From positions 1-36,841 of IMG/VR virus record IMGVR_UViG_3300011114_000676: a stretch of 36,841 nt of DNA; one strand, given 5' to 3'. How positions within the stretch are numbered: position 1 is the stretch's first letter; each line of letters opens with the position of its first letter. The translations under genes and the position numbers were made by a program. The DNA comes from a virus. Shown here piece after piece: positions 1 through 36,841 of the stretch. The notes under the pieces are model-generated. The model saw only the letters and a program-made list of their open reading frames with translations. It was not told the origin of the DNA and made no database searches.

Positions 1-392
1 GCGCCGCCGTAGACCAGACCCCAGCGAAACAACAACGCAAGCTGCGCTTGGAAGTCGCCGATGCGCCAAGCGTCGTGAACCTTTGCGGCAAGTTCGTCGT
101 CGTCTTTCGACACGAACTGAAAGCCCGCACGAAAGCAGTCTGCGACGACGGCATCGACGACCCGGCGACCCACCCAGTCTTGCCGATGCAGCGCCGTCTG
201 GGTGGCGTAGTCGATCGGCGCGCGCTGCAGGTACTGCGTCGATTGCGTCTTATCGCGCCCGCTGATGCCTAAGCCGTTCAGCACGTTGGCCCAACCATCG
301 CTGCGCAAGATGCCGCGCGTTGGTTTGGGCGATTGCGCTGCGTCAGCGGTCAAGGTCGGGGTCGCTCGCTTCCAGAACTGCCACGCTGCCAT
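1..392 (-). CDS. Phage portal protein, DUF1073-like (N-terminal part, cut by window edge)
   Basis: The portal forms the dodecameric ring at one capsid vertex through which DNA is packaged and leaves. Only the first 130 residues are present; the 3' part lies beyond the left edge. The N-terminus (MAAWQFWKRAT) is followed by a segment ending NGLGISGRDKTQSTQY (about residues 40-55) and then LHRQDWVGRRVVDAVVADCFR. This matches the pattern of DUF1073-type portals, where an NGLG..DK segment precedes an L-R-DW-R-VD...D..R stretch. The ATG at 390-392 follows a GGCGAGG ribosome site. The large terminase ends 17 bp upstream on the same strand, the usual terminase-portal order. DUF1073 portals normally exceed 400 residues, so about 1 kb or more should follow outside the window. 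The family call rests on my reading of this N-terminus only. Confidence 0.8.
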   Translation of the reverse strand, partial: MAAWQFWKRATPTLTADAAQSPKPTRGILRSDGWANVLNGLGISGRDKTQSTQYLQRAPIDYATQTALHRQDWVGRRVVDAVVADCFRAGFQFVSKDDDELAAKVHDAWRIGDFQAQLALLFRWGLVYGG

Positions 393-409
393 CGTTCACC
401 TCGCCGACA

Positions 410-1690
410 TCATGCCGCGAACAGCGCACGCGCGCCAACACCGCGACGCAGATACTCCAAACCCTGTGATAGTGCGTCAACTTGGTCGTCGTGGGCACCG
501 CTTGGGAAAGCCAGCACTTCGTCGCGAAAGGCGCGCACCCAAGACGCTGGCGACCGGGGCAGCAGCACGCGCCCACATTCAAGCAGCGGTGTTTCTGCAA
601 ACAGGCGCACAACCTTTGACTTGCCACCGTGCGCGATCGGCAGTGTGGGCCACTTCCACGTTGGGGTTGCGCGCAGTTGCTGTAGAAGCGCGGTGCCGTT
701 GGCTGCGTCCTCGATCAGCACGACGTTGGGCTTCCACTGTTCGCACAGCGACGCCACGCGCTTCTGCAGGTCGGGGAACGTCAGCTTGACCCGCACGACC
801 TCGACGACGCAGATCGAGGTGCCTGTCTCTGCAAGCACGACCATCGCCGTCCAGTCGTTCTGCGGCTCCGTCTTGTTTGCGCAATCGACAGACACGACCA
901 CGCGGTCTATGTTGCGGCGATCGGGCAGACGCTCCCAGTAGTGCGACAGCCAGTCGGCTTTGACGATCTCGCCTTCAAGTCGTGCGTCCCAGTCGCCTTC
1001 AAGCCACGCGCGCACAAGCCATTCGGGGCCGGCAGCGCGCAGTTTGTCGATGTAGCCGGGGTCGGCAGTCGTCAACGCCACGTTGTCTGACAGGCGCGAG
1101 GGTATGAACACGCGCTGCGTGCCGTCCTCGCCGACGAACGGCTGCATCGGCTTGGCGGGCTCGATGTAGCGCCGCTTGACCCAATCGTGGCCTTTGCCGC
1201 CGGGGTTGCCTGTGGCGACCATGCGGGTCGGCACGCCAGCCGCAGAGCGCAGCGTCGCGCGCAACATATCCACGGGCACCGACGACGCCCACGTTGTCAG
1301 TTCGTCGAGGTAAATCGCGCTGTAGCTGTGGCCCTGATAGCGCGCTGCGTCGGCGTCGGTTTCGAGATACCGCAATCGCAGTGTCGCGCCGTTGGGGAAT
1401 AGCCAAGTGCGCGATTGCACAATGAAGCGCGCGCCAAGCGCAGTGAACAGCCCGAACATGCGCGCCTGTGCGCCCTCGATCTCTGGCAGGCTGCGACGGA
1501 ACCAGACGCCGCGCGCGTCTTTGCCGTAGGGTTGCTGGTGCGCGATCCAGTCGCCGATTGCGCCGTCGGTCTTGCCGCCACCGCGCGCGCCACCGAAAAA
1601 AATGTCGCCGATTGGACAGGAGATCAGCGCGGTCTGCGGGCCCGGTTGCGCCGCCCAGATCACTTTCGCGCCAGCAGGTATCTTGCTCAC
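410..1690 (-). CDS. terL: Terminase large subunit
   Basis: This is the DNA-packaging motor: an N-terminal ATPase pumps DNA through the portal and a C-terminal RNase H-like nuclease cuts concatemers. The 426-residue protein has a Walker A-type loop GGARGGGKT (33-41), a Walker B strand IYLDE (126-130) and a downstream MVATGNP (157-163). In the nuclease half, candidate metal ligands are D269 (VSVDC), E327-D328 (LIEDA) and D401/D402 with D405 (HDDQVDAL). The open frame extends about 100 codons further upstream, but that part is arginine-rich and overlaps another gene. The GTG at 1688-1690 was chosen because it overlaps the upstream stop (GTGA) and leaves about 30 residues before the P-loop. It lies between the 126-aa orphan and the portal. 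Confidence 0.93.
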   Translation of the reverse strand: MSKIPAGAKVIWAAQPGPQTALISCPIGDIFFGGARGGGKTDGAIGDWIAHQQPYGKDARGVWFRRSLPEIEGAQARMFGLFTALGARFIVQSRTWLFPNGATLRLRYLETDADAARYQGHSYSAIYLDELTTWASSVPVDMLRATLRSAAGVPTRMVATGNPGGKGHDWVKRRYIEPAKPMQPFVGEDGTQRVFIPSRLSDNVALTTADPGYIDKLRAAGPEWLVRAWLEGDWDARLEGEIVKADWLSHYWERLPDRRNIDRVVVSVDCANKTEPQNDWTAMVVLAETGTSICVVEVVRVKLTFPDLQKRVASLCEQWKPNVVLIEDAANGTALLQQLRATPTWKWPTLPIAHGGKSKVVRLFAETPLLECGRVLLPRSPASWVRAFRDEVLAFPSGAHDDQVDALSQGLEYLRRGVGARALFAA

Positions 1691-2067
1691 TCGACGTACC
1701 CTGCGATGCGCTTGGCTTCTGGCGCGACTGCGTGCAACACGCCCGGTTGCACAAAGCCAACGCGCACCTCGTTGCGGTACACCGTCGCCTTTGCGCCCCA
1801 CCCACCGATCAACACAAGCCGCACCACGCTGCCGCAGTCGTCGTCGAGAACCAGACAAACGCACCCGTCTTCGGTGTCGTCGTCTGCCGTCCAGTCGTCG
1901 CCGAACAGCCTGATTGCAGTCTGAATCACATCGCCTGTGTTGGGCTGTCTGGCGATTGTCTTGCGCGGGCGCGGGTTTATCTCGCTCCACTGCTGCTGTT
2001 GGGTTGGCTTGCGTTGCACTGCGACCTCAAATTGCAATTTCAGTGGAAACGTGCAAAAAAAGCACAT
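1687..2067 (-). CDS. Hypothetical protein, 126 aa, between the terminase subunits
   Basis: I do not recognise this family. The protein has a hydrophobic N-terminus (MCFFCTFPLKL), a Q-run near 24-27, an acidic centre (about residues 55-70, with TADDDTEDG) and a beta-rich C-terminal half with alternating valines. Its stop overlaps the terL GTG start, which supports translational coupling. The start is uncertain: ATG 2065-2067 has no clear ribosome site, and an in-frame start further in is possible. A strong nested palindrome (2116-2158) lies between this gene and the small terminase. Its position suggests a packaging or head-assembly accessory, but this is inferred from location only. Confidence 0.6.
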   Translation of the reverse strand: MCFFCTFPLKLQFEVAVQRKPTQQQQWSEINPRPRKTIARQPNTGDVIQTAIRLFGDDWTADDDTEDGCVCLVLDDDCGSVVRLVLIGGWGAKATVYRNEVRVGFVQPGVLHAVAPEAKRIAGYVE

Positions 2068-2210
2068 CGCAGCGTCGAACGTGACGCAAGACCGCGTGTC
2101 GCCCGGTGGCGTAAAGTCCCCCAGCCGTTCGCCTTAGGCGAACGCAGCGCAGGGGGACGGGTCGCGGCAGCGACAACAAGGGGTGCCCGGTCGGTCGGGT
2201 AGCCTGACGC
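2068..2210 (-). other. Intergenic gap between small terminase and 126-aa gene
   Basis: This 143-bp gap is unusual in an operon where most genes overlap by 1-4 bp. It holds the nested palindrome at 2116-2158 and no convincing gene. A packaging-recognition site (pac or cos) beside the small-terminase gene would suit this position, but no known site sequence is recognisable. Confidence 0.5.
2116..2158 (-). repeat. Nested palindrome (stem-loop) between terS and terL region
   Basis: An inner perfect 8-bp stem, CGTTCGCC (2126-2133) with GGCGAACG (2137-2144), has a 3-nt loop TTA. It is enclosed by an outer perfect 7-bp stem, GTCCCCC (2116-2122) with GGGGGAC (2152-2158). Asymmetric internal loops of 3 and 7 nt separate the stems. 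On the minus-strand transcript the structure is followed by CUUUACG, too weak a U-tract for a standard terminator. Options are an RNA-processing or partial-termination element, or a DNA site for the small terminase. Confidence 0.7.
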
Positions 2211-2684
2211 TCACGCATCGCTGTCGTCGTCACCAAGCTGCGGCGGCACGATGTCGCCTGCCTGCACCGACGCCTGCCAGTCTGCGACTGACGCTGCGCG
2301 AGCAGGCACCACGACGATCTGTGCGGCGATCTGCACTGCGCCGCCGTCACGACCGACGACCTCGACTTGGCGTCTGCCGTATTCGTCGGGGTGGCGGCGT
2401 TCGAGCAACCACGCGCCCGCCTGCCAGACACCGCTGGTTGCCGCTGTGCGGATCGACGACAGACACGAAAGAGAACCAGACGACTCTGCCGAACGACATG
2501 CGTCGGCAAATTCGGGAATTTTGGCCAACCAGTCTTGAAACGTCGAAAGGTCAACACCCACGAAAGACGCAGCGATCCGATGGGTTGCGCCGACCTGTAG
2601 CGCGCCGATGATCTTCTTGCGAACTTCGTCGGTCAGCTTCGTCGGTCTGCCGACCTTGCGACCTGTTGGGAGGCGTTTGGGCAT
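2211..2684 (-). CDS. terS: Terminase small subunit-like protein
   Basis: Small terminases bind the packaging site and hand the DNA to the large subunit. The 157-residue protein begins with a basic stretch MPKRLPTGRKVGRPTKL. A helix-turn-helix-like region follows (about residues 18-52), with ALQVGATHRIAAS then VDLSTFQDWLA, as in many phage small terminases. A central helical part carries LLERRHPDEYGRR (about 93-105), a motif often seen just before the C-terminal part in these proteins. The tail is acidic (GDDDSDA). Start ATG 2682-2684 overlaps the stop of the upstream ABC-GNAT gene (ATGA). Location two genes before terL supports the call; specificity cannot be read from sequence. Confidence 0.82.
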   Translation of the reverse strand: MPKRLPTGRKVGRPTKLTDEVRKKIIGALQVGATHRIAASFVGVDLSTFQDWLAKIPEFADACRSAESSGSLSCLSSIRTAATSGVWQAGAWLLERRHPDEYGRRQVEVVGRDGGAVQIAAQIVVVPARAASVADWQASVQAGDIVPPQLGDDDSDA

Positions 2685-3808
2685 CAGTGCAAAATCCCAA
2701 GTGCGCGCGCGTCGTCTGGGCGCGCTTCGCCGACGAATTGGAATGTCGCCGTCGATCTGTTGCAGGAATTGCGACGATGCAACCACTCCTTCCCGCGTGT
2801 TTTCGACAGACCGACGACACGCGACGGCTCGCGAACCATCGCCCAAAGCGGCGAAGCGTTGCGATAACGGATCATCGCCGGGTGTGACGTAACACTGCGA
2901 AACGGCTTGCGTGTCGCGCTGTAGCAGGCAGCGACGAACTCTGACAGTTTGTTGCCTATGCCGACGCCTTGAAAGTCTGGCAGGCAAACGGTGCGATGCC
3001 CGCGCCAACCGGGAACGTGCTGATGCGGGAACGACAACACGGCAGCGAAGGCGACCGGGCGCGATGCGATGCTGGCGACGAAGCACGCTGCGCCTTTGTG
3101 CAGATCGGTGTTCAGATAGTGATGCTGCGCGAAAGCGTGCCAGATCGACGAATCACAGCGTTGGATTTCAAGCGCAACGTCTGGGCGTCGTCGATGCGAC
3201 CTCGCGGTGAAAGTGCCTGACGGCATTTCGATTATCCAATCTGGCTGCAGCCAGTCGATGATGTCGCTGTGACAAGATACAGCGACGAAGCGTTGCCCGC
3301 GCTGGCGCACGCTGCGCGCAATTGCGTGACTGCCGATCTGTGCGACTGTGCGATCGACGACCGAAGTGAATTCGTCGATCACTGTGATTGCGCGTTGTTC
3401 CGCCAATGCGCGCGCAACGTGAACGCGAAAGCGCTGGCCTGTTGACAGCACCGCGAATGGGCGCAGCCACGACGGCGGGCTACTGAACCCGACCGACGAT
3501 AACAGCGCGATGATCTCTTTGACCGACATCGCAGCGGGGAAATCGTCAATGATCGTGCGATCTGACGACCAAGCGAACGCGCCCTCGTCGATCACTGCGT
3601 CGCCGAACAGCGCGCGAGCGACGGTTGACTTGCCTGCGCCGCTGGGGCCAACGATCAAACCGACGTTCCACGACGACGGCAGATCAACGTCAAACGACCA
3701 GCGCTCGATGCTCGCTTCTGTCGGCGGCAGATCGAACATCGACGACGCCTGCAGCACGCGAGCGGTCTTTGTGATCGGCGATTTGACTACGAGATCAACG
3801 CGCGGCAT
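2684..3808 (-). CDS. ABC-type ATPase fused to a GNAT acetyltransferase-like domain (COG2401-like)
   Basis: The 374-residue protein combines two domains. An ABC ATPase has Walker A GPSGAGKST (54-62), signature LSTGQ (121-125) and Walker B ITVIDE (141-146), then SCHSDIIDWLQPDW (178-191). A GNAT-like domain (about 220-320) carries HRTVCLPDFQGVGIG (271-285), an acetyl-CoA-loop-like stretch, and VTSHPAMIRYR. This arrangement corresponds to COG2401, described as an ABC-type ATPase fused to a predicted acetyltransferase. No membrane segments are present, so it is not a transporter. Substrate is unknown. It overlaps the ParB-like gene by 22 bp and the small terminase by 4 bp, so all three are probably co-translated. 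An acyl modification of DNA or of a DNA-bound protein is a reasonable guess, not shown. Confidence 0.85.
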   Translation of the reverse strand: MPRVDLVVKSPITKTARVLQASSMFDLPPTEASIERWSFDVDLPSSWNVGLIVGPSGAGKSTVARALFGDAVIDEGAFAWSSDRTIIDDFPAAMSVKEIIALLSSVGFSSPPSWLRPFAVLSTGQRFRVHVARALAEQRAITVIDEFTSVVDRTVAQIGSHAIARSVRQRGQRFVAVSCHSDIIDWLQPDWIIEMPSGTFTARSHRRRPDVALEIQRCDSSIWHAFAQHHYLNTDLHKGAACFVASIASRPVAFAAVLSFPHQHVPGWRGHRTVCLPDFQGVGIGNKLSEFVAACYSATRKPFRSVTSHPAMIRYRNASPLWAMVREPSRVVGLSKTRGKEWLHRRNSCNRSTATFQFVGEARPDDARALGILH

Positions 3809-4359
3809 TCAATTCCTTCGTTGATCAGCTTGTCGAGCAGCGCGACTTGCGACGCTTCGTCTTTGCAGACGCACAGAACGTCCCATGTTTCGCCGATGGG
3901 CTGTTCGTCTGGCGACGGCAAGACGACATCGCCAAGCAGTTTCTGCAATTCGCGTTCGTCGAACCCCAGATCGCCCAACAGCGAATCGTCTGCCGCCTTG
4001 AGTTCGCGCAGCACTTCAGCCAGCGCAGCATCGTCCCAAGTCGCGATCTCGCCGATGCGGTTGTCAGCGAGGGCAAGCGCGTGCGCGTCTACTGGGTCGA
4101 GATCGAGCCAGCGCACAGGCACTTGTTCCAGCTTCAAGCGCTGCGCTGCTGCGAACCGCGTGTGCCCTGCGATGATCGTGCCGTCACGCTTGTTGGCGAC
4201 GATCGGGCTGCCCCAACCGAAACGCCTGATTGACTTGGCTACGTCTGCGATCGCGCTGGCGTTCTGTCGCGGGTTCTGCGCCCACGGGGTCAGGTCTGCG
4301 ACAGCGACCCAGACTGCGGCGGGGTCGGTCTGCGTCGTCGTCGGTGCGGGTGTCTCCAT
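3787..4359 (-). CDS. ParB-like domain protein
   Basis: The 190-residue protein has an N-terminal ParB/Srx-fold domain: VADLTPWAQNPRQN (19-32), IADVAKSIRRFGW (37-49), PIVANK, then the phosphate-binding-type motif GHTRFAAAQRL (65-75) and LALADNR (95-101). Phage ParB-like proteins of this sort often accompany DNA-modifying or nuclease-type partners; some members bind or hydrolyse nucleotides. The C-terminal half is acidic with no recognised domain. It is the first gene of the leftward unit. ATG 4357-4359 was chosen because the frame upstream lacks the domain and a promoter-like pair ends just before it, which would make the mRNA nearly leaderless. The coding start contains GGAGACACCC, the leader motif of the rightward genes. 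Confidence 0.85.
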   Translation of the reverse strand: METPAPTTTQTDPAAVWVAVADLTPWAQNPRQNASAIADVAKSIRRFGWGSPIVANKRDGTIIAGHTRFAAAQRLKLEQVPVRWLDLDPVDAHALALADNRIGEIATWDDAALAEVLRELKAADDSLLGDLGFDERELQKLLGDVVLPSPDEQPIGETWDVLCVCKDEASQVALLDKLINEGIECRALIS

Positions 4360-4366
4360 GCCCTGC

Positions 4367-4394
4367 AGTCTAGACCAGATCGCGAGGTTGGCAA
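4367..4394 (-). promoter_or_regulatory. Candidate leftward promoter for the ParB-terminase unit
   Basis: On the minus strand, TTGCCA (4394-4389) and TAGACT (4372-4367) are separated by 16 bp. These match 5/6 and 4/6 of the sigma-70 -35 and -10 consensus. Transcription would start at about 4360, so the message would begin at or within a base or two of the ATG of the ParB-like gene. Confidence 0.5.
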
Positions 4395-4482
4395 CCCATG
4401 TTGACGTTTTGGGCGATCTGCGACGGATTGCAGTTGTGATCATCGCGAGTTGCGCGCCGACCCCATCGAACAGCGCAAAACG

Positions 4483-4498
4483 GGGCAAAACGTGATCA
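4483..4498 (+). promoter_or_regulatory. Conserved 16-bp upstream element, copy 1
   Basis: GGGCAAAACGTGATCA occurs here and again at 5776-5791. In both places it ends exactly 85 bp before a TTGACAAC promoter. It includes a GTGATCA half-palindrome. Flanking bases also align without gaps (about 40 of 51 identical over 4448-4498 against 5741-5791, counted by eye). It could be an operator or activator site, or part of a duplicated small coding segment. Confidence 0.55.
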
Positions 4499-4583
4499 TG
4501 GACGAAAGCGCAACGATTTCGCGGATCGCGCTGTTCGTCGTCGTCGCGCTGACACCCTAACTGCGCAAAGTTGACAGCGACAG

Positions 4584-4612
4584 TTGACAACGCGCCTTGA
4601 CCTTGCGATGAT
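4584..4612 (+). promoter_or_regulatory. Rightward promoter 1 (TTGACA-17-GATGAT)
   Basis: A perfect -35 TTGACA (4584-4589) is followed, after 17 bp, by GATGAT (4607-4612; 4/6 to consensus). The predicted start at about 4619 lies 43 bp before the ATG at 4662. TTGAC occurs three times at 13-bp steps (4571, 4584, 4597), the middle one being the -35 box. Confidence 0.65.
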
Positions 4613-4661
4613 CTGTTCGTCGGCGGCACTTGACGCCAGAAGCCGACGCACAGGAGACACC

Positions 4662-5525
4662 ATGAGCAGCAACCCGACAAACGAAGGCATCAGCATCGCA
4701 GCCAGCATCATCAGCCAAGCCAAGGGCGACATCGGCACCGCCCGCCGCGTTGCCTGCGACGCGCACCTCTGGCTGTGCAGCGTTGACCCCAGCTACAAAG
4801 CCAGCGACGACAAGAAGCGCATCGCCGATCTGGAGGCGCAGGTTGTTGCGCTGTCGAAGGCGCAAGACGAGTTCGCCCCGGTCGCGACGATCGACAACAG
4901 CGCAGAACTCGCGTCGCTCAAGACGCAACACCAAGCGCTGCAGGTTGACGCGATCACGCTGATGCAAGAGCGCGACGGCGCGATCTTGACCGCCAACCTC
5001 GCCGCCAACGAGATCGAGCGCTTGACGGCAGACCGCGACAACGCCATCGCCAAGTACGATGCGCTGCTGGCCCACAGCGGCGACGCCAAGCAACTGCGCG
5101 ACGAACTGTTTGCCGCCCGCGCCGAACTGCAGCAGTTGCGCGCACTGGCACCCGACAAGGTTGCGCTGATGGCCGAAGTTGCTGGCCCGCTGCCGCTGCC
5201 CGCCGTGACGTTCGTCGAGCCCGTGGCGTCGTTCAGCGATGTCGTCAGCGGCAAGCACGGGCCCGCAGTCAGCAGCGACACCAAGTTTGTTGACGACCGC
5301 ACGGCAGACGAGATCGCCGCGCCCGCCGCGCTGGTGACGCCGCTCGACAAGCGCAACGCCCGCGTTGCTGCGATCGCCGCGACGATGGAACCCGCCAAGC
5401 CGATCAACGGCTACACCAACAACGCTGACCCCGTGCGCCCCAGCCACATCAGCGAGGGCGCGTGGGCTTCGATGTCGCCGATGATGCGCAAGTTCGCTGC
5501 CGCCAAGATGCAGCCCGCGAACTAG
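4662..5525 (+). CDS. Coiled-coil protein of unknown function (287 aa)
   Basis: I do not recognise the family. After a start MSSNPTNEGISIAASII, a long helical region (about residues 50-150) has heptad-like leucine and alanine spacing with many charged residues (DKKRIADLEAQVVAL, ERLTADRDNAIAKYDALL), typical of a coiled coil. A proline/alanine-rich linker then leads to a C-terminal segment with PSHISEGAWASMSPMMRKFAAAKM. That tail could be a short binding motif. It is the first gene rightward from the divergent region and the first target of promoter 4584-4612. The ATG follows CAGGAGACACC, the shared leader. A role as an early scaffold or DNA-organising protein is possible but not supported by any catalytic motif. 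Confidence 0.75.
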   Translation: MSSNPTNEGISIAASIISQAKGDIGTARRVACDAHLWLCSVDPSYKASDDKKRIADLEAQVVALSKAQDEFAPVATIDNSAELASLKTQHQALQVDAITLMQERDGAILTANLAANEIERLTADRDNAIAKYDALLAHSGDAKQLRDELFAARAELQQLRALAPDKVALMAEVAGPLPLPAVTFVEPVASFSDVVSGKHGPAVSSDTKFVDDRTADEIAAPAALVTPLDKRNARVAAIAATMEPAKPINGYTNNADPVRPSHISEGAWASMSPMMRKFAAAKMQPAN

Positions 5526-5540
5526 ACCCCAGCGCGACAA

Positions 5541-5587
5541 GCGCAGACGCCCGGTCGGCACCCGCTGATCGGGCGTTCTGCGTTTTG
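5541..5587 (+). terminator. Rho-independent terminator after the coiled-coil gene
   Basis: GCAGACGCCCG (5543-5553) pairs with CGGGCGTTCTGC (5570-5581) with one bulged T. GTTTTG follows at once. It lies 18 bp after the stop at 5525 and ends the first rightward block. Confidence 0.7.
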
Positions 5588-5775
5588 GGTCGCCAGCGTT
5601 GCGACGTTGACGCTGGGCGGGCGCAACGGGGCGCAGGCGCAGGTTGTGTCGTCGGGCAGCTTGCGCGCGTCTGGGCGCAACGTCGTGCGTCGTGCAGGTC
5701 GCAGGGCAGTTCGCAGCGAAAAGCGCCTGTGTCGTCGCGCAGTTAGACGCCGACCTCTGCAAAGCGCGCAAGAAC

Positions 5776-5791
5776 GGGCAAAACGTGATCA
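5776..5791 (+). promoter_or_regulatory. Conserved 16-bp upstream element, copy 2
   Basis: This is identical to 4483-4498 and again ends 85 bp before the -35 box of the next promoter. Here it extends into the perfect 10-bp palindrome CGTGATCACG (5784-5793), a plausible dimer-binding operator core. Confidence 0.55.
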
Positions 5792-5876
5792 CGACGCGAA
5801 GTGTTGTGCAATCGCGCAGTTGTGTCTGCGTCGTCGTCGCCACCCTGTCGATCTCTGCACAGTTTGACACTCGCGC

Positions 5877-5905
5877 TTGACAACGGTTGTTGACCACGTT
5901 AGATT
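5877..5905 (+). promoter_or_regulatory. Rightward promoter 2 (TTGACA-17-TAGATT)
   Basis: A perfect TTGACA (5877-5882) and TAGATT (5900-5905; 4/6) are separated by 17 bp. The start would be near 5912, 44 bp ahead of the DUF932 gene. TTGAC recurs at 5864 and 5890, giving the same 13-bp array as promoter 1. Confidence 0.7.
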
Positions 5906-5955
5906 GCACCTTGTCAGCAGCCAATCACGGCAAGACGCTGACGCAGGGAGACACC

Positions 5956-6969
5956 ATGCAGAACTTCATTTCATCGGGCGACACTTGGACGCTCGCAAAC
6001 AGTGTGAAAATCCCCGAAGGCGCAGACCCCGGCAGCGTGATCCGCAACGACCCAGTGCTGGGCAGCACGCTGCACCCAGTGCCGATGCAGCGGTTCAGCT
6101 TCAAGCACGGTGTCGTTGACGACGGCGCGCGCCGCATCGTTCGCGAGTTCGACGACTTTGCGCTAGGTGCCCCCGGCGATGTCGTCGGTGTGCGCCACGC
6201 GCTGATCCAGCCCGCGCAGATCGCTGACCTGATGTCGCGCCTGCACAAGGAGTTCGGCTTGAACTTCACGATGGCGGCGTTGCTCGACGAGCAAACGACG
6301 TTTATCACGCAGGCGCAGTTGGGCACCGTCGATCTGGGCGCGCTGCGCACCGTCGCCCGCGCCAAGCACGACACCAACGGGCGCGACCTGCTGTCGGGTT
6401 ACCTGACGTTCAGCGACAACTTCATCGGCAAGCGCACTGCCCAGATCGGCATGGCCCACACCCGCGCGATCTGCGAGAACACCAGCCGCGCTGCGATGAA
6501 AGAGGCGCGCAAGGCGAACATCGGCCAACCCATTCGCCACGTTGGCGATGTCAACGCGAAGCTGGACGCTTGGGGTAAGGCGATCGACACCCAGTTCGCC
6601 GACTTCAAGCGGTTCAGCGAATTCGCGCTGGTCGCCGCCGACACCCTGATCAGCCAGAACGACGCGCGCAGCATGATCGAGGTCTTGACCCCGGCGCGCG
6701 GCGACGACGCCAGCACGCGGTTGCAGAACAAGCGCGATGCGATCTTTAGCCTGTTCGACAACGGCATCGGCAACGCGGGCGCGACGGTCTGGGACTTGTA
6801 CAACGGCGTTACGGAGTACGCGAACTGGCACGCGGGCACGCGCGGCAACGCCGACAACGCGCTTGCCGCTCGCGAGGATCGCCTGACGAACCTGCTGTTC
6901 AACGGTCTGGGAGACTGGGTTGCCGAAGCTGAAACCCAACTGCGCCAGTACGTCAGCTTGGTCGGCTAG
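5956..6969 (+). CDS. DUF932-like phage/plasmid protein
   Basis: The 337-residue protein resembles the DUF932 (phage/plasmid-like, TIGR03299) family. It has an N-terminal segment MQRFSFKHGVVDD (about 37-49), then LSGYLTFSDNFIGKRTAQIGMAHTRAICENTSRAAM (about 145-180). The latter matches the family's central G-Y-L...R-CxNT pattern preceding a helical C-terminal half. The family is widespread in phages and plasmids; no biochemical activity is known to me. The ATG follows AGGGAGACACC. It has its own promoter (5877-5905), which suggests strong early expression. An ssDNA-annealing or anti-defence role has no support in the sequence. Confidence 0.72.
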   Translation: MQNFISSGDTWTLANSVKIPEGADPGSVIRNDPVLGSTLHPVPMQRFSFKHGVVDDGARRIVREFDDFALGAPGDVVGVRHALIQPAQIADLMSRLHKEFGLNFTMAALLDEQTTFITQAQLGTVDLGALRTVARAKHDTNGRDLLSGYLTFSDNFIGKRTAQIGMAHTRAICENTSRAAMKEARKANIGQPIRHVGDVNAKLDAWGKAIDTQFADFKRFSEFALVAADTLISQNDARSMIEVLTPARGDDASTRLQNKRDAIFSLFDNGIGNAGATVWDLYNGVTEYANWHAGTRGNADNALAAREDRLTNLLFNGLGDWVAEAETQLRQYVSLVG

Positions 6970-7060
6970 ACGATCGCAGCCTTGCCCCGGCAAGTGATGG
7001 CAACCCCATCGCTCGCCACGGGCGGCACGACGATCAACCCTGCCGACTTGGAGACACCCA

Positions 7061-7210
7061 ATGTTTGCTGACATCGAGACAACGATTCTGGCCTGCGACG
7101 ACAACGCAGCGATCTGCGACAAACTGAACCGCCCGCGCTTCGCCGCCGCTTGGCGCGCGATGGCGCAGCAGTTGCGCGACTTCGTTGCGCTGGGAGGTGC
7201 GTCGCTGTAA
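7061..7210 (+). CDS. Small hypothetical protein (49 aa)
   Basis: ATG 7061-7063 overlaps the end of the leader TTGGAGACACCCA, so the ribosome site is strong. The peptide MFADIETTILACDDNA... continues through a basic helix (NRPRFAAAWRAMAQQLRDFVAL) and stops at TAA 7208-7210. No family is recognised. The shared leader and the codon pattern are the evidence that it is real. The 91 bp before it hold only a 24-codon frame (6997-7071) that I do not call. Confidence 0.65.
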   Translation: MFADIETTILACDDNAAICDKLNRPRFAAAWRAMAQQLRDFVALGGASL

Positions 7211-7359
7211 CACGCAGCGCAGGAATGGTTGGGCAGTCAGGTCGTGGTGCCGCTTCGCATCGACCCCGAATTGCTGTTTGCCTGCGGGTTCGATTCCCGC
7301 GCCTGCGCCCGCCCGCTTCTGGGCTTTGACGCTGCTGCGGCAGCACCTTGGAGACACCC
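7211..7359 (+). other. Intergenic region holding a tRNA-like element
   Basis: There is no supported gene in these 149 bp. The stretch carries the tRNA-like element (7217-7308), a GCTGC.GGCAGC inverted repeat near 7331-7346 and the leader of the next gene. Confidence 0.5.
7217..7308 (+). ncRNA. tRNA-like element (T-arm and acceptor stem, non-canonical D/anticodon part)
   Basis: A perfect tRNA T-arm, GCGGG (7284-7288), TTCGATT loop, CCCGC (7296-7300), is followed directly by GCCTGCGC. This pairs with GCGCAGG (7217-7223) as a 7-bp acceptor-like stem. The span of about 90 nt fits a class II tRNA. Between them GGTCG/CGACC (7240-7244 with 7260-7264) makes a further hairpin, but I cannot fit a normal D-arm or anticodon loop and no CCA is encoded. 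It may be a degenerate or structured tRNA mimic, or the T-arm end of a tRNA captured as an attachment core. Confidence 0.4.
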
Positions 7360-7695
7360 ATGCCAGATCGAACCATCTACCTCGACCACCAAAACGATCG
7401 TTGCGCCGGCAACGTCAACGTCAACGCTCACGGCGGGCACGCAGACCCGATCTGCGTCCACATCACCCACTATGCCGTCAGTGGGGTATCCACCACGGTT
7501 GGACTGCGCTTGAGCGTCGCGCAGGCTCGCACGATCGCCGCGCTGATCGAACGCGCCTGCGACGACCACGACGCCAAGACGCTGCCGCCCAACGCCCGCC
7601 GCATCGACGACCAGCGCAGCAACGTCGATCTGGCCGCGCTGGCTGCGACGGTCGCAGGGTTCAACCCCGACGCCATTGAGGACGCGCGCCGCTGA
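7360..7695 (+). CDS. Hypothetical protein (111 aa)
   Basis: I do not recognise the family. The N-terminal half is rich in short beta-type segments with histidines (MPDRTIYLDHQ, HGGHADPICVHITHY), followed by VGLRLSVAQARTIAALIERA (about 49-68). The C-terminal part (NVDLAALAATVAGFNPDAIEDARR) is helical. A pattern of a beta sheet, a SVAQA-type helix and then a helical tail is common in small phage regulators, but nothing specific can be assigned. ATG 7360 overlaps the end of TTGGAGACACCCA. The stop overlaps the start of the next small gene (TGATG), indicating coupled translation. Confidence 0.65.
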   Translation: MPDRTIYLDHQNDRCAGNVNVNAHGGHADPICVHITHYAVSGVSTTVGLRLSVAQARTIAALIERACDDHDAKTLPPNARRIDDQRSNVDLAALAATVAGFNPDAIEDARR

Positions 7696-7868
7696 TGCGC
7701 CGACCTTGGCTGCGCTGCCGTCGTCGTCGCCCTGTCTGCCCGCTGCGGTGGCCCTCGCGCTGCCCAGCGGTGCAGGCAGACGATGCGTTCGTCGCGTGGC
7801 TCGACGACATCAAGGCGCGTCGTCTAGCTGCGCTGACGCCTGACGAGATCGACGCGCTGCCGTTTTGA
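7695..7868 (+). CDS. Small hypothetical protein (57 aa)
   Basis: The frame starts at ATG 7695 overlapping the previous stop and ends at TGA 7866-7868. The N-terminus is strongly basic (RPWLRCRRRRPVC). The C-terminal half reads AFVAWLDDIKARRLAALTPDEIDALPF, a clean amphipathic pattern that resembles a real protein end. It finishes 3 bp before promoter 3. The function is unknown. Confidence 0.55.
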   Translation: MRRPWLRCRRRRPVCPLRWPSRCPAVQADDAFVAWLDDIKARRLAALTPDEIDALPF

Positions 7869-7871
7869 CGG

Positions 7872-7899
7872 TTGACAACCGCGCCCAGTGGGCAACAAT
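7872..7899 (+). promoter_or_regulatory. Rightward promoter 3 (TTGACA-16-AACAAT)
   Basis: TTGACA (7872-7877) and AACAAT (7894-7899; 4/6) are 16 bp apart. The -10 context GGGCAACAATG is shared exactly with promoter 4 (10603-10630). Transcription should start at about 7905-7907, at the foot of the hairpin 7904-7951 and 200 nt ahead of the replication gene. Confidence 0.65.
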
Positions 7900-7903
7900 G
7901 GCG

Positions 7904-7951
7904 ATGCACTCTGCCCGCCGTTGGGTGTCTCCTGCGGCGCGGCGAGTGCAT
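7904..7951 (+). ncRNA. 5' hairpin with a loop complementary to the phage's shared start leader (candidate riboregulator)
   Basis: The stem is built from ATGCACTC/GAGTGCAT (7904-7911 with 7944-7951), GCC/GGC (7913-7915 with 7941-7943) and CGCCG/CGGCG (7916-7920 with 7935-7939), with single bulges at 7912 and 7940. That gives 16 base pairs closing a 14-nt loop, TTGGGTGTCTCCTG (7921-7934). The loop is the reverse complement of CAGGAGACACCCAA. Start leaders matching it are at 4651-4661 (11 nt), 5947-5955 (9), 7050-7061 (12), 7350-7360 (11), 8960-8970 (11 with one G-U), 10654-10661 (8) and 11561-11569 (9), and on the minus strand over the ParB start at 4348-4357 (10). It may be a trans-acting RNA or the first domain of the leader of the next gene; no terminator follows. 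Confidence 0.55.
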
Positions 7952-8012
7952 ACAAGACGCGATCTCGCCGCTGAACCCGGCACGCGCGCAGGTGGTATCC
8001 GTGACGACTTCA

Positions 8013-8096
8013 CCAACCCAGACTAGCCCGCGATCGCCAGCACAGCGCACCACCCGTTGCTGTTGGGGTTCACTTTCGCGGGTTAGTCTGGGTTGG
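8013..8096 (+). repeat. 21-bp inverted repeat in the leader of the replication initiator gene
   Basis: Arm 8013-8033 and arm 8076-8096 are complementary at 20 of 21 positions; the one difference is a G-T pair. The 42-nt interval contains a smaller CAGCA...TGCTG pairing. The right arm ends directly against the GCGAGG ribosome site of the gene starting at 8108. In RNA this would be a very stable leader hairpin that could control translation. In DNA it could be a cruciform or a dimeric binding site, as at replication origins. No T-run follows, so it is not a standard terminator. Confidence 0.75.
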
Positions 8097-8107
8097 CGAG
8101 GCGCACG

Positions 8108-8980
8108 ATGCCGAAACCCACACAACAAGTAGCCCATCGGCGCATCGCTGCTGACAGGCTGCAAGCCTACGAAGGGCGCGAACACCGTTGTCTGCGCGAT
8201 GTCTTGTTCTGGCTGATCGCTGGCCCAGACGCGACGCGCACCGGACTGCGCTACTGCCGCCCAACGAACATCGCACACGAACTGGGTTGGTCGGTCGGCA
8301 ACGTCGAAGCTGCGCTTGACCGCTTACAGGCAGACGGCGTGATTGTGCGTTCGCCAGAACAGCGCAGCGTGCTGTGTCTCGACGCGCTGGCGTGCGGCGT
8401 GCCGACGAACGACGATCACCGCGTGTCACTCCGACGCGACATCGAGCGTCACGCGCCTTGCGTCTGTGCTACGAAAGCGCTTGAAATGATTGGCGCGAAC
8501 CCTGACACAAAGGGGCACACAAAGAGCGACAGGGTGTCCGACATCAGTGTGCAGAGAACAGTGATCAGTGATCAGACTGTTGCGGCTGCGCCGCCTGTCG
8601 TCGAGCCGACAGCGACAGCCAGCGAACAACTGACTCTGACGCTCAAGACGCCCAAGCCCAAGCGCGAACCCGATCCGAAGTGGGCGCAAGCTGAAATCGT
8701 GCGCGGCGTCTGGAACGAGTTTGCAGCGCTCAACCCGAACTGGGCGCACTCCAGCAAACTGACGATCGCCACGGTCAACGTGCTGGCAGCAGCGCTGCGA
8801 CGACTGACCGACTACGACGGCGTGTTCGCGCTGTTCAAGGCGATCGCTGACGACCCATGGTTCGGTGGCGACAGGCGATCGACACCGTGGGACGTTGCCC
8901 AGTTCTGCGCGACAGCGAACCTTGACAAGGCGATTGCGCAATCGCGACGCACGACGTTTGGAGGCACCCATGCAGCGTGA
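8108..8980 (+). CDS. Replication initiator / helicase-loader-like protein with N-terminal winged helix
   Basis: The 290-residue protein has an N-terminal winged-helix-like domain (about residues 5-95): LRDVLFWLIA, CRPTNIAHELGWSVGNVEAALDRLQADGVIVR. A polar linker (about 115-190, rich in T, P, K) separates it from a C-terminal domain with WNEFAALNPNWAHSSKL and FKAIADDPWFGGDRRSTPWDVAQFCATANLDKAI. The latter resembles the C-terminal repeat of phage replisome organisers and helicase loaders. The next gene is a DnaB-like helicase (11-bp overlap), as in initiator-helicase pairs. ATG 8108 (GCGAGG, 7-nt spacing) is preferred over an in-frame TTG at 8093 that lies inside the inverted repeat. Short repeats in the linker (8558-8575) could mark an internal origin. 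Confidence 0.72.
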   Translation: MPKPTQQVAHRRIAADRLQAYEGREHRCLRDVLFWLIAGPDATRTGLRYCRPTNIAHELGWSVGNVEAALDRLQADGVIVRSPEQRSVLCLDALACGVPTNDDHRVSLRRDIERHAPCVCATKALEMIGANPDTKGHTKSDRVSDISVQRTVISDQTVAAAPPVVEPTATASEQLTLTLKTPKPKREPDPKWAQAEIVRGVWNEFAALNPNWAHSSKLTIATVNVLAAALRRLTDYDGVFALFKAIADDPWFGGDRRSTPWDVAQFCATANLDKAIAQSRRTTFGGTHAA

Positions 8981-10397
8981 CCCAGAACCCGGTGGCTTTG
9001 ACGCTGCCAGCCCGGTCAAGAGCGACCCGCGCGTACCGCCTGCAGCGCTGGCGTTTGAGGCGGCGATCATCGGCGCGTGTCTGTTCGACGCAGACGCTTG
9101 CGCGATTGCGCGATTGCACATGGAGCCCAACGACTGCTACGACCAGCGGCACAAGGTCGCGCTGCAAGCTGCGTTCGCTGTCGCAGATCGCGGCACGTTT
9201 GCTGATGCTGTCGCAGCGCACGAATGGATCGTCGAGCGCGGGCAGGGCGATCTGGTCACGTTGGGCTATCTGACGCAGCTTGCGCTGGCACCGGGCAGCA
9301 CCAGCGCGATCGAACACTACGCCCGCAAGGTACGCCGCTGCCGCGGCATGCGCGACGCGCTCGACGCTGCTGCGCGTCTGCTTGCGGAAGGCTTTGACCC
9401 GCGCTGCGACCCCGACGCCTTTGATGCGCTGTGGGGCAACGTCGAGAGGCACATGCGCGCGTTTGCCCAGCGCAGCGTGGGCGGCACCGAAACGATGCTG
9501 CAGGAGCGGTTGGCTGCGCTGTACGAACGATTCACAGCTGGCGTCGTCTTGCCGCGCGCGATCTCGACAGGTCTGGCTGATCTCGATCGTCTGCTGGGTG
9601 GCGGCATCAGACCGGGGCAGCTTGTCACGGTCGCAGGCAGACCGGGGCACGGCAAGACCTCGCTTGCGCTGGGCATGGTGCGCGCTGCCTGCATCGCAGG
9701 GCACAACGTCGCGTTTGTGTCGCTCGAAATGACCGGCGACGAACTGCTGGCGCGGGTGGCGTCTGCGCTGGTGCGCTTCGATGTCACGCGCGAAGCGCCG
9801 ACCGTCAGTGCGACACTCGCGATCCAGACTGTCGCGGCCACGCTGTCTGACTGGCGATGGCGCACGTTTGACACGCCCAACAGCGATTATCAGCGCATCG
9901 AGCGCTGGGCGACTGGGTTGCACGCCAGCGACCCGATTGATCTGCTGGTCGTGGACAACCTGCAAGACATCGCGTTGTCGCCTTATGCGCGGGTGCGGCA
10001 TGAGGAACTGGACGCGACGGTTCGCAAACTCAAACAGCTTGCCAAGACGCTGCGGTGCCCGGTGCTGATGCTCGCGCAGGCGACACGCGAGATCGACGAA
10101 CGCGGCGCGGCTGGCTACTACCGTCAAGCTGATGTCGCCGACACCAAAGCGATCGAGGGCGCGAGCGATGTGTTGCTGTTCACTTGGCAGCCGCCGACAG
10201 GCGACACGACGTTGCCGCAGGGCTACGCCGAACTGCAGATCGTCAAGAACCGGGCGGGCTACGGTGGTGTGATCCGCGCCGACTACGATGCGCCAACACA
10301 GTTGTTTCGCAACACGTTTGAGCCTGCGATCAACCGCCGCACACAAAGCGGCAGCAACGGTCGGGTGCCGACGCCCGCCAACGGGAACCGCCGATGA
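8970..10397 (+). CDS. dnaB: Replicative DNA helicase, DnaB-like
   Basis: The protein unwinds the replication fork 5'-3' as a hexamer. Its 475 residues have the DnaB N-terminal domain (about 25-125, EAAIIGACLFDADACA) and a RecA-like C-terminal domain. That domain has an ISTGLADLDRLLGGG entry (198-212), Walker A GRPGHGKTS (223-231), SLEMTGDEL (251-259), Walker B LLVVDNLQ (325-332) and a late LAQATREIDERG motif. The length and motif order fit standard phage DnaB helicases. The ATG follows TTTGGAGGCACCC, a one-base variant of the shared leader, and overlaps the initiator gene by 11 bp. Confidence 0.93.
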   Translation: MQRDPEPGGFDAASPVKSDPRVPPAALAFEAAIIGACLFDADACAIARLHMEPNDCYDQRHKVALQAAFAVADRGTFADAVAAHEWIVERGQGDLVTLGYLTQLALAPGSTSAIEHYARKVRRCRGMRDALDAAARLLAEGFDPRCDPDAFDALWGNVERHMRAFAQRSVGGTETMLQERLAALYERFTAGVVLPRAISTGLADLDRLLGGGIRPGQLVTVAGRPGHGKTSLALGMVRAACIAGHNVAFVSLEMTGDELLARVASALVRFDVTREAPTVSATLAIQTVAATLSDWRWRTFDTPNSDYQRIERWATGLHASDPIDLLVVDNLQDIALSPYARVRHEELDATVRKLKQLAKTLRCPVLMLAQATREIDERGAAGYYRQADVADTKAIEGASDVLLFTWQPPTGDTTLPQGYAELQIVKNRAGYGGVIRADYDAPTQLFRNTFEPAINRRTQSGSNGRVPTPANGNRR

Positions 10398-10597
10398 ACG
10401 TTACGATCACAATCAGTTGCGACGATGGGCAGACCCGACAGATTGCGGGCGCGCTGCGCCACGGGGTCACGTTCCAGCGCGTCGTCGTTGTGCTGGTGCG
10501 ACTGGCTGCGCTCGCGTTGCAGCCCGTTGGGCAACGCTGGGCGGCGACGCACGCACGCAAACCGTTGACATCACACGTTGACGCGCTGCTTGACTAA
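10394..10597 (+). CDS. Small hypothetical protein (67 aa)
   Basis: The start ATG overlaps the helicase stop (ATGA). The protein has an N-terminal beta stretch (MNVTITISCDDGQ), then FQRVVVVLVRLAALALQPV (about 27-45), a hydrophobic helix that might touch membrane, and an amphipathic C-terminus ending VDALLD. No family is recognised. Its last codons contain TTGAC steps at 10565, 10578 and 10590 that run into promoter 4. Confidence 0.6.
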   Translation: MNVTITISCDDGQTRQIAGALRHGVTFQRVVVVLVRLAALALQPVGQRWAATHARKPLTSHVDALLD

Positions 10598-10602
10598 CTT
10601 GC

Positions 10603-10630
10603 TTGACAACGCCGCAAAATGGGCAACAAT
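10603..10630 (+). promoter_or_regulatory. Rightward promoter 4 (TTGACA-16-AACAAT)
   Basis: TTGACA (10603-10608) and AACAAT (10625-10630) are spaced 16 bp, with the same GGGCAACAATG context as promoter 3. The start is expected near 10637, 28 bp before the RecE-like gene. Upstream TTGAC motifs at 10565, 10578 and 10590 give steps of 13, 12 and 13 bp, but the first three are in coding sequence. Confidence 0.65.
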
Positions 10631-10664
10631 GCAAGCAGGGCACGACGCCCGACGGAGACACACA

Positions 10665-11540
10665 GTGAACGACGTTGACTACTTTGCGCTTGAAGCGCTA
10701 TCGCAGAGCGGGGCGAAAGACCTGCTGATTTCGCCAGCGCTGTACCGCGCCAACCGTGACGCGCCCAGCAGCGACAACCCCGCCTTTGCGCTGGGTCGTC
10801 TGTTGCATGCGCTGGTGCTGACGCCTGACGCTGTGCCGTCGCTCTTCTCGACTGGGCCCGACCTGTCGAAACTGTGCGACCCCAAGACCGGGCAGCCGTA
10901 CAAGGTGCCTGCGATGTCGTCGGCGGGCAAAGACTTGATCGCCAAGTGGACGGCAGAGAACCCCGGCGTGCAGGTTGTGCCCGCAGCGGACTGGCAGAAC
11001 GCGCTTGAAATGTCGTGGGCGCTGCTCGACAGCACGATGCCCACGACGACGCTGACGCTGCGCCAGTTGCTGCAGCAGCAGACGGTGTTGACCGAAATCG
11101 CCGTCGTCTGGACTGACGAAGCGACCGGCGCGCAGTGCAAAGCGAAACCTGATCTGCTGGTCGTGCTGCCCGACGGTCGCGCTGTGTGCGTCGATCTCAA
11201 GACGACGGCAGCAGAGTTCAGCGCGGCGTCACTGTCGCGCGCGGCAGTCAGCTACGGCTACCACCGGCAGGCTGCACACTACTTGGCAGCGCTCGCGAAC
11301 CAAGGGCAGAACGACTGCGAGTTCTGGTTTGCGTTCGTCGGCAAGAGCAACCCGCACGAAGTCGCGTGGCTCAAGCCCAGCGATGCGATGCTGGCGGCTG
11401 GCGCGGCTGAAATGCTGGCGGCAAAAACGATCTACGCTGCTTGCGTGCAGGCGAACAGTTGGCCCAGCGCACAGGCTGCTGGCCTGCTGGGGCACGATCT
11501 CGATCTGCCGCGCTGGTACAAGACCGACGACGGCGAGTGA
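10665..11540 (+). CDS. RecE-like PD-(D/E)XK exonuclease
   Basis: This is a 5'-3' dsDNA exonuclease of the RecE/exodeoxyribonuclease VIII type (DUF3799-like), which makes 3' single strands for annealing. The 291-residue protein has GRLLHAL (44-50), with a histidine as in the lambda-exonuclease-like superfamily, and a nuclease core with KPDLL (161-165, D163) and VDLKT (176-180, D177 and K179). YGYHRQAAHYL (197-207) forms the QxxxY-type motif. GTG 10665 was chosen because GGAGACACACA precedes it and the upstream frame is inside another promoter. It is followed by a RecT-like gene, the usual two-gene recombination pair. Confidence 0.88.
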   Translation: MNDVDYFALEALSQSGAKDLLISPALYRANRDAPSSDNPAFALGRLLHALVLTPDAVPSLFSTGPDLSKLCDPKTGQPYKVPAMSSAGKDLIAKWTAENPGVQVVPAADWQNALEMSWALLDSTMPTTTLTLRQLLQQQTVLTEIAVVWTDEATGAQCKAKPDLLVVLPDGRAVCVDLKTTAAEFSAASLSRAAVSYGYHRQAAHYLAALANQGQNDCEFWFAFVGKSNPHEVAWLKPSDAMLAAGAAEMLAAKTIYAACVQANSWPSAQAAGLLGHDLDLPRWYKTDDGE

Positions 11541-11573
11541 CACAACCGCGCTGCGGCGCACAGGAGACAGGCG

Positions 11574-12542
11574 ATGTCAGAGCAAATCACAACCAAGACG
11601 ACGGAGCCGCGCAGCTTGGCGCAGTTCGTCGGGCAAGCGCTGGCCAACCCAGCGACGCGCGAACAGATCGCCACGGGGTTCGCACCTTGGCTTGACCGCG
11701 ACCAGTTCGCAGGGCAGTGCGCGATCGTCGCCGCTGACCCTGCGATGGCAGGTGCAGACTGGGGCTCGCTGCTGCGTGCGCTGTTCAAGGTTGGCCAATG
11801 GGGGTTGCTCCCCGGCCCAGCGCGCCACGTTTCACTGATCGTCGCCAAAGACGGCAGCGTGCAAGTGCGGCCAGAGTTTCGCGGCTGGCAGTACGTTTGG
11901 CAGATCGCAGGTTGGGAAGTCACTGCGCACCTCGTTCACTTCGGCGACGACTTCGCGATCGACAACATCGGCGCAGACGAGTTCACGGTTGCCAAGCACA
12001 GCTATGACCCATTTGGCGACCGGGTGCTGACCGACAAGACGACGCGCGGCGGGTACGTCAAGGGCGTGTCGCGGGTGACAGGCGAAGTGCGCTATCGGTT
12101 TGTGCCCATCGCCAAGATACTGTCGAACCGCGCCAAAGCGCAGACGCAAGCGGTCTGGGGCGCGCACTTCGCGGAAATGGCGCAGAAAACGCTGGTGCAT
12201 GTGGCGATGTCGCGCGGTTGGTTCCCGACCCCGGCAGCGATCGCGTCGGGTCTGGCTGAAATGGCAGACGCCGACCACGAAGCTGCGGGCGTCGTGCTGC
12301 AGCGGTCTGGCAGCGCTACCCCGGTCGCCACGCGCGCCAGTCAGATCGCTGCGAGGATCGCCGCCAGCGCTGCCCCAGCGCCCGCCAGCGCCCCGCAAAC
12401 GCCGCAGACGACTAACGACGCGCCTGCGGCTGAAACTCGCGTTGTGGGGCAACCTGACGCGCCCAGCGACGAAGCCGACGACGTTGACGATCTGCCGTGG
12501 AACTACGCTGCCGACAAGCAGGCTGATGGGGGCCTGCTGTGA
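11574..12542 (+). CDS. RecT-like single-strand annealing protein
   Basis: RecT anneals complementary single strands left by RecE and coats ssDNA. The 322-residue protein has the family core: an N-terminal helical start (RSLAQFVGQALANP), LLRALFKVGQWGLLPG, then VRPEFRGWQYVWQIAG and YVKGVSRVTGEVRYRF, followed by a Q-W-M-like region. The C-terminal 60 residues are A/P/D-rich and low-complexity, ending VDDLPWNYAADKQADGGLL. The DDLPW stretch resembles the acidic tail of SSB proteins that recruit partners. ATG 11574 has CAGGAGACA in front. Confidence 0.88.
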   Translation: MSEQITTKTTEPRSLAQFVGQALANPATREQIATGFAPWLDRDQFAGQCAIVAADPAMAGADWGSLLRALFKVGQWGLLPGPARHVSLIVAKDGSVQVRPEFRGWQYVWQIAGWEVTAHLVHFGDDFAIDNIGADEFTVAKHSYDPFGDRVLTDKTTRGGYVKGVSRVTGEVRYRFVPIAKILSNRAKAQTQAVWGAHFAEMAQKTLVHVAMSRGWFPTPAAIASGLAEMADADHEAAGVVLQRSGSATPVATRASQIAARIAASAAPAPASAPQTPQTTNDAPAAETRVVGQPDAPSDEADDVDDLPWNYAADKQADGGLL

Positions 12543-12907
12543 CCCGCGACCTGATGCACGAACTAGCGGCGAGTGAACCTGTGGTCGTTGACCCGTTGAC
12601 GCTCGACCCGTGGAAGCTGCGGGTGGCGCGCACGCTGGCGGGGTTGTCGCAGACGCAGCTTGCGCAGCGCGCAGGCTACAAGGGCGGCAACGCCCGTATC
12701 TGCCTGATTGAGGGCTATCGCGACAAGAAGTCGCGCGAGGCCAAGATGACTGCGCGTCTGGCTGCAGTGCTTGGCGTTGACCCGCTCGATCTGATGTCCA
12801 CCGCCGACGACCAGCTTGACGGCTGGGCACTGTTCAGCGACTGGAAGCGCGACGGCAAACCGCCGCTGCGCGAATGGGTGCGCAGGAACTTGGCGCAGAC
12901 GCGCTAA
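12539..12907 (+). CDS. XRE-family helix-turn-helix regulator
   Basis: The 122-residue protein has a Cro/C1-type helix-turn-helix at about residues 20-82: WKLRVARTLAGLSQTQLAQRAGYKGGNARICLIEGY, then LAAVLGVDPLDLM. The helix-turn-helix contains a 4-residue insertion (YKGGNA) before the recognition helix. The C-terminal 40 residues (DGWALFSDWKRDGKPPLREWVRRNL) are basic and unassigned. It starts at GTG 12539 overlapping the recT stop. It is more likely a switch of early transcription than a lysogeny repressor, since no integrase or divergent cro-type gene accompanies it. Confidence 0.82.
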   Translation: MTRDLMHELAASEPVVVDPLTLDPWKLRVARTLAGLSQTQLAQRAGYKGGNARICLIEGYRDKKSREAKMTARLAAVLGVDPLDLMSTADDQLDGWALFSDWKRDGKPPLREWVRRNLAQTR

Positions 12908-12915
12908 CGATCGAG

Positions 12916-12932
12916 GTCGGCAAGGTGCCGAC
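12916..12932 (+). repeat. Short stem-loop after the XRE gene
   Basis: GTCGGCA (12916-12922) and TGCCGAC (12926-12932) form a perfect 7-bp stem with loop AGG. No T-run follows, so it may slow ribosomes or RNases between cistrons, not end transcription. It lies in the 92-bp gap before the membrane peptide gene. Confidence 0.5.
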
Positions 12933-12999
12933 AGCGAACAGCAGCCGTGCGACACTCTGGGTCGAGCCCGCACGGTTGCCCGTATCACAGGAGTTTGCG

Positions 13000-13086
13000 A
13001 TGTCAGTAGATGCTCTGATCGACTTTGTGGGTGCTGTCGCGCTGTTCGCGATCGTCTGCGTGCTGGCGTTGTTGGTGTCGCCGTGA
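13000..13086 (+). CDS. Very small single-pass membrane peptide (28 aa)
   Basis: ATG 13000-13002 has a strong ACAGGAG 7 bp upstream. The peptide MSVDALIDFVGAV... continues as a clean transmembrane helix (about residues 8-26, VGAVALFAIVCVLALLV) and ends at TGA 13084-13086, overlapping the next GTG. Single-helix peptides like this occur in phages as toxins, holin partners or exclusion factors; nothing here selects one. Confidence 0.6.
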   Translation: MSVDALIDFVGAVALFAIVCVLALLVSP

Positions 13087-14015
13087 ACATCGAATTGCCC
13101 GACGAAGTGCGCGACGCGATCTGCGTCGTCAGTGTCAGCGGTGGCAAAGATAGTGCTGCCGTGATGCTGTCGTTGCTCGATCGCCGCGACGAATTGCTTG
13201 CGCGCAACTGCGAGTTGCGATTTGTGTTTGCTGACACGGGTTGGGAGAGCGCGCTGACCTATGCCCACTTGGACACGATGCGAACCCATTTAGGCATTCA
13301 GATCGATGTGGTCGGCGTCGAAGGGGGAATGCGGGGGCGCATCGCTTATCGGGCGGGGTTCCCATCGCGCATCATGCGGTGGTGTACGCAAGAGTTGAAA
13401 CTGAAACCACTGCGGGCGTATCACGAACAACTGCGAGCCGACACAGGCAAAGATACGATCAGCGTCGTCGGCGTGCGGGGTGGCGAAAGCGAAGCACGCC
13501 AGAAGATGCCCGTGTTTGCCTACGACAACGAGTGGGACGGCTTCGTCTGGCGACCGATCCACGCTTGGACAGTGACCGACGTTCTGTTGACGCATCGCAA
13601 GTTCGGGTTGCCCATGAACCCCTTGTATCAGCGCGGGCATGATCGTGTGGGGTGCTACCCGTGCATCTTTGAGAACAAAGACGGCATCGCTTTGATCGCC
13701 AAGAACGACCCCGACCGCATTGATGAGATCGCAGCGTTGGAGCAACAGACGCGCACGTTGCGGGCAGAGCGAAACGCCGAACGCACCGAAGCCAAATCTG
13801 GTGATGTGCGCTATCAGCACCCGCAGGGCTATTTCTTCCAATCGCGTGACCGCAAGTCTGGAGTGTTGCAAGACATTCACCAAGTTGTGGAATGGTCGCG
13901 CACTGCGCGGGGCGGCAAACAAATGCTGCTGTTTGACCCGGTGCCGTTGGGGGGGTGTATGCGCTGGGGTCTGTGTGAGACATCGCCGACCGACTCAAAC
14001 AAGGACGCAAAATGA
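13083..14015 (+). CDS. PAPS reductase / DndC-like ATP-pyrophosphatase family protein
   Basis: The 310-residue protein has the N-type ATP-pyrophosphatase P-loop SGGKDS (19-24), which binds and adenylates a substrate. It contains C101 (RWCTQELK), C191 and C194 (CYPCIFENK) and two late cysteines in GGCMRWGLCE, which could bind an iron-sulfur cluster or zinc. Relatives include PAPS reductases, DndC of DNA phosphorothioation and the IbrA-like phage proteins. In some prophages IbrA pairs with ParB-like IbrB, and this phage also has a ParB-like protein, although on the other strand. GTG 13083 overlaps the membrane-peptide stop (GTGA). Whether it modifies DNA, tRNA or sulfur metabolites is open. Confidence 0.82.
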   Translation: MNIELPDEVRDAICVVSVSGGKDSAAVMLSLLDRRDELLARNCELRFVFADTGWESALTYAHLDTMRTHLGIQIDVVGVEGGMRGRIAYRAGFPSRIMRWCTQELKLKPLRAYHEQLRADTGKDTISVVGVRGGESEARQKMPVFAYDNEWDGFVWRPIHAWTVTDVLLTHRKFGLPMNPLYQRGHDRVGCYPCIFENKDGIALIAKNDPDRIDEIAALEQQTRTLRAERNAERTEAKSGDVRYQHPQGYFFQSRDRKSGVLQDIHQVVEWSRTARGGKQMLLFDPVPLGGCMRWGLCETSPTDSNKDAK

Positions 14016-14449
14016 CGCCCATCGCCTTCCACCTTCCGATCGCGCCCAAGCCGTCGAACAAGCGGCGGGCAGCGATGGTCGGCGGGCACGCGCGGGTCGT
14101 GCAGGATCGCAGCGTCGTCGAGCATCAGGCGGCGATCGGCGCACTGGCATCGCACTTTCGCCCAGCGCAGTTGCTCGCGGAACCACTGTCGGTGTCGATC
14201 GTCTGCGTGCTGCCGCGCCCCGCGTACCTGTGCAAGGTCAGCAAGCGCGACGGTCTGCCGCTGTCGGGCGTGCATCGTTTGCCCCATGCGATCCGTCCCG
14301 ATTGCGACAACGTGGCCAAGTCGGTGCTTGACGGTCTGCGGGCGTTTTGGCGCGACGATTGCCTAGTGGCGCAACTGCACATCGAGAAATGGATCGCAGC
14401 GTTCGACGAAGCGCCACACTACGAAGTGACGATCGCGGGGTTGTCGTGA
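14012..14449 (+). CDS. rusA: RusA-like Holliday junction resolvase
   Basis: RusA cuts four-way junctions, clearing recombination intermediates before packaging. The 145-residue protein has the hallmark RPDCDNVAKSVLDGL (95-109) with D97, D99 and D107, then WRDDCLVAQLHIEKW (113-127) with D115 and D116. These fit the family's metal-binding acids. An N-terminal strand with KPSNKRR is typical. ATG 14012 overlaps the previous stop (ATGA). It belongs with the RecE/RecT-like pair as the recombination module. Confidence 0.9.
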   Translation: MTPIAFHLPIAPKPSNKRRAAMVGGHARVVQDRSVVEHQAAIGALASHFRPAQLLAEPLSVSIVCVLPRPAYLCKVSKRDGLPLSGVHRLPHAIRPDCDNVAKSVLDGLRAFWRDDCLVAQLHIEKWIAAFDEAPHYEVTIAGLS

Positions 14450-14757
14450 GTACGTCCTATTACCACCTCGCCGAACCAGTGACCGGGTTGCGCTTCGCCG
14501 ACAACGTGGTCGGGCCAGACGCGCTGTTGTTGGTCGAGATCGACGGCAAACTGGCGGGGCAACTGGTCGTGCGACCGGGACTTGTGCCTGCAGTGCTGCG
14601 CTTGTTCACTGACCGCTGCGACGACGGCGAATGCCCCGTGCGATCTGTCAGCGGTGGGCTGCGCGAGCAAGTGCGTGGGCTTGACCCGGCGCTGCAGCTT
14701 GTCAGCGAGAATGGCGATCTGCTGACGGTCGCCGAACTGCGGGCGGGGAAGCGATGA
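14446..14757 (+). CDS. Hypothetical protein (103 aa)
   Basis: GTG 14446 overlaps the rusA stop (GTGA). The chain is beta-rich and acidic (GLRFADNVVGPDALLLVEIDGKLAGQLVVRPGLVPAVLRLF), with a later CDDGECPVRSVSGGLRE. The two cysteines near residues 60-65 are not enough for a zinc ribbon. I do not recognise the family. Codon use matches the neighbours. Confidence 0.6.
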   Translation: MSTSYYHLAEPVTGLRFADNVVGPDALLLVEIDGKLAGQLVVRPGLVPAVLRLFTDRCDDGECPVRSVSGGLREQVRGLDPALQLVSENGDLLTVAELRAGKR

Positions 14758-15116
14758 GCCTGATTGCTGCTGCCCTGCTGGTGTGCAGTCACGGCGATCG
14801 CGATGTCGCTGCCGATGTCGTCGCACAGGCGGTGCAGCAGAACGTGCCCGCCGAACTGGCGTTGGCGGTCGCGTGCGTTGAAAGCGGGTTGACTGCGCCG
14901 AACCCGATGGGCGTGCGCGACTGCTATCGCACTGGCAAATTCGACAACTACGCTTGCATCGTGATCGGTGTGCGCTCGCTGGCGAACAGGCTGCGCGGCT
15001 GCGGCGGCAACGTCGAGTGTGCGGCTAAACGATACCACGGCACCCGCCACGCCAACGCCGCGAAGTACGCGGCCAAGGTGGCGCGGATCGTTAGGTTTTT
15101 GAGGGGGCGAAAGTGA
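14754..15116 (+). CDS. Lytic-transglycosylase-like (SLT/lysozyme fold) protein
   Basis: The 120-residue protein looks like a small transglycosylase domain: a helix with VPAELALAVACVESGL (about 31-46), where E43 would be the catalytic acid, NPMGVRDCYRTG, then CIVIGVRSLANRLRGCGG and ECAAKRYHGTRHANAAKYAAKVARI. The typical ES.x..AxS...G.xG is altered, so activity is uncertain. The N-terminus (MSLIAAALLVCSHGD) could be a signal peptide. Its place in the early block, away from the lysis genes at 17.3-19.7 kb, suggests a role in peptidoglycan access at entry or an accessory lysis role. Confidence 0.65.
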   Translation: MSLIAAALLVCSHGDRDVAADVVAQAVQQNVPAELALAVACVESGLTAPNPMGVRDCYRTGKFDNYACIVIGVRSLANRLRGCGGNVECAAKRYHGTRHANAAKYAAKVARIVRFLRGRK

Positions 15117-15472
15117 TTGACACCACCGAACTGCGCCGCTTGGCGCTGGCGGCACAGGAAGCGGCGCTGGGCGACAGTTGGATCGGCTGCCCTGATGTGC
15201 TGGCGTTTGAGGCGGTGGCCTCGCCCGCGACCGTGCTGGCCCTGCTCGATAGGCTGGCGGCGGCAGATGCGGCGGCTGCGCACGGGTGGCGCAGGCTGGC
15301 AGACAGCACCCCCGCCGACTGGCAGACCGTAGTCGTCGCCAGCCTAGGCGAGGATACGATCGTCGCCCAGTACCATCGCGGGTGGTGGGAGACGACGCGC
15401 GCCGAGGATAGCCGTGGCGTGCTCGCCGTCGACCTGTGGCTCCCACTGCCGCAACTGCCGTGGAAGCCATGA
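15113..15472 (+). CDS. Ea22-like / DUF551-like early protein
   Basis: The 119-residue protein has a helical N-terminal half (LRRLALAAQEAALGDSW, LALLDRLAAADA) of the type seen in Ead/Ea22-like proteins. The C-terminal half (DWQTVVVASLGEDTIVAQYHRGWWE, then VDLWLPLPQLP) closely follows the DUF551 pattern that ends in a W-x-P-L-P motif. Such proteins are common in accessory regions of phages; their function is unknown to me. It starts at GTG 15113, overlapping the previous stop. Confidence 0.65.
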   Translation: MIDTTELRRLALAAQEAALGDSWIGCPDVLAFEAVASPATVLALLDRLAAADAAAAHGWRRLADSTPADWQTVVVASLGEDTIVAQYHRGWWETTRAEDSRGVLAVDLWLPLPQLPWKP

Positions 15473-15819
15473 CCCTACTCGACGCCTACACCGACACTCT
15501 GGCGCGTCACCGCGAATTCGCGATGCTGCACTGCGTGTTCTGGATCGTCGTCGGCAACAAATGCGGCATGTCCCCCAGCTACGCCCGCCAGCGCGCCGCT
15601 GCGTTGGGTTGGCCCACCACGGTAGCGGAACTTGGCCTGCTGCGCCGATACGCGGGCAAGCCGAAGAAGCCACCGCCGCCGAAGCGCAACCACGACAAGA
15701 CGACGCTGGCGATGCTGCGGCGTGCGCTGGCCAGACTGGAGAGCCAGCCGGCGACGACTGCCCGCAGCCGTGCGATGGTCGATGTGCGACACGCGATCAT
15801 CGAGTTGGGGGAGCCATGA
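15469..15819 (+). CDS. Hypothetical protein (116 aa)
   Basis: ATG 15469 overlaps the upstream stop (ATGA). The N-terminal half (YTDTLARHREFAMLHCVFWIVVG) then CGMSPSYARQRAAALGWP has a helix-turn-helix look. It continues with a basic loop KPKKPPPPKR and a helical end with RRALARLESQ. It might be a small DNA-binding protein; no family match comes to mind. Confidence 0.6.
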   Translation: MTLLDAYTDTLARHREFAMLHCVFWIVVGNKCGMSPSYARQRAAALGWPTTVAELGLLRRYAGKPKKPPPPKRNHDKTTLAMLRRALARLESQPATTARSRAMVDVRHAIIELGEP

Positions 15820-16025
15820 CCGCACCGATCTACGTCCTAACCAGTGATAGCCCCGGCCATGCCGCCGCCCTTGCGGAGCCGTTGCGCGGGCCGTTCGTGT
15901 GGCGTTGCGGCGGGTGCGGCAAGACGCTGGCGCTCAAGAGTTACGGCGGTTTGCCGATCCCGCTGTTCGTCGCGATCGGCGAAGCGTTTGGGCGCGACCA
16001 CACGCGATGCAAGGATCAGCCATGA
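15816..16025 (+). CDS. Small zinc-ribbon-like protein (69 aa)
   Basis: ATG 15816 and the stop each overlap their neighbours. FVWRCGGCGKTLALKSYGG (about 27-45) carries a CxxC knuckle, and DHTRCKDQP at the end supplies a possible H and C. This suggests one zinc site formed by CxxC and HxxxC. The function is unknown. Confidence 0.6.
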   Translation: MTAPIYVLTSDSPGHAAALAEPLRGPFVWRCGGCGKTLALKSYGGLPIPLFVAIGEAFGRDHTRCKDQP

Positions 16026-16345
16026 CCGACGCCCAACTGGCCAAGTGCCGCCTCGCCCTGCCGGGTCTGCGGTGGAGCCTGACCAGCGAGAGGGCTGTGG
16101 GCAATCGCGTGCTGCACCGGGTGCTGGTGTCGCCTGCCGCTGACGGGTCGCCGCGATGGGTCGCCCAGTGGACTTGGGTGTACAGTCGCGTCGGGAGCCA
16201 GACGCTGCACTGGGAGCGCGCTTCACTGGCCAGTGCGCTGCACGCGGTTGGTCGCGAGATGCAGCGGGAAGCCGGGAAGCTGGCCGCGCTGGCTGGCTTG
16301 CGGGCTAAGTCCTGTGCTCCGTCACCGTCACCGACCCCGCGCTGA
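16022..16345 (+). CDS. Hypothetical protein (107 aa), last rightward gene
   Basis: The chain has a beta-rich core (LRWSLTSERAVGNRVLHRVLVSP, RWVAQWTWVYSRVG) and a helical C-terminal half (SLASALHAVGREMQREAGKLAALAGL). It is the last gene of the early unit. Its 3' end overlaps the end of the leftward gene 16305-16598 by 41 bp tail to tail, and no terminator is seen between the two convergent units. The function is unknown. Confidence 0.6.
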   Translation: MTDAQLAKCRLALPGLRWSLTSERAVGNRVLHRVLVSPAADGSPRWVAQWTWVYSRVGSQTLHWERASLASALHAVGREMQREAGKLAALAGLRAKSCAPSPSPTPR

Positions 16346-16598
16346 CCTCGACAACCCGATCTCGCCACCAAGCCGATACAAGCGGGGCGATGGCCTCTGC
16401 GATTTCTGCGGCGCTGCGGTACGGCTCCGGCAGCGCCCCTTGAACAACTCGCACGATGTCGCTCGCGCTCCACTGCACTTCGGCGGCGGCGTGCTGCTCC
16501 ACCAGTCGGGTTGCCGTATCGACTGCACCCGCCACGCGTCCCGGCGGCAACAGCGGTTGCAGGGCATGGGTCAGCGCGGCGCGTAGGTCACTGGTCAT
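16305..16598 (-). CDS. Hypothetical protein (97 aa), last leftward gene
   Basis: ATG 16598 overlaps the upstream stop (ATGA). The protein starts MTSDLRAALTHALQPLLPPG and is mostly helical, with EVQWSASDIVRVVQGALPEPYRSAAEIAEAIAPLVSAWW. The first eight residues match the start of the next leftward gene (MTADLRAAL), perhaps a local duplication of the start segment. I do not recognise the family. Confidence 0.6.
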   Translation of the reverse strand: MTSDLRAALTHALQPLLPPGRVAGAVDTATRLVEQHAAAEVQWSASDIVRVVQGALPEPYRSAAEIAEAIAPLVSAWWRDRVVEVSAGSVTVTEHRT

Positions 16599-17119
16599 GC
16601 GATCACCAACCGCCACCGCCGCTTACTGGTCTGACCAGTGTCGGCAGACTTTGGGCGATCTCGACTTGCCCAACCGACCGCGTGCGGCACCGTCACGCCG
16701 TCTTTGCGAAACCCTGACTTGCGATAGATGCATCCTGTGTGGCGCGTCCTGTCGTGGTAGGCGATAAGCGCCACCATGCCGCGGCTTGCAGCTTCCCGAC
16801 CCGCCCGACGTAGCACTTCGCTTGCAGTGCCATGCGGCAGACCCGGCAGTAACATCATGCGTGTGACCTCGCCCACCGAGCCGTCTTGCGGTAGTTTGCG
16901 GGCGACAGGCCGACCAATCAGGCAAAGGCCAAGCAGTGCGCCAGTCGGCACTGGCAGATCGTCAAACAGCACTGGCGACAACTCACGCACGCCGATGGCG
17001 TACAGGCACCCCGGCGGCGGGTTGTCCAAGTAGTGCCCACTGGCAGCGATCCACAATTTTGCGCCCGCGTCGTAAATGACGCGACCAATCCAAAGCGCGG
17101 CGCGTAGGTCAGCGGTCAT
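16595..17119 (-). CDS. GNAT-type protein of the XF1762/Mom-like family
   Basis: The 174-residue protein carries VGEVTRMMLLPGLPHGTASEVLRRAGREAASRGMVALIAYHDRTRHTGCIYRKSGFRK (about 87-145). The pattern V-x-R...P.G..... S.LL..A.R.A...G...L..Y.......G..YR..GF is that of XF1762-type phage proteins and of Mom-like acyltransferases, which have the GNAT fold. Mu Mom converts adenine in phage DNA to a carbamoylmethyl form and so blocks restriction. Whether this copy acts on DNA cannot be read from sequence. It lies just after the lysis genes as a late leftward gene, as Mom also is late in Mu. Confidence 0.7.
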   Translation of the reverse strand: MTADLRAALWIGRVIYDAGAKLWIAASGHYLDNPPPGCLYAIGVRELSPVLFDDLPVPTGALLGLCLIGRPVARKLPQDGSVGEVTRMMLLPGLPHGTASEVLRRAGREAASRGMVALIAYHDRTRHTGCIYRKSGFRKDGVTVPHAVGWASRDRPKSADTGQTSKRRWRLVIA

Positions 17120-17342
17120 GGGCGGCGAGTCCTGCGAGGTCGGCGGGTGTAGACGGCATGAGCTCAAATCGCCCATCGCAAAACTCCGCGACAGGGCGCG
17201 CCCACAGTAGGCCATCGCTGCTGCGGTAGACTGCGACAGCCTCGCCTTCGATTGCACCGCCTTGGCCGTATGCGACGCCGACGATCTCGTACACGCCGCC
17301 GCGCTTGAGGTGTCGCCAGTGCTGGCCAGCCCGCACAGTCAC
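17109..17342 (-). CDS. DUF1653-like small protein (77 aa)
   Basis: The protein reads GQHWRHLKRGGVYEIVGVAYG...AVAVYRSSDGLLWARPVAEFCDGRFE. This is the DUF1653 pattern: Y/H-H-K-GG-Y-V, then VVYR..DG..W.RP..EF.DG. The fold is a small beta barrel of unknown role, frequent in phages and bacteria. GTG 17342 overlaps the upstream stop (GTGA). A longer open frame to 17615 exists but is low-complexity. Confidence 0.75.
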   Translation of the reverse strand: MTVRAGQHWRHLKRGGVYEIVGVAYGQGGAIEGEAVAVYRSSDGLLWARPVAEFCDGRFELMPSTPADLAGLAAHDR

Positions 17343-17584
17343 GGCGCACCAACCCTGTCCGCGTTGATAACGACCTTGGGCTTGCCGTCGCAGGTGACAA
17401 TCAGGGTGCCCGCTGGCTTGGGCTTGGTCGGGTGCGGCCAGATGCCGATGTCGGCGGTCTGGCAGTTGAGCGGGGCGCAGCCGGAGAGCCACCAACCGAA
17501 CAACAGACAGCCTGCCAGCGCGAGCAGTGCCAGTGCAAGCGCACGGATCGTCGCGACGACATCGGCGAAGGTGCCAAGGTTCAC
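17339..17584 (-). CDS. Small membrane or lipoprotein-like protein (81 aa), lysis region
   Basis: A transmembrane helix (about residues 12-34, IRALALALLALAGCLLFGWWL) ends in SGCAPLNC. LALAGC at 21-26 also looks like a lipobox, so it may be a lipoprotein of the Rz1/outer-spanin kind. The rest (PHPTKPKPAGTLIVTCDGK) is proline-rich, as in o-spanins. ATG overlaps the holin-like stop. A spanin role is a guess based on position and these features. Confidence 0.55.
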   Translation of the reverse strand: MNLGTFADVVATIRALALALLALAGCLLFGWWLSGCAPLNCQTADIGIWPHPTKPKPAGTLIVTCDGKPKVVINADRVGAP

Positions 17585-17850
17585 TTGCGCCGTTCGCCTG
17601 CTGCGGCGATGTCACCGGCTGTTCGCACCGCTGGCAATTCGGCGCTGTCGCGCTTGGCCGCAGACGAGTCCATCGAGCGGAAAATCGCCGCCGCCGTGGA
17701 CGCCATCGCCGCCGCCGCTGAAATCAGTTTGAGTACGATCGACGGCACATCGTCGGGTGCCGACAGCGACGCGGCGAGCACTGACAGCCCCGCACTGGCG
17801 ACCGACGCCCAGAGTATGCGACTGCGGATCAGTTCTTTCTGGCTGGCCAT
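17581..17850 (-). CDS. Holin-like membrane protein (89 aa)
   Basis: The protein has two predicted transmembrane helices, about residues 12-30 (LWASVASAGLSVLAASLS) and 38-58 (IVLKLISAAAAMASTAAAIF). A basic/polar C-terminal tail (KRDSAELP...GERRK) follows. That is the shape of class II holins, which open the inner membrane for the endolysin. The ATG at 17848-17850 follows ACGAGGC. Its neighbours are the putative spanin and the endolysin about 1 kb upstream. Confidence 0.6.
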   Translation of the reverse strand: MASQKELIRSRILWASVASAGLSVLAASLSAPDDVPSIVLKLISAAAAMASTAAAIFRSMDSSAAKRDSAELPAVRTAGDIAAAGERRK

Positions 17851-17922
17851 GATGCCTCGTCTAGGGGTGTCGCCGCGGGTATGCCCCTCGAGCAGTGACA
17901 GGCGGCGCGCACCCGTTTCAGT

Positions 17923-18081
17923 TTAGCGCTGCGCTCGCACATCGTCTAGCCAAAGCAGCAACGCAAGCGCAGCGACTGCAGGCGCGCAGCACAGCATGAA
18001 CGTCGCTGCAGCCGTGCGCGCGAACACAAAGCCGACAAGCGGCACAGCGACATCGGCAACGAATTGCTTGCGCGGCGTCAT
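17923..18081 (-). CDS. Small membrane protein (52 aa)
   Basis: MTPRKQFVADV continues into hydrophobic segments VPLVGFVFARTAAATFML and CCAPAVAALALLLWLD. The ATG overlaps the stop of the next upstream peptide gene. With 18078-18167 it forms a pair of tiny overlapping membrane genes in the lysis region. They could be alternative holin parts; no family is recognised. Confidence 0.55.
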   Translation of the reverse strand: MTPRKQFVADVAVPLVGFVFARTAAATFMLCCAPAVAALALLLWLDDVRAQR

Positions 18082-18167
18082 CGGCTCACGACCCACGCCA
18101 GCAGTGCAGCCGCTGCGACAACGATGCCGCGCCAAATGCGCCTTGCGGTGGCGACGCCTTCGGGCAT
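18078..18167 (-). CDS. Very small membrane peptide (29 aa)
   Basis: The ATG at 18165-18167 starts MPEGVATARRIWRG, followed by a transmembrane stretch IVVAAAALLAWVVSR, and the stop overlaps the next ATG. It starts 5 bp after the lipoprotein gene. The size is too small for a family call. Confidence 0.5.
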   Translation of the reverse strand: MPEGVATARRIWRGIVVAAAALLAWVVSR

Positions 18168-18172
18168 GGTGA

Positions 18173-18910
18173 TCACGGCAGCAGCGTCACGACGACCGCA
18201 GACCCGCCGCCCTTGACTGCGCCTTGCAGTTGGCACGGCACATCGGGCGCGTACTGCGTGCCATGCTTGCAGCCTGCGCTGCCCGGTGTCGGGCTTGGCG
18301 CGATGCCGCACGGTGGCGATTGGCGGGCAACGCAAATGTCGCAGCCCAACGGGAACACGCCGATCGCTGTTGCGTTGTCGTCTTTGCCGTGCGTCGGGCC
18401 AAGCTGTTGCGCGCCCAACAACACGCGCAGATCGCGGTTGAACCCATCGACAAGCGAAATGTCGGCAACGTCAAACCATTTGGGGTTGTTCACGTTCAGC
18501 TCAGCCTTGGTGCTGCCGCAGCCGACAGGCGCATCAAAACTGATCGTCGCGTTCAGATACTTGCCCGCCAGTGCAAGCGTCTGTGTCGTGTCAGCGGCAA
18601 GCGCAAAGCTGCAATTCAGCGGCTGCGACGCCGACGCGCAGATCGCCCACGACGACGGCAGAACCACGCTGTCAGCGCCAAACGCCACGAATACCTGCGT
18701 CGGTTTGCTGCTTGCGTTCGCGATCGCCAACGTGCTGCCGCCAAGTGCCGTTGCAACGCTGACATCAGCAGCGACATCAACAGGCGTCGCAACGTCGGGC
18801 AGCGGCGCAGTTGCGGCAACCTCGATCGCCGACGCTTCAATGACTGCCTGCGACGGTGTTTGACGGCAAGCTGCGATCGCGCAAACCAGAACGATCAGTG
18901 CAGACCGCAT
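18173..18910 (-). CDS. Lipoprotein with a thaumatin-like signature (245 aa)
   Basis: A signal peptide MRSALIVLVC with lipobox AIAAC (C15) marks an exported lipoprotein. After a linker, VFVAFGADSV, SFALAADTTQTLAL, CGSTKAELNVNN and WFDVADISLVDGFNRDLRV (145-163) follow. The segment (F/Y)DVSLVDGFN is the best-known motif of thaumatin-like proteins, and about eight cysteines are available for disulfides. The C-terminal part has three more cysteines and PSPTPGSAGC. Thaumatin-like folds are rare in phages. A cell-surface role such as exclusion of other phages or shielding of the receptor is possible. It sits between the endolysin and the small membrane genes. Confidence 0.7.
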   Translation of the reverse strand: MRSALIVLVCAIAACRQTPSQAVIEASAIEVAATAPLPDVATPVDVAADVSVATALGGSTLAIANASSKPTQVFVAFGADSVVLPSSWAICASASQPLNCSFALAADTTQTLALAGKYLNATISFDAPVGCGSTKAELNVNNPKWFDVADISLVDGFNRDLRVLLGAQQLGPTHGKDDNATAIGVFPLGCDICVARQSPPCGIAPSPTPGSAGCKHGTQYAPDVPCQLQGAVKGGGSAVVVTLLP

Positions 18911-18911
18911 T

Positions 18912-19511
18912 TCAACTCCACTGCGCGATGTAGCCGCGCCAATCTGTGTGACAAAACGGCTCTGCGACTTCGCCTTTGTCGTTCAAGCCGTTAGCGTGGT
19001 ACACATGAAAACCGCCGGGTTCAAGCCGACCATCTTGCATCATCGCCAGCGTGCGCGCCGCCCAGTCTTTCGCAGGCGTGCCAGTGCCGGGGACGACAGG
19101 TTTCAGATCGGCAGCGGTCAGTTCCTTGTGCTGCGATTTGTCTGCTTGCCCCGGCGCGCGGTGCTGGTTGGGCTTGCGGAAACCGCCAGCAGTGCAGACG
19201 ACGCACGGCACGCCGCCGAACACATCGCGACGGCGAACCTCGCACATGCGCAGCGTGCGGCGCAGGCGCGGCTCCCAACCTTTAGGCACAGCGTTGCCCT
19301 GCATGATTTCAGCTGCGTCAAAGTGTAGTTTGACCCCGCGCGCTTCCGCCTCAACGTGCATCGCGTCTGCGGTCTTGGGGCCGATCTCGCCGTCTGGCGT
19401 GAGCCCGTGCGCTGCCTGCCAGTCGGCCACCGCGTTGGGCCCGAGGCCGTTGGCGATGGACGACGGCAGCATGCCGCAGACCTCAAGCGCGTATCGGTGC
19501 GGGTTGATCAT
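18912..19511 (-). CDS. Endolysin: peptidoglycan-binding domain plus M15-type D-Ala-D-Ala carboxypeptidase-like domain
   Basis: The protein degrades host peptidoglycan at lysis. The 199-residue chain starts with a peptidoglycan-binding segment (about 20-52, GPNAVADWQAAHGLTPDGEIGPKT). The catalytic part has SQHKELTAADL (126-136), where H128 and D135 fit the zinc ligands of M15 peptidases, and EPFCHTDWRGY (184-194), where H188 is the third ligand and D190 follows it. GGFHVYHANG precedes the last motif. No signal peptide is seen, so export would depend on a holin. ATG 19509-19511 overlaps the upstream stop. Confidence 0.85.
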   Translation of the reverse strand: MINPHRYALEVCGMLPSSIANGLGPNAVADWQAAHGLTPDGEIGPKTADAMHVEAEARGVKLHFDAAEIMQGNAVPKGWEPRLRRTLRMCEVRRRDVFGGVPCVVCTAGGFRKPNQHRAPGQADKSQHKELTAADLKPVVPGTGTPAKDWAARTLAMMQDGRLEPGGFHVYHANGLNDKGEVAEPFCHTDWRGYIAQWS

Positions 19512-19732
19512 CGCGTCGCTTGAAGCACGGCAATTGCGCTACTGTGGGCTCGCGACGCGCTATCTAACGTTTTGACCTCCGATTTCAGTTCGTCGATTGT
19601 CTTGGAGTGCAAACCAATCACTTGCTCGATCCGCTCCAAGATGCGTGACGCTTTGATGATGTAGCCGACAGCAACCGCGCCGCTCGCGAGTATCGACGCG
19701 ACGATGGGCCAGAACTTCAAGACCGCTTCCAC
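19508..19732 (-). CDS. Small membrane protein with coiled-coil tail (74 aa)
   Basis: One transmembrane helix (about residues 8-26, IVASILASGAVAVGYIIKA) is followed by a coiled-coil-like region (RILERIEQVIGLHSKTIDELKSEVKTLDSASRAH). This topology is that of XhlA-like or inner-spanin-like lysis helpers. GTG 19732 (AAAGG at suitable distance) is chosen; the longer open frame to 19915 runs inside the tail gene and is arginine-rich. It precedes the endolysin directly. Confidence 0.6.
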   Translation of the reverse strand: MEAVLKFWPIVASILASGAVAVGYIIKASRILERIEQVIGLHSKTIDELKSEVKTLDSASRAHSSAIAVLQATR

Positions 19733-19752
19733 GGTGTTCTGCCTTTGCGCAA

Positions 19753-20847
19753 TTAGCGCTTGTCTTGCCACACGTTGACCAGCGCGCCGCTTGCGCCGGG
19801 GTCGCCAGCACCAACGCCGCCAAACAGGCGCACGTTTAGATTCACGGCATCGGCCCAAATGTGCCCGACGCCGACCAGATTGGTCGTTGGGTCGGTTTGG
19901 ACGCAACCCCAGCACGGCTTGCCGACGACGAAACCTGCGGGCAGCGCGATCGCCAGCGGGTTGCCAGCGTTCGGCACGGTGACCTGTGCGTGGACGATCG
20001 ACGCGCTGGGCAGCGCAGCGTTAGCCGTCGTCTGCGCGGTGTCTGCGTGCGCATCGACTTCGTTGATCGCAGCGACTGCACTACTTTTGTCGGTGGTGGT
20101 CAGCGACGCCAGTGCGCCGACAACAACGCTCGACGGCTGCACAGGCTCAAAACCGATCGCCAGCACGCCAGACGCTGCCAGCGTGCGGACACGACCAACG
20201 ATCTGTTGCGGGGCTGGGGCAGTGGGTGCCGACAGCGACAGCACGCCGCCGCTGGTGTAGTAGACTGCCGCGCCGACAGCCGCAAGCGTGGTGTCAAGGC
20301 CAGACGCCGACAGCTTGAACGCCTGCGACGCTGCTCCGGTCGCGTTGTTGGCGACGGTGGCAGTCAACACGCCGATCGCCTGCTTGGCGGCGTCGGTGCT
20401 GTCAGCGAGCGCGACGGACAGACAACCAGTTGTGGTGTCCCAACCGACCGGGTACACAGCGCGACCTTTGGTGATCGAAACGCCGGTCTTGTTGACGATC
20501 GGCAGCACAGCGGCGTTGCCCTGATACGCCAGCAGCCAGCGACCAGTGCCAGCGGTGGGGACAACGACGTTGATGTCGTCGCCGCCTGCGGTGCTGCCGC
20601 TGTCGAAAACGTAGATGCTCTCTGCGCCAAGCCCGTTGTCCTCGACGACGCGCCCTTGCTTGTCTGCGCGATCTGCGGCAGCGACGGCTTTGAGCGCGGC
20701 GATATCTTGCACGCCCGCGCCCCAGTTCGGGGTTGACCCGATCGCGCTGATAATTGCGTTGATCGCATCGGCCAGACGCGCAGCGGCGGGTGACATTCCC
20801 ACGCCTGCGCGAATGAAGTCCTTGAAGTTCACAGTGGAAAGCGCCAT
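19753..20847 (-). CDS. Tail-fibre or minor structural protein (364 aa)
   Basis: The chain is rich in Ala, Gly, Thr and Val with short beta repeats (TVANNATGAASQAFKLSASGLDTTLAAVGAAVYYTSGGVLSL), as in phage fibre shafts. SITKGRAVYPVGWDTTTGCLSVALADS is a typical phage fibre segment, where a K-G-x-V/AVY core is followed by a changing variable. The start ALSTVNFKDFIRAGVG has the SxNFxDF look of a head-binding tail segment. Receptor specificity cannot be read. It ends 20 bp before the membrane gene above. Confidence 0.7.
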   Translation of the reverse strand: MALSTVNFKDFIRAGVGMSPAAARLADAINAIISAIGSTPNWGAGVQDIAALKAVAAADRADKQGRVVEDNGLGAESIYVFDSGSTAGGDDINVVVPTAGTGRWLLAYQGNAAVLPIVNKTGVSITKGRAVYPVGWDTTTGCLSVALADSTDAAKQAIGVLTATVANNATGAASQAFKLSASGLDTTLAAVGAAVYYTSGGVLSLSAPTAPAPQQIVGRVRTLAASGVLAIGFEPVQPSSVVVGALASLTTTDKSSAVAAINEVDAHADTAQTTANAALPSASIVHAQVTVPNAGNPLAIALPAGFVVGKPCWGCVQTDPTTNLVGVGHIWADAVNLNVRLFGGVGAGDPGASGALVNVWQDKR

Positions 20848-20955
20848 CAGGTTGCCTCTTTGTACGGTCTGCGGGATCGCCGCTGCCGACTGCTGGTGAC
20901 GGCTCGATCGCCGTCGGTGTCAGTGTGCCGCGCAGTCAGCGCAGCGTCAAACGCA
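20848..20955 (-). other. 108-bp gap with a short hairpin in the fibre region
   Basis: GACGGC (20898-20903) and GCCGTC (20910-20915) form a 6-bp stem with a 6-nt loop, TCGATC. No T-run follows. The rest holds the ribosome site AAAGAGG for the gene ending at 19753; I see no gene. Confidence 0.45.
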
Positions 20956-21507
20956 CTAGATCACGACAGCGATCCACGCTGACGCCTGCACCAAGCCAGC
21001 GTTCACTGGCACGCGCAGATACAGGCGATCGTAGCCGCGAACGTCGAGGTTGATGCGGTTCGTTTCGCTGACGCCCGCCGCTTTGGTGCCAGCGGTGCCG
21101 AAGTCCAGCACAACTGCCCAAGCTGCGGAAACTTCATCGTATCCGTAAAGCTGGAAATCGACTGGGCCTGCGCCGTTGGTCATGGTGATGTGCGCGACCG
21201 ATGCGCCCAGCGTGCTGTGACCGTCAGTCGAAAGCGCCGGGGCTGCAGTCGTGCCGACGGTGTTGACGACGCGCCGCAGGGCAGCGGTCGCCCCAGCAAG
21301 CACAGACTCCGCAAGCGGCGCGGGTGTCAACGCTGCGTTGCTGGTGATCGCGCAAAGTTCAGTTGCCTGCAATTGCGTTTCAGCGGTGACGGCAAACGTG
21401 TCGCCGACAGCGCGCAGCACTGCGCTGGGGTCAACAGGCAGTGCGCCGCCCGCGCGGGTCAGCGTGCCAATCGCAGCGCGGTATCGGGTGCCGGGGTGCA
21501 AGATCAT
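20956..21507 (-). CDS. Putative structural protein (183 aa)
   Basis: The protein is beta-rich with an N-terminal MILHPGTRYRAAIGTLTRAGGALP and a middle GASVAHITMTNGAGPVDFQLYGYDEVSAAWAVVL. The end, TNRINLDVRGYDRLYLRVPVNAG, resembles a jelly-roll-type attachment domain of small fibre or decoration proteins. No family is recognised. ATG 21505-21507 has GGAGGACACG in front. Confidence 0.6.
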   Translation of the reverse strand: MILHPGTRYRAAIGTLTRAGGALPVDPSAVLRAVGDTFAVTAETQLQATELCAITSNAALTPAPLAESVLAGATAALRRVVNTVGTTAAPALSTDGHSTLGASVAHITMTNGAGPVDFQLYGYDEVSAAWAVVLDFGTAGTKAAGVSETNRINLDVRGYDRLYLRVPVNAGLVQASAWIAVVI

Positions 21508-21543
21508 CGTGTCCTCCGTGGCGCAGTGTGCCCGCTGCGCGGG

Positions 21544-23433
21544 TTAGTGGTCAATGCCGACCTGATCGTACTCAATGCGACAAGTCCAGCGCGCGTCAAC
21601 GCCGACCGCGCCTGTGCCGCGCACGTTGATTTGCCCGCCGCCGCTGTCCTCGATCTGCGCGACGCTGGCGGCAAAGCCTGCGCCCAAGACGCCGACCCCC
21701 GGCATGTTTGCCCCCAGTGTGTAGCCGTTGCTGGTGAACGCGCCAGCGTCTTTGCAAAGCAAGAATTCTGCGCCCCACGCCTTGCAGTCGGTGCTGGCTT
21801 CGTCCTTGACGACGACCGTCATTTTGACGCGATAGGCGCGGTCGTCTTTCGGTGTCCACGTTGTGCCGGTGCCGTCGAAAACGTCAGGGCAAAGCGTCGT
21901 TTCGGTGGCGTCGGTCGTGCGCGCCTGCGCAACCAGCGTACCGATCTGGTGCCGTTCGCGCTCGACGAGAAACCCGACCATGACTGGTTCCGCGTTGCTG
22001 GCGTGCGCGATCTCGCCGCGATTGGCAGCGACTGCGCCCAGACCTGTTGCCCGTGCATACGCGCCCGACGCCTCGACGCCATCGCCATGCGCGCGGCTAT
22101 GCGTGCCGCCAGCGGTCACTGCGTTGCATGCGTCGTTGGCAGACGGCACGCTGTGCGCTTCTGCGCCATCGCCTGACGCGCTGACATACGCTGTCACACC
22201 GGGAGCGTGGCCCAGTGCGAGCGACCCGATGCCGTTGGCGGTGACGTTGCCGACAGCAACTGCGCCAATGTCTTGCGCCGACCCTTGGCACGCAGCAAAC
22301 GCGCCACCAGTGCCGCCATTTGCAGTGGCATCGCCCAGCGCGACATCGCCTGCCTGTTGAGCGTGCGCCTGCAGCCCGACAGCAACGCCGCCCGCTGCGT
22401 CTGCTGCTGCGCTGTCACCGACAGCAACTGCGCCACCACCGATCGCGACTGCGCTGTTGCCGATCGCAACATCGTTGTTGTTGGTGGCGATCGCGCCTGT
22501 GCCTGCTGCAACGGTGTCGTCGCCGCTCGCCAGCGATGGGCCCAGCGATACGCTGTTCTGCCCGCTCGCTGTCGCTGTGCCGCCAATGGCGACGCCCTGC
22601 AGCCCGCTGGCGACACTGCCTGCGCCAAGTGCGACTGCGTACTGACCACTAGCGACGCACGCGCTACCGCCCGCTGTAGCCTGATCGCCGTCGGCTTGGC
22701 AGTCCAGACCCCAAGCTGTGCTGTCGGTGCCGCAGTTGGCGTCGTCCCATGCGCCGATCGTGTCGCGGCCAGCGCGGAACGCTGCTTTGGTCTTGCGCCA
22801 GATGATGCGCGCCTGATACGGGGCTGCACCGCCTGCGTCGAGTTCTGGCGAGCCGACCACGAAGTCAAGCGGTGCGTCGGCAGCTTCGGCGCGCGTGATC
22901 GGCACTGCGGGCCCGGTCAAAACAAACGTGCCGCCGTGAACGCCGCCCAGAACGATCGTGAAAATGCCGCCGCCGCCGGGAACCAGTGCGCGCAACGACA
23001 CAAATGGCCCAGCGGCAGACGCCTCGACGATCAGTGACACGACAGGATCAGCGTTGATCGTCGCTGCCATGTTGGTCGCCATTTCGGCTTTCGTCGCTTC
23101 GGTCGTCACTGTGTAAATCACAGCGTTGCCGTCAACGGTGAACGTGTACGTCCAGCCGACAACGGGCGGATCGGCGAAACCGCCAATCGTCGCAAGCGCT
23201 GATGCGTACTCACGCCAGAACCCAGCTTGCTGCAGACGCAGCAGCCATTCGTTCACTTTGTCGCGGAAGTAGTTTTCAAGCCGATAATCAGGCGGCGGGC
23301 CCACACCGTAGGGTTGCCAACCAACATCTTCTTGCGCTGCGATGGGTTCAAGCGTCGTGCCGTTCGTCGCCCACGGCAGCGTTTCGGGCGTGCCCAGTCC
23401 AGTCGTCGGGATCGGTTCAAGGATCGCAGCCAT
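21544..23433 (-). CDS. Tail spike/fibre with YadA-head-like repeats (629 aa)
   Basis: The N-terminal part (about 1-85, with GVGPPPDYRLENYFRDKVNEWL) fits a tail-attachment segment. A beta domain (about 90-175) contains TFTVDGNAVIYTVTTEATKAEMATNMAATIN. The centre (about 250-400) is a run of repeats of the type VALGAGSVASGLQGVAIGGTA, the 14-residue AIG..A.A.G..S pattern of YadA-type trimeric adhesin heads. A compact C-terminal domain (ERHQIGTLVAQARTTDATETTL...) is a common phage fibre end. It is probably trimeric and host-binding. ATG 23433 was chosen over an in-frame GTG at 23439 because GAGGTG sits at the right spacing. Confidence 0.85.
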   Translation of the reverse strand: MAAILEPIPTTGLGTPETLPWATNGTTLEPIAAQEDVGWQPYGVGPPPDYRLENYFRDKVNEWLLRLQQAGFWREYASALATIGGFADPPVVGWTYTFTVDGNAVIYTVTTEATKAEMATNMAATINADPVVSLIVEASAAGPFVSLRALVPGGGGIFTIVLGGVHGGTFVLTGPAVPITRAEAADAPLDFVVGSPELDAGGAAPYQARIIWRKTKAAFRAGRDTIGAWDDANCGTDSTAWGLDCQADGDQATAGGSACVASGQYAVALGAGSVASGLQGVAIGGTATASGQNSVSLGPSLASGDDTVAAGTGAIATNNNDVAIGNSAVAIGGGAVAVGDSAAADAAGGVAVGLQAHAQQAGDVALGDATANGGTGGAFAACQGSAQDIGAVAVGNVTANGIGSLALGHAPGVTAYVSASGDGAEAHSVPSANDACNAVTAGGTHSRAHGDGVEASGAYARATGLGAVAANRGEIAHASNAEPVMVGFLVERERHQIGTLVAQARTTDATETTLCPDVFDGTGTTWTPKDDRAYRVKMTVVVKDEASTDCKAWGAEFLLCKDAGAFTSNGYTLGANMPGVGVLGAGFAASVAQIEDSGGGQINVRGTGAVGVDARWTCRIEYDQVGIDH

Positions 23434-23442
23434 CGTCACACC

Positions 23443-24060
23443 TCAAGGCCAGATGAAATTCGCCCAGTAACCGCCAACAAACCCGGTGCCGTCGTCGTAG
23501 CCCTCGAACGGTGGGTCGGGAAAGCCGTCCCACGCAAACGTTGGCGCGACGTACCACGCGATGCCAGCGACCAGCACGCCTGCGGGCTTCGCTGACAACA
23601 CGAATTCAACCAGCGTTTGCGCGACTGCAGCCGACAGCGGGAAACTGACGCCGACCGCCAGCACGAACGCGGCGGGCGGAAACTCGCTGATTTGCACGAT
23701 CGGGTTGTAGCCTGTCAGCAGTGCGACGACCATCGCGCGCAGTTCGCTGATCGTGCCCATCGAGCGGTTGCGCAGCACTGCGGCGCGCAACTTGATCCTG
23801 TAGTTGTCGTCAGTCTCGCCAACCGGGTACGCGCCGCCGTAGCGCGGTTGGTTCAGCATTTGTCCGATCTGGTCAAGTTGGACACCGATCGCGTCGTCGA
23901 GGTCGCGGCAAATCTGCACCAGCAAAACGATGTCGTCGGTGATCTGCAGACTGCCCACGGCAATCGCAGACATCAGCGACTGAAAGCGCGCCCCAGCAAA
24001 CTGCGCGGGCAACGCCTCTTGCAGATCGTCGGTTACGTCGAGCGGCGCGAGGTCAGCCAC
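23443..24060 (-). CDS. Baseplate protein, DUF2612 / Mu gp48-like
   Basis: The 205-residue protein has DLDDAIGVQLDQIGQMLNQPRYGG (about 52-75) and DDNYRIKLRAAVLRNRSMGTISELRAMVVALL (about 83-114). This is the DUF2612 pattern of N-terminal helix, 'D-x-G-x-x-L-D-x-I-G' and 'Y-R-x-x-L..N-S-GT'. Such proteins sit in the contractile baseplate wedge and link to fibres. It follows the gp47-like gene. Start GTG 24058-24060 has a weak ribosome site, so coupling to the upstream stop at 24063 is likely. Confidence 0.8.
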   Translation of the reverse strand: MADLAPLDVTDDLQEALPAQFAGARFQSLMSAIAVGSLQITDDIVLLVQICRDLDDAIGVQLDQIGQMLNQPRYGGAYPVGETDDNYRIKLRAAVLRNRSMGTISELRAMVVALLTGYNPIVQISEFPPAAFVLAVGVSFPLSAAVAQTLVEFVLSAKPAGVLVAGIAWYVAPTFAWDGFPDPPFEGYDDGTGFVGGYWANFIWP

Positions 24061-24062
24061 GG

Positions 24063-25253
24063 CTACACAAACGAAACGGTGATGTCGCCGACATCGAGAT
24101 CAGCAAACTTGTTCCACGCGATCGCGACGTTGCCGACCCCGACGGGCGGAAACACGGTGCCCAGCAGAACGGTGCAGTCGTCGATCGTGCCCGCTGCGTC
24201 GGTTGCTGCGGCGATCACTTTGGCGTGAACGACCTTCTGCCCGATCTGCAGCCCGTTGACGTAGGCGATCACTGCAGCTTTGATCGCGTCGGCAAACGCC
24301 GCGCTGCCGTTGGTGATTGTGATGTCGGCGAACACCGATTGCATCGTCGCGGGCTCGAAACTGATCGGGTGAAGAAACCCTTGGTCGTCGGTGACGTTGA
24401 TCGTCGTCGCGCCCCAAGTCAGGATACCCGCTGGCTTCTGATCGTAAATCAGCGCAGCGATGTCGGCAGCAACGCCACCCTGCACGACTGCGACGAAAGA
24501 CTTGGCTGGCAGCGCAGCGATCGCGACCGGCGACACAATGCCGGGAACCATCGACGTATTCTCGAAAACTTGCGCTTCGGTGACGCCAGACAAATCAGCC
24601 AGCGCAGCGCGGATCGCCTGCACGGTGCCCTTGCCGGGGAGGTGCGCCGACGACAACGCGCGCAGGCGTAGCGCTGCGTCGGTTTCTTCGTCAGTGCCCG
24701 GTGTGCCTGCGGCTGCGTTCGCGACGGTGATGCTGTTCGATCCTGCAAACGCAGTGACGATTGCCCACGTTGTCGCGATGGCGACAGCGATCGGCCCGGT
24801 GTTGACTGCGCGCAAACTGCCCGCGATCGCGCCGAACGCTGGCACAACGACCGCATCGACGACGGCAAAGACTTCGCCGCTGTCTGCCGCCTGCACAAGC
24901 GCGCCTTGCGGCACTGCGACACCCACGCCAAGCGCGTTGCTGAACGTGACGGCAACCGTCGTCTGCGTCGCGACGTTGCGGGTCAGACCGATCAACTGGA
25001 CTAGCCGATCAAGGTTGACGCCCGGTGCGCCGTCGAGGTAGCCCGACTGGTAGACGCCATCTAGCCCCTCTTGGAATTTCAACAGTTCGACAGCAAGGAT
25101 CGCGACGATGTTGCCGACCACGCTATTCGGGTTGTCAGCCTGTATCGTGTTGCCAAACGCCGACTGAAAGCCAGACACAAGGTCTTGCCGGATTTCGTCT
25201 GCGGTCTGAATTTGCAGACCGTCAGCGCCCAGACTTGGCCCACCAAGCGGCAT
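24063..25253 (-). CDS. Baseplate J-like / Mu gp47-like wedge protein
   Basis: The 396-residue protein starts with GLQIQTADEIRQDLVSGFQSAFGNTIQADNPNSVVGNI and YQSGYLDGAPGVNLDRLVQLIGLTR, the typical start of baseplate J-like proteins. A beta-rich middle (PQGALVQAADSGEVFAVVD) and a region with DEETDAALRLRALSSAHLPGKGTVQAIRAALADLSGV (about 193-229) follow. The C-terminal end has ITITNGSAAFADAIKAAVIAYVNGLQIGQ. These match Mu gp47/P2 J, the wedge at the baseplate edge. Its stop and start are close to its neighbours. Confidence 0.88.
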   Translation of the reverse strand: MPLGGPSLGADGLQIQTADEIRQDLVSGFQSAFGNTIQADNPNSVVGNIVAILAVELLKFQEGLDGVYQSGYLDGAPGVNLDRLVQLIGLTRNVATQTTVAVTFSNALGVGVAVPQGALVQAADSGEVFAVVDAVVVPAFGAIAGSLRAVNTGPIAVAIATTWAIVTAFAGSNSITVANAAAGTPGTDEETDAALRLRALSSAHLPGKGTVQAIRAALADLSGVTEAQVFENTSMVPGIVSPVAIAALPAKSFVAVVQGGVAADIAALIYDQKPAGILTWGATTINVTDDQGFLHPISFEPATMQSVFADITITNGSAAFADAIKAAVIAYVNGLQIGQKVVHAKVIAAATDAAGTIDDCTVLLGTVFPPVGVGNVAIAWNKFADLDVGDITVSFV

Positions 25254-25255
25254 CG

Positions 25256-25636
25256 TCAGACTCCCAGTGCGATCGGTGGCACGTTCAGCGTTGCGCCGCT
25301 GTCTGCGGTCACGGCAACGCGAATCGTCGCGTCACGGGTAGCAGTGTCGCGCACGATCTGCACGCTGTCCACAGCGGCGACGCCTTGCACGGTGCCCAGC
25401 ACGCGCCGAATTTCGGCTTCAACCTGCGCGTCGCTGATACCCTTGGTTGACAGCAGCGTTGGCCAATCTGCGCCGAACGTGGTGTCGAACGGGTATTCGC
25501 CGACGAACAGGCGCAGCGCAGTCGCGCATTCCTGCGTGATTGCATCGTCGCCTTGCAGCAACACGAAATCCCCTGTCGTCAGCGTCAGATCGCCGTCGGT
25601 GTCGATTGCCAGATCGCGCCAAGCTGTCGTTGCCAT
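25256..25636 (-). CDS. Baseplate wedge protein, Mu gp46-like (W/gp25-like)
   Basis: The 126-residue protein has DLTLTTGDFVLLQGDDAITQECATALRLFVGEYPFDTTFGADW (about 15-58) and TKGISDAQVEAEIRRVLGTVQGVAAVDSVQI. These are hallmarks of gp46/gpW (gp25-like) subunits, which have lysozyme-like size but no enzyme site. It is directly upstream of the gp47-like gene, as in Mu. Confidence 0.85.
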   Translation of the reverse strand: MATTAWRDLAIDTDGDLTLTTGDFVLLQGDDAITQECATALRLFVGEYPFDTTFGADWPTLLSTKGISDAQVEAEIRRVLGTVQGVAAVDSVQIVRDTATRDATIRVAVTADSGATLNVPPIALGV

Positions 25637-25637
25637 A

Positions 25638-27077
25638 CTAACTCCGAAACGCTATCAGCTTGTGAATGCCCGTGGCGGGCGTCAACGCGCCCCCTGTGAA
25701 GTTGCCAAAGCAGATCGTCATGGTATTCGCAGACTTGACCCGCACGCCGACGATGCCAATGCCTGCGGTTTGCGCCGGGTTTACCAGCGAGATCACGTCG
25801 GCGGTGGTCAAGCCGCTAACGGTAAAGTCCTGTTCTGCCGAAGTATTCGCGGCCACCGATGCAGGCGTGATGTTGGCGGCGTAGACCTTGCAAAACGTTA
25901 ACGCCGTCGCCGACTGACTGCCGATTTGCCAGCCGCCGTCCTTTGTTATGCCGCCGCGTATCACATCCGCGCCGGTCAGGAACCAGACGCCGCCCTCACC
26001 AGCAGCGGGACTACTGACCAGACCCGCCGCTAAGTAGTTGTTGCCGCGCTGGTTTGCGTTGAGGGTGTAGGTGTTACCGCGCAGCAACGTGAACGGCCCG
26101 TTTGCGTTTGTGGCGACGGCGGTGCTGCCCGCAAGGAACCCTAGCGATGTGTTGGTGCTGGTCTGGTACAGGAATTGGTCAGCGCCCGTGCTGGTTTGGC
26201 GTAGGTTGCCCGAAAAAGTCGGGCTCGCTTTGGGTGCTGCGGCGTCGGCAGTCGCGCCCTGCGCTGCGGTCGCAAATGCCCCACTGGCGAAGGTCGCGGC
26301 GGTGCCAAGGCCCAGCGTCGTGCGAGCTGCGGCAGCGTCTACAGCGGCGACGAGGCTGCGCCCGAAACTGGTCAGCGTGGCGAGTGCAAGCGTCGCAGCG
26401 GCGGTGAAATACGGCAGGCGGTCGGCGAGGCCAGCGAGCGCGGCGAAGGCAGTGAGGTTGGTGTTGACAGGCTGGCTGGCCGCTTGAGCGGCGTTGGCCT
26501 TAGTCGTCGCGTCTGCCGCTGCACTGGCGATGGCGTTGGCCTGTGCAGTCGCTGCCGACCCCACCGGGTCGCTCGCCGCGATTGCCGCAGCCTGCGCTGC
26601 GCTCGCCTTTGCCGTGGCGTCTGCCGATGCGGTTGCGATGGCTGCAGCCTGCGCCGTCGTCGCACTGCCTGCGCTGTCAAACGCGCTGGTGTCAGCGACT
26701 GCTGCACTGCCCAAGCCTAGGTTGCTGCGCGCCGTCGTGGTGTTGGCGAGGTCAGACAGGTTCGACGCCCGCTGCAACGACGACGCCACCGCTGCGGCTG
26801 CGGCTGCTGATGCGCTGGCGGCGTCTGCGGCTGCTGCATTTGCGGCGGCAAGCGCTGTTGTGGCCTGCGCGATTGCGCTGGCGGCGTTTGCCTCTGCAGC
26901 TGCAGCGGCATCTTGCGCGGCGACTGCAGCCGCAAGAGCAACGGCTGCATCATCGGCAGCAGCGTCTGCGGTGATCTGCGCCGTCAGCGAAACGTCGCCG
27001 CTGTGCCCGTCAGTTAGCGCGTTTGCGGCAACCTGTGCGACCCCGTTGGCACCGATGACGACCAGTCCGCGCGACAT
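25638..27077 (-). CDS. Alanine-rich fibre-like protein inserted in the baseplate block (479 aa)
   Basis: The N-terminal half is extremely Ala-rich ([28 protein letters not shown]), with repeats of [18 protein letters not shown] type, then [26 protein letters not shown], a typical tail-fibre motif (N-L-x-D-x-x-x-x-x-x-A-R-x-N-L-G). A second copy, [18 protein letters not shown], lies in the middle. The C-terminal part ([25 protein letters not shown]) is a beta-rich fibre head. The start [15 protein letters not shown] overlaps the spike stop (TAATG). Its place between the spike and wedge genes is unusual. The long Ala-rich part suggests a trimeric coiled-coil shaft. Confidence 0.78.
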
Positions 27078-27700
27078 TATGCGACCTCGACGATGCTGCT
27101 GCCGCTGGTGATCTGCGCCGACCAAGTGAACGGGGTGCATGCGCCAGTCGCGCCAATTTGCGCGATCGCTGAGATGATTTGCCCAACAGTAACCGTGTTC
27201 ATCGGCACGCTGACGGTATCGCCGACACGCGCTGCGGCTGGGTGCAGGAACGCCGACCCGATTTGCACTTTGCCAGCGTCAGGTTGTTCGACAAGCAGGC
27301 GATCAGGCGTGACGGTTGGGCCCGCGCCTGCACAGCGCAGCGGTATCGCAAACGCATCGCTCAAATCGTGGTGGCGTATCTCGCGCGGATCGCCTTCGCT
27401 GCCGCTGTTGCGCCAGTTGCCAAGCGGCAGCGTCGAGAACACTAACAGCACGACATCGCCCGGTGTCAGCGGGTACACCATGCCGCCGCCTGCGCCGCCG
27501 GGGTAGCAGACAGGCACCGCGCCCAGTGCGGGCAAGTCGGTCGCTTCGCCGTCCAGATACGTCGCTGGGAATGGCTGCACGCTGACTGTCGGCGTGTCGC
27601 CTGCATCAAACGCCAGCACGCGCGCGGGGAGCGATGTCCACAGGTCGCGCGCCTGCGAGTCCATCGCCTGATCCAGCAGCATTTCGAGCGTCGTTGCCAT
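27077..27700 (-). CDS. Baseplate spike protein, Mu gp45-like / gp138 N-terminal-like
   Basis: The 207-residue protein has a beta-rich OB-fold start ([49 protein letters not shown]) and [35 protein letters not shown] then ends the domain. This is the pattern of gp138/gp45-type spike N-termini. The C-terminal part ([43 protein letters not shown]) forms the beta-helical tip. It is the central needle that pierces the outer membrane. Confidence 0.82.
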
Positions 27701-28539
27701 CAGACCCCGCGCAGCGTCAGATCGCTGTACCAGTCCTGACCGTGACTGTCGCCTTTGTGCAGCACCTCGTCAACGCGAAACACGCCCGCAAACTGTTCGG
27801 TGTCCAGCACGACGCGACGACCGGGGCGCAGCGCTGGCTGCAGCAACGACATCGCCCGCACCTTGACGGCTTTGGTCGTCGTCTTGCCCTTTGCGCTGGT
27901 GTGCGGCACGCCGCCCTCGCGCGTCGGCGACCCGATCAACCCGGTCTGCGGCGACAGCACAAACGCCTCTTCACTGGTCGCAGCGTCTGCGCCGACAACC
28001 TGCAGCGCGCCGTCTACGATCGACCAAAGCAAGCCCTGCGGCTCAAGCAGATCGTGCAGCGTGCGGTGGGCGAACGTCGCGTGGGCGAAGGCGTTGCGCG
28101 TCGTCAGACCAGCGACGGCTTGCAGCGTTGATGGCGGCACTGTCAGACCCATCGAGCCCGCCAAGCGCGTCAACGCCAAGTGCAGCGGCACGTTCGCGCT
28201 GAACGCTCCTGTCGTCGTCGCGCGCCATGCGGCATCGCCGTCGCGACAGGTCAACGTCACGGGCAGATCGGGCCCATCGCGCTTGACCAGAACCTGCACA
28301 ACCTGCCCTGCGAAAATCAGGTCTGCGCCGCCCTTGTAGCCCGCCACCAAGCGCACTTGGTCGCCACGGTCAAAGCTGTCGCGCGTCTGCTTGGCGAGGT
28401 TGTAGATCGTGATCTCTGCCGGGTCGGGGTAGCGGTTCAACTTCTTGTCGATCTCGAACACCACGCGCAGCCCGACGAATTGGCGATCGCCGACCGTCAA
28501 CGACCACTCGCGATCGAATAGCTGATTTGCGATCGTCAC
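27700..28539 (-). CDS. Baseplate hub protein, Mu gp44-like
   Basis: The 279-residue protein has an N-terminal strand (DREWSLTVGDRQFVGLRVVFEIDKKLNRYPDPAEITIYNLAKQTR), typical of hub proteins (Mu gp44/T4 gp27-type), then GDQVRLVAGYKGGADLIFAGQVVQV. The second half has FVLSPQTGLIGSPTREGGV and LLQPALRPGRRVVLDTEQFAGVFRVDEVLHKGD. That end motif is common in this family. It sits between the DUF6983-like and the spike gene. ATG overlaps the previous gene's stop. Confidence 0.82.
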   Translation of the reverse strand: MTIANQLFDREWSLTVGDRQFVGLRVVFEIDKKLNRYPDPAEITIYNLAKQTRDSFDRGDQVRLVAGYKGGADLIFAGQVVQVLVKRDGPDLPVTLTCRDGDAAWRATTTGAFSANVPLHLALTRLAGSMGLTVPPSTLQAVAGLTTRNAFAHATFAHRTLHDLLEPQGLLWSIVDGALQVVGADAATSEEAFVLSPQTGLIGSPTREGGVPHTSAKGKTTTKAVKVRAMSLLQPALRPGRRVVLDTEQFAGVFRVDEVLHKGDSHGQDWYSDLTLRGV

Positions 28540-28871
28540 GACTGCGCCAGATACGTCAGCAGCACGCGCCCGCCAAGTTCGCTGTTGTCGGCGTCGGTGC
28601 CGATTGCAGCGCTGGCGACGGCGAGCAACGCGCCCAATGGGAAGCCCTGCCGACCCCAGATCGCGCCGTTGACCGGCACGCCCGCGTTGCGCACAGGCAG
28701 ACCAGACGCCAAAACTGCGCCGCTGTCGTCGGCGATGTCACAGCGCCAAGCGGCAAACCGGGCGTTGAACTGCAGCAACAACTGAAACGCGGTGCCGTCG
28801 AGTACCACGCGCAGAACCTGCGGTTGCACGAAGTCGCCTGTGTCGGTCGGGATAACGAAAGCCGTTGACAT
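28536..28871 (-). CDS. Small baseplate/tail protein, DUF6983-like
   Basis: The 111-residue protein reads LRVVLDGTAFQLLLQFNARFAAWRCDIADDSGAVLASGLPVRNAG. This follows the pattern of a phage protein family of about 100 residues (L-x-G-x-x-y-x-l-x-l-x-f-N-x-x-x-x-x-W-x-x-d-i-x-d), with LPLGALLAVAS later. In related myophages it lies between the Dit-like and hub genes, as here. A structural role in the baseplate is likely. Confidence 0.65.
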   Translation of the reverse strand: MSTAFVIPTDTGDFVQPQVLRVVLDGTAFQLLLQFNARFAAWRCDIADDSGAVLASGLPVRNAGVPVNGAIWGRQGFPLGALLAVASAAIGTDADNSELGGRVLLTYLAQS

Positions 28872-28872
28872 T

Positions 28873-29448
28873 TCATAGACCTGTCAGGATCGCGGCAGCG
28901 TTGCCCCAGTGCCCGGTTGCAGCAGCGATTGCCGCCGCTGTCGCGACTTGCGCCTTGGTCAGCGGCACCACCGATTTCTTCTTGCCGGTGCCGTGCCTGA
29001 TCGCGTTCGCTGGCTGCAGCGCAATCGTCTTGCTGACGATCTGCACGATCTCTGTCGCCTCGACCGTCAACGTGCGACTGCTGCCGTCCTCAAACGAGCG
29101 ATCCATGCCCAACTTGGTGATCACGGCGGGGCCGTAGAACTGCCCGTCGGTGGCGATCGTGACTGTTTCACGCCGCTGCATCGCCCGCGACAGTACGTCG
29201 AACGCACGCACTGGGCGATCAACGCCACGCGGCGCAAGGTCGTCGCCAGATAGTGGGAACGGGCTAAACAGCAAGCGAAGCGACACAGTGTTCGGCTTGC
29301 GAATGATGTGGTCGGTGATCGAAGTGCCGTCCTCGATCGGGTGCGTCGTCGTCTCGCACTCGTTGCCGTGGTTGACGGTGATCGCGCTGTCGGGCTCAAC
29401 GATGCTGCCGCCCTGCGTGACGATCGTAGTGGTCAGCGATTGCGCCAT
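28873..29448 (-). CDS. Dit-like tail protein
   Basis: The 191-residue protein has an N-terminal segment NHGNECETTTHPIEDGTSITDHIIRKPNTVSLRLLFSPFPLSG. This matches the Dit-like N-terminal pattern, where E...HP..DG..I.DH.......L.L is characteristic. The middle, RETVTIATDGQFYGPAVITKLGMDRSFEDGSSRTLTVEATEIVQIV, is the usual fold continuation. It links the tube to the baseplate hub. ATG 29448 is chosen since the upstream frame is arginine-rich and lies in the tape measure gene. It is directly after the tape measure gene, the standard position. Confidence 0.8.
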   Translation of the reverse strand: MAQSLTTTIVTQGGSIVEPDSAITVNHGNECETTTHPIEDGTSITDHIIRKPNTVSLRLLFSPFPLSGDDLAPRGVDRPVRAFDVLSRAMQRRETVTIATDGQFYGPAVITKLGMDRSFEDGSSRTLTVEATEIVQIVSKTIALQPANAIRHGTGKKKSVVPLTKAQVATAAAIAAATGHWGNAAAILTGL

Positions 29449-29449
29449 G

Positions 29450-31231
29450 TTATTGCGCCTTTGCGGTCTGCAGCGGGAACACGCGAGCAGCCTGATCGAC
29501 GAACGACGACAGCAACGCGCGTGCGCCAGTGTCGCCGATGCGCGCTGCCGCACTGGCTTCGGTGCCGACAGGCACAGTCACGTTGACCTGCACGCCGCCG
29601 ACGTTGCCGATCAGTGCGCCCAGAACGCCCCCAGACGCGCGTTGACTGCCCCAAGCGCTTGCTGCTTGCGCTGCACCAGAGAACGCGGCAGAACGGCGGG
29701 CAGCGCGATCGGCTGCAGCTTGTACGCGCAGTGCGGCAGTCTCCTCGTTCATCTTGGCGATGTCGGCAGCAGTTTTGTTGCCGCTGATCAGTGCGCCGCG
29801 TGCCGTGCTGCGAGCCATGAATTCGTCGCCGACGGTCTGAATGTCGCCGCGCAGTTCGCTAACCTTGCCGCTCGCTTCTTTGCCTGTCGCGCCGGGGAGC
29901 AGCGATTTCACCTTGTAGTAGCTGACCATCGCAGTTAGCGCCAACTCTTTGATTCCAAAGATCATGGTGTCGATTGCCTGCACGATACCAAGAGCAACAG
30001 CGCGAATGCCCTTGAATACCAAATTCACAACATCAAGATCATCGCCCAATCCAACGGATAGCGTGGACATGTTGCCGATCGCTGGAGTCACTACGTCGCC
30101 AAATATTTTAGCGACATCGTTGCTAAGTTTGCCCAGCGTAACCCACGCTGGCGCAAGCTTCTCGCCCAGTTCGATCCGCTGTGCCTCTGCCGCTGCTGCC
30201 GTTTTGTCTATCGCAAACCCGGTGGCACCCATGCCCGTTGTCTGCGCCTTGACGGCAGTGTTCATTTCGCCAGTGACGTTTCGCATCTGGCCCATTTTGT
30301 CTGTGTAGTCAGCAGACTGCTTGCCTGTGACAGCAAGCGCAAATCGCACGCCCTCGATGCGACCGAACAGATCGACCAATTGCTCCTGCGTGCCGTCGGT
30401 CGTCGCAACCAACTTTTGCAGCGCACCCTGCATTCCGTACTTGCCGACCGCTTCTGCCGCCGTCTTGATGCCCTCTTTGCCAAACGCCTTCTTGAAAGCC
30501 TTTGTCATTTCTGGCGTTTTCTTGATCAGCGCGGTCATGGCCGAACCCATTTGGGTGTAGACCTCGTTTGCGTTGCCTGTGACGCCCGACAGTGACGCCT
30601 GCACGTTGAACAGTTCCTCAAGCGACACACCAAGCGCAGACGCCATTGGTGTCACGCTCTGAATCGACGACGCCAGTTCTGGCATCGTCAGCGAACCCAA
30701 GCGCACGGCAGCAGCAGCGAGGTCGCCGACCTTGGTCATAGCGCCGCCGCTGGTGTCGCCGTAAGCCTTTGTGACCGCTGACAGCAGCGCAAAGCCTTCG
30801 GCAGTCGATGCCGCGCCAGCCTTGCCCAGTTTCAAGGCTGTCTCTGTTTGCTTCACAGCGTCGGCGGTATCGCCCAGCGACCCGATCACTGCGTACTGCG
30901 CAGCGGCGATTTCTGTCGGTAGTACCCCGTACTGCTTGCCAAGTTCTGCCGCTGCCGCTGCCAGTTCGCGCGTGCGCTCTTGGTTGCCGCCGATCAGTGC
31001 AGACACGTTGGCCATTTGCCGACCAAAGCCGACGCTGGCGTCAACGCTCGCCTGCAGTTCCTGCACGCCTTTGTGCAGCCCGATTGCGCCGATTGCAGTT
31101 GCAGCCAACCCAGCCTGATTGCCCAGTTCCGCAAGCCCGCCCTTGGTCTTGGCGACTTTGCGATCTACGTTGTCGAGTTGCCCGGTCTGGACATCGAAGC
31201 CGAAGCGGGTTAGCAGTTCGCGGACTATCAT
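29450..31231 (-). CDS. Tape measure protein
   Basis: The protein sets tail length and fills the tail tube. It has 593 residues: MIVRELLTRFGFDVQTGQLDNVDRKVAKTKGG at the start, a TP901-type core (YTQMGSAMTALIKKTPEMTKAFKKAFG, ELGEKLAPAWVTLGKLSNDVAKIFGDV) and a hydrophobic stretch near 430-465 (VNLVFKGIRAVALGIVQAIDTMIFGIKELAL). The C-terminal part carries helical A/R-rich sequence. At 593 residues, it predicts a short tail by the usual 1.5 A per residue rule (about 90 nm). Bases about 29940-30130 have clearly lower GC and more AT-rich codons than the rest. ATG 31231 overlaps the frameshift product stop (ATGA). Confidence 0.85.
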   Translation of the reverse strand: MIVRELLTRFGFDVQTGQLDNVDRKVAKTKGGLAELGNQAGLAATAIGAIGLHKGVQELQASVDASVGFGRQMANVSALIGGNQERTRELAAAAAELGKQYGVLPTEIAAAQYAVIGSLGDTADAVKQTETALKLGKAGAASTAEGFALLSAVTKAYGDTSGGAMTKVGDLAAAAVRLGSLTMPELASSIQSVTPMASALGVSLEELFNVQASLSGVTGNANEVYTQMGSAMTALIKKTPEMTKAFKKAFGKEGIKTAAEAVGKYGMQGALQKLVATTDGTQEQLVDLFGRIEGVRFALAVTGKQSADYTDKMGQMRNVTGEMNTAVKAQTTGMGATGFAIDKTAAAAEAQRIELGEKLAPAWVTLGKLSNDVAKIFGDVVTPAIGNMSTLSVGLGDDLDVVNLVFKGIRAVALGIVQAIDTMIFGIKELALTAMVSYYKVKSLLPGATGKEASGKVSELRGDIQTVGDEFMARSTARGALISGNKTAADIAKMNEETAALRVQAAADRAARRSAAFSGAAQAASAWGSQRASGGVLGALIGNVGGVQVNVTVPVGTEASAAARIGDTGARALLSSFVDQAARVFPLQTAKAQ

Positions 31232-31449
31232 CGCTGTTGCCGCCTTGCTTCGTCGCGTGCGCGCCGTTCGTCGGCTGCGCGTTCGGTCACACGATCCAAC
31301 ACAGCGCAAACGTCGTCAAGCGACCAGTCGCGCTGCATCTCGATCAGGCTGGCGGCATAGCCGTTTTCGAGCGGCATGAACCAAGGCCAGCGCGTTCTGC
31401 GCGCATCGGCGGCGAGGTCGCGCCACGGTGTCAGGCTGCGTCGCTGGGG
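31228..31449 (-). CDS. Tail assembly chaperone -1 frameshift extension (T-like)
   Basis: In the -1 frame of the chaperone gene an open frame continues past its stop to TGA 31228-31230, reading TPWRDLAADARRTRWPWFMPLENGYAASLIEMQRDWSLDDVCAVLD, a charged helical end. A run CCCC at 31446-31449 (GAC CCC AGC in frame 0) lets the P-site proline tRNA slip back onto an identical codon. A 239-residue fusion results. This is the lambda G/GT arrangement, in which the fusion recruits tape measure to tail tube subunits. The end overlaps the tape measure start by ATGA. The exact slip site is not certain, and CCCCAA at about 31458-31463 is another option. Confidence 0.65.
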   Translation of the reverse strand, partial: PQRRSLTPWRDLAADARRTRWPWFMPLENGYAASLIEMQRDWSLDDVCAVLDRVTERAADERRARDEARRQQR

Positions 31450-31946
31450 TCTGCTGCTTGGGGCGTTGCGCTTGTCGAGTTCACCGCCCCGCTGAACTCG
31501 CGCAAAAAACCACCGCAGTTGTGGTCAACCGCAGCGTTGTGAACTTTGACCAAATCGCCCAAGCGATCGCCGACGTAGTACGTTTGCCAATCGCCGCCAA
31601 GCACGGGTTGCCCTGCGCGGGTGCAGACCTCGAACAACGGCTTGAACACTTGCTCGCGATACTCTTTGTCGCGCCACATGCGAGCAAAGACCTGCTGGCT
31701 GCGACCCAGTGCGCTGATCTGCTCTGCGACGTAGGCAGACAGCACGCGCGCAGTGGCTTTGTCGTCGCCAGCGGTGCCGCGCATCTGCTCTACGATGTCG
31801 GTGGCGATTGCCGCTGCGCCTGCGGCTTCGACGATTCGACCGCGCCACTCCATCACCAGACAGGCGATGTCCAGCGCGTTGCTGGCGGGCACTTGGCCGA
31901 TCGTGTAGGCGACCCCGCCGACCTCAAGTTGCTTTGCAGTCAGCAC
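31431..31946 (-). CDS. Tail assembly chaperone (G-like)
   Basis: The 171-residue protein has a beta start (LTAKQLEVGGVAYTIGQVPASNALDIACLVMEWRGRIVEAAG) followed by helices (ARMWRDKEYREQVFKPLFEVCTRA). The position between tube and tape measure, the acidic low-complexity tail (STSATPQAADPSDAA) and the -1 frame extension are typical for tail chaperones. ATG 31944-31946 has a GAGGTAACC site upstream. Confidence 0.78.
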   Translation of the reverse strand: MLTAKQLEVGGVAYTIGQVPASNALDIACLVMEWRGRIVEAAGAAAIATDIVEQMRGTAGDDKATARVLSAYVAEQISALGRSQQVFARMWRDKEYREQVFKPLFEVCTRAGQPVLGGDWQTYYVGDRLGDLVKVHNAAVDHNCGGFLREFSGAVNSTSATPQAADPSDAA

Positions 31947-31965
31947 AGGTTACCTCTTGCAGGGG

Positions 31966-32406
31966 CTAGACCCCGTAGCCCAGCGTTTCAGTCTTGGCCT
32001 GACCGACAAACTTCCATTCGCGGCTTTCAATGTCGCCGGAATACTTGATGTCTGGTTCCTTGCCGATCACTGCACGCGGGATTTGGATCAGTTCGCCGCC
32101 CTGCGCGTTCAGCACGACGACGCTGGGAAAGTTGCCCGCGAACGCCGCCGACTGCTGCGACGACAGCAGCGCGTTCAGCACGTTGTTTGCCATCGAAGTC
32201 TGCATCAGCGACAGCGTGAGCGTCGCTTTGCGGTTGCCCTTTTTCATCGCGACGGCGGCGAAGCCGTCTGCGCCCTCGACCATCGTCGCAGCGTCGGTGT
32301 CGAACGCGAAATCGACGAAGCTGCCTTCGGCAAACCCGGTGACAGGAATGCCGTTGACGACCACCGAAACATCGTTGGGGCTGTAGCTGCCCATAAGGTT
32401 TGGCAT
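31966..32406 (-). CDS. Tail tube protein, DUF3277-like
   Basis: The 146-residue protein reads GSYSPNDVSVVVNGIPVTGFAEGSFVDFAFD, then VEGADGFAAVAMKKGNRKATLTLSLMQTSMANNVLNALL, and ends with ESREWKFVGQAKTETLGYGV. This is the DUF3277 pattern (tube of T4/Mu-like myophages with a Y-x-P-x-D start). It forms stacked hexamers inside the sheath. ATG 32406 follows CGGAGCC. It lies just after the sheath gene, as expected. Confidence 0.85.
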   Translation of the reverse strand: MPNLMGSYSPNDVSVVVNGIPVTGFAEGSFVDFAFDTDAATMVEGADGFAAVAMKKGNRKATLTLSLMQTSMANNVLNALLSSQQSAAFAGNFPSVVVLNAQGGELIQIPRAVIGKEPDIKYSGDIESREWKFVGQAKTETLGYGV

Positions 32407-32444
32407 GACTGGCTCCGCTGGCTGCGCTGTTCAGCGCGATTGGG

Positions 32445-33851
32445 TTACGCGCTGACGTTGACGGTGATTTGGCCGATGCGCTGAATTGCGCCGGTCGCGA
32501 CGAAGTTGGCGACGATGCCGTTCAGCACGCGCGCCGCTTTGTCTGCCGGATCGACTTGGCTGATGTCGGGGTAACTGAACGCCGACTTGACCTCGAACGG
32601 CTCCAAAATGTCATCTTGCACGAACCGCTGCGCAGTCGTGGCGATCGCACCGACGACGGCAGCGATGCCCTGATTGTTGTAGGGCAGTTTGCCCTGCGCC
32701 GGGGTCAGCACGTTGATCACAGCGTCTTGAATCGCCGCCTCTAAGCGGTCAAGGCCAAGGATCGTGTCGATGAACCCAATCACGCCCGCCGACACTTCGC
32801 CCATGACCTGACCTTTCTGCAGCATCGACTTGCCGCCGATCTGCACATAAGCGTTGCCGCCCTTGCCAGTCACGTTGCTGAATTCGCTCGTCGAGAGGTT
32901 GTCGGGGTCAACGCCACCGCGCAGGAATTGCCCGTGCGCTGCGATGCTGCCCAGACCCTGCGGCGCGGCGACCAGTTTGCCGCACAGCGCTGCATCAGTG
33001 CAGTTCGCGCCGTTGTCGGTCGTCACAAACGCAGCGGTGCCCTGCGACGCGCCGCCTGCGACTGCGTAACTGGTGAACGTCAGGTCAATCAGCGGGTCGC
33101 TGGCGACGATCACGATTTCGCGGTCGTTGTCAGCACCACCGCCGACGGCAGTCACAGTCGCCGACGCAACGCCGGGGACGGTGGCGATCGAGATCGCGAG
33201 CGCTGCGAGCGTGCTGTCGCTGTCGGCGGCGAACACGGTTGCCGCAGGCGAGGTCGCGTTGATCGTGAACGTGATCGAGTTCGCAGCGACGAACGCTTGC
33301 GAAATCGTCAACTTGTACGTCGCCGGGTCTGCCTTGCGGGCAGCGATCGCGGTGCGCAGACGGCTCGCGCTTTGCAGGATCGACAGCACTGATGCGCCGC
33401 TGGTGAACGCCGCAGCGTCTTGCGTTTCAGCAAAGAAGCAGTGCCGCTTGGTCGCCGTCGATTCCGTCCACGTTGCGACGGTCTGAATGTTCGCACTGGT
33501 GCGACTGGTCAGCAGCAGCGCGTACCACTCCGCATCGGCAGCTTCGACGGCAGTCAGTTCAGCGCTCGACAGGCTGTTGACGCTGGCGACCTTGAACGTC
33601 GCCGGGTGTGGCGACTGCGCCATCAGCGCTTTAGCCAACTTCGTCGCCTTGTTCCAGTTGCGATAGCCGTCGGCGACCATTTCGGCGATGCTGCCATAGG
33701 TCTTGATCACTGGCACGCCTGCGGCGGCGGCTTTGACGTTTTCGGTGTCCACGATCAGCGGAATGCCGAACCCGGCTTTACTGGCCGCGCTGCTGATGAA
33801 ACCGACCGTCAGGTTGACCAGCGTCGAGATCGGGAGTTTGGAAATCGCCAT
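32445..33851 (-). CDS. Tail sheath protein, DUF3383-like, with an inserted beta domain
   Basis: The sheath contracts to drive the tube through the envelope. The 468-residue protein has a start (SKLPISTLVNLTVGFISSAASKAGFGIPLIV) and end (SAFSYPDISQVDPADKAARVLNGIVANFVATGAIQRIGQITVNVSA) matching DUF3383-type sheaths. The ends form the conserved core. A segment about 195-290 (KLTISQAFVAANSITFTINATSPAATVFAADS...DREIVIVASDP) looks like an inserted surface domain, similar in style to residues 90-175 of the large fibre. It follows the connector genes. Confidence 0.85.
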   Translation of the reverse strand: MAISKLPISTLVNLTVGFISSAASKAGFGIPLIVDTENVKAAAAGVPVIKTYGSIAEMVADGYRNWNKATKLAKALMAQSPHPATFKVASVNSLSSAELTAVEAADAEWYALLLTSRTSANIQTVATWTESTATKRHCFFAETQDAAAFTSGASVLSILQSASRLRTAIAARKADPATYKLTISQAFVAANSITFTINATSPAATVFAADSDSTLAALAISIATVPGVASATVTAVGGGADNDREIVIVASDPLIDLTFTSYAVAGGASQGTAAFVTTDNGANCTDAALCGKLVAAPQGLGSIAAHGQFLRGGVDPDNLSTSEFSNVTGKGGNAYVQIGGKSMLQKGQVMGEVSAGVIGFIDTILGLDRLEAAIQDAVINVLTPAQGKLPYNNQGIAAVVGAIATTAQRFVQDDILEPFEVKSAFSYPDISQVDPADKAARVLNGIVANFVATGAIQRIGQITVNVSA

Positions 33852-33863
33852 TGTTTCGCCTCT

Positions 33864-34403
33864 TTAGTGCAGCCCGCCGACTTTGACATTCGCCAGCGGC
33901 ACAGTTTCAACCCAACCGATCGCTTCTGTCGTCGTGTCCAGCGTCACGACTTGCAGATCGCATTGTGCGCGGGATTCCGCTCGCGTGTCCAGCAGTGCCG
34001 ACAGGTCGGCGAACTGCGTGGTCTGCCAAACTTTACAGCCTGCGACGCGCAGCGCAAGCACGGTTGATTCCAGACGCAGATAGCGCCCGATTGCGCCGCC
34101 GATTGCAGCAGCAGCGTTGTCGCCGATCGTGATGTCGCTGTAGACGTTGACGCTCAAAGTGTGCTGCCGGTGGTGCGCGTACTTGTAGCTGCCGTTGGGC
34201 GTCGTCGGCTGTCGCTCGTCGAACGACTGCCCCAGCGACCCGTTTGCGCGATCGCGCGCAGTCAGGTTCAGCACGACGCAGGGCTTGGCGACCATCGGCG
34301 CGCTTGGGTTCGACATCGCCCAGACGACGTTGACGCCGCTGCCGACTGCGCCCTTGACCGCATCGAACAGACCCGCTTGCACTGTCGCCCAGACGATTGC
34401 CAC
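33864..34403 (-). CDS. Neck / tail-terminator-like protein (LIC_12616-like)
   Basis: The 179-residue protein starts MAIVWATVQAGLFDAVKGAVG and has VVWAMSNPSAPMVAKPCVVLNLTARDRANG. A beta region with HTLSVNVYSDITIGDNAAAAIGGAIGRYLRLE resembles the neck/tail terminator pattern (LIC_12616 family). These proteins cap the tail tube for head joining. GTG 34403 (GGAGCC) is chosen over upstream alternatives. Confidence 0.72.
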   Translation of the reverse strand: MAIVWATVQAGLFDAVKGAVGSGVNVVWAMSNPSAPMVAKPCVVLNLTARDRANGSLGQSFDERQPTTPNGSYKYAHHRQHTLSVNVYSDITIGDNAAAAIGGAIGRYLRLESTVLALRVAGCKVWQTTQFADLSALLDTRAESRAQCDLQVVTLDTTTEAIGWVETVPLANVKVGGLH

Positions 34404-34405
34404 GG

Positions 34406-34804
34406 TTACGGCTCCGCTGTGCGTTCGAGCAAAACGCATCGGGTGTAGCTGCCGTGACCAACCCAGTCGCGATCCTGCCAGACGGTGTAGGTGCGCCCGT
34501 TGAACACGATGTCATCGGCTTGGGTGACTGTGCCGCTGGTGCTGGGTTGATCGCCGCGAACGTCTGCCGTGCTGTGCAGCCAGTAGCGCGCACGCAGGCG
34601 CACGCCTTCGGGCAGCAACTGCCGGGTGCGGTCGTCCAGCGGTTCCATGACCGCGCGGATCGTCGTGTCAGTCGCTGCGCCTGCGACGAACTGCCCACGG
34701 CTTGCGCCTGTCTGCGGGTAACTGCCAGCAGCGAAACGGCGGCGCGTCACTGGCGTTGCTGCCAGCGACTGCACGACGTTTGCGACGTTGACGGCGACGC
34801 CCAT
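34406..34804 (-). CDS. Head-tail connector-like protein (132 aa)
   Basis: The protein starts MGVAVNVANVVQSLAATPVTRRRFAAGSYPQTGASRGQF and has PLDDRTRQLLPEGVRLRARYWLHSTADVRG, then DDIVFNGRTYTVWQDRDWVGHGSYTRCVL. The last stretch (a beta hairpin with 'g-x-x-Y-x-V') is the fold of head-closure/stopper proteins. The position between the gp10-like and neck genes agrees. ATG overlaps the upstream stop. Confidence 0.7.
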   Translation of the reverse strand: MGVAVNVANVVQSLAATPVTRRRFAAGSYPQTGASRGQFVAGAATDTTIRAVMEPLDDRTRQLLPEGVRLRARYWLHSTADVRGDQPSTSGTVTQADDIVFNGRTYTVWQDRDWVGHGSYTRCVLLERTAEP

Positions 34805-35310
34805 CAGGAGTCCACGCGAAAGGTGATGGACGCGATCAGTTGCCCGCTGTCGATCAGCGGTGTCGTCGCGCCGCCCAGCGATGCCAGACCGCCGCCGTGT
34901 TCGGCTTTGCGCGCCCGCGCCGCTTTGGTGGCGTCTGCCAGCGGTGGGGCGATGCCCGCTTGGATCGTGCGCTTGCAGTCGTTGCTGGCGATCACGCCGA
35001 TGCGCCGCGCTGCTGTCTCTGCGTCCTCGCCGCCTGTGACCCGCTGCGCTGCGTCTTTGATCATCGCTTCGTATGCGGGGCGCTTGGCGTCGAACGTCGA
35101 GCGCATGAAGCTGCGTTCGGGTATCTTGTCGGTGCCGAATTCGTGAATCGCGGCAAGCTGCGGCAGCGTGATCGGTTGGTCGTCGCCGTGGTGCGCGCCT
35201 GCGTCGTCGTGAACGCCAACAGTGACGACTGTGCGCGACAGCTTCGCCCATTCGCGTTCAAGGCGATCAAGCACGCGGCGATCGTCGCGAACGGTCGTCT
35301 GCTGGCTCAC
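34804..35310 (-). CDS. HK97 gp10-like connector / tail completion protein
   Basis: The 168-residue protein has EREWAKLSRTVVTVGVHDDAGAHHGDDQPITLPQLAAIHEFGTDKIPERSFMRSTFDAKRPAYEAMIKDAA. The 'I/V-H-E-F-G....IP.R.F.R..F' motif is a hallmark of gp10-like and phage virion morphogenesis proteins. The end LIDSGQLIASITFRVDS is the usual 'L.dTG.L..SI...V' motif. GTG 35310 is coupled to the previous stop (GTGA). Confidence 0.85.
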   Translation of the reverse strand: MSQQTTVRDDRRVLDRLEREWAKLSRTVVTVGVHDDAGAHHGDDQPITLPQLAAIHEFGTDKIPERSFMRSTFDAKRPAYEAMIKDAAQRVTGGEDAETAARRIGVIASNDCKRTIQAGIAPPLADATKAARARKAEHGGGLASLGGATTPLIDSGQLIASITFRVDS

Positions 35311-35654
35311 GCAACACGCGGCATCGACGCATAGCGCCGGATCAGCGCCGACAGTGCCAGACCCCAAGCCGTAGCCTTTAGCCCGCTGATGTCGATCTGC
35401 GTCGCGCCGTTGCTGGTCTGCACATCGCCGACGCGCTTGCCAGTGCTGGGCCCGGTGACATCGCCACCCTGCCCGCCCTGCGTCAACTGCAGGTTATGGC
35501 AGACCCACAGCGTCAGCGCTTGGTCAGCGTCGGTCTGAAACAACGTAGGCAGAACCGCGCCCGCGCCCCAAGCGATCCACTGGGACACGATCGCGTCTGC
35601 TACGTCGGTGAAACCGGGTGCAAATGCTTTGACGCTGGCTGCTGTGACTGCCAA
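35307..35654 (-). CDS. DUF4054-like head-tail connector (115 aa)
   Basis: The protein has VKAFAPGFTDVADAIVSQWIAWGAGAVLPTLF, DQALTLWVCHNLQL, then GDVQTSNGATQIDISGLKATAWGLALSALIRRYASMPRVA. The helical start and the 'tWGl.l..l.r' end match the DUF4054 family, adaptor proteins after the capsid gene in this phage type. Confidence 0.78.
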   Translation of the reverse strand: MAVTAASVKAFAPGFTDVADAIVSQWIAWGAGAVLPTLFQTDADQALTLWVCHNLQLTQGGQGGDVTGPSTGKRVGDVQTSNGATQIDISGLKATAWGLALSALIRRYASMPRVA

Positions 35655-35687
35655 GAGACACCCCGCGACTGTGCGCCGCAGCGCGTC

Positions 35688-36749
35688 TTACATGCCGCGA
35701 CGGTTCAAGAACGCGACGGGCTTGCGCACCGACAGACCGCCCGCCTGCGCGTGCGCGTGAATGACCGTCGAAAAGGCCTCAAGCTGCGGCGCGAGAAACG
35801 CCAGCGGCTGCGACAGCAGGCGACCGGCGACCATCGGGTCGTAGCGGTACGCCGTCATCCACTTTGCAGCGGCGTCGCCGGGAGCGCCAGCGGTCAGTTC
35901 GGGGCAACTGATGATCTCGAACCCGGCGTCGAACGCCTTGAACGCCTTTTGCAGGTACTCGAGGATCGTGGTCGTCGCGAACTGCCCGCGCGCCGTCGTC
36001 GCCAGAATGGCGTAGGACTGCGTGGACATCGCCAAGCGGTTCGGCATCAGCGAGCCCGCGCCGCCGACTTGGTTGACCAGCGCGTTGAGCAGGCTCACGC
36101 AATCGGCCTCGATCTCGTCGGGCGTCTTGTTGATCCACAGCGGCGAACCGCTGGCACCGTTCGGCACGACTGCCGTGGTGATCGAGCCGTTGTCAGCCAA
36201 GCCGCTGATGCCGGTGGCAGTGTCGCCGAACCAAGTGTCGCTGTTGATCGATTCCTCGATCGCGCGACGAACGCCTTGCAGCTTCCACGCGGGCAGCGGA
36301 ATGTTGGCCAACAGCGCCGACTGCAGATCGCCCAGATCGTACCCGCAGTGCAGGATGTACGGGCGCAGGTTCTGCGCGGTGCTGGCGACGCTGATGTTCA
36401 GCGCTTGGCCGATGTCGCTGTACTCGCTCGACACGCGCCCCTTCGTCCAGTCGGCTTCCTTCCAGCGGTAGCTGGTCGAGCCTGCAGCCGGTTGATCGGG
36501 CGCGAGCGGGAACGCGATCGCCGCCGTCAGGTCTTTGTAGACCGTCTGCGACACGATCGTTGACAGCGCTTCGAGTTCGCGGGCCAGCGCGATGCCCGAC
36601 ACAGCGTCGGCGCGGTAGCCGGGGCCAGCGGCACCCAGCAGGTTGCTGCGCAAATCGCTGGCGTCAAAGCGCGCAGCAACCCCGGTGAACGGGTCAGTCG
36701 GGACGCGCAACATGGTGCCGTCTTTGCGAACGATCGAAGTCTGGTTCAT
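35688..36749 (-). CDS. Major capsid protein, DUF2184-like
   Basis: The 353-residue protein has the HK97-fold family features of DUF2184: an N-terminal arm, TSYRWKEADWTKGRVSSEYSDIGQALNISVAST, GYDLGDLQSALLANIPLPAWKLQGVRRAIEESINSDTWFGD, LMPNRLAMSTQSYAIL, and an end with FLAPQLEAFSTVIHAHAQAGGLSVRKPVAFLNRRGM. ATG 36749 follows AGGAGA at 7-nt spacing plus a few bases. It is the first complete gene of the head block in the window; the preceding gene is cut. Confidence 0.9.
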   Translation of the reverse strand: MNQTSIVRKDGTMLRVPTDPFTGVAARFDASDLRSNLLGAAGPGYRADAVSGIALARELEALSTIVSQTVYKDLTAAIAFPLAPDQPAAGSTSYRWKEADWTKGRVSSEYSDIGQALNISVASTAQNLRPYILHCGYDLGDLQSALLANIPLPAWKLQGVRRAIEESINSDTWFGDTATGISGLADNGSITTAVVPNGASGSPLWINKTPDEIEADCVSLLNALVNQVGGAGSLMPNRLAMSTQSYAILATTARGQFATTTILEYLQKAFKAFDAGFEIISCPELTAGAPGDAAAKWMTAYRYDPMVAGRLLSQPLAFLAPQLEAFSTVIHAHAQAGGLSVRKPVAFLNRRGM

Positions 36750-36790
36750 GGCGGAAATCTCCTGTTGATCCAAGTGCTTGAACGCGCCGA

Positions 36791-36841
36791 CTACTGCGGC
36801 AGGTTGACGTACAGCGCAGCCTTGCCGCTGCTGAAGGTGCC
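36791..36841 (-). CDS. C-terminal end of a capsid-region structural protein (cut by window edge)
   Basis: The last 16 codons read GTFSSGKAALYVNLPQ followed by TAG (36793-36791). The position just before a DUF2184 capsid gene and the beta-type end with a V-x-L motif suit a decoration or structural-cement protein. The rest lies beyond the right edge. The family cannot be assigned from this end. Confidence 0.55.
   Translation of the reverse strand, partial: GTFSSGKAALYVNLPQ

Follow-up and report, generated by a model that had tools for sequence, protein, structure and literature searches.

Genes at the locus

The window, by which we mean the whole stretch of DNA that was analyzed, is a virus record of 36,841 bases (IMGVR_UViG_3300011114_000676). 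Four genes on its minus strand lie in the order ParB, ABC-GNAT, TerS, and TerL. The first (3787..4359, minus strand) encodes a ParB-N-domain protein of 190 amino acids, P0002, which matches PF02195 from Pfam (E = 4.4e-7) and PHROG 620 (E = 3.7e-44). The second (2684..3808, minus strand) encodes P0001, a fusion of an ABC ATPase and a GNAT domain (374 amino acids; PF00005 or ABC_tran, E = 7.7e-11; PHROG 11143, E = 2.3e-98). The ABC ATPase domain (3206..3700, minus strand) covers about residues 37-201 and the GNAT domain (2687..3199, minus strand) covers residues 204-374. Downstream are the small subunit of the terminase (TerS; 2211..2684, minus strand; PHROG 4102, "terminase small subunit", E = 3.4e-25) and the large subunit (TerL; about 410..1765, minus strand; PF17289 or Terminase_6C, E = 4.8e-12, and PF03237, E = 1.4e-6).

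As read from the sequence, the end of the ParB gene and the start of the ABC-GNAT gene overlap by 22 nt, and the stop codon of ABC-GNAT shares one base with the start codon of TerS, in TGATG. Genes that are translationally coupled are arranged in this way. An earlier note on this DNA had described a ParB and ABC-GNAT pair that precedes terS, with overlaps between the two genes and with terS; the two overlaps, the profile matches, and the same pairing in 168 of 176 related loci (see below) confirm that description.

Tail genes (for a tail sheath and a tape measure protein) and genes for a DnaB-like helicase, RecT, and an exonuclease are also present in the window. Past TerL, a portal-like frame (1-410, minus strand) runs off the left end and is not continued at the right end, and we did not find a terminal repeat in the window, so the window is probably an incomplete genome. 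Farther away is a PAPS-reductase-like gene (12816-14012, plus strand; PHROG 424, E = 2e-50). Genes of this kind can belong to phage DNA-modification loci, so this may be a further modification gene.

The ParB_N domain of P0002 bears the motifs N-P-R and G-H-T-R. It is the sole domain that Pfam matches in this protein, and no HTH domain was detected. PADLOC's model for type II methyltransferases matches the N-terminal part of P0002 (E = 3e-26). ParBc proteins accompany CmoX DNA-modification genes, and the 2025 paper that describes this states that the role of small phage ParB proteins in DNA modification is unknown (PMC12783734).

Both halves of the ABC-GNAT protein look active, because their catalytic motifs are conserved and their predicted structures are confident. 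In an alignment of 168 loci, the ABC half has a Walker A motif (G54-S56-G57-G59-K60), a signature of the type LSxGxxFR (L121-S122-G124-F127-R128), a Walker B motif with a catalytic glutamate (D145-E146), a D-loop aspartate (D152), and a switch histidine (H180). All of these residues are 100% conserved except for L121 (99%) and F127 (96%). In the GNAT half, W223, F226, H230-Y231, R272, P277-D278-x-Q280-G281, P310, W322, and R351 are conserved in 98-100% of the aligned sequences, with R272 and P277-D278-x-Q280-G281, which is the CoA-binding motif A, at 99-100%. The AlphaFold2 model of the whole protein has a pLDDT of 94 and a pTM of 0.88; a model of the GNAT domain by itself (pLDDT 93) has a clear GNAT fold and matches many GNATs with Z scores of 12-13.6.

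By fold, the GNAT model is nearest to solved N-acetyltransferases of proteins and small molecules, among them RimI and Naa50 (which act on proteins). The fold search with the whole protein was swamped by the ABC domains of transporters, and the search with the GNAT domain gave generic GNATs, from which the substrate cannot be read. The match of P0001 to Acetyltransf_7 (E = 3.7e-4 to 1.1e-4) is below Pfam's cut-off, and an NCBIfam search with the GNAT domain alone gave no match. Pfam recognized no membrane domain in P0001, whose 374 residues are filled by the ABC ATPase and GNAT domains. P0001 also matches the PADLOC model mad3, mainly across residues 106-157, a region that is common among ABC ATPases; we set this assignment aside as generic ATPase similarity.

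Relatives of ABC-GNAT are encoded in at least 595 stretches of viral contigs and at least 367 stretches of genome contigs. In some of these (L002:5504-6678 and similar), the annotations are misleading: "putative ABC iron siderophore transporter" for the ABC part and "DNA modification methylase" for ParB.

ParB and ABC-GNAT form a conserved unit

We compared 176 loci with ABC-GNAT from phage records, viral contigs, and contigs of bacterial genomes. In 168 of them, a ParB gene lies upstream on the same strand; most of the other eight are on contigs that end before the position where ParB would be. Because the pairing is this consistent, the arrangement in the window is, by its gene order, a conserved unit and not due to chance. 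An overlap like the window's is the commonest arrangement among the 168 loci, and a minority have a gap of several hundred bases. At two loci, ParB and ABC-GNAT form a single frame of 613 amino acids (L022, a viral contig, and L109, a Gemmataceae genome).

Some phages depart from this layout. SSU5-like phages have two ParBs, then an ABC ATPase, and then a separate GNAT gene (PHROG 886), with an annotated terminase 2-3 kb beyond the GNAT gene in two of them. (PHROG 886 is named as an ABC transporter subunit, and its members in Salmonella phage SSU5, L177:5877-6767, and Rhizobium phage RHph_N2_6, L179:6558-7442, are GNAT-like.) The T4-like phages PX29 and vB_VmeM-32 have ABC-GNAT without an adjacent ParB.

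At seven loci (L002, L306, L226, L230, L239, L240, and L282), several of which are Streptococcus phages, the ABC and GNAT parts are in two frames that are always -1 apart and overlap by 100-106 nt (for example, L306:6576-6676). In most of these, the GNAT frame lacks an ordinary start codon ahead of the conserved part, and the overlap contains slippery-type heptamers. The pattern resembles programmed -1 frameshifting at these candidate slip sites, which would give both ABC alone and ABC-GNAT.

The core that is conserved across loci is just ParB and ABC-GNAT. When neighboring frames were clustered blindly, no third gene stood out beyond packaging and head genes among the clusters listed, which were dominated by out-of-frame shadows of coding sequence. 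In Gordonia phage Mariokart, a formyltransferase-like gene (L186:1799-2446; PF00551, E = 1.8e-8) lies between ABC-GNAT and the terminase, and it is possible that this gene is accessory to acyl chemistry.

Position before the terminase

TerL is within 3.5 kb downstream on the same strand in at least 75 of the 120 loci with enough sequence, a lower bound that was obtained with seven TerL profiles. The loci were picked by similarity and their counts are not independent samples; to offset this, we clustered them (62 of 104 loci at 90% identity, 36 of 68 at 62%, and 15 of 25 at 50%) and ran an upstream control, in which TerL was found in 2 of 99 loci. By these counts, the position of the ABC-GNAT cassette on the terminase side is a real property.

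The earlier note took this position as coupling to packaging, with action on DNA at the packaging stage. The positional link holds up, but it is shared with other modification genes that are linked to ParB: in a set of the 80 closest relatives of a streptococcal ParB, 49 have TerL within 5 kb, and most of these lack ABC-GNAT. The position therefore belongs to ParB-type modification cassettes generally and does not by itself establish that the cassette acts during packaging.

Exchange of enzymes behind ParB

To see what else accompanies these ParBs, we surveyed the same 80 nearest relatives of the streptococcal ParB. The partner is ABC-GNAT at 12 loci and a methyltransferase of the N6/N4 type at 33 (29 of them fused to ParB); 30 loci have something else and 5 are on contigs that are cut. 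The fused or adjacent methyltransferases were assigned with a profile built from two sequences and the other partners by profile matches. Mom lies behind the same ParB in L277 and L287 (PF25680, E = 2.4e-57 and 3.6e-38). Further partners among the 30 include a C5-methyltransferase, QueC, a Vut_1 transporter, TET-associated glycosyltransferases (TAGT), and radical SAM proteins. One partner family has 12 members, and the three that we tested match PHROG 887, "queuine tRNA-ribosyltransferase", of the DpdA type (E = 3e-59 to 5e-34).

The ParBs with these different partners are similar to each other. ParBs with ABC-GNAT are up to 92.4% identical over 132 amino acids to those with methyltransferases, up to 86% identical to those with 7-deazaguanine partners, and up to 67% identical to those with Mom. 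In one pair of loci (L230 and L236), the DNA is 97.5% identical over 434 nt, which includes ParB and the upstream sequence, and 95.2% identical over 3,035 nt on the terminase side; between these flanks, one has ABC-GNAT and the other has a methyltransferase. On the ParB side, Streptococcus phages Javan141 and Javan128 give the same picture, with 97.2% identity over 845 nt. On a tree of ParBs, the ABC-GNAT label changes 8 times, and at least 4 of these changes are forced by well-supported branches. On these alignments and this tree, the pattern is what repeated partner exchange produces. All of the nearest relatives of the window's ParB are paired with ABC-GNAT, and the exchange is seen in other branches, mainly of streptococcal, rumen-type, and actinobacterial phages.

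Two actinobacterial examples link related ParBs to other chemistries. In Mycobacterium phage Arbiter, ParB (gp1; 55% identical to Mariokart's ParB) is followed by Tgt, QueC, QueD, QueE, FolE, and then the terminase. Arbiter is assigned to the same species as Rosebush, whose virion DNA has about 28% of its G as dPreQ0 (PMC6884629). In Microbacterium phage CrazyRich, the genes after ParB encode a glycosyltransferase and UDP-glucose dehydrogenase. Behind other related ParBs are C-terminal parts or genes that we did not recognize (L224:3980-5801, in Streptococcus phage SpGS-1, and L256:4495-5508), and these may be further undescribed modification enzymes.

Proposed function and alternatives

We propose that the cassette is a ParB-assisted, ATP-dependent acyltransferase that moves an acyl group from acyl-CoA to DNA bases and protects the phage genome before packaging, and we think that this is probably correct. 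The proposal starts from what can be read in the genomes: the gene order with its overlaps, the conserved catalytic motifs, the unit with ParB, and the exchange with known DNA modifiers. From there we infer the substrate, the acyl chemistry, the target base, the role of ATP, and the timing. We take DNA to be the substrate mainly because of the repeated exchange with DNA-modification enzymes, and this exchange lends good support to the suggestion in the earlier note that acyl groups are added to DNA bases with ParB as the partner on the DNA side.

GNATs acylate amines with CoA as the donor, and the amines that DNA offers are the exocyclic ones on A, C, and G. The GNAT domain would thus use a CoA thioester to acylate one such amine on a base of the phage genome. 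Non-transport ABC ATPases clamp or remodel nucleic acid, and the ABC ATPase might spend ATP on opening, gripping, or moving along the DNA, which would make the base reachable. ParB would engage the DNA and perhaps choose the site, as it apparently does for other phage base-modifying enzymes; we assign it this role because it stays the same as the enzyme chemistry varies. The modification would protect against host restriction, and as these genes head the packaging operon, concatemers would be modified ahead of packaging. We know of no phage with this cassette in which a modified base has been measured.

GNATs most often act on proteins or small molecules, which counts against DNA as the substrate, and the earlier note offered a DNA-bound protein as another target. 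We found no positive support for that version. In a broader form of the idea, ABC-GNAT would acylate a terminase, a portal, a DNA-bound phage protein, or a host protein after ParB brings it to the DNA, and its position before TerS would reflect regulation of packaging. The nearest solved folds are protein N-acetyltransferases (RimI and Naa50), the cassette adjoins the terminase in 75 of 120 loci, and a phage GNAT that acetylates RNA polymerase is known (Rac; PMC7824862). However, fold matches of GNATs do not reveal the substrate, the seven different profiles that were needed to find the adjoining terminases are ill-suited to one fixed protein target, and elsewhere the same ParB is paired with DNA methyltransferases, Mom, DpdA, or glycosyltransferases, which have DNA as their shared substrate. 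We therefore consider a protein target unlikely, if still worth keeping in mind. It is a little harder to credit that ABC-GNAT is a second-step enzyme, inactive alone on ordinary DNA, which acylates a base that was already changed or which needs accessory enzymes for the acyl donor. Phage modifications are often layered, Mariokart's formyltransferase-like gene is directly after ABC-GNAT, and the window has the PAPS-reductase-like gene at 12816-14012, but the core across loci is ParB and ABC-GNAT only, and among the neighbor clusters listed, no third gene other than packaging or head genes stood out.

We see only a slim chance that this is an offensive or anti-defense system, with ParB as a nuclease and the GNAT as an inactivator of some host factor, and with no modification of the phage's own DNA. 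ParB-superfamily nucleases do exist (PMC10853773), and P0001 matches mad3, but that match spans generic ATPase motifs. Also, the exchange partners are DNA modifiers and not toxins, and a late-gene slot before the terminase fits protection of the genome better than an early attack on the host. As for an ordinary ParB partition system or a part of an ABC transporter, the annotations "ParB-like partition" and "iron siderophore transporter" would suggest this, yet ParB_N is the only partition domain found in P0002, with no HTH, and no membrane domain was recognized in P0001, which adjoins ParB and TerS rather than a permease. What follows ParB in the window is ABC-GNAT and then the terminase; the conserved neighbor across loci is the terminase, and neither partition nor transport explains the fusion to a GNAT. 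We consider this explanation extremely improbable.

Returning to acylation of DNA bases, a bolder version may well hold, although we put it forward tentatively: ABC-GNAT would add the acyl group by an ATP-coupled chemistry that is distinct from Mom's, giving a base modification that has not been seen in any DNA, and small phage ParBs would serve as a general adaptor for at least six chemistries that are swapped by cassette exchange next to the terminase. As part of this reading, the six would be N-methylation, C5-methylation, Mom, 7-deazaguanine exchange, glycosylation, and ABC-GNAT.

The ParB/ABC-GNAT cassette is widespread and is often misannotated as a transporter. If our proposal is true, then it probably makes a new DNA modification, and small phage ParBs have a general role in DNA modification. 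The near-identical pair that differs by ABC-GNAT versus a methyltransferase, along with several cultured phages that carry the cassette, makes the function directly testable. These cultured phages include Lactococcus P335, Gordonia phages Jace and Mariokart, Arthrobacter phage EastWest, and Leptospira biflexa phage LE4.

Comparison with known systems

In the literature that we searched, no paper on COG2401 was found. For a phage with the cassette (Leptospira phage LE4), the abstracts of published work held no usable restriction data. A paper on wheat-phyllosphere phages with nanopore data had no clear link to the ParB/ABC-GNAT cassette, and we set it aside.

The GNAT domain of P0001 and Mom of phage Mu (PF25680, PDB 8bv8) both belong to the GNAT superfamily and have a His-Tyr motif in the N-terminal part, and Mom also occurs behind the same type of ParB (L277 and L287). 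Unlike P0001, Mom has no ABC domain. The Mom profile did not match the GNAT domain of P0001 at E up to 10, while the controls (Mu Mom, L277, and L287) scored 2e-75 to 4e-38. Profile-profile comparison of the two, with shallow alignments for Mom, detected no relation. By these two comparisons, the GNAT domain is not recognizably a member of the Mom family. In the fold search, 8bv8 was not among the 50 matches listed for the GNAT model, which carries no weight either way. It may nevertheless work like Mom.

Phage fusions of ParB with N6/N4 methyltransferases (PHROG 498; Javan128) have a near-identical ParB domain and the same slot before the terminase; the fusion-type ParB domain is 80.6% identical to the ABC-GNAT-partnered ParB of a group B streptococcal phage. 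The methyltransferase is fused to ParB, whereas the window has a separate ABC-GNAT. The Rosebush-type cluster for 7-deazaguanine (ParB, DpdA, QueCDE, FolE, terminase) has ParB first, then the enzymes, and the terminase last, as in the window. Its product is proven by LC-MS and arises by base exchange through transglycosylation, not by acyl transfer.

TmcA (tRNA(Met) cytidine acetyltransferase) combines an ATPase and a GNAT in one protein and makes N4-acetylcytidine in tRNA. Its structure (PDB 2zpa) is a Foldseek match to the GNAT domain (rank 47, E = 5e-5). TmcA differs from P0001 in having an RNA substrate and a RecD-like helicase in place of the ABC ATPase; we use it as an analogy.

The closest precedent is a prediction. 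One paper (PMC7824862, which cites Iyer et al. 2013, Nucleic Acids Res 41:7635) describes acyl modification of a nucleobase as predicted for a GNAT with an ABC ATPase and names Tenacibaculum phage pT24. This is the same pair of domains as in P0001, which across its residues 1-319 shares 31.7% identity with a homologue in pT24. The pT24 annotation splits ABC and GNAT into two genes, and we detected no neighboring ParB, whereas in the window ABC and GNAT are fused and ParB overlaps them. P0001 has the features that define the predicted system: the ABC motifs (Walker A, signature, Walker B, and switch histidine are 96-100% conserved in the 168-locus alignment), a GNAT domain with its conserved CoA motif and a fold with Z up to 13.6, and a phage DNA-modification context, by way of the partner exchange behind ParB. 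The idea that ABC-GNAT makes an acyl modification was thus already published, and by its sequence features the window's cassette is a member of the predicted system, now with stronger genomic support. As far as the literature that we searched shows, the conserved unit with ParB, the fused forms, the statistics on the terminase, and the exchange with proven modifiers are new.

Follow-up and report, generated by a model that had tools for sequence, protein, structure and literature searches.

The window, by which we mean the whole virus record of 36,841 bases analysed here, carries tail-sheath and baseplate genes on its minus strand and an early/replication set on its plus strand, and within it lies a hairpin (7904-7951) whose loop reads antisense to the starts of many of its genes. 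The question raised by this locus is what such a hairpin does, and an earlier note had proposed that it is a phage riboregulator. The observation itself is confirmed, as the hairpin is antisense to a common start leader. On the plus strand it folds with -32.1 kcal/mol (z = -4.8 compared to shuffled sequences), and its loop is, as had been claimed, the exact reverse complement of CAGGAGACACCCAA, which contains the extended Shine-Dalgarno leader. The stem had been described as having 16 bp and two single bulges; the bulges are there, but the length has to be corrected by counting the closing U-G (Table 1). Similarly, the expected exposed loop is found in so far as a stable hairpin is predicted, but it is only partly open, with a predicted inner helix of 2-3 bp (GGG/UCC) and an opening cost of ~7 kcal/mol for the whole loop and ~4.7 kcal/mol for its core.

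Table 1. Positions of the hairpin, its surroundings and its candidate target sites in the window (energies refer to pairing with the loop).
Feature	Positions	Strand	Basis or remark
GGAGACACCC, within the first codons of the ParB-like gene (ATG at 4359)	4348..4357	-	weaker candidate site
Start leader CAGGAGACACC of gene 4662	4651..4661	+	11 nt pair with the loop, -22.0 kcal/mol
Start leader GGAGACACC of DUF932 gene 5956	5947..5955	+	-19.4 kcal/mol
Start leader GGAGACACCCAA of gene 7061	7050..7061	+	12 nt pair, -23.5 kcal/mol
Start leader GGAGACACCCA of gene 7360	7350..7360	+	-22.8 kcal/mol
Sigma-70-like promoter TTGACA-16-AACAAT, before the hairpin	7872..7899	+	consensus match
Anti-leader hairpin	7904..7951	+	17-bp stem, two single bulges; expected at the transcript 5' end
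Loop TTGGGTGTCTCCTG, antisense to the common start leader	7921..7934	+	complementarity, pairing energy, folding
Inverted repeat, 24 bp (92%), 42-nt spacer	8010..8099	+	second structure of the leader, between hairpin and helicase-loader start
DnaD-like helicase loader / winged-helix gene, first after the hairpin	8108..8980	+	predicted to be on the hairpin's transcript
Start leader GGAGGCACCCA of DnaB-like helicase gene 8970	8960..8970	+	one G-U, -22.2 kcal/mol
DnaB-like replicative helicase gene	8970..10397	+	PF03796, 4.5e-38
Start leader GGAGACAC of PDDEXK nuclease gene 10665	10654..10661	+	-16.3 kcal/mol
Start leader CAGGAGACA of RecT-like gene 11574	11561..11569	+	-16.6 kcal/mol

On the plus strand the core GGAGACA occurs solely at six start leaders (4653, 5947, 7050, 7350, 10654, 11563), with the variant GGAGGCA, which forms one G-U with the loop, at 8960, and its two occurrences on the minus strand are the hairpin itself and the ParB start. 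That seven rightward start leaders match the loop over 8-12 nt is borne out, the longest contiguous pairings being 8-12 nt. The match claimed for the ParB-like start is likewise present, but it is not a start leader, as the site lies within the first codons after the ATG. Accordingly, the suggestion that one RNA tunes both the early set and the packaging operon is supported for the leader pairing and weak for packaging, where the match is a single site within the coding start of ParB. Between the ParB and the terminase gene, the minus strand also contains an ORF (2687-3808) with ATPase (ABC/AAA) and acetyltransferase-like domain matches. Over the seven leaders, pairing with the loop amounts to -16 to -23.5 kcal/mol compared to -6 to -9 kcal/mol for the ribosomal anti-SD, and after opening of both partners the net binding is -7.0 to -13.2 kcal/mol for five leaders and ~-4.6 kcal/mol for two. 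When both strands of the window are considered, there are 348 hairpins with stems of comparable length, and the longest antisense match to the leaders is 11 nt for this loop and 7 nt for the runner-up; permuting the leader columns gave a match of at least 11 nt in 4% of the trials (P=0.04), which is the cruder test. The mean pairing energy over the seven leaders (-20.2 kcal/mol, runner-up -12.8 kcal/mol) was reached in 0/300 leader permutations. Moreover, an unbiased search for start-enriched 8-mers with an antisense copy in a strong loop returned the hairpin 7904-7951 as by far the strongest match of the window.

The claim that promoter 7872-7899 places the hairpin at the 5' end of an RNA also holds at the level of sequence, since the predicted RNA start is at ~7905, at the foot of the stem. 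The promoter agrees with the consensus at 10/12 positions (five such sites were seen, 0.8 expected) and is nearly identical to promoter 10603-10630, which drives a leader-bearing gene. The leader holding the hairpin is long and structured (z -6.9) and lies ahead of the helicase loader, and the dnaB-like gene's own leader is one candidate target of the hairpin on the same predicted transcript. The inverted repeat in this leader abuts the helicase-loader start and may mask its Shine-Dalgarno or be a replication element. An intrinsic terminator was rejected as identity of the hairpin, because it is not among the terminator-like sites of 4000-12000 and ACAAGACGCG follows after 7951. Just upstream of a target leader, at 7218-7310, there is a tRNA-like element with the acceptor GCGCAGG/CCTGCGC and the T-arm CGGGTTCGATTCCCG, but without a proper anticodon and with no Rfam tRNA match.

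Relatives sharing the early region of the window were found neither by DNA blast against phages, nor by protein scans with DnaB, DUF932, TerL and ParB (an alignment served as one of the TerL and ParB queries), nor by a leader-pattern scan; only fragments or distant phages without the early region were returned. As there is no close relative of this region, covariation was examined in other phages. Distant relatives (L296, also L291, L295 and L298) have a different start-associated leader, GGAGCGACACC(ATG), with 17 copies in L296. Between convergent genes of L296, near 693-747, lies a strong hairpin in which 8 nt on the minus strand are antisense. We take that hairpin as suggestive at most, since a match of this length is close to what chance gives and the place resembles a terminator region. 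Repeated start leaders are also present in the uncultured phages L306 (CAACGGAG, 9 copies) and L338 (GGAGGGCAAA, 10 copies).

The cluster K mycobacteriophages offer a much closer parallel. Their SAS comprises 13 nt, GGGATAGGAGCCC, and is located at 11-19 gene starts (PMC3203893); its role has been given as unknown from 2011 onwards (PMC3203893), also in later work (PMC11373665, PMC12699233). The leaders of the window are of the SAS type as well, with a repeated GGAG motif, all seven on the plus strand and all at early gene starts, but their motif is GGAGACACCC and not that of cluster K. Judged from these sequences, the window start leader is an analogue of the cluster K SAS with a distinct motif. 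K1 genomes were described to contain one reverse-oriented SAS copy that is unlinked to any gene start (Pope et al., 2011; PMC3203893), and in Anaya and other K1 phages we find this copy to be the loop of a strong hairpin. K1, K4 and K5 phages have one hairpin each presenting CTCCTATCC, which is antisense to SAS, at three genomic sites: in Adephagia (K1) at 58661-58713 between genes 92 and 93, in K4 flanked by an HNH and the primase gene, and in K5 ~50 nt ahead of the gene for the terminase small subunit. The loop is identical in 18/18 hairpins examined from K1, K4 and K5, whereas the stems and surroundings vary. Aligned K1 sequences show no variation in the loop columns, while the stem pairs vary, with 91.8% of the stem cells still paired and three pairs changed on both sides. 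The stem covariation is 0.147 compared to 0.115 for shuffled alignments, a value reached by 0/500 shuffles. The loop pairs with SAS at -16.6 to -22.5 kcal/mol (-9.4 kcal/mol for the anti-SD), and longest-match tests on single K genomes gave P values of 0.003 (OkiRoe) and 0.02 (Adephagia), while the K4 hairpin was missed by the stem filter of the script because of a 3-nt bulge. Thus, a stable hairpin with a loop antisense over at least 9 nt to the start leader of its own phage is found in the window, K1, K4 and K5, and this independently located analogue in cluster K makes the antisense relation between loop and leader much more than a one-genome coincidence.

For Adephagia, published RNA-seq is reported to place the start of late transcription of the plus strand in the gap between genes 92 and 93 (PMC11373665), a study which neither reports the hairpin nor tests its antisense role. 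Most SAS genes are located in the early right arm, and the would-be targets of the hairpin are mostly early. This suggests that, close to its 5' end, the late transcript would include an RNA that is antisense to the starts of early genes. The K1 gap furthermore has a promoter-like conserved block. In the K1 late leader, e.g., that of Anaya (JF704106, ~59720-59930), the conserved blocks CTTTTAGACT and GCACA-ACTG-TGTGCC and a first hairpin precede the anti-SAS hairpin, making this region a candidate late promoter and leader.

Not all phages with such leaders have the hairpin. Of the hairpins examined from K1, K4 and K5, all have a complementary loop apart from those of two or three K1-type phages. 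SirPhilip and Oscar no longer have the loop but kept SAS, and the altered loop of Amgine is equivocal, as its pairing with SAS amounts to ~-12 kcal/mol for the loop bases alone and reaches -21 kcal/mol once the closing bases are opened. In the K2, K3, K6 and K7 phages examined, SAS is present and the anti-SAS hairpin absent, and Boilgate (K8) has neither. Reverse SAS copies of ZoeJ (K2) and Aminay (K7) were considered as hairpins and rejected, as they look like ordinary leftward gene starts, with CAT directly before the motif. Terminator-like hairpins with a sense SAS-like motif in the loop are located near SAS sites in OkiRoe (KJ567042, ~35004-35048) and Aminay (MH509442, ~37139-37169). In the Microbacterium EF phages (AnnaSerena), which have a third SAS type, a hairpin had been forecast beforehand and none was there, which refutes this prediction. 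The lack of the hairpin in K2, K3, K6 and K7, the loss of the loop and the failure in EF together mean that SAS does not need this partner.

Among the systems known so far, the SAS of cluster K (PMC3203893) and of the Microbacterium EF phages (PMC7302621) is closest to the window with respect to the leader, since all of them have a long conserved Shine-Dalgarno-containing leader at many non-structural gene starts, and its conservation exceeds what 16S pairing explains (PMC3203893, PMC7302621). The EF phages differ in lacking the antisense hairpin, and in neither of the two papers is a reverse copy presented as hairpin loop or antisense RNA. With respect to the hairpin, the C4 RNA of P1/P7 is similar: this phage RNA is encoded in a leader, has loops that complement a ribosome-binding region, and blocks translation (PMC12197685); C4 has one target gene (ant), whereas the single loop of the window matches seven leaders. 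One hairpin loop directed against the Shine-Dalgarno region of several mRNAs, as proposed here, is also used by RNAIII of Staphylococcus aureus and CyaR of E. coli (PMC2837412). However, these are host RNAs with short general anti-SD loops, and the loop of the window has 14 nt matched to a phage-specific leader. Compared to C4, RNAIII and CyaR, the distinctive feature of the window therefore appears to be that one loop fits a leader which the phage itself repeats across many genes. C4 is an Rfam family, and membership of the hairpin in this family was rejected, as there was no match to the C4 covariance model at the gathering or a relaxed threshold. Rfam families gave no match for the hairpin of the window or of cluster K either, and a weak match to a human lncRNA region is noise.

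The riboregulator reading of the earlier note can thus be upheld for the pairing and the 5' position and is strengthened by the analogue in cluster K. From sequence, fold, complementarity, position and the cluster K design we infer that the RNA would be produced, would pair in the cell and would act in trans as a repressor. We give about even chances to a leader-encoded, multi-target anti-start RNA that would work like C4 RNA, RNAIII or CyaR. The 5' leader of the helicase-loader/helicase transcript would begin with a stem-loop antisense to the extended Shine-Dalgarno leader of at least seven early genes, and the loop would act either while on the leader or as a processed fragment. It would form a kissing contact with a start leader, the duplex would extend across GGAG and exclude the ribosome, and translation of the leader genes would drop. 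With the dnaB-like gene on the hairpin's own transcript among the targets, the whole start-leader regulon would be tuned down as the replication genes switch on.

Several other explanations have to be weighed against this anti-start RNA. The hairpin could act as a stem for 5' stabilisation or processing, take part in replication or late control, or bind a protein, with its likeness to the leader due to chance or common ancestry with a start site. Many phages have repeated start leaders without such a hairpin and the longest-match test gives only P=0.04, both of which fit this idea, but the energy test (0/300) does not, and in cluster K the relation recurs although the leader there is unrelated and the loop stays constant despite changing stems, so that we consider it unlikely. 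The regulation could also run in the reverse direction, with start-leader mRNAs or their ribosomes opening or blocking the hairpin leader, whereby the early mRNA level would gate the helicase operon here and the late operon in cluster K. Such a role would suit a hairpin within a long structured leader before the helicase loader, and also the K1 hairpin, which is among the conserved leader structures at the late transcript start. Since the next start codon is ~155 nt away from the hairpin, no linking switch structure was found, and the K4 and K5 hairpins precede different genes, this direction seems quite improbable to us.

The remaining two explanations concern the strand and the coding potential. 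As the palindrome folds on both strands and the minus strand loop is a perfect copy of the leader, the opposite strand might be the active one, with ribosomes or a leader-binding protein drawn to it as a decoy. The promoter, though, lies on the plus strand, no minus strand promoter or gene fits, and the late transcription reported from the Adephagia gap is also that of the plus strand (PMC11373665), which makes a decoy very unlikely. Finally, an ATG at 7904, close to the predicted transcript start, would allow for a leaderless gene of 40 codons (ORF 7904-8026) with an incidental hairpin. Its codon-position G+C of 0.72/0.65/0.60 is unlike that of the neighbouring genes, which have 0.44-0.52 at the second and 0.70-0.86 at the third position; a coding gene was therefore rejected here, and we regard this reading as extremely improbable.

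A broader but rather doubtful possibility is that a start leader used across the phage genome arose separately in unrelated actinophage-like lineages, in each case along with an antisense hairpin placed in the leader of some later transcript, whose single loop would shut off translation of the early set at the developmental switch. Such a multi-target RNA switch is not described in the papers cited here, and the SAS of cluster K would thereby acquire a function. The window has led to a concrete and testable partner of SAS, namely the antisense hairpin loop in the late-start interval of Adephagia, whose genetics are tractable in the laboratory. A single phage RNA would, if this is true, govern a set of genes via their common start sequence, and the phage could switch stages without a protein repressor.
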